IMG/VR virus record: IMGVR_UViG_3300025889_000855
Span: 1-25,614 of that record
Direction: 5' to 3' (one strand)
DNA length: 25,614 bases
Source: a virus
Under the pieces are notes generated by a model. It had not been told where the DNA came from, did not search any database, and saw nothing but the letters and a program-made list of their open reading frames with translations. Shown here in pieces: positions 1 through 25,614 of this stretch. The position numbers and the translations under genes were made by a program. Numbering within the stretch: position 1 is the first letter of the stretch; every line of letters begins with the position of its first letter.

Positions 1-39
1 ATCATGCCGTAAACTGCAAGAGCCGTTAATCGCAATCGC

Positions 40-219
40 GTGTTTACCACGAAGCCGTCTGCTGAGAAAGATTTCGACGTTTTCTCGCGAGCTCACGAAG
101 CTCAGTGGACGTACAAGGGTCGGATCCGAGCAACCTCTCCCGAGGAGGCAAAAGAAAGTTTTATGCAAGAAAATTTCGTAACTAACCCAAATAATGTGGC
201 AGTTTATGTTCGCCGGTAA
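40..219 (+). CDS. small hypothetical protein (59 aa)
   Basis: An open frame runs from just after a TAA at 10-12 to a TAA at 217-219; the only conventional start in it is GTG at 40. The C-terminal half (about residues 20-59) reads like a real small phage protein: a W-T-Y-K-G-R-I-R-A strand, then a Ser-Pro-Glu-Glu-Ala helix start, then a Val-Ala-Val-Tyr-Val strand ending in Arg-Arg. No Shine-Dalgarno sequence precedes the GTG. I do not recognise a family. The true gene could begin upstream with a frame change, so the start is uncertain. Confidence 0.4.
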   Translation: MFTTKPSAEKDFDVFSRAHEAQWTYKGRIRATSPEEAKESFMQENFVTNPNNVAVYVRR

Positions 220-250
220 CTTTTACTACTAAATCCCAGGTAAAGTAAGG

Positions 251-326
251 GTCGGCGCGCCTGGTGGCTGCTCCCCAAGAAGCCAATTCGGTGGGGCATG
301 AGGGGGTTCGATTCCCCAGCGCCGAC
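251..326 (+). ncRNA. tRNA-like element with T arm and 8-bp acceptor but no canonical anticodon arm
   Basis: The ends 251-258 and 319-326 are perfect reverse complements (8 bp). Just inside the 3' strand is a textbook T arm: GGGGG at 302-306, loop TTCGATT at 307-313, CCCCA at 314-318, with a G-A mismatch at the base. Total length (76 nt) fits a tRNA. The middle does not fold as D and anticodon arms: no 5-bp stem with a 7-nt loop carrying U33 can be drawn. Instead TGGCT (265-269) pairs with AGCCA (281-285), and CCCCA (273-277) in its loop can pair with TGGGG (292-296), giving an H-type pseudoknot. No CCA is encoded. It may be a decayed tRNA, a tRNA mimic or an integration-site remnant. Confidence 0.45.
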
Positions 327-408
327 TTGAATACATAAAGTGTGCTACCATGCTTGCGGTGCCACCGACCGCCTAAAACGCGGTGGGCTTACATCATTTC
401 ACTTCATC

Positions 409-837
409 ATGCAAATCAAATCCTCCGATCTCGTCAAGCTCGGCGCAGCTGCTGCTGATGCTTACGATGAAAAAGATCAAGCCCAGACAGCCCTAGATGA
501 GTCCTTCGGTCTGCCCTTCAACGCAGCACGTGACAATCTGCTGAGAGATTTAGAAATCGCAGAGTCTCAAGGTCTCGACCTGTCTCTGTTTAGTGGCGAC
601 GAGAGCAGGTTCCGCTTCCCTGTCAACAACACACACATTATCGTGAGAGTCTCCAAGATTCCCACGCCGCACGTCAAGCTCGAACGGTTGCAGGCAAAGG
701 TTAGTAAGCTTGAGCACGAGCTCAAACTCGCTAAGATGGCTCTTAAGCACACGACCGAGCAGCTGATCGCCTCGCGTGAATGCGACGAGCTGACTGATCG
801 GATCAATCTTGCTTTTACACGATTGCGCAAAAGTTAA
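409..837 (+). CDS. hypothetical coiled-coil protein (142 aa)
   Basis: I chose ATG 409; an in-frame ATG at 340 would add a Cys/Arg-rich stretch that overlaps only the leader after the tRNA-like element and does not look coding. The N-terminal half is acidic and helical. Residues about 88-115 have heptad-like Leu spacing (LQAKVSKLEHELKLAK), so a short coiled coil is likely. No signal peptide or membrane segment is visible. It stands alone ahead of a terminator-like hairpin and shows no recognisable family signature. Function is unknown. Confidence 0.7.
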   Translation: MQIKSSDLVKLGAAAADAYDEKDQAQTALDESFGLPFNAARDNLLRDLEIAESQGLDLSLFSGDESRFRFPVNNTHIIVRVSKIPTPHVKLERLQAKVSKLEHELKLAKMALKHTTEQLIASRECDELTDRINLAFTRLRKS

Positions 838-892
838 GTCTGTAACAGTTTTTGCAATTCGCAACAAACCAAACAGTCCAGACAAACCCGTG

Positions 893-898
893 TACAAT
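893..898 (+). promoter_or_regulatory. possible -10 element (TACAAT) in the leader of the MoxR/VWA block
   Basis: TACAAT in the 139-nt gap between the 142 aa gene and the DUF3150-like gene is a good match to a sigma70 -10 box. No convincing -35 box lies 16-18 nt upstream. A hairpin with a T run follows 20 nt downstream, so a transcript starting here would carry it in its leader. Confidence 0.3.
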
Positions 899-917
899 CT
901 TGTGCGTGGGACACCCG

Positions 918-938
918 CCCCCTCTCGTAGGGGGTTTT
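918..938 (+). terminator. rho-independent terminator or attenuator hairpin
   Basis: CCCCCT (918-923) and AGGGGG (929-934) form a 6-bp GC-rich stem with a CTCGT loop, followed by four T residues (935-938). It can end transcripts of the preceding gene. Because a possible -10 box lies upstream of it, it could also attenuate transcription into the 977-7704 block. Confidence 0.55.
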
Positions 939-976
939 CACTAAGGACTAGCTCCCCACTTACTTAACTAAACACA

Positions 977-2194
977 ATGACGACACATTATCTACTGAGC
1001 TGCTCTGTCTCCGCAGACGTCCGCCAAAGCGTTCAAATCAAGTTTGACGATCTGAAGCTTCCTGAGTCGGTAATCGAGACCCTGGAGCGAAACAATACCG
1101 TCAGTCTTCGTCCGAATCTCAGCAATGCGCTTAAGGCAGAACTTGATTCACTTCGCGTTATGCAGCGTGAACTGTATGACAGCTTTTGCATTCATTACCA
1201 TGACGCTCACTTTGTCACTGCTAATTACTTTAAGCCTGCTAATGACTTGATCAAAGAGATTCGGGCAGCGGCTGAAGCCGCAAACGATCGGTTGAAAGAT
1301 CTTTGGAAGTCGGAGCACGATGCGTGGGCGGCCACGGCCGAAGGAATCCTGCGTCCGTTGTTTAAGGATGATGAGGAATTCCGCCTGGCTTACGAAGCCT
1401 ATCTGAGGATCTTCCCTACTAGGGAAGAGTACAAAACACCCGTACGTGTTTCAGTTCTCGGGCCGCTCCCCGTCTCGATGACGACGGTGACAAAACCGAT
1501 CGAAGGGGACCTGACTTCCCTGCTCGCTTACGAGAACCAGATCAATACACAACAAGTTCTACAGGCTGCCCGCGCTAACGCCGCTGACAAAGCTCTCACG
1601 ATTGGCGCAGAACTCCTCGATGACCTGGATGTACGCAGTTCGACCAAGATTGGCAAGCAGCAAACCGGCGGCGATAAGAAGCGTGGAAGCTGGCAGATCA
1701 CGGCAGAGAAACTGAAACTAATCAGTGACTCTGTGCCGGGCTTTGAGCAACTCGCTGGCTTGGCTGATCGTCTCCTCAATGCCGGACAAGCGATCCAAGC
1801 CCCCGAACGAGCAACCAGAGATGCAGGCACGAAAGAGTTTTTTGAAGTTCAGGAAGAAATCCGGAACGAACTTACTTCGATCTGCGACACTCGGGACCCT
1901 TCAAAAGGTTTGGAAAAACTCCAGAAGTCTCTGGCACTAAGTTCGTCTTACAAGACACTGTGCGAAAGGATTCAAACTGCAGAAAACGCAAACGCTCTTA
2001 ATCTGCTGGTTAAGGATGCAGACCTTGAGATGGATATCTACGCACAGCGTGCCAAACAGCTCAAGAAACTAATCAATCAGCGTAAAGAGCTAATCGGCGA
2101 AGCTGGAACTCGGCTGGATGATTTGATCGCCGAAGTGGCCGAAGAGCCGGTAGCTTCCACGCTGAGCAACGAAGACCAGGAGGTTGACTTCTGA
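977..2194 (+). CDS. DUF3150-like protein linked to MoxR/VWA module (405 aa)
   Basis: A mostly helical soluble protein. The N-terminal 130 residues (strand-like start, a D-L-K-L-P segment, then N-T-V-S-L-R-P, then long helices) resemble from memory DUF3150 proteins, which in phages sit beside a MoxR-type ATPase and a VWA protein as here; that assignment is recall plus context, not a search. Residues about 340-390 are charged and probably coiled coil. The C-terminus is acidic and ends D-Q-E-V-D-F, like the acidic-aromatic tips used for docking by SSB-type proteins; that resemblance is only suggestive. The start ATG follows an A/C-rich leader without a Shine-Dalgarno. Its TGA shares one base with the next ATG. 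Biochemical role unknown. Confidence 0.75.
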   Translation: MTTHYLLSCSVSADVRQSVQIKFDDLKLPESVIETLERNNTVSLRPNLSNALKAELDSLRVMQRELYDSFCIHYHDAHFVTANYFKPANDLIKEIRAAAEAANDRLKDLWKSEHDAWAATAEGILRPLFKDDEEFRLAYEAYLRIFPTREEYKTPVRVSVLGPLPVSMTTVTKPIEGDLTSLLAYENQINTQQVLQAARANAADKALTIGAELLDDLDVRSSTKIGKQQTGGDKKRGSWQITAEKLKLISDSVPGFEQLAGLADRLLNAGQAIQAPERATRDAGTKEFFEVQEEIRNELTSICDTRDPSKGLEKLQKSLALSSSYKTLCERIQTAENANALNLLVKDADLEMDIYAQRAKQLKKLINQRKELIGEAGTRLDDLIAEVAEEPVASTLSNEDQEVDF

Positions 2195-2433
2195 TGGAGC
2201 GCTCGATTGTCGTTCTTAAATCCTTCAAGGGTTTCCTTAAGGACATAGAAGTATTTACACCAGACCCCGCACAGGCTGTGTGGTTCTCTTCCGTAGAGGC
2301 TGCGGGAGCCGCTCTACGTCAGGTAAGTCAAAAGCTTTCGACGCAGTGTTGGATTGACGAAGAGTCAATTAAGTTCCCGCGCGAAACTCCGTATCCATCG
2401 TTAGTTACTACCAGTGGCACGCCTTTCTACTAA
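2194..2433 (+). CDS. hypothetical protein (79 aa)
   Basis: The ATG overlaps the upstream TGA (TGATG, 1 nt shared), so translation is probably coupled. The protein is small with no Cys cluster, membrane segment or recognised motif; it has alternating hydrophobic residues at the N-terminus (S-I-V-V-L-K) and a helical middle. Its last 20 bases overlap the next gene. Co-transcribed with the MoxR/VWA genes; function unknown. Confidence 0.6.
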   Translation: MERSIVVLKSFKGFLKDIEVFTPDPAQAVWFSSVEAAGAALRQVSQKLSTQCWIDEESIKFPRETPYPSLVTTSGTPFY

Positions 2434-3085
2434 GAAACTCCAAGATCTGGATATCTCAACGCCGAGATGTCTCGTTCAGGTTGAAGTGTTCTATCGGAAA
2501 CGAGGGAACACTATCGGCGACTTCTTTTTCGAGTCGCTCACAGTAGAACATACTGATTACGGTTTAATCCTGATACCTGGAGCCAGTTTTAAATCCCTAA
2601 TGGAGCTACAGGTCTACGTGGAGGGGCGGGTCGCCCGCCACGCTCCGGTCCCCTCTGCGCTCAAATTCACAAAATATGCGAGGAAACAAGCTATCTCAGA
2701 CGATCAATTAGACAGATGCGTAACCAGTCACTACATGGAGGGATCCCCACTGTATCGAAATTGTATGCTCGTAGCAGAAGATAAGGAGGGGAGAATCTGG
2801 TGCAAATTTGACGAGAGTGCCGAACCGAGACTTGTAACTCGCGAGGAATATGAAAGAGACATAGGAGAGTTTGTACTTTGGGACGAAAAGAAAGTTGACG
2901 AACTTAATGAGTTAGTGAAAACATCAGCACAGGAACTCGTAAAGCTTAGGCAAGATTGGACAACTAAATACAAAACACTAATACGACAGAAGCACGACGA
3001 GTGCACAGGGGTCAGAGTCGAGACTGTCTCCGTCAAGACAGAAGAAGCAACGACCCTTCAGGAAATCATTCAGACCTACAGCTAA
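2414..3085 (+). CDS. hypothetical protein with C-terminal helical region (223 aa)
   Basis: It starts at GTG 2414, inside the end of the previous gene. The first 75 residues look beta-rich (C-L-V-Q-V-E-V-F-Y, then F-F-F-E-S-L-T-V), and residues about 150-200 are charged and helical with heptad-like spacing. No catalytic motif is recognised. It lies directly upstream of the MoxR ATPase with an 18-nt gap, so it probably belongs to the same functional unit. Codons are more AT-rich than in the ATPase gene next door. Confidence 0.65.
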   Translation: MARLSTKKLQDLDISTPRCLVQVEVFYRKRGNTIGDFFFESLTVEHTDYGLILIPGASFKSLMELQVYVEGRVARHAPVPSALKFTKYARKQAISDDQLDRCVTSHYMEGSPLYRNCMLVAEDKEGRIWCKFDESAEPRLVTREEYERDIGEFVLWDEKKVDELNELVKTSAQELVKLRQDWTTKYKTLIRQKHDECTGVRVETVSVKTEEATTLQEIIQTYS

Positions 3086-3103
3086 CCAACAATCAACAAC
3101 ACC

Positions 3104-4294
3104 ATGGAAAACTCTTTGTTCATCAAACTTCAAAACTTTCGCGGAGCTCTCAATGCTGCTTATCTTGAGCGTGAACCGATCGTGGATGGTTTGCTTGCCA
3201 CGCTGATCAGCAAGCAGAACGCTTTTCTCCTCGGCGCTCCCGGCACAGGTAAATCTGATTTGGTTCGCTCAATTTGCGGCGGAATCACAGACGCGCGTTA
3301 CTTCGGATATCTGCTTACGCCCACGTCCGATCCCTCGGAAGTCTTCGGGCCGGTAGCAGTCAGCAAGCTACTGAACGATGAATACACTCGCGACGTATCT
3401 GGTTACCTTCCGGATGCGCACATTGCTTTCACTGATGAGCTGTTTCGTGGAAGCTCCGCAATCTTGAATTCGCTTCTGACTCTCCTGAACGAACGGACAT
3501 TCAACAACGGCAAAGAGAACATCAAAACTCCCATCCAATCGATCATCGCAGCAACAAACAGCTGGCCCGATGAGGAATCTCTGCAGGCCTTTGCGGATCG
3601 TTTTCTGTTCCGTCCAACCGTGCTGCCGCTGCGCAAACCAACCTCCAAGCGTCGACTGGACGAGTGGGGCCTAGGGATCGATGAGCGGCCCACGGTGGGG
3701 CAAGCCTTGTCCCTACAGGAACTAGAACAGCTGCAGGCTGCTGCAACGCAGCTCAAAGCCTCTGAAGAGTTTCTAGATAAGTTTAACTCTGTCTGGGAGA
3801 TGCTCGAACAGCGCGGTATCACAATCAGCGACCGGCGTCGCATTCAGATCCTGAAGTTTCTTCGAGCCTGGGCAGTTGTCTTGGGTGATGACGAACTGGT
3901 GCCGGAGCACATGCACAACAGCCTGATACACATTGTCTATACGACAGCGGAAGACCAAACCGTTATCAAAGAAGTTCTGGAACAAGAAGTCCCAACCGCA
4001 GACAAAGTCTTCGGCGATGCGAAGCGAGCAGCTGCAGGGATCATGGCAGAGTACTCGGCCCACTCCAACAAAGTACGCACCAAGGGTCTGACAGAGCTCA
4101 ACGACTTTGTGATGCTGATCAGGAAATACCATAAAGATATGACGACAGTGAAGGATAAAGTATCCGAGATCTTGGACGGCACTAGATTGAGGATGACGGT
4201 TTCCACGCGAGCGAATGGGGTGAAACTCGTTCAACACTTGCAAAACAACTGCGACACCCTGGCCCGAGCCATCAGCGACTTCAGTAAGGAATGA
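3104..4294 (+). CDS. MoxR/RavA-type AAA+ ATPase (396 aa)
   Basis: A hexameric AAA+ remodelling ATPase of the MoxR class, which typically partners a VWA protein to insert cofactors or to activate or disassemble target complexes. Visible motifs: Walker A GAPGTGKS (44-51), Walker B I-A-F-T-D-E (107-112), the helix-2 insert region L-N-S-L-L-T-L-L-N-E-R (121-131) typical of MoxR, sensor 1 A-A-T-N (149-152), and an arginine-finger-like A-D-R-F (164-167). The C-terminal 200 residues are helical lid and extension. It overlaps the next gene by ATGA. The VWA protein is encoded two genes downstream, the classic MoxR-VWA pairing. The substrate in this phage is unknown. Confidence 0.92.
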   Translation: MENSLFIKLQNFRGALNAAYLEREPIVDGLLATLISKQNAFLLGAPGTGKSDLVRSICGGITDARYFGYLLTPTSDPSEVFGPVAVSKLLNDEYTRDVSGYLPDAHIAFTDELFRGSSAILNSLLTLLNERTFNNGKENIKTPIQSIIAATNSWPDEESLQAFADRFLFRPTVLPLRKPTSKRRLDEWGLGIDERPTVGQALSLQELEQLQAAATQLKASEEFLDKFNSVWEMLEQRGITISDRRRIQILKFLRAWAVVLGDDELVPEHMHNSLIHIVYTTAEDQTVIKEVLEQEVPTADKVFGDAKRAAAGIMAEYSAHSNKVRTKGLTELNDFVMLIRKYHKDMTTVKDKVSEILDGTRLRMTVSTRANGVKLVQHLQNNCDTLARAISDFSKE

Positions 4295-4608
4295 CAACCA
4301 AACCAAAGAACAAAGGAAAGCTAAGCGTGGGGGATGTTACATACATCCTCCTGTCTCAGGAATCCGACTCCGCCTTAGGTCGCGAACTGAATGTCTCGAA
4401 GCAGTGCATAAATCAAGTTCGCAAAGGTTTGACCTACAAGAACTTGGCTCCTGATCTGCCTAGACGTTCTTCCGAGCCGCGAGTTCCCTGTACTTCTTGT
4501 GCTTACTGGGGGGCGTCCGGCTGCGGGCTTGAGGTTCCGGAAGCGCTTACCGATCCGTTCTTCGCACGAGAGTGCAGTTACTTCAACTCAACAGAATCAT
4601 CGTCATGA
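4291..4608 (+). CDS. small HTH plus four-Cys (putative zinc) protein (105 aa)
   Basis: ATGA overlaps at both ends couple it tightly between the ATPase and VWA genes. Residues 13-55 look like a helix-turn-helix of the kind found in phage proteins (S-A-L-G-R-E-L-N-V-S-K-Q-C-I-N-Q-V-R-K-G). The C-terminal part has C-x2-C (68-71), another Cys near 78 and one near 95, a likely zinc or Fe-S site. It could be a DNA-binding regulator or an adaptor that directs the MoxR/VWA machine to a target. The motif reading is mine by eye; no named family is claimed. Confidence 0.7.
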   Translation: MTTKPKNKGKLSVGDVTYILLSQESDSALGRELNVSKQCINQVRKGLTYKNLAPDLPRRSSEPRVPCTSCAYWGASGCGLEVPEALTDPFFARECSYFNSTESSS

Positions 4609-6164
4609 GCTCCCATCAGTTCACCACGCAAACTGAGTTTGTTCGGCTGTGCGATAACGAGCCGCTCACACTAGCGTGCTCTGCTCTTGCTGACTTCCTA
4701 TGGTCTGACTTCGTGCGCGAGTCGCGTCCGGCCGTCAAGTATCTGATCGATCATTACAACATCCGTCAGCTCTCCCGCTTCGGTAAAGAAGTGTTTGATC
4801 GGCTGTACAACGCCGATGAAGTCAACTGGCTGGTGACTGAAGACGCGTATGAAGACTACTTCCGTCGTATGTGTGACGGAGAGACTTCCGCGTTGCCTCA
4901 AGGGTACAAGCCAGAGAACGGAATCTGGCACGCGATCATGACGGATCTATCCAACGCGGCAGCGTGGCGCGACCTGTTGCAGCATTGCGTAGGAGATCAG
5001 TTCAACAGCGGTAACAACGCGGTCTCCATCCTCAACAAACTCGCAGAAGTAATCGAAGAGGCTATATCTAATCAGTCTTTCGACGTAGAGCTTCTGACCA
5101 ACGCAGCAGACCAACTGCAGCAGCTGCGGGAAGAGTTCAAGAGAGCCCAGGCAGCGGGTGATAGGGCTGCGGCCGATAAAGCAAGACAGAAAGGCAAGCA
5201 GCTGAACCAAGCGATCAGTGAGGCAATCCAGCAAGCCTCGGAAGCTCTGCGCCCGCAGGCAAACAAGATTGTAGATCAGACGCTGCAGGAGAGCAAGGAT
5301 CAGAACGAGCAAATGTCCACGCTGGCCGGAACGACAGCGGGCGCCGGCTCGAAGACGGCCGATCTCAAGCAAAAGAAGGAATTGGCTCAGCGGCTGGCAA
5401 ACAATAAAGCGTTGCGACAACTAGCCAAGAAGCTGGGAGCGCTTAAACAGACTTGGGTTGAGCGAAAGCGCGCAAAGAAGAACAAAGCAAACTATGACTG
5501 TATCGTGGGCGCCAAATTCAGCGATGATCTGACGCGAGCCTTCCCGATTGAAACAGCACTGGCAGGTACGGAACAAGGCAGGGCTCTGTTTGCCCTCAAA
5601 TTTGCGCACAAGACCCTGCTAACTAAGGACTACACAGCAACTGCAAAGCATCTCGATAAAGGTCCCGTCGTCATGTACGTGGACGTTTCCGGCTCAATGA
5701 GCGGAGAGCGAGAGCTGTGGAGTAAAGCCATCACGCTTGTCATAACAGAGCAAGCCCTCAAAGAAAACCGTACGGTTTACATAAATCTGTTCGACACTCG
5801 GATCGACAAGAGCATCCAGCTAAAACCAGGCGCTGCTGATATCTCAACGTTGCTGGACTTCGTTGCGGAATGGACGCTCGGCGGCGGGACGAGCTTCAAT
5901 GCCGTTGTCGGCCACGCGCTCGAAAAAGGGTGTAAGGACCCGCGGGCGGACATTCTCATGATCACGGACGGGTATGCAGACCTCACAGACGCCTTCTGCT
6001 CTCGCCTGAATACATTTAAGCAAACAACGGGGACGCAATGGAGCACAGTCTGTGTGGAAACAGACGTACCGGACATTTGTTACAAGTTCAGCGATGAGGT
6101 ATTTTCGGTAAATCTCTACAATACGGAGAACACCATTGACGCAATCCAGCGGTGCTTCCGATGA
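4605..6164 (+). CDS. VWA-domain protein, MoxR partner (519 aa)
   Basis: I start it at ATG 4605, which overlaps the upstream TGA by ATGA; an in-frame ATG at 4572 lies inside the previous gene. Residues about 150-290 are strongly helical and charged, probably coiled coil. The C-terminal third is a von Willebrand factor A domain with a complete metal-ion-dependent adhesion site: D-V-S-G-S at 360-364, Thr429 in G-G-G-T-S, and Asp455 in T-D-G. This layout (long helical region then VWA) is that of CobT-like and other MoxR-partner proteins. With the ATPase it should form a two-component remodelling machine in the cytoplasm. ATGA also links it to the next gene. Confidence 0.9.
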   Translation: MSSHQFTTQTEFVRLCDNEPLTLACSALADFLWSDFVRESRPAVKYLIDHYNIRQLSRFGKEVFDRLYNADEVNWLVTEDAYEDYFRRMCDGETSALPQGYKPENGIWHAIMTDLSNAAAWRDLLQHCVGDQFNSGNNAVSILNKLAEVIEEAISNQSFDVELLTNAADQLQQLREEFKRAQAAGDRAAADKARQKGKQLNQAISEAIQQASEALRPQANKIVDQTLQESKDQNEQMSTLAGTTAGAGSKTADLKQKKELAQRLANNKALRQLAKKLGALKQTWVERKRAKKNKANYDCIVGAKFSDDLTRAFPIETALAGTEQGRALFALKFAHKTLLTKDYTATAKHLDKGPVVMYVDVSGSMSGERELWSKAITLVITEQALKENRTVYINLFDTRIDKSIQLKPGAADISTLLDFVAEWTLGGGTSFNAVVGHALEKGCKDPRADILMITDGYADLTDAFCSRLNTFKQTTGTQWSTVCVETDVPDICYKFSDEVFSVNLYNTENTIDAIQRCFR

Positions 6165-6409
6165 CTCTAGATGCGGCTGGCCACGCGGAACAGATTCAAA
6201 CGATCGCTCAAATTAAAGCTGAGTATGAAAAGCAAGCTGCCACTCGCACCCAACCCTCCGCAGAAAGTAAGGCAAGCGCCCCAACAACAGCGGATTCTAG
6301 AATCGGAGACATCTGGTATAACTGCATAACAAACGAATACTTTATATGCAACGGCAGAATAAACGGCGTGGCTAACTGGGTAAAACTGTTGGAGGTCTTA
6401 GAGCCGTGA
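6161..6409 (+). CDS. hypothetical protein with G-D-I-W-Y motif (82 aa)
   Basis: ATG 6161 overlaps the VWA stop codon (ATGA). The N-terminal 45 residues are helical then Ala/Ser/Thr-rich and probably flexible. Residues about 49-80 (R-I-G-D-I-W-Y-N, then E-Y-F-I-C-N-G, then A-N-W-V-K-L) match the short beta motif common in phage tail-fibre and structural proteins. On its own this does not prove a virion role, since the gene is embedded in a non-structural block. Confidence 0.6.
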   Translation: MTLDAAGHAEQIQTIAQIKAEYEKQAATRTQPSAESKASAPTTADSRIGDIWYNCITNEYFICNGRINGVANWVKLLEVLEP

Positions 6410-6825
6410 AGCAACAGGAAGAGATCAAGAGAATCTTGAATGAGTACTGCACAGATTCAACGTCGAGCAACAACGTCAAAGAGTGGGTACGTAGCGTCCT
6501 GTCGTTCAATATCCCGCAAACTAATGCTATGTACCGAGGAGGAGGTTCGATCGCCCACTTAAATTGTTGGGTGATCTACGATCCCTCCGCGGAAACGTTC
6601 TTCATCGCAAGAACAGATACAGCTGCATCAGCCAGAAGTAATGGCGTGCGGCTTGCTCTAGAGGATTACCTCAGCGTATCCTACGGAGTGCGTTCTCTCC
6701 ACAACATAAAAGCTCAACTACTGATGTCGACTCTTGAGCTAGATGAACTCAGCAATACGGTTGCTGAGGACGTCCACGCGTGGTGCACGCTGCTGGACAG
6801 CACCGCTGCGGCTCCTAAACCTTAA
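6406..6825 (+). CDS. hypothetical protein (139 aa)
   Basis: It begins at GTG 6406, overlapping the upstream TGA by four bases. The protein has a helical N-terminus, a central beta-looking stretch (L-N-C-W-V-I-Y-D-P then F-F-I-A-R-T-D) and a helical C-terminus. No catalytic or metal motif is recognised. It is part of the same coupled chain as the VWA gene. Function unknown. Confidence 0.6.
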   Translation: MKQQEEIKRILNEYCTDSTSSNNVKEWVRSVLSFNIPQTNAMYRGGGSIAHLNCWVIYDPSAETFFIARTDTAASARSNGVRLALEDYLSVSYGVRSLHNIKAQLLMSTLELDELSNTVAEDVHAWCTLLDSTAAAPKP

Positions 6826-6861
6826 GGATTTGAGAACAAGGCTTGTGTCTCCCACCATTCT

Positions 6862-7704
6862 GTGCCTACCATCGATCCGCAAACCCACCTACCTTCACTT
6901 GAAGTGAACTTTCAATTCAACTACAAAGGCACTCCGCTCAATAGCACTGAAGCGGCGGCTCTACTCACCTTGTCTCACGGTAACGATCCTGTCGCCGTCG
7001 ATATCAACAAGCTGGTTGACGGCAGGCGCCTCAACAGCAAAGCCTTGTTCGATATGGCCGTAAAACAGGCCAAACCGGAGCTGGCTAGTCTCGCGTGGAA
7101 GATCTCGGTGCATAAAGAGGGGACGACGGAAACGCACCGTCAGATCGTCCCACGGACGTTCGCAAGGGCCTCAAGCATCCAGGCATCCGCAGACGCCCCC
7201 CAGGCGGAGGAAATCATCGACAAGATCCTCCACTCGCAATCGAACTGGGCTGCTGGGGCCGCATTGTTGATCAGCAATCTCGACAAAACCGAGTGGACAA
7301 CTCTTCGTCACCTGGCGACTGAGTTCGTTAATCACTGTGCGGATTTCAGCCTGTTGCCAGAGACGTCCTCAGCATTTAAAGGGTTCAAGCGCACAGAAGA
7401 CAACCTGTACGTTCCTAGGGACATCTCGAAAGAGACTCCCCGTCGCGAGTCCTTCCACGTGGGCTCCCTGTACATCGGCCTCCGGGACGGCCTGATCTTC
7501 TGCCAGAAGAACGGTCTAACTCAAGTCGAGAGCGACGTGGCTACCGGGTACAGCACCGGAGAGGAGTCCAGACAGCTCATCCCTGGTGCTCTCAGCCGGG
7601 TTTACTACAAGGTTCGCCTCAGCGAGAAGGGCGCTGCGTTGCAGGAAACTTGGTCGGACGCCGAGGACCACACAATCGCGATCTTCGCCAGTAAGCTGCG
7701 CTGA
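6862..7704 (+). CDS. hypothetical protein (280 aa)
   Basis: It starts at GTG 6862 with no Shine-Dalgarno and is the last gene before a strong terminator. The N-terminal 50 residues look beta-stranded (L-E-V-N-F-Q-F-N-Y), the rest is mixed. I see no signal peptide, membrane segment or catalytic motif. GC content is somewhat higher than in the preceding small genes, similar to the ATPase and VWA genes. It could be another component of the MoxR/VWA block, judged only from position. Confidence 0.65.
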   Translation: MPTIDPQTHLPSLEVNFQFNYKGTPLNSTEAAALLTLSHGNDPVAVDINKLVDGRRLNSKALFDMAVKQAKPELASLAWKISVHKEGTTETHRQIVPRTFARASSIQASADAPQAEEIIDKILHSQSNWAAGAALLISNLDKTEWTTLRHLATEFVNHCADFSLLPETSSAFKGFKRTEDNLYVPRDISKETPRRESFHVGSLYIGLRDGLIFCQKNGLTQVESDVATGYSTGEESRQLIPGALSRVYYKVRLSEKGAALQETWSDAEDHTIAIFASKLR

Positions 7705-7727
7705 CACGACCGCTGAGCTAAGTTCAT

Positions 7728-7759
7728 AACGCTCCCGAGATTGCTTGGGAGCGTTTTTT
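7728..7759 (+). terminator. rho-independent terminator
   Basis: AACGCTCCC (7728-7736) pairs with GGGAGCGTT (7747-7755) around a 10-nt loop, and six T residues cover 7754-7759. It lies between the end of the 280 aa gene and the DNA polymerase gene and should separate the two transcription units. Confidence 0.88.
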
Positions 7760-7784
7760 ATTCCCTCTTTACACCGCCTTCGAG

Positions 7785-9683
7785 ATGCAAATCACTTATC
7801 TGACAGACACGCAGAAAGCTCTGACTGCACTCGAAGAGCTTAAAAAATCGCCAAAGCTTTGCGCTGACTTCGAGACCACGGGGCTTCAGGCTGGCATAGC
7901 CAAGCCCCGTCTGCTGCAGCTGTGCGACGCAGATCCCGCTAACAGCGATAGAACAATCTACGTATTTGATTTCTTTAAGACGGACGTAAAGGAATCCCTC
8001 AAGGCTCTGATCGAAAGCAGGGAAATGCTCCTCGGTCATAACCTAACGTTTGACTTACAGTTCTTTCTTTACTTAGGTATCGACTTCAAGAATAAACTCT
8101 TTGATACGTACATCGCAGAGCGGGTCTTACGGGCCGGGTTTCTTGAGAAGAAGATCTCGCCAAAGGCAAACAAATCGTACTTTGACGATATTTCGTGCTC
8201 CCTGAAAGCCGTAGCTGAGCGGCGGCTCGGAATGGAATTGGATAAAGAACAGCGAATGACTGATTGGAGTCAGCCAGATCTGACTATCGAGCAGGTTACA
8301 TACGCAGCTACAGACGTAGATATTCTCCCAAAGATCGCTGCTGAGCAGTTAGTGGAGTTGAAACAAGACGAGCTGATTGGTATCTACAGCATCGAGTCCA
8401 AGTGCATTCGCCCGGTAGCTCTGATGTGCTTCCGAGGTTTCAATGTCGATCTCGAAAGGCTGCACAAGCTAAAAGTCGACATCGAAACCGCACTAGAGGA
8501 TAAAACTACAGAGTTCGTGGAGTCTCTGGACGCACGCCTGCCGGAGCACGCGAAGCTTCCACGCAACGTCGAAGGGAAGGTTCTTGTAGGTAAAAACGCC
8601 AAGAAAGAATTCAACCCAGGTTCTACGACTCAGGTTGTCGCTGCGTTTACCTTGTGCTACATCGACCTACCGACAGATGAGGTCACGCACAAAAAGACCT
8701 TAAATCAGATATCGCTTGCAGAGTTCCATAGTGCAGATCCGACCCTGACTCTTTACAAGGAGAGGACCAAGATCGAAACGCAGTTGGAGCACGTCACCAA
8801 GCTGTTTGAGAACATCAATCCAGTGACGCGCAGGATTCACAGCTTCTACAACCAAGTGGGGGCAAACAGCGGCAGGTTCACGTGCGCGGGGGCCAAGAAG
8901 GTCGCAAAGACCAAAACAAAGTCGACCTTTGCCGTGAATCTCCAGCAGGTTCCACGCGATAAAAGTTTCCGAAAGTGTTTCACCGCGACCGAGGGTTACT
9001 CTCTGATCATCTCGGACTACAACCAAATGGAACTGCGGCTGTTGGCAGAGCTGGCAGATATTCCTCAAATGCAGGAGGCATTCAATAACGACATTGATTT
9101 ACATACGCTCACCGCAAGCCTCATAAACGACTGTGATATTTCTGAGGTGACACCAGGCCAACGACAAATGGCTAAGGGCGCCAACTTCGGTATGATCTTT
9201 GGTATCGGATACAGAAAGTTTAAAACGTACGCAGCAGCTTCCTATAACTTGAAGCTCACGCTCTCAGAAAGTAAAGTTCTGCACGCCAAGTTTCATAACA
9301 GCTACCCGAAGCTGCGGGAGTGGCATAGGCAGCGCGGTGCGCTGGTGGAAGACGGGTGGTGCTACACCCGAACCGCCTTAGGGCGGAGGAGGCTTCTGTC
9401 TTACGACGACGCCAAGATGACCACGGCGGCCAACACCTTGATCCAAGGCACGGGCGCAGACATCCTAAAAGTAGCATTAGGTACGCTTAGCGAGTATTTA
9501 AACGAGGATGTGCGTCTGATCGCTGTGGTGCACGACGAGTGCGTCCTCGAAGTAAAACAGGGTTTAGAGGAGGAGTGGAAGCAAAAGCTTATGGAAATAA
9601 TGGTAGATGCAGGTAAGACCGTGTTTAAAAAGACTAAGCTGGTGGCTAACCCGGGAGTCGGAAACGACTGGTCTGCTAAGTAA
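7785..9683 (+). CDS. polA: family A DNA polymerase with 3'-5' exonuclease (632 aa)
   Basis: Replicative phage DNA polymerase. The exonuclease domain (about 1-195) has Exo I D28/E30 in A-D-F-E-T, Exo II D90 in H-N-L-T-F-D, and Exo III Y173/D177 in Y-A-A-T-D. The polymerase domain has motif A with D411 (S-D-Y-N-Q-M-E-L-R), motif B R460/K464/F468 in RQMAKGANFGMIFG, and motif C H583-D584-E585. All catalytic residues are present, so it should be active and proofreading. There is no 5'-3' exonuclease domain, as usual for phage enzymes. F468 corresponds to E. coli Pol I Phe762; F472 replaces the usual Tyr766. It begins a new unit after the terminator. Confidence 0.97.
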   Translation: MQITYLTDTQKALTALEELKKSPKLCADFETTGLQAGIAKPRLLQLCDADPANSDRTIYVFDFFKTDVKESLKALIESREMLLGHNLTFDLQFFLYLGIDFKNKLFDTYIAERVLRAGFLEKKISPKANKSYFDDISCSLKAVAERRLGMELDKEQRMTDWSQPDLTIEQVTYAATDVDILPKIAAEQLVELKQDELIGIYSIESKCIRPVALMCFRGFNVDLERLHKLKVDIETALEDKTTEFVESLDARLPEHAKLPRNVEGKVLVGKNAKKEFNPGSTTQVVAAFTLCYIDLPTDEVTHKKTLNQISLAEFHSADPTLTLYKERTKIETQLEHVTKLFENINPVTRRIHSFYNQVGANSGRFTCAGAKKVAKTKTKSTFAVNLQQVPRDKSFRKCFTATEGYSLIISDYNQMELRLLAELADIPQMQEAFNNDIDLHTLTASLINDCDISEVTPGQRQMAKGANFGMIFGIGYRKFKTYAAASYNLKLTLSESKVLHAKFHNSYPKLREWHRQRGALVEDGWCYTRTALGRRRLLSYDDAKMTTAANTLIQGTGADILKVALGTLSEYLNEDVRLIAVVHDECVLEVKQGLEEEWKQKLMEIMVDAGKTVFKKTKLVANPGVGNDWSAK

Positions 9684-9707
9684 AATCCACGGAGATCGAC
9701 CAAGGCA

Positions 9708-10211
9708 ATGGAGTTAGCTCAGTTTTCTAAAAATCCCAACAAGGAAATCTGCACGATCAAAGCAAACGGGGTGTATATGGTCGCGATTGCCGGCGATGAT
9801 GATCTGTTCATTCTGCCGGAGCTGTTCGACTCGCCTTTAGTCGCGTGTAACAAAGCCCGAGCACTTAAGAAGCAGCACAAAATAGAAGTTAACTTAAAGA
9901 AAATACCAGCAAAACCGAATCAAGTTAAAGTTGAGAAAAAGTGTGTCTTATACACCGAAACCGAAGTGGCCAAGCTGACCCACTTACGTTTTAAAGAGGC
10001 TTGGCTTATCTTGAGTCCCACGGGGGGCTACGTGAGCTCCGTGCTTACGAATAAACAAGTGGCGCGTTATTCTCCCGATGTGGCCGACGCTAGGGTATTC
10101 AAGAACTACGAGGATGCATCAGCGTTTGTGAAAACATTAGACATGGTAGTCAAGCGCGGTCACAGTTTACGACGATATTTCGTTGAAAACGAAGACAGTC
10201 GATTGAGCTAA
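9708..10211 (+). CDS. hypothetical protein (167 aa)
   Basis: It follows the polymerase by 24 nt; a weak AAGG lies upstream of the ATG. The chain is basic (many Lys), with strand-like segments at 18-28 (G-V-Y-M-V-A-I-A-G) and 96-103 and a helical C-terminus. No motif is recognised. The position between polymerase and SSB-region genes suggests a role in DNA metabolism, but the sequence itself does not show one. Confidence 0.65.
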   Translation: MELAQFSKNPNKEICTIKANGVYMVAIAGDDDLFILPELFDSPLVACNKARALKKQHKIEVNLKKIPAKPNQVKVEKKCVLYTETEVAKLTHLRFKEAWLILSPTGGYVSSVLTNKQVARYSPDVADARVFKNYEDASAFVKTLDMVVKRGHSLRRYFVENEDSRLS

Positions 10212-10239
10212 CATTTAGGAAAGACTGAAGTTAAAGACT

Positions 10240-11229
10240 GTGGCGCGTCAACGTCGGTTTGCTGGTCAGGTCGAGGCTATCGGCGCCCCCACAGCGGATC
10301 AATTCGCATCGGCGACCGAAACACTAAAGGCTGCGGGTCAGTTTCTGAAGCCCAGCCGAGGTGGGCGATTAGGCGGAAGCACCGCTCAAGAACAACAGGA
10401 GGGTGCGGCGGCGCGGCAAGCGAATCCACAGGTGTTCCAACCGGCGAGCCCGGGCGCAACGTCCTCCGTGCAAGACATAGCCAAGTTACGTAAAGATCTT
10501 GGTATCGACGATCTGATTAAAGGTATCTCTGAGTTCCGCTCGATGCAGAGCGGAGGTCAGTTCCCTGGCGGAGGTTTTGAGACGCCGCAGTTCGAGATGC
10601 CGCAGTTTGAGATGCCTGAATTCGAAATGCCGTCATTCGAACAACCGAACTGGGAGGAGCTGATTTCTAAAGCGTTAGGCAGTCAGCAGGGGCAGCCCGA
10701 AACCACGCCGGCAGGAGCGGCTCCGACCCCTAATCAGGTGGCGGCTCCTACACCAAACGCATCTCGGTTTACAGCTGGCGGAATCAATTACAACCTCAGC
10801 AAAACGGGTGGGGCCGGTCTTGGCGGTAAAGATGTAGCCAACTTAATCAAAAAAGGTGCGTCAACAAAAACCCTAATGGAGTTTGCAAAAAATGCGCCGC
10901 GTGTAAGTTTAGCAGGTCAGAAAGCTTTACAACAACAAGGAATCAAGGTAACAGGTAGCGGCGTGGCGAGAGCTGCTTCCCTCACCTCATCGGCGTCGAG
11001 AGCCGTGGCTGCTGCAAAACCTTCCGGTGGGGGAAGCGGAGGCAGCAAGCCGTCGGGCGGAGGGAGCGGAGGCAGCAAGCCTTCCGGTGGGGGAAGCGGA
11101 GGCAGCAAGCCGTCGGGCGGAGGGAGCGGAGGCAGCAAGCCTTCCGGTGGGGGAAGCGGGGGCAGCAAGCCGTCGGGCGGAGGGAGCGGCGGTAACAAAC
11201 CTTCCGGCGGCAACAACAAGAAAAAATAA
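10240..11229 (+). CDS. low-complexity Gly/Ser/Lys/Pro-repeat protein (329 aa)
   Basis: It starts at GTG 10240. The N-terminal part is basic and Ala/Gln/Gly-rich. Residues about 113-137 hold four imperfect copies of a short F-E-M-P-x unit followed by N-W-E-E-L. Residues about 175-245 are a more ordinary segment that includes a G-G-I-N-Y-N-L-S strand. From residue 260 to near the end come six decapeptide copies of KPSGGGSGGS (the last with Asn) and a basic N-N-K-K-K tail. Such linker-like, positively charged tails occur in phage structural or DNA-binding proteins, but I cannot assign a function. Reading frames seen on the other strand here are artefacts of the repeats. Confidence 0.7.
   Translation: MARQRRFAGQVEAIGAPTADQFASATETLKAAGQFLKPSRGGRLGGSTAQEQQEGAAARQANPQVFQPASPGATSSVQDIAKLRKDLGIDDLIKGISEFRSMQSGGQFPGGGFETPQFEMPQFEMPEFEMPSFEQPNWEELISKALGSQQGQPETTPAGAAPTPNQVAAPTPNASRFTAGGINYNLSKTGGAGLGGKDVANLIKKGASTKTLMEFAKNAPRVSLAGQKALQQQGIKVTGSGVARAASLTSSASRAVAAAKPSGGGSGGSKPSGGGSGGSKPSGGGSGGSKPSGGGSGGSKPSGGGSGGSKPSGGGSGGNKPSGGNNKKK
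11017..11196 (+). repeat. tandem repeat, six 30-bp units in an alternating 60-bp pattern
   Basis: Six 30-bp units encode KPSGGGSGGS. Two synonymous variants alternate strictly: one begins AAR-CCTTCCGGTGGGGGAAGC, the other AAG-CCGTCGGGCGGAGGGAGC, so the true period is 60 bp, present three times. A partial seventh copy follows at 11197. This pattern implies growth by duplication of a two-unit block. Confidence 0.92.
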
Positions 11230-11232
11230 AAT

Positions 11233-11784
11233 ATGAATGAAAGATACGTATTGTCACTAAACAAATGTAACAAAAAAACAAAGCTAGCGATATTGGCTAA
11301 CGACAGTGCCCACGCGCAAGCACAAGCTCTCGATATTATTCGCGCGTTTAACGCAGACGGATACTCGCTAACTTACGGCACTTATAAAGATACAGACTTA
11401 TCCAGATTATTCTGTGGGCTGGCCTTCAACACCTTCACACACAAGTTCTGCTACACTTGGACTGCAACCGAGTGCAATAAAGTTCCCTGTTGTTACGTAT
11501 TTGGAGAGCGGTTCTATCTGCGTAACGTGATCCTGAGATACTTAGATATCCCCAAAGACGATCTGATCACGAAAAACAGCTGCAAGTGCGGCGGCTGTGT
11601 CAACCCGTATCACTTTGCGTACGTGACTGAGAAAAACGAGAAGCTGTCTAGCGGTGACCTCAAATTGCTAGTAGCCTACCGAAGCCAAGGCGCTGGGGTC
11701 GCCCAGATTGCCACGGCGCTCAAGGTACACCGCTCAACCATCTACAGAAGACTTAAGGATGAACCTCTTCCTTCTCGGACTTAA
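11233..11784 (+). CDS. degenerate HNH-like protein with C-terminal HTH (183 aa)
   Basis: Residues about 60-135 follow the layout of zinc-containing HNH nucleases of the C-x-N-P-x-H-L type: Cys61, C-Y-T-W at 73-76, then C117-x-C119-x2-C122-V-N-P-Y-H127, then an E-K-N near 133-135. The first HNH histidine (normally in a H-R) is L-R-N here (96-98) and the H of the usual C-H-x-C is missing, so nuclease activity is doubtful. Residues 142-175 form a resolvase-like helix-turn-helix (G-V-A-Q-I-A-T-A-L-K-V-H-R-S-T-I). It may be a homing endonuclease relative kept as a DNA-binding regulator. Its end overlaps the SSB-like gene by 26 nt. Confidence 0.7.
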   Translation: MNERYVLSLNKCNKKTKLAILANDSAHAQAQALDIIRAFNADGYSLTYGTYKDTDLSRLFCGLAFNTFTHKFCYTWTATECNKVPCCYVFGERFYLRNVILRYLDIPKDDLITKNSCKCGGCVNPYHFAYVTEKNEKLSSGDLKLLVAYRSQGAGVAQIATALKVHRSTIYRRLKDEPLPSRT

Positions 11785-12403
11785 GGTTACAGACGAAGCG
11801 ATTGAAGACGAAGGCATCATCAGCGTCATTGCTGAAAGCCTACCTTCTAACGAAAAAAGGGTGGCTACTAAAGTAGTGGTTGCTCAGCAGAGCAAGCATT
11901 ACGTTGGGAAGTTAATTAAAGAGCTCAAAAAAGATCAGACCATTCTGGCTCTCGGCCCCACAAAGCCGACACCGGATGGAGTTCTCAAAATGCAAGCCAT
12001 GCTTGTGGTTACAGAGGAGAACTTCCACGATCTACTTGCCATCAACGTTTTCATGGCCACGGGTGGTCTCGGGCCGAAGTCGGATGAAGTCGAGTTGACT
12101 GACACAACGGTGACCAACCGGTCGCTGGCGTGGCAGTCTGACGAGAACGAAACCTCCTGGTTCAAGATCACCGGGTGGGGTGAGCTCTCGGCTCAACTGT
12201 CCGAACTCGCTCCCGGCACGCCAACCATCGTGGTTGGTAAGGTCTCCACGAGCGAAAAAGATGAAAAGTCTTACCTGAACTACACTGCAGACAAGATCCT
12301 GTACCTTCCTAAGTCCTCTAAAACTACTCCAAAGAAAGCCGCTGACCCCGAAAAAGGTAAAGTCGCCGCGGCTGCTATCGGTTCGATTGATTTCTCCCTC
12401 TGA
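11759..12403 (+). CDS. ssb: SSB-like single-stranded DNA-binding protein (214 aa)
   Basis: I start at ATG 11759 (M-N-L-F-L-L-G); an upstream in-frame ATG lies deep in the previous gene. Residues about 95-185 match the bacterial SSB OB-fold: N-V-F-M-A-T-G-G-L-G at the start, T-S-W-F-K-I-T-G-W-G-E-L (132-143), then I-V-V-G-K-V-S-T (157-164) and a closing T-A-D-K-I-L-Y-L strand. Residues 1-90 are also strand-rich and may be a second OB-like domain, making the protein longer than typical SSB OB regions. The C-terminus is a short G-S-I-D-F-S-L tip rather than the canonical D-D-D-I-P-F. It would protect ssDNA and organise replication with the polymerase and primase-helicase. Confidence 0.72.
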   Translation: MNLFLLGLKVTDEAIEDEGIISVIAESLPSNEKRVATKVVVAQQSKHYVGKLIKELKKDQTILALGPTKPTPDGVLKMQAMLVVTEENFHDLLAINVFMATGGLGPKSDEVELTDTTVTNRSLAWQSDENETSWFKITGWGELSAQLSELAPGTPTIVVGKVSTSEKDEKSYLNYTADKILYLPKSSKTTPKKAADPEKGKVAAAAIGSIDFSL

Positions 12404-12418
12404 TCCTGGTATCTACTA

Positions 12419-13222
12419 ATGGTGTTCATCGCTGGTCAATTTTCGCAAGACGAGATTCTCTGCAACGTCCCGCCCCATACGCTGCGTATCGATTTACAGG
12501 CACGTCGCTGGAAATCCGACGTAGATCCGGACTCCGCAATCGTCGATAAGAACGACAACGGAATCCCCATCGAGTTTGTCCTCTTGGGGTTCACTCCGTA
12601 CTTCGGTAACCTCGGTCTGCGTAATCAGGAAGAGTTCCTGCGGATTGCTTACGTGGGCGTCACCCCTAACCACAGGTTGCTTCCGCCTCGCTGCGTGACG
12701 ACCTCAATGATCTCAGGTAAGTCTTCGCAGAAGAACTTCATCAGTTACTTCCAAACGCTGTACAACAACCGGATCAACTGCGCATCGGTTATTACAGCGA
12801 CTAAGTTTGTGACTCGCAGCTTTAACGAGCGCGATCCGATGACGGGAGCTGACGGCGCGAAAATCAACTTCAACGCGTTGGAGTTTAATGATAGGCCGAC
12901 CTCTTCCCCCGAAGAGGAGAAGCTCATCCAGGACATCAATGACTGGCTGACGGACAAAGGGGGTACTCTGTGCGCCTCTGCGCTGAAGTCTCACATCCCG
13001 GGTTCCGATCTGGTTGAGCTGCCCCTCGGCACCGACCACGCTGAAATCAAAGCGAAATTCATCGAGAGTCGAGGCGAAGCTCCTGCACCTTCGTTCGCAC
13101 CTCGGGCGAAGCCTAAGGAGTTGGCATCGGCTGCCGAGCCTCCGGAGGCTCCGTCCAAGAGTCCGAAGAAAGCCGTGGAGCTAACAGAGGAGCAGGCGAA
13201 AGCCCTCGGGCTCGACTTCTGA
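12419..13222 (+). CDS. hypothetical protein downstream of SSB (267 aa)
   Basis: It starts 15 nt after the SSB-like gene and ends at a terminator, so it is the last gene of this unit. Residues 1-185 look like a compact mixed domain; residues about 210-250 are Pro/Ala/Lys-rich and flexible; the final residues (E-E-Q-A-K-A-L-G-L-D-F) form an acidic/hydrophobic tip similar in character to SSB-type interaction tails. An ssDNA-binding or recombination accessory role is possible from layout and neighbours, but no family is recognised. Confidence 0.7.
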   Translation: MVFIAGQFSQDEILCNVPPHTLRIDLQARRWKSDVDPDSAIVDKNDNGIPIEFVLLGFTPYFGNLGLRNQEEFLRIAYVGVTPNHRLLPPRCVTTSMISGKSSQKNFISYFQTLYNNRINCASVITATKFVTRSFNERDPMTGADGAKINFNALEFNDRPTSSPEEEKLIQDINDWLTDKGGTLCASALKSHIPGSDLVELPLGTDHAEIKAKFIESRGEAPAPSFAPRAKPKELASAAEPPEAPSKSPKKAVELTEEQAKALGLDF

Positions 13223-13273
13223 GGTAAACTCTTACCGAGCTTCTAACCTCTAAGCTCAACCCTGAAGGAGCTG

Positions 13274-13297
13274 GGGGCGAGTAATCGCCCCTTTTTT
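13274..13297 (+). terminator. rho-independent terminator
   Basis: GGGGCGA (13274-13280) pairs with TCGCCCC (13285-13291) around a GTAA tetraloop, followed by six T residues (13292-13297). It ends the polymerase-SSB unit just before the convergent nblA-like gene. Confidence 0.9.
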
Positions 13298-13304
13298 GCT
13301 GCGT

Positions 13305-13559
13305 TCAGCTTTCGACTTGTAAGGGATCAGGGCGCTCGATCGGACGCGGAGCGAGCAGTTCGTCGAACCCCGGCAGGATCACGGAATTCTTGGCGCACCA
13401 GCTAGCCAACCGGCTAAATAGGTGAGACCGAATCAAGTACTGCTTATGCACCGACTCAAAAATGTCTAACAGCTGATCACGGTCTAGCTTTGCCGCATCG
13501 ACCATCACACGTTTATGTAGAAACTCTTGCTCTGTGTTCATCCATTCTAAATTTAACAT
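13305..13559 (-). CDS. nblA: NblA-like phycobilisome degradation protein (84 aa)
   Basis: The first 60 residues align by eye with cyanobacterial NblA, the small adaptor that binds phycobiliproteins and hands the phycobilisome to the Clp protease: E-Q-E-F at 10-13, L-D-R-D-Q-L at 25-30, and H-K-Q-Y-L-I-R-S-H-L-F at 38-48 correspond to the NblA pattern L-E-Q-E-F, S-R-D-Q, and Y-R-Q-M-M-V-R. NblA is usually about 55-65 aa; here a Pro-rich tail of some 23 residues (62-84) is added. It is a single minus-strand gene between plus-strand units. nblA genes are known from some cyanophages. The start is ATG 13559; an ATG at 13541 is possible. Confidence 0.8.
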   Translation of the reverse strand: MLNLEWMNTEQEFLHKRVMVDAAKLDRDQLLDIFESVHKQYLIRSHLFSRLASWCAKNSVILPGFDELLAPRPIERPDPLQVES

Positions 13560-13604
13560 GAAGCTTAGGATGCACCGTAACGATTTTAGACAAGCAGACG
13601 TTCC

Positions 13605-13609
13605 AGGAG
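13605..13609 (+). promoter_or_regulatory. Shine-Dalgarno sequence AGGAG
   Basis: AGGAG lies six bases before ATG 13616 and fixes the start of the methyltransferase-like gene. It is the clearest Shine-Dalgarno in the window, where most starts lack one. Confidence 0.8.
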
Positions 13610-13615
13610 CAAAAA

Positions 13616-14194
13616 ATGTCGTTAAGATCTAGCGGATCAACATCCAAATCAATGACTGACGCGTTCTACACGATCCCCACGGGGGTCACACACGCTCTAA
13701 TTAAACACTCATTTATCACAGGATCCATTTTGGTCCCGTATGATCCGCTTGGGATCCTGAGCGATCAGCTGAAGAAGCACCGGCTGACCGTCACCGTCAA
13801 CAAAGACGAAGACAACTTGGTCGACCCTGTTTGGTGGGTTGCGCAGAAAGAGCGTAAGTACGACTGGGTGGTCGCGGCGACCCTCGGTATGGGGGACCGC
13901 ACAGAGTACATCCTTGAGTATGGAATTCAAGTAGCCACTCAAGGAATCGCGGTCTTGGATCGACTGTCCTTCATTGAGCCCGTGGCGAAAAGGAAGAGTT
14001 TTTTACTCGCCAACAAAGTCAGCAATCTTATAGTGCTCAATCCGAGGCCCAAGTTCCGTACCGTGGGCTCCACGCGGGACTCGGTGACGAGTTGTTGGTT
14101 TCTCTTCCAACGGCCAGAGTGCTGGCACGATGGAACTCAGATAACATACGGACTCGACTGGGACCGTGTGGACCCACTTCCGCCTCTGCCATGA
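13616..14194 (+). CDS. DNA adenine methyltransferase-like protein, probably inactive (192 aa)
   Basis: The overall pattern resembles phage class I DNA methyltransferases: an N-terminal D-A-F-Y-T-I-P-T (15-22; compare D-x-F-Y-T-P-x), then a strand I-L-V-P-Y-D-P-L-G (38-46) where motif I would read E-P-x-x-G-x-G, later G-I-A-V-L-D-R-L-S-F-I-E (110-121) and a terminal S-C-W-F-L-F-Q-R (159-166). The catalytic motif IV (N-P-P-Y or D-P-P-Y) is absent: the matching strand reads V-V-A-A-T-L-G (85-91). SAM binding and catalysis are therefore unlikely. It may be a structural or decoy derivative. Start is set by the AGGAG; the end overlaps the next gene by ATGA. Confidence 0.6.
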   Translation: MSLRSSGSTSKSMTDAFYTIPTGVTHALIKHSFITGSILVPYDPLGILSDQLKKHRLTVTVNKDEDNLVDPVWWVAQKERKYDWVVAATLGMGDRTEYILEYGIQVATQGIAVLDRLSFIEPVAKRKSFLLANKVSNLIVLNPRPKFRTVGSTRDSVTSCWFLFQRPECWHDGTQITYGLDWDRVDPLPPLP

Positions 14195-14565
14195 CCTACA
14201 CCCGCCGCGAAAAGTTTGACAGGTTCCAACGCGACGTTCTGGAGCAACTGTCAGAAACGAACAGACTACTCGAAAAGGTTTGTGCGCTGCTGGTGTCTGA
14301 CCAACTTCTGCAGGAGTGTGTCTCCCCGAGCGGGGAGGCCCGCGCAGCTGAGGAATGCGCAGAGATTGTCAACGAAAGCTTCTGCGCCGGGATGTGCCTA
14401 AGCGAGGAGCTGAACAGCCACGCGCAGAGTTTCTCGTATCAGAAGTCTGAGTTCTTTATCGACGGTCAGGACGAGGAAGAGGATGACGATAACGAAGAAG
14501 TAGATGACGAAGATGATGACGAAGACGATGACGATCGCACCTCGAACTTCTCAATGGCTTTTTAA
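14191..14565 (+). CDS. hypothetical protein with strongly acidic C-terminal tail (124 aa)
   Basis: ATG 14191 overlaps the upstream TGA (ATGA); longer versions of this frame lie within the preceding gene. Residues 1-35 are charged and helical (possible coiled coil). Several Cys occur at 31, 43, 56, 65 and 69. Residues 91-115 are almost all Asp/Glu, followed by S-N-F-S-M-A-F at the end. The acidic run resembles DNA-mimic or histone-like-protein-binding tails, but length and low complexity alone do not prove function. It is the partner of the dead methyltransferase by position. Confidence 0.65.
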   Translation: MTYTRREKFDRFQRDVLEQLSETNRLLEKVCALLVSDQLLQECVSPSGEARAAEECAEIVNESFCAGMCLSEELNSHAQSFSYQKSEFFIDGQDEEEDDDNEEVDDEDDDEDDDDRTSNFSMAF

Positions 14566-14590
14566 CAAAATCGATTAGAGTTGGGATAAT
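14562..14590 (+). promoter_or_regulatory. sigma70-type promoter with extended -10
   Basis: TTAACA (14562-14567) and GATAAT (14585-14590) are separated by 17 bp, and TG at 14582-14583 makes an extended -10. Transcription would begin near 14597, only a few bases before the GTG start at 14604, giving a nearly leaderless nuclease mRNA. It is the best promoter match I find. Confidence 0.6.
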
Positions 14591-14603
14591 TCGACACTAA
14601 ATC

Positions 14604-15380
14604 GTGTCCCAGACAAGGTTAACTCTGAACGGCCTACGGCATTATGTTTGTGATGGAGTTCCCCGTCCGCTACCGTCCGTAACGTCTGTTCTGTCTGCCA
14701 CGCAGACGGAAGAAACGCGTAAGAAGCTGAATGCGTGGAATCTAAGCAACCCAGGAGCGCTAGAAAAAGCAGCCGAACGCGGCACCTGGATTCACAGCGC
14801 GACGGAGAATCACATTCGCGGGATCACCGTAAACCCGCCGGAAGAATACAAACCGTATTGGCGGGGCGTACCTGAAAAACTCGACGAGCTCCTGGGCAAC
14901 AGTAGGGTCCTATGGAGTGAGTCGCCCTATAACCAACCCCAATGGCGTAAATACGTAGGGGAAGACGGCGTGGGCCGTCTGCATTACTACGACGAGAAAA
15001 CAAATCAAGGTTACGCAGGTTGCCCTGATTTAATCTATAGAGACGAAAACGGCGAGACAATTCTGGCTGACTTCAAAACCAGCACGTCCCCGTACTCACT
15101 TAACTTCCCAAAAGCAAATTCAGACGTACCAGATAACGTGAAGAAAGCCCTCATAGGAGGTGTGTTCAAAGCTAAGAAAACAATGATGCAAATGGCGGCG
15201 TACGCATTAGCCGCTGAGGAATGCTTAGGCCTAAAAATCGACAAAACGCGCATCATCGTCTCCACGCCGCTGCCGGAATACGACGTCCAAGTGTTCTCCT
15301 TTAGTCGCGCTCAAGTAGACAAACACACGGAACAATGGTTAACAGTCCTGAGACAATTTTACGACTTACAAAAAGCATGA
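14604..15380 (+). CDS. PD-(D/E)XK nuclease, RecB/Cas4-like exonuclease (258 aa)
   Basis: The full motif set of RecB-family nucleases is visible: G60-T-W-I-H64 (the R-G-T-x-x-H element), Glu106 region W-S-E, G-C-P-D142 preceding strand, D156-F-K158-T-S (the D-x-K), and Q196-M-A-A-Y200 (the QxxxY motif typical of RecB/Cas4/lambda-exonuclease relatives). It should be a metal-dependent DNA exonuclease in recombination or DNA processing. It starts at GTG 14604, downstream of a good promoter, and is followed by the primase-helicase, consistent with a replication/recombination role. Confidence 0.88.
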   Translation: MSQTRLTLNGLRHYVCDGVPRPLPSVTSVLSATQTEETRKKLNAWNLSNPGALEKAAERGTWIHSATENHIRGITVNPPEEYKPYWRGVPEKLDELLGNSRVLWSESPYNQPQWRKYVGEDGVGRLHYYDEKTNQGYAGCPDLIYRDENGETILADFKTSTSPYSLNFPKANSDVPDNVKKALIGGVFKAKKTMMQMAAYALAAEECLGLKIDKTRIIVSTPLPEYDVQVFSFSRAQVDKHTEQWLTVLRQFYDLQKA

Positions 15381-15419
15381 GAGTCTGCTCTTTTACCTAA
15401 GGGGCGGAAAGCTTAACGG

Positions 15420-15448
15420 CGACTTCCGCTGCGCCGCAAGCGAAGTCG
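15420..15448 (+). other. hairpin just upstream of primase-helicase start
   Basis: CGACTT (15420-15425) pairs with AAGTCG (15443-15448), and CGCT (15427-15430) with AGCG (15439-15442), with one bulged C and an 8-nt loop. It ends seven bases before ATG 15456, and there is no T run. It sits where ribosomes would bind, so it may set translation efficiency; no Shine-Dalgarno is present. Confidence 0.5.
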
Positions 15449-15455
15449 TGGCACA

Positions 15456-18272
15456 ATGGCAAGACTAGGAGGTCTCGTGAAGTTCGTTTACAGCCGCAAT
15501 CAAAAAGTCTCAGAAGTCTTAAACCCTAAGACAGGCAAGATCGCCACAGGTGGCAACTTTCGAGCCTTCAACGAGAACTGGATTGCGTGCGAAAGCGATA
15601 TCGACGAGCTGATTAAGTTTGTCTGCGACGACAAAAACGGATTGTGCGCGTGGCACCTACTCGAAGGACGGCGTAGAGAAAAAGAGACCGGTTGTATTCA
15701 AGCCGGTCTAATTATCATCGACATAGATAATCAAGCCGACGGAAAAGATGCTGATGGAAATAAGATTCAGGATCAACAGCTTACTGTCCCAGAGGCTTTA
15801 GATCTAGAATTCTGTAAAAAGTACCTAACAGCAGCATATCTCTCACCTAGTCACACACCCAGTTGGCCGCGATTCAGATTAGTTTTTGGGCTTGAAAAGC
15901 CAATAATTGATACTAAGTTTTATCAATGGTTTACTCGTTATATAGCTGAGAAGATACCAGGCTCCGACAGACGGGCCACCCAAGTCCCTAATTTGTTTTA
16001 TGGGGGCTTAGGTGTCGAGAGTATCCTTGGCGTCTTTTCAAACTACATACCGGCAGAGAAGGTCGAAGAAGCCTACGCTGCGTACCAGGCGCTCCCACGC
16101 GGAGACGACGGTGAACGGGACGCGGAAGCCTACCTGAACACTGCGGTAGCCCCGGAAGGCGCTGATCTGCCTCAGCTGCTCAGTCGGACGGTGAAGGCGA
16201 TGCTCGACGGGCAGCCTGTGGACGACCGCTCCTTTGCAATGACGGTCGCACTCAAGGAAATCCTGGGCTGGTGCAACTGGTTGAACGCTAACGGGATTCC
16301 GGCAGCCGACGCCCCCTTGACAACTGCACAGCTCATATTCGAGAATATCTACGAGTACGGCACCGAGCTGGATGGCAAGTTTTCCAGAATCTTAAATAGC
16401 GTAAGCAGCCCGACAGAACTGAGGCCCGCCATCCTGATGGCCTCTGAAGAGGGAGAACTAGCAGCCTGGCGGCGGCTGCGACGAACGAGCCCCGAGGCAT
16501 TTGACGAGTACTGCCCGGAGGCCGTCCGCACAGAAATTCAAAACAAAAAACCCAAACCGTCGAACTCGGTTCTGTCTTTCGACGAGCTCCTTAATTTCGA
16601 CACCACTTCATCGATGCCTGCTGCCGAGCAGGAAGTCGCTGAAACATCCACATCAACACCAACACCCAAGACACCCGTGGCCACCACGCCGTCAACGCCA
16701 GCTCAGCTGGTTCAGATTCAACAAAACAATCGTCAGTTCTCGGAAAATGACGTAGCGGATATCATTGTAAACAATTACGGCGGTGAGTTTCTATTCGACT
16801 CCAGCCTAGATGAGTTCTTTACGTACGATAGAGATCAGAAGGTTTGGTATCTACAAGACGAGCAGCACATCAAACGCCGCATTGTAAAAACCTTAGACAC
16901 CTTTGTGACAGCGGGTGTGCTCCCGAGGTACAACTCGGCAACCATCAGTTCGGTGTATCACATCCTGAAAGCCAAACTCCTCAAGTCTGTGGACGGAGGA
17001 CGCGTTTCGATCTGGACGCGCAGCCGGGGCAAGATCCCTTTCTGCAACGGCGTGCTGGATGCGGACACGTTTGAGTTTGAAACGGAGAACCAGAAGGATC
17101 TTTATCTACGAAGCCGGCTGCCGTATCCCTATGACGCGTCCGCAAAGTGTCCTCAGTTTTTGCAGTGGCTGGACTCCTGCGTGGGAACAGAGAAGGTCAT
17201 CATCCTTAGGGCTTTCTGCCGCGCGCTGCTGACGGGGTACACAACAGGAGAGCGCTTCCTTCACCTCGTGGGTCCTGGAGGCACCGGTAAGTCCACGCTG
17301 CAGCAGCTTCTGATTGCTCTCGCGGGCTTTGCGGCGACGCACACCAGCAACCTGGAGATCATCGAAACAAATAAATTTGAATGTCACAACCTGATCGGCA
17401 AAAAGCTTCTCCTACTTACTGACGAAGCTAACTTCAACAAGCGGTTGGACGTTCTTAAAAAGATTACGTCCGCCTCTGACACTCTGCGTGCGGAGCGTAA
17501 GTACGGTAAGGAAGTTATCAGTTTCAAGCCCGAAGTTCTGGTTTGTATCGCATCCAACGAGCACATCAGTAGCTCTGATATCAGCAGCGGTCTAGAGCGA
17601 CGTCGACTGACCATCATCATGGATAAGGTAGTGCCGCCATCGCAGCGGCGTGATCTCCTGAATATCTACCAAGATCGCGTCGAAGGCGAGCTGGTGCCTG
17701 AACTCAGTGGCGTAGTCACCTGGGCGCTATCCATGCCATTCGACGAGATGCGAGACGTGCTGGCGAATCCCGTCAAGCACGTGCCGTCTCTCAACGCGAC
17801 CAACCTCGAAGCCTTGATCTTCAATAATCCGTACGTAGCGTGGTTGGCAGAGTGCACGATGTACGCTCCCAACAGCTACAGCAATATCGGCGGCGGCGCG
17901 TTTCGTCCCAGCATCGACGAAAGCGAGAGGGGGCTGTTTGTTAAAAACGCATACATGGAACTGTATGCTAGCTATGTAAACTTCTGCAAATCTAACGGAT
18001 ACAAGCACTCCGCAAAACCGCGGTTCATCGACAGATTAAAAGAAACCGTTCGCAACGTCTTAAAGGTAGACGGTGTGGGACCTAAGTTCCAGAGGGGTAA
18101 AGCCGTATTCACTGGTTTACGATTGAAGCCCTACGATGTCACCACGGATCGCGCCGCATTCGGCGACACCCGGTTGCCCTCCCCCGTGGAATGGGCATCC
18201 AACCCCGATCCCGCCGAGTGGCAGGTTGCATTTCAAACGCATGACAAAGCTCCCGAAACCGAATCTGATTAG
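15456..18272 (+). CDS. primase-polymerase/SF3 helicase fusion (938 aa)
   Basis: A bifunctional replication protein. The N-terminal archaeo-eukaryotic-type primase (PrimPol) domain has I-I-I-D-I-D-N (D89 and D91) and S-P-S-H133 followed by P-R-F-R-L-V-F, the usual metal-binding and nucleotide-binding motifs. The Thr/Pro-rich linker around residues 385-420 separates it from the helicase. The helicase, of the D5/P4 superfamily 3 type, has Walker A G-P-G-G-T-G-K-S-T (606-614), Walker B L-L-L-L-T-D656-E657 and sensor motif I-A-S-N701-E. It would prime and unwind at the fork with the family A polymerase. All key residues are present. It starts at ATG 15456; no Shine-Dalgarno. Confidence 0.93.
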   Translation: MARLGGLVKFVYSRNQKVSEVLNPKTGKIATGGNFRAFNENWIACESDIDELIKFVCDDKNGLCAWHLLEGRRREKETGCIQAGLIIIDIDNQADGKDADGNKIQDQQLTVPEALDLEFCKKYLTAAYLSPSHTPSWPRFRLVFGLEKPIIDTKFYQWFTRYIAEKIPGSDRRATQVPNLFYGGLGVESILGVFSNYIPAEKVEEAYAAYQALPRGDDGERDAEAYLNTAVAPEGADLPQLLSRTVKAMLDGQPVDDRSFAMTVALKEILGWCNWLNANGIPAADAPLTTAQLIFENIYEYGTELDGKFSRILNSVSSPTELRPAILMASEEGELAAWRRLRRTSPEAFDEYCPEAVRTEIQNKKPKPSNSVLSFDELLNFDTTSSMPAAEQEVAETSTSTPTPKTPVATTPSTPAQLVQIQQNNRQFSENDVADIIVNNYGGEFLFDSSLDEFFTYDRDQKVWYLQDEQHIKRRIVKTLDTFVTAGVLPRYNSATISSVYHILKAKLLKSVDGGRVSIWTRSRGKIPFCNGVLDADTFEFETENQKDLYLRSRLPYPYDASAKCPQFLQWLDSCVGTEKVIILRAFCRALLTGYTTGERFLHLVGPGGTGKSTLQQLLIALAGFAATHTSNLEIIETNKFECHNLIGKKLLLLTDEANFNKRLDVLKKITSASDTLRAERKYGKEVISFKPEVLVCIASNEHISSSDISSGLERRRLTIIMDKVVPPSQRRDLLNIYQDRVEGELVPELSGVVTWALSMPFDEMRDVLANPVKHVPSLNATNLEALIFNNPYVAWLAECTMYAPNSYSNIGGGAFRPSIDESERGLFVKNAYMELYASYVNFCKSNGYKHSAKPRFIDRLKETVRNVLKVDGVGPKFQRGKAVFTGLRLKPYDVTTDRAAFGDTRLPSPVEWASNPDPAEWQVAFQTHDKAPETESD

Positions 18273-18825
18273 TTCTCTTACAGGATTTAGCGCAGGTGTC
18301 GTACTTCTTTCAGCGGTCTTCAGCCCTAGCAATCTTTCTCTGGCATTCACTGGTGCTGGTGCCTTACTGGCCGGCGCTTCTGTTGCGAAGGAAACTTCGC
18401 GCAAACGGGAGACGTCAGCAGCCGAAGCAGGACGCGTAGCCGCAAGTTTCGGAATTCTGTACGAACAGAACAAAGGTCTGATCATCCCGGAGCAGCTGAG
18501 CCTCACTAGCGACATTCCGTTCGAAAACGCGCTGATGTTTTTAGAAGCCTTAGCGCAGGCTCAGAACGGCGAAAAAGTGGTGCTGCAGGAAGGGATGTTC
18601 TTTCGGTTTCCGCACCCCGAGAGTGTTCTGGATCAACTGACAGCCAATGCCACGGCGTGGGCCGACAGCCGATTGGAAGGAGTTTTGGCTGAGAACAACT
18701 TCCTAAAGCAGCAGATCCTGATGATTCAAACAGCAGCTCTCAAAACAGCAGGGGCCGCAGCGGCCTCTGTTCCGCCGGTGGCGCCCCAGCCTACTGACGA
18801 CCCGTGGCAAAATCTGCTACGATAA
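18241..18825 (+). CDS. hypothetical membrane-associated protein (194 aa)
   Basis: I use ATG 18241, which overlaps the end of the primase-helicase by 32 nt; an ATG at 18136 would add a Pro-rich shadow of that gene. Residues about 8-50 contain two hydrophobic segments (L-T-G-F-S-A-G-V-V-L-L-S-A-V-F and L-A-F-T-G-A-G-A-L-L-A-G-A), probably a membrane hairpin. A helical charged region and an Ala/Pro-rich tail follow. Function unknown; it could tether replication to the membrane, which is conjecture. Confidence 0.65.
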   Translation: MTKLPKPNLISSLTGFSAGVVLLSAVFSPSNLSLAFTGAGALLAGASVAKETSRKRETSAAEAGRVAASFGILYEQNKGLIIPEQLSLTSDIPFENALMFLEALAQAQNGEKVVLQEGMFFRFPHPESVLDQLTANATAWADSRLEGVLAENNFLKQQILMIQTAALKTAGAAAASVPPVAPQPTDDPWQNLLR

Positions 18826-18847
18826 GAGTTGCTAGCAAGGCGAGTCT

Positions 18848-18872
18848 AAAGGGGGCCCATGAAGCCCCCTTT
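18848..18872. terminator. bidirectional hairpin between convergent genes
   Basis: AAAGGGGGC (18848-18856) and GCCCCCTTT (18864-18872) are perfect 9-bp complements with a 7-nt loop. The stem lies between the plus-strand membrane gene and the minus-strand thyX and could end transcription in both directions, though the T runs are only three bases. Confidence 0.65.
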
Positions 18873-18875
18873 CGC

Positions 18876-19586
18876 TTAGCTGAGATGGCTCCACCCGCTA
18901 AGCCCAGGATTAAGCCCAGCGGATGCTTCGGCCTGCACTGCCGCGATTGTGCAGGGAAGGAGCTCAATGAGGGCGTTACCGATAGCGTCGGAGATAACCT
19001 TATGCTCGTACTGAGTTCCCGGAGCCGAGCGCAGACCCACATAAAATATCCAGCTGCGCACAGAGCCCGTCATGTGTAACCGAGTCGGCATCGCGACAGG
19101 AAGGACATTTCGAGCGCACTCTTTGGCCACGCCAGCCGCAAGCATCTCGTCGTATAGCCGTTGGATATCCGCGAACAGCGTCTCGATGGCCGGCCGGAAT
19201 CGAGCTTCGATAGCGTCGGTCTCGTAAGCGACGCTGTTCTGACGGTTTTTAAGATCCTGAGCCCGCAGTTCAAAGCTTGCTGCAAGCTCGGTTTCGTCGG
19301 GGAGAATCGATGTGGGATCCGAATACCGTTGACTTAGCTCTTGAAAACTGAACGAGCGGTGGCGCAGGATCTGTTGTGATACTGCCCGAGACGTCACAAT
19401 TTGAAACGATGCGCAGGCTTGCTCGAAAACACTCCAATGCGAGTGCTTTATGCAGTAACGCAACAGTTTCTCGAAGTCGTCACGATCGGGATCCAGAGTG
19501 GAAACCCGAGCATGACGGGCCATCACCTGCTCCGCCTCGGGTGTTATCCAATCCAACCGAGCGGCGGGGAACTCAGGAGATGCCAC
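18876..19586 (-). CDS. thyX: FAD-dependent thymidylate synthase ThyX (236 aa)
   Basis: ThyX makes dTMP from dUMP using methylene-tetrahydrofolate, NADPH and FAD. The signature RHRx7S is present as R75-H76-R77-S-F-S-F-Q-E-L-S85, followed by Q-R-Y. The usual lead-in L-L-R-Y-x-I-K-H-x-H-W-S-x-F-E (41-55) and T-S-R-A are also intact, and length is normal. It starts at GTG 19586, the first start after an in-frame stop. It is the last gene of the minus-strand unit and would raise dTTP supply during phage replication; thyX is a common cyanophage auxiliary gene. Confidence 0.96.
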   Translation of the reverse strand: MASPEFPAARLDWITPEAEQVMARHARVSTLDPDRDDFEKLLRYCIKHSHWSVFEQACASFQIVTSRAVSQQILRHRSFSFQELSQRYSDPTSILPDETELAASFELRAQDLKNRQNSVAYETDAIEARFRPAIETLFADIQRLYDEMLAAGVAKECARNVLPVAMPTRLHMTGSVRSWIFYVGLRSAPGTQYEHKVISDAIGNALIELLPCTIAAVQAEASAGLNPGLSGWSHLS

Positions 19587-19616
19587 GCGGGGTGTTCAGC
19601 TGCCCCTGATACTACT

Positions 19617-19748
19617 TCAGGTGGAGGGGTTGGCCGCCTGGTAGCGCAAACGTCGAGTGACTTCGCTAGGTGTGATTCCGGCTAAACGGGTGGAATCCAG
19701 ACTGAGACGCTGCCCCGCCATACGAATCGGAAAATCAGAGTCGCGCAT
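19617..19748 (-). CDS. small hypothetical protein (43 aa)
   Basis: A short open frame overlaps the upstream gene's stop by one base (TGATG) and fills the gap before thyX. It begins M-R-D-S-D-F-P-I-R-M-A-G-Q and continues S-L-D-S-T-R-L-A-G-I-T-P-S-E-V, with plausible composition and a likely C-terminal helix (P-S-E-V-T-R-R-L-R-Y). Same strand and coupling as its neighbours argue it is expressed. No family is recognised. Confidence 0.55.
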   Translation of the reverse strand: MRDSDFPIRMAGQRLSLDSTRLAGITPSEVTRRLRYQAANPST

Positions 19749-20245
19749 CAGGTCCTCGCCGCCTTTTTAGCCTTAGCTAAAGTCATAAGATTGTTAACCG
19801 TATTATGATCGAGAACTGGGTAATCGGTCGGGACGACGCGAGTACTAAGAAAACTCTGTTTTGCGTTCAGTAAGAGCTCTTCCTGCAGGCGCAGACGTTG
19901 CTCGGGCTTCTCTTGCGCCAAGGAGAGCATGTATTGCTCCTGGCTCATATCATCGGGGCTGTCAGGCGCCGCAATTGCGCGGGGGTTGTAGCCGGCAACG
20001 CCGATCGGGTGATGACTGGTCTTGATATTTGCGTCCGAGTACTCGACGGGTTGGACCGGGGGACGCGTATAAACGCCCCGATCGTGCTCCAGTTGGGAAG
20101 CCACGCGGGTCGTGCGATCAAATATTTGCGCGCGACGGATCGTCAGGTCGGGCTCTCGGTTGTAGCCCATAAAACCGGGCATGAACTTGGGCTGACCCGC
20201 TGCGTCCGGGTTTCTGCCGCTGCTTACGCCAGGAATTACTGCCAC
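19748..20245 (-). CDS. hypothetical protein (165 aa)
   Basis: It starts at GTG 20245, sharing one base with the upstream stop (TAGTG). The N-terminal two-thirds is Pro/Arg/Asp-rich with few hydrophobic runs, suggesting an extended or intrinsically disordered structure; residues about 99-165 are helical (S-Q-E-Q-Y-M-L-S-L-A-Q-E-K). This may be a virion or scaffold-type protein, but that is only an impression from composition. Confidence 0.6.
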   Translation of the reverse strand: MAVIPGVSSGRNPDAAGQPKFMPGFMGYNREPDLTIRRAQIFDRTTRVASQLEHDRGVYTRPPVQPVEYSDANIKTSHHPIGVAGYNPRAIAAPDSPDDMSQEQYMLSLAQEKPEQRLRLQEELLLNAKQSFLSTRVVPTDYPVLDHNTVNNLMTLAKAKKAART

Positions 20246-20466
20246 TACTGATCCCGCCGATTGGCATTCTTGTCCCTCATTCTAATATTATCCGGCGAAT
20301 TATCTAACGGGTTTTTGTTCTTGTGATCGACTTCACGCGAGTCCCCCTTGTGCGTCTTACCGTTCTTAACCATGTAGGCACGCGCCTTATTGCGAGACGC
20401 GCGCCGTTTGATCTGTTCGGGTTTACCGTGATAATCCTTATACTCTTTATCGTAATCCCGGGCCAT
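20245..20466 (-). CDS. small HNH endonuclease-like protein (73 aa)
   Basis: A compact, very basic protein. Residues 20-33 are an R-R-A-S-R-N-K-A-R helix, and 44-70 carry the HNH core: R-E-V-D47-H48-K-N-K-N-P-L-D-N56-S-P-D-N60-I-R. This matches small phage HNH proteins with a V-D-H-K-x-x-N-P-x-x-N pattern. No zinc-binding cysteines are present. It could nick DNA as a free-standing homing nuclease or in packaging-related processing. ATG 20466 follows a 47-nt gap. Confidence 0.75.
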   Translation of the reverse strand: MARDYDKEYKDYHGKPEQIKRRASRNKARAYMVKNGKTHKGDSREVDHKNKNPLDNSPDNIRMRDKNANRRDQ

Positions 20467-20513
20467 GCCAAGTAAATCGTATAACTAAGTCTACAAACGC
20501 AAAGACCTGACGT

Positions 20514-20816
20514 CTAAACGTCGCATAGAGGTTCGCAAACAGGATCAGACTGAAGGGGATCATCTAATAAATCTTTGACGGACAGATCCAAATCACCAGC
20601 AATGTAGGCGTCTCTAAATGACTCGATCAGATCAGAGGAGAACCTTTGATACAAACCTGTGTAACAATGATCCTCTGGTTTATACAAGGCATACAAAAAG
20701 TCTAAAAAGTCTGATTTACCTTGTTCATGTTTAGCATCCCACTCGCGTAAAATTTTCTCCCCGTCATACTTAGACGAAGTTTCGGGTTCGTTCACAACGT
20801 ACACCTTCCAGGACAT
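20514..20816 (-). CDS. hypothetical acidic protein (100 aa)
   Basis: I choose ATG 20816 (M-S-W-K-V-Y-V-V-N) over a TTG two codons upstream. The protein is acidic and helical, with an Asp/Leu-rich C-terminal region (D-L-D-L-S-V-K-D-L-L-D-D) and two C-terminal Cys. It overlaps the end of the upstream gene by 47 nt. No family recognised. Confidence 0.6.
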   Translation of the reverse strand: MSWKVYVVNEPETSSKYDGEKILREWDAKHEQGKSDFLDFLYALYKPEDHCYTGLYQRFSSDLIESFRDAYIAGDLDLSVKDLLDDPLQSDPVCEPLCDV

Positions 20817-20988
20817 TTTCAATCAGGGCGCTGCGGTAGGCTAACATGCGAGCCATTTCACGGGTTATAAGTTCCCCGAGAGGACTCTGATCTTCATCCC
20901 AGTTAAAGGTTTTCTCTTGGGCCCGAAGATCGGCGCAGCGCGCAATATTCAGCCACGCAGTCGCGGAAAGCTGAGTAGTTAGGGTCAT
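20770..20988 (-). CDS. hypothetical protein (72 aa)
   Basis: ATG 20988 overlaps the endolysin stop codon by ATGA, which decides the start over a GTG further upstream. The protein is helical (L-S-A-T-A-W-L-N-I-A-R-C-A-D-L-R near the N-terminus) with an acidic centre. Function unknown; its place just after the endolysin does not show a lysis role by itself, and no membrane segment is visible. Confidence 0.6.
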   Translation of the reverse strand: MTLTTQLSATAWLNIARCADLRAQEKTFNWDEDQSPLGELITREMARMLAYRSALIENVLEGVRCERTRNFV

Positions 20989-22220
20989 TTGGATGCCTTG
21001 ATATACCAACCGCTCTTAGGGCTCTCAACAAGCCAGCGCGGCTCTAAATTTTTCCTGGAGTACACAAGCTGCTTGCCGTTTGTGTTTACATATTCACCGC
21101 GAATTAAATCCAAATCACCATAAGGATCATTGACGACGTACCCCTTCCCGTCTGCGGTTTTGCCGATGACGATGATCCAATGGCCATTACCTTTAGGCGA
21201 ATGGACGGGGCCTTTGTGCAAGATGCCGATAGGCACAGGAATTCGTTTGGCTAACTGAGAGTCCAGCGCCGTCCACGATCCGTCTTGACGGAACTGCGCG
21301 TCAACCCCGTACTCGTGCAAAACCTTTATCTGTGTAGAAGCATCCTCCGATTCGCCGTATTTATACACAGTTTTCAAGTACTCATCATCTGACGCGATGG
21401 CGTCGGGCTTGAGGAACTTAAGCAGCATTGCGTTAGCGCTGCTGTAGCAAGTACTCAGAGGATTAGTGTAGTTATCTCGTTGTGAAAAGTAAGGAACAGA
21501 TAAAACAAATGGCTCGCCAGTTGGCAGAGAAGGGGAAGGTGCGGCTGCGTCATTGATAATCTTGAAGTCGTCGGGCCAGAACCACCATTCAGAGTTTGGC
21601 TGGGCAGCGAGGCGTACGCGGTAGTGCCGCTCCCCGGGGAGCATGCTAATTTCGGCCCACTCGTGAGCGGAGCCCTTGGGAACAAAAAGCTTCTTCTCGG
21701 CAGGCAGATCCGAAGACTGCTTAGGCTCCCGTTTAAGCCACGTGTCTCGCTCGGCCAGAATCGAGGTCTTCAAGAGCGGATGCAGAACTTTCGTCAAGAA
21801 TAGCTCTTTTTCCGCCTCGCGCCTGCGTTTTAATCCTTCTACAACAACACCGTCTGCTTTACACCATTTTAAAAACTCAGAAGCAGTTACGGTTTTGCTG
21901 GTGCGCGCGTTGAATAATTTCAACAACGTGGATGACGCGAACGCATGCAGTCCAACGTTGTACGCAAAGCTTACAAACGCATCAAATTCATTCTGATTTA
22001 TGGAGACAAACACCAACGAAGTTACGCCAGTCTCAAACACTCGGACGTCTTTAAGTAGCAGCTGATCAGCCTCTTCTTGCGTAATAAGCTGACCCTCTTT
22101 TACGTCCGCGCCAGTGTGGCCGTAACCAATAGTTAGAACGTTTGCTATATCCCGATACGCACGAAGGCGACACCCTTCGAATCGCTTCAGAAGGTCAAGA
22201 CCGCTTTGAGAAAGTCTCAC
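20985..22220 (-). CDS. two-domain endolysin: GH24 muramidase plus C39-like peptidase (411 aa)
   Basis: Degrades host peptidoglycan at lysis. The N-terminal domain (1-145) is a T4-type lysozyme: catalytic E15 in R-F-E-G, D24 in A-Y-R-D, T30 in L-T-I-G-Y-G-H-T. A middle segment (about 175-225) is SH3-like in character and may bind wall. The C-terminal region (about 240-390) matches a papain-like C39 peptidase: C258 in S-T-C-Y-S-S-A-N-A-M, H347 in G-H-W-I-I-V-I-G, D365 in V-N-D-P-Y-G-D. The fusion would cut both glycan and peptide. It starts at GTG 22220, overlapping the upstream stop (GTGA). No signal peptide, so it needs a holin. Confidence 0.93.
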   Translation of the reverse strand: MRLSQSGLDLLKRFEGCRLRAYRDIANVLTIGYGHTGADVKEGQLITQEEADQLLLKDVRVFETGVTSLVFVSINQNEFDAFVSFAYNVGLHAFASSTLLKLFNARTSKTVTASEFLKWCKADGVVVEGLKRRREAEKELFLTKVLHPLLKTSILAERDTWLKREPKQSSDLPAEKKLFVPKGSAHEWAEISMLPGERHYRVRLAAQPNSEWWFWPDDFKIINDAAAPSPSLPTGEPFVLSVPYFSQRDNYTNPLSTCYSSANAMLLKFLKPDAIASDDEYLKTVYKYGESEDASTQIKVLHEYGVDAQFRQDGSWTALDSQLAKRIPVPIGILHKGPVHSPKGNGHWIIVIGKTADGKGYVVNDPYGDLDLIRGEYVNTNGKQLVYSRKNLEPRWLVESPKSGWYIKASK

Positions 22221-22654
22221 CGAACTTGGAGGTCGATCCCCACACGATACTCACAGCCAGAGCGGCCCTTCACCTGAATGTAGGCGTAGTGAACACCGCT
22301 GGCAGCGATACGCTGTTGAGTAATCGCGGTCTTACGTGCGCTGTATTTAGAGGGAGACGCCACCATGACTTCGGTTCCCGCGGCGTTGAGGATTACCACG
22401 TCGCCGCAGTTATTCTGATCGCGGATATCGACCTGCAGAATGCCGGTGCCGTTAACGACCAAGGGGTAGTAATCAGCAATGCCGTACAGACCGTCGGCAA
22501 CATACGAACGCGCCGCGGCAGTAGTGACGACGATACCGCTGGCACTGAACTGGCGACGCTGATCGAAATGCGTAGAGGTGGAGCGCTGACTGGTCGTCGA
22601 AACGCCACTAGCCAGAACGCTATTTAACTCTAAATTTTTGGTGAACTGGCTCAC
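22217..22654 (-). CDS. beta-rich hypothetical protein, possible virion component (145 aa)
   Basis: It starts at GTG 22654. The sequence is rich in Ser, Thr, Val and Gly with many alternating strands (for example S-G-I-V-V-T-T, G-I-L-Q-V-D-I-R-D, H-Y-A-Y-I-Q-V-K-G) and no helical run. That pattern suits a small phage structural or decoration protein. No family recognised. It is the first gene of the minus-strand lysis/thyX block. Confidence 0.6.
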   Translation of the reverse strand: MSQFTKNLELNSVLASGVSTTSQRSTSTHFDQRRQFSASGIVVTTAAARSYVADGLYGIADYYPLVVNGTGILQVDIRDQNNCGDVVILNAAGTEVMVASPSKYSARKTAITQQRIAASGVHYAYIQVKGRSGCEYRVGIDLQVR

Positions 22655-22690
22655 AATCAGAACCCCAGATAGTGTTAGTTTAAACCATAA

Positions 22691-22723
22691 TTTTCGTCTG
22701 TAAGGGCGACGGCGCTGTAAAAT
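22691..22723 (+). promoter_or_regulatory. possible extended -10 promoter for the membrane-protein trio
   Basis: The 91-nt gap between divergent genes carries TAAAAT (22718-22723) preceded by TG, an extended -10 form, and an AT-rich stretch that follows. A TTTTCG at 22691 is too far upstream for an ideal -35, so the call rests on the -10 alone. Confidence 0.3.
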
Positions 22724-22745
22724 TTAAATACTTGGGAAAGAGGGA

Positions 22746-23015
22746 GTGGGCCCCGAAGCAGTAATCGCGGCGCTGGCCACGGTGCTCGGCCTGTTTACGT
22801 GGTCGCATCAACAGCGGCAGGCAATCATAAACTCCAGGTTTGAATCTATAAAGAAAAGAGTAGAGTCGGTAGAAGATAAAATCGAAGAACTACCAGTAAA
22901 GTATGTACTGAAGTCTGACTTAAACACGGAGTTAGGAGACATACGATTATGGTTAAGAAGTATTAACGACAAATTAGATCGCCTTATTATGAGCAGATCC
23001 GATGAAAAACCCTAA
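22746..23015 (+). CDS. small membrane-anchored coiled-coil protein (89 aa)
   Basis: It starts at GTG 22746, close behind an AGAGGGA that is nearer than ideal. Residues 4-20 are a membrane segment (E-A-V-I-A-A-L-A-T-V-L-G-L-F-T-W); residues about 30-85 are a charged coiled coil with heptad spacing (V-E-S-V-E-D-K-I-E-E-L, then L-R-S-I-N-D-K-L-D-R-L-I). The layout fits phage holin or spanin-type accessories, but no family match can be claimed. The next gene's ATG overlaps its end. Confidence 0.65.
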   Translation: MGPEAVIAALATVLGLFTWSHQQRQAIINSRFESIKKRVESVEDKIEELPVKYVLKSDLNTELGDIRLWLRSINDKLDRLIMSRSDEKP

Positions 23016-23316
23016 CTACAACATATGGTATGCTCTGCTTTATGAAGTAATAGACGCATTAAGCAGTCACTATAAATCATTAAAAAAGTATAAAATAATT
23101 ATTTTAATATTAAAACACTGTAAAAGAGACTGGGTCTTATGGAAGATTGAGTCCACGCTGATTTCAGTAGACAAACAGATAGATCAAATTAAAAAGGAGT
23201 GGGATCAACGGCAGCCCCCGAAGTTCGTCTACACAGAGCTGCCGGCGGACGGCTCGAAGGCACAAGACTTACTAGGCGGTGAAATGCGGATTACGGGAAA
23301 CTACAAAAAGGACTGA
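23002..23316 (+). CDS. hypothetical basic AT-rich gene product (104 aa)
   Basis: ATG 23002 overlaps the previous gene by 14 nt. Residues about 25-45 (K-K-Y-K-I-I-I-L-I-L-K-H-C-K) include a short very hydrophobic run flanked by Lys, possibly a peripheral or single membrane helix. The rest is charged and helical. The first 170 bases are clearly more AT-rich than the surrounding genes, which may mean recent acquisition. Confidence 0.6.
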   Translation: MKNPNYNIWYALLYEVIDALSSHYKSLKKYKIIILILKHCKRDWVLWKIESTLISVDKQIDQIKKEWDQRQPPKFVYTELPADGSKAQDLLGGEMRITGNYKKD

Positions 23317-23344
23317 GTACAATAAAAGTACCCACTTAGGGATC

Positions 23345-23521
23345 ATGGAAAACCTCATCAACCACGTGGAGCAGCTGCTGGCTGTTCTGTTTGCCATTCA
23401 TGCTCTGGCACTGACGATCGTTAACCTAACGGATACCCCGAAAGACGACGAAGCGGTCGCCAAGTACTACCGAATCCTGGAAGTATTTGCCGGAATTGTT
23501 ACAAAACTGGCTAAGCGCTGA
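23345..23521 (+). CDS. small membrane protein, possible holin-like (58 aa)
   Basis: I use ATG 23345 (M-E-N-L-I-N-H-V-E-Q); an earlier in-frame ATG at 23279 lies in the previous gene. Residues about 10-27 are a membrane helix (Q-L-L-A-V-L-F-A-I-H-A-L-A-L-T-I-V). The rest (T-D-T-P-K-D-D-E, then Y-Y-R-I-L-E-V-F-A-G-I-V-T-K) resembles small conserved phage membrane proteins. Position in the trio suggests lysis, unproven. Its end overlaps the convergent HNH gene by 11 nt. Confidence 0.65.
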   Translation: MENLINHVEQLLAVLFAIHALALTIVNLTDTPKDDEAVAKYYRILEVFAGIVTKLAKR

Positions 23522-23894
23522 GGCGTACGGATAGTGGAGTCTCGCAGAGCGCTAAGTAATGCCGCGCAGACTCCACTTCGTTATGGTCTTGATTAACCCA
23601 ATTTAAGAGTTTTTGCTCGCGCTCAGGTGTCCAAAACTCCTGGGATCGATACCAGGAAAACCATAATAAATCAGATTTAGCTAAGTTACAACAGGCACAG
23701 GAAACCACTAAATTACTTCTAGCAGTCGACCCTCCTTTAGCCTTGGGAACGACGTGATCCAACGTAGAGGCTTTGTCTCGATCGCAGTAAGCGCAACGAT
23801 GTTCCCACGCTTCAAAAATGTCTTTTCTGAATCTTTTTCTAGCTTTGCTCCGCTGTAAACACTTGAGTTCGAAAAGTAAGTCACCTTCGACCAC
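23511..23894 (-). CDS. HNH endonuclease (127 aa)
   Basis: A canonical zinc HNH nuclease: C34-x2-C37 (C-A-Y-C), T-L-D46-H47-V-V-P, N61, and C66-x-C68-C69-N70 with K73. The conserved layout L-D-H-V-V-P-x-x-x-G-G matches the common HNH family of phages and cyanobacteria. Basic N-terminal region (K-A-R-K-R-F-R-K) likely aids DNA binding. Starts at GTG 23894. Roles could be homing, DNA packaging assistance or host DNA degradation; context does not decide. Last minus-strand gene of the right-end block. Confidence 0.88.
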   Translation of the reverse strand: MVEGDLLFELKCLQRSKARKRFRKDIFEAWEHRCAYCDRDKASTLDHVVPKAKGGSTARSNLVVSCACCNLAKSDLLWFSWYRSQEFWTPEREQKLLNWVNQDHNEVESARHYLALCETPLSVRLSA

Positions 23895-23945
23895 AAAAAG
23901 TGGAGCGGCTCTTTCGTAGTTTAGCCAGCAGGCAGAGCTAAATAT

Positions 23946-24302
23946 TTAAGCTGGGACTAATTTAGGCACCGGTCTTTCAAGAGAAACGATCGCCCAATCC
24001 GCGGCCGAAAAACACTCACTAAGATACTCGCAAGCTTTACGAGGATTTGTTTTGTCGCCGCAAGTATAAACATCCACTGCGGCATATCCTAGCTCCGGCC
24101 AAGTATGGATAGAAATATGACTCTCAGCCAGCAACACAAAACCTGTAACACCCTGAGGTTCAAAGACGTGAGTCTTAATGTCCAGCAACGTAGCACCTGC
24201 CACAGAGGCAGCTTCAGCTAACGACGTGTGAACAAAAGCCTCGTCATTCAGCTTGGCTGAATCCGCACCGTAAATTTCTTGGATGCAGTGTTTGCCGGCC
24301 AA
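23946..24302 (-). CDS. speD: S-adenosylmethionine decarboxylase proenzyme SpeD (118 aa)
   Basis: Bacterial-type AdoMetDC, which makes decarboxylated SAM for spermidine synthesis and cleaves itself to form a pyruvoyl cofactor. The processing site is E60-S61 in A-E-S-H-I-S-I-H66-T-W-P-E; H66 and C81 (Y-T-C-G-D) fill the known catalytic roles. Length is normal and all essential residues are present. It begins at TTG 24302, the only reasonable start (M-A-G-K-H-C). speD is a recurrent cyanophage auxiliary gene. It sits between a putative fibre gene and an HNH gene, not with other polyamine genes. Confidence 0.95.
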   Translation of the reverse strand: MAGKHCIQEIYGADSAKLNDEAFVHTSLAEAASVAGATLLDIKTHVFEPQGVTGFVLLAESHISIHTWPELGYAAVDVYTCGDKTNPRKACEYLSECFSAADWAIVSLERPVPKLVPA

Positions 24303-24344
24303 TTACAGCACCCAAACAATTTAAATTTTAAACGGACCGGTGCA

Positions 24345-25055
24345 TTACGCTACACGGTTTACGGTGAGAATAACAGAAGGGGTTGCAGGGCGATCCGGCG
24401 AAACCCGAGAACCGGAAGCCAGGATGCGAACAGCTGTGTCCAGCGAGTGCCAGCGTATCTGAGCGTGCTCGTTGTTGTCTAACAACAGGAACCAATTCCA
24501 AGCTGCAACATAACGAGTATTGTTTTTATCTAGCGTAATGTTCGTGTTAGACCACGGTACATTTTCGTTATTCTTGGCGAGCCAGATTTCTAATTCGTCA
24601 GTACCAGCATCTGTTTTGTCTAGCTGAGCTGAGAATTGAATATTGTAAACACCAGAATTAACAACGTGAATTAAACTTCCGGAAACAATAGAGACACCTT
24701 TAGAGATGTCTGTACTGTCGTAGCGCATAACGTTATAATAGCCATTACCGCTCGGATTAGTCTGCGTTGTGGTATCAAAAAAACTTCCGTAATACGGAGT
24801 AACCCCGCTACCGATGGTGTTAACGACAGCGGTGGCAATGCCGCTTACAGCTGTAGTAAAAACAGTAGATTGGTTTAGTGAATTTTGAATACCACTAAGG
24901 GAAATCTGTTTAGGTTGTGCGTCAGCGTCTTTTTCCTCTAGCTCTAAAACTAAAAACGCATCATTATCTACAACTTTATTAGTACGTTGTAAGTACGTAA
25001 GTGAGGAGACCAGACGATTAAATTCGAGGGCCCGCCCCCAGTTACGCCTAGACAT
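24345..25055 (-). CDS. putative tail or fibre protein with C1q/TNF-like C-terminal fold (236 aa)
   Basis: Residues 1-70 are helical and charged, then a Thr/Ser/Val-rich stretch. Residues about 85-235 have the pattern of C1q/TNF-like jelly-roll heads common in cyanophage fibre and structural proteins: Y-Y-G-S-F-F-D-T-T-T-Q-T-N-P, then G-V-Y-N-I-Q-F-S-A-Q-L, then W-F-L-L-L-D-N-N-E and V-R-I-L-A. Such heads form trimers and bind receptors or cap fibres. ATG 25055. It is the only likely adhesin visible; the attribution is by fold pattern only. Confidence 0.65.
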   Translation of the reverse strand: MSRRNWGRALEFNRLVSSLTYLQRTNKVVDNDAFLVLELEEKDADAQPKQISLSGIQNSLNQSTVFTTAVSGIATAVVNTIGSGVTPYYGSFFDTTTQTNPSGNGYYNVMRYDSTDISKGVSIVSGSLIHVVNSGVYNIQFSAQLDKTDAGTDELEIWLAKNNENVPWSNTNITLDKNNTRYVAAWNWFLLLDNNEHAQIRWHSLDTAVRILASGSRVSPDRPATPSVILTVNRVA

Positions 25056-25114
25056 GAATAAAAACTACGCTAGCTCTAACTATAGAAGTTTACTGGCTAT
25101 TGCCACAGAGGGGT

Positions 25115-25198
25115 TTAAGAAACAGAAGAAAGGTACAAAAGACCAATAGCTGCGGTCAGGACAATAAAAAGAAAAACGATCACGTAGGAATTAATCAT
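25115..25198 (-). CDS. tiny single-pass membrane protein (27 aa)
   Basis: ATG 25198 to TAA 25115. Nearly the whole peptide is one membrane helix (S-Y-V-I-V-F-L-F-I-V-L-T-A-A-I-G-L-L-Y-L). It fills the gap between two minus-strand genes on the same strand. A short plus-strand frame on the opposite strand (25054-25149) competes for this stretch, but the clean membrane-helix pattern favours the minus strand. Could be a small lysis or envelope protein; function unknown. Confidence 0.45.
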   Translation of the reverse strand: MINSYVIVFLFIVLTAAIGLLYLSSVS

Positions 25199-25225
25199 TG
25201 TTAAAAATACGTTTAGTGTGCAGGT

Positions 25226-25474
25226 CTACTGGGGTAGACGAAGTTGCAGTGATTCCTCGTACGCTTTGCGTTCTGCTGCATGTTGCTCGGCAATAGCCGC
25301 CTCAGCACGTAGCCAGTCCGCAGTCTCGCCAGGGTCTAAATCAAGCTGCTTGTCACCGCGCTGTTCAATACGCTCCGCCAGCTCCTCCAGCAGCACTTGA
25401 GCCTGCGAGGGATGGATGTGCAGACAAAACAAACTCGGGTGGTTGCGGAGCTGGAGCCAGAGTGGATCTGCCAT
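25226..25474 (-). CDS. hypothetical helical protein (82 aa)
   Basis: ATG 25474 shares one base with the upstream stop (TAATG). The protein is helical and charged: L-L-E-E-L-A-E-R-I-E-Q-R in the middle, then an acidic segment and an Ala/Glu-rich region (W-L-R-A-E-A-A-I-A-E-Q-H). No motif recognised. Part of the right-end minus-strand chain. Confidence 0.6.
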   Translation of the reverse strand: MADPLWLQLRNHPSLFCLHIHPSQAQVLLEELAERIEQRGDKQLDLDPGETADWLRAEAAIAEQHAAERKAYEESLQLRLPQ

Positions 25475-25614
25475 TAGTCGTTCTCACTTGTGTGGTTGCC
25501 CTCCAGCTCGTCGGCGATGGCGAGGAGTTGGGCGCGACACTGTTCACCTACAAACTCGCAACAACTCCTGGCGTACAAAGCATTAGACGGCACCACTTGA
25601 TCCGCAGCAGCGCG
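25474..25614 (-). CDS. partial hypothetical protein, C-terminal 46 residues
   Basis: An open frame enters from beyond the right edge and ends at TAA 25474-25476, overlapping the next ATG by one base. The visible part contains V-P-S-N-A-L-Y-A-R-S-C-C-E-F-V-G-E-Q and a helical acidic tail ending S-E-N-D. The N-terminus lies outside the window; no family assigned. Confidence 0.55.
   Translation of the reverse strand, partial: RAAADQVVPSNALYARSCCEFVGEQCRAQLLAIADELEGNHTSEND

Follow-up and report, generated by a model that had tools for sequence, protein, structure and literature searches.

The stretch of viral DNA analysed here (the window; 25,614 nucleotides of an IMG/VR record) carries at positions 251–326, between two co-directional genes and on the same strand, a 76-nt tRNA-like element. 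Comparison across relatives identifies it as a shrunken cloverleaf, with a 6–8 bp acceptor, a D hairpin of 3 bp whose loop contains GG, a variable hairpin and a T arm. Because about 20 distinct viruses hold it at the same site and its stems covary strongly, its occurrence goes beyond chance, and the comparative evidence indicates that the element is real and conserved. The G–U pairs in several stems, together with a constant orientation, point to an RNA of the plus strand as read. In our reading, to which we give a probability of about 55%, it is a noncoding mimic of the mascRNA/menRNA design that host RNase P and 3′ tRNA-processing enzymes release from an operon transcript and that has a role in processing or stability. 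Non-decoding tRNA mimics as such are of a known kind; the phage family is apparently undescribed.

Results

Fold of the element in the window

Direct reading of the window letters confirmed the element, and most of what the initial annotation had seen at this place stood: an acceptor-like helix of 8 bp (5′ strand 251–258, 3′ strand 319–326), a TTCGATT T loop at 307–313 on a G/C stem, the overall length of a tRNA, and the lack of a normal anticodon arm, whose place is taken by an arm with an 18-nt loop. The inner 6 bp of the acceptor (5′ strand 253–258) are kept family-wide, and the pairs at 251 and 252 are restricted to the subclade of the window; the outer pair U252–A325 becomes A–U in L088. 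A325 is also the base that directly follows the inner helix, and 15 of 20 members have an A at this place, as expected of a discriminator base; CCA is not encoded at the 3′ end. The first inner acceptor pair (in the window, within 253–258/319–325) is C–G in every member, with A following in most, a C1–G72 plus A73 pattern that we take to be that of bacterial tRNA-Pro.

The D-arm equivalent, the 3-bp hairpin GCC-UGGU-GGC at 259–268, adjoins the acceptor with zero linker nucleotides, and in the window as in the aligned members the helices abut without linkers. Within its loop, G264 is the equivalent of G19 and forms the elbow pair with C309, the C56 equivalent. The hairpin replacing the anticodon arm (269–298) has the stem UGCUCC (269–274)/GGGGCA (293–298) below its 18-nt loop. 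It is followed by a 5-nt variable-loop equivalent (299–303; consensus [UC]G[AU]G[N]), constant in length among aligned members, and by the T arm (304–317), with the stem GGG(G)/CCC(C) and the 7-nt loop UUCGAUU. A 7-nt anticodon loop on a 5-bp stem is absent from the window element; since the arm loop runs from 3 nt in L008, whose element of 57 nt is the smallest of all, to at most 22 nt in other relatives, no anticodon can be read from it in the usual way.

The folding energy is −39.8 kcal/mol, against −30.5 kcal/mol in dinucleotide shuffles (z −2.8), and in the pseudoknot-free ensemble the D stem has a probability of 1.0 and the arm of 0.8–0.97. ARAGORN, which the initial annotation had proposed to run, found zero tRNA or tmRNA genes in the window, and nothing in Rfam 15 exceeded its gathering cut-off for the element. 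The top sub-threshold match was tRNA-Sec, over exactly 251–326 (28.2 bits, E 0.0016, cut-off 47), followed by mascRNA-menRNA (16.4 bits, cut-off 42.5). These results, taken with the stability of the fold, show a tRNA-like object outside the catalogued families.

Virus, relatives and genomic site

No direct DNA similarity to known phages was found, and the central motif is matched exactly by one contig only, which comes from the same virus. The best phage matches of the endolysin and of ThyX are mostly Synechococcus phages or marine viruses, which makes a cyanobacterial host likely; psbA, as a host marker, was not found in 12 related contigs. For a 405-aa protein (977–2194), neither the phage collection nor the cellular genome contigs yielded a relative. 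Relatives were gathered by protein, the MoxR ATPase yielding 28 loci and the 405-aa protein 60. Among 26 loci of DNA-polymerase relatives (about 55% identity), just one more member came to light, L259 (65% identity).

Upstream of the element lies a conserved small gene of 59 aa with a GTG start (39–218, plus strand; the ORF at 2442–2621 of the overlapping contig L003), and the element begins 32 nt past its stop codon, an arrangement repeated in relatives. Downstream, a coiled-coil-like gene of 142 aa (409–837, plus strand) served as the syntenic anchor and was found by tblastn in nearly all relatives. The order at the site in relatives is the small gene (often with a YPKR-like motif at its end), a promoter-like sequence and the coiled-coil gene, and most relatives hold the tRNA-like element between the two genes. 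The canonical versions, from some 20 distinct related viruses at the same syntenic place, are those of the window, L088, L095, L006, L007, L008, L010, L021, L028, L011, L017, L091, L087, L092, L098, L059 and L025, with L093, L119 and L259 added later. Whole related records mostly gave one match each; those of L059 and L119 have a second, weak one (24.9 and 14.2 bits). Neither a terminator nor a consensus promoter was recognised near the element.

In L012, L101, L105, L110 and L115 the element is missing, the stop codon running straight to the promoter, and L083/L084 show a natural deletion of the acceptor 5′ strand and D arm that leaves the arm and T arm, the element of their close relative L028 being intact. 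The element is thus dispensable in some lineages. In a more distant clade (L014, L022 and L123), the site is occupied by tRNA-like variants whose arm hairpin is long and which lack a clear D hairpin. Outside these relatives, a search of cellular contigs (GTDB) for a D hairpin combined with a T arm produced seven matches, none convincing: two overlap ARAGORN tRNA-Leu genes, a third is similar and one resembles a tmRNA end. Nine records of isolated phages searched with our two covariance models, R1 and R2, gave no clear member.

At 341–388 of the window, a promoter-like sequence (TGTGCTACCAT) is followed by a 5′-UTR motif kept in most relatives, including those without the mimic. It consists of a hairpin with GGY/RCC flanks, which covary, and a loop of GGCACCG or GCCACCG, followed by AACGYGG(Y)GC. 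The motif had no Rfam match; it is possibly a regulatory RNA of the coiled-coil gene.

Covariation of the stems

In an alignment of 17 sequences, whose variable arm loop was trimmed by hand, the 6 bp of the acceptor are paired in 102 of 102 cells; all six pairs form in all 17 sequences and five are changed on both sides. The consensus otherwise comprises a D hairpin of 3 bp, an arm of 5–7 bp, a variable loop of 5 nt, a T stem of 3–4 bp with a 7-nt loop, and a 2-nt link. All seven arm-stem pairs show both-sided changes, as do three of the four in the T stem, which is paired in every letter-bearing cell, and the middle pair of the D hairpin occurs as C–G, U–A and U–G. Overall, 96% of cells pair, against 79% when shuffled, and 17 of 21 pairs are changed on both sides; the 67 cells so changed compare with 22 ± 3.7 in shuffled alignments and at most 12 for slid structures, part of this signal being built in, as the structure was drawn from the same sequences and trimmed by hand. 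The same trimming at the variable loop makes alignments A3 and A4 lean towards the proposed structure. Mapped on the 405-aa protein tree, the stems require a minimum of 32 both-sided changes.

Three lines of support are not built in by the alignment. Free folding of the full sequences gave the same D hairpin beside the acceptor in 19 of 20; the model R1 later found three held-out members, L093, L119 and L259 (the last at 62 bits, E 1.1e-14); and a model made from another virus group, described below, matched the window. A stand-alone tRNA mimic, as opposed to a tRNA gene, had been suggested by the initial annotation, and this reading is now well supported by covariation in about 20 relatives and in a second group of viruses.

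The elbow pair and the acceptor/T stack

At its third position the D loop has G where the T loop starts with TTC and A where it starts with TTT, so that the elbow pair is G–C in 10 and A–U in 7 of the 17 sequences, with no exceptions; L093, outside this alignment, again combines A with TTT. This D-loop/T-loop pair is the 19–56 tertiary pair of tRNAs. The crystal structure of mascRNA holds an equivalent contact, G15–C41 (PMC11693755). On the tree the switch between G–C and A–U is a single event, retained ever since, and it counts as one natural experiment rather than many.

Of 20 members, 15 have 12 nt between the T loop and the end of the acceptor and five have 11 nt, some positions of the stack being unpaired. 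In pre-tRNAs, RNase P binds to the T arm stacked with the acceptor and measures from the elbow (PMC4919913); its ruler of 12 bp, which these distances match, is conserved in tRNAs, and the E. coli RNase P RNA cuts minimal acceptor/T-arm hairpins (PMC11143913). The constant parts of the element are the acceptor/T stack and the elbow, as recognised by RNase P and related factors.

The proposed pseudoknot

The initial annotation had proposed an acceptor–pseudoknot–T-arm mimic, with an H-type pseudoknot replacing the D and anticodon arms. The letters of the window do permit it, UGGCU (265–269) being complementary to AGCCA (281–285) and CCCCA (273–277) to UGGGG (292–296). However, the window and its two closest relatives do not keep these stems: only 73% and 60% of their cells pair, with zero both-sided changes. 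In the same three sequences the cloverleaf stems 259–261/266–268 and 269–274/293–298 are fully paired (100% of cells), and four of their pairs have changed on both sides. The motif AGCC, the potential partner of UGGCU, is present in the two nearest relatives one base shifted and missing from the remaining family, across which the competing D hairpin covaries. Covariation of the inner stems, the check named beforehand, was thus absent for the pseudoknot and present for two other stems, the D hairpin and the arm. We regard the pseudoknot as very improbable and the shrunken cloverleaf as the fold of the element; since AGCC is kept, shifted by one base, an alternative pairing of D arm and loop may exist within the subclade of the window.

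A second group of viruses

Two DNA patterns searched in IMG/VR retrieved loci of further viruses, one set of which encodes WhiB (PF02467), a primase-polymerase and a DNA methylase; these genes make the set probably actinophages. Here the element sits after a conserved 154-aa gene, whose relatives were fetched through protein similarity only (80 of 319 loci kept). Ten distinct elements from this group show both-sided changes in 14 of 19 pairs, with 37 such cells against 11.8 in shuffles and at most 6 for slid structures, and D hairpins in the versions GUC/GAC and GCU/AGC. The model R2, built from these ten only, matches 49 of 61 second-group loci at E 0.1 or better. It finds the window at 254–324 (35.6 bits, E 1.7e-7), together with the remaining window family. 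On ordinary tRNAs of L040 it gives at most 17.2 bits, and on some annotated tRNAs of the cyanophage S-CREM1 up to about 22 bits; R1 had no match in S-CREM1, which carries a cluster of annotated tRNAs. This second group, unrelated to that of the window, has the same architecture, with covariation of its own.

In L150, L151, L159, L219, L226 and other second-group loci, a hairpin abuts the element on its 5′ side. Its loop (CCUUCCG, CUCCG or CUUCCU) could pair with the arm loop CGGGG, which is conserved (AGGGGAAG in L226), which suggests a kissing contact between the two.

The possibility of a decayed tRNA gene

The duller possibility offered by the initial annotation, a decayed tRNA gene or a remnant of a phage attachment site, would find examples in the distant clade of L014, L022 and L123, whose variants lack the D hairpin, and in the broken copy of one lineage (L083). 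Decay does not account for strong compensatory change on all helices or for an identical architecture in a second virus group. A normal cloverleaf tRNA at the locus in related phages had been named as evidence that would decide for it, and ARAGORN found no relative with such a gene at this site; the window proteins searched included no integrase. We therefore reject this explanation, on the covariation in some 20 relatives and the second group, and regard it as hardly credible.

Discussion

How the mimic might be made and used

We propose that the element is transcribed together with the upstream gene, and that host RNase P would measure 11–13 nt from the T loop and cut at the 5′ end of the element. 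This cut would give the upstream mRNA a defined 3′ end and release the RNA, which host 3′ tRNA-processing enzymes would trim and to which they may add CCA after the conserved A. Being unable to decode, the released RNA would instead aid processing or stability, and it may also persist as a stable mimic that engages host factors which bind the elbow. In mammals, mascRNA is produced by just such a 5′ cut by RNase P and by enzymes that finish its 3′ end (PMC11693755).

The same features could be read differently, with the element as a trans-acting decoy on host factors that recognise the elbow (RNase P, the ribosomal L1 stalk and T-loop-modifying enzymes being candidates) or on a tRNA-directed defence, and its processing incidental. 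The conserved parts, elbow and acceptor/T stack, are those that such factors recognise, and the decoding arm varies freely. On the other hand, the element is lost in some lineages, and no multicopy arrangement was seen, most matching related records having a single copy. We consider such a decoy somewhat unlikely as the main role.

A further alternative places the function in cis, the element being a structure in a read-through mRNA that regulates the downstream gene, for instance through pairing of the arm loop with downstream sequence. Eight members carry the arm loop GGGAGUUU, a perfect complement of AAACUCCC some 17–26 nt past the acceptor, and L006 changes both sides, to AGGGGUUU/AAACCUCU, with two compensatory changes. 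Yet the window, L007, L008, L088 and L095 lack the pairing, a shuffle test was significant for some members only, and transcripts starting from the downstream promoter-like sequence would exclude the pairing partner. Regulation in cis seems to us improbable, and loop-to-trailer pairing was dropped as a general feature because the window does not have it. The members with GGGAGUUU/AAACUCCC are L011, L017, L059, L087, L091, L092, L098 and L259, and the partner lies within the next promoter-like spacer.

Comparison with known RNAs

By analogy, the closest known RNAs to the proposed processed mimic are mammalian mascRNA and menRNA (RF01684; from MALAT1 and MEN-beta/NEAT1). Common to both are an L formed by acceptor and T arm, a small D hairpin and a GG that reaches into the T loop, as well as junctions without linkers, no usable anticodon loop and a position 3′ of another transcript; the crystal structure of mascRNA displays the absence of linkers, the small D hairpin and the GG/T-loop elbow, and its maturation involves RNase P, RNase Z and CCA addition (PMC11693755). 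Unlike the phage element, mascRNA and menRNA derive from vertebrate nuclear lncRNAs and have a 7-bp acceptor and a compact arm loop, and their Rfam model scores the window below its cut-off. The likeness is one of design, and descent is not implied.

With tRNA-Sec (RF01852) the element shares the match over its whole length, a long acceptor and a 4-nt D loop. It differs in its score of 28.2 bits against a cut-off of 47, in a D stem of 3 bp rather than 6, and in having neither an anticodon loop, and with it no UCA anticodon, nor a long variable arm. Compared with a canonical tRNA, the family has the T arm with the T-loop consensus and the 19–56 elbow pair in 17 of 17 sequences, whereas tRNA finders do not recognise it (ARAGORN calls nothing at the site, and the Rfam tRNA model stays below its cut-off). 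As a substrate for RNase P it offers an acceptor/T stack of about 12 nt ending in the T loop, an imperfect one in that the acceptor of relatives often has only 6 bp plus a mismatched link of 2 nt.

Viral RNAs provide other parallels. To our knowledge, the phage M3 RNA and antisense C4 RNA are not full elbow-bearing tRNA mimics. The 3′ tRNA-like structures of the turnip yellow mosaic virus (TYMV) type use an acceptor pseudoknot at the 3′ end of the genome, whereas the acceptor of the window element is a plain helix, and its position is internal in the genome of a DNA phage. M3 and C4 share with it that they are phage RNAs other than tRNAs cut by bacterial RNase P, and the plant RNA virus structures, TYMV among them, that they are viral tRNA mimics and substrates of RNase P in vitro (PMC11143913). 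The tRNA-like domain of tmRNA (ssrA) likewise has an acceptor, a T arm and an elbow with no anticodon arm, and is a substrate of RNase P (PMC4919913). Membership in tmRNA is contradicted by the distance from D hairpin to variable loop, only 30 nt in the window, which has neither a tag reading frame nor the tmRNA pseudoknots and in which ARAGORN finds no tmRNA.

Novelty and significance

The recurrence of this design in many related phages and in an unrelated group argues for a selected and apparently undescribed tRNA mimic. Neither Rfam 15 nor the literature searched, which covered few subscription papers, contained the family, its phage setting, its spread over two groups or its natural A–U elbow. 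It is tempting to generalise to widespread mascRNA-like mimics, present in two or more unrelated DNA phage groups, cut by RNase P from operon transcripts and acting as stable mimics on the host tRNA machinery, and we offer this broader claim tentatively, as possible rather than probable. Such mimics may have arisen separately or spread between the cyanophage-like and the WhiB actinophage-like groups.

A tRNA mimic without linkers and without an anticodon has been known as a design of mammalian lncRNAs. Selection for it in two unrelated DNA phage groups would demonstrate that bacterial viruses also exploit the tRNA-processing enzymes of their hosts, and would offer a simple bacterial system in which to probe what such mimics do. 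The covariance models R1 and R2 can annotate elements that current tRNA finders overlook, and the natural swap of the elbow from G–C to A–U is ready for structural tests.

Additional observations

Other tRNA-like stretches were seen in these and other phages. In L017 (526–593, minus strand), as well as in L018 and L030, ARAGORN calls a tRNA-Cys (aca) whose anticodon arm appears to be AAGCG-GACAA-CGCUU, with a 5-nt loop; this is perhaps a second tRNA mimic in the lineage. The tRNA cluster of Synechococcus phage S-CREM1 (OP535465.1) holds at 44483–44570, between tRNA-Phe and tRNA-Ile, an unannotated tRNA-like stretch that appears to contain two T arms and to lack an anticodon loop; two tRNA genes may have fused here. 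In Streptomyces phage Dagobah (MT711977.1), whose host is cultivated, unannotated tRNA-like stretches are intergenic at 41593–41636 (minus strand) and 9135–9208, and the former resembles a bare acceptor plus T arm of 12 bp.

Elsewhere in the window, 3104–6164 encodes a MoxR ATPase (bpMoxR, PF20030) and then a protein with a VWA domain; descriptions of this combination usually concern cellular ternary systems. The ORF at 10240–11229 ends in repeated KPSGGGSGGS units (10900–11220).
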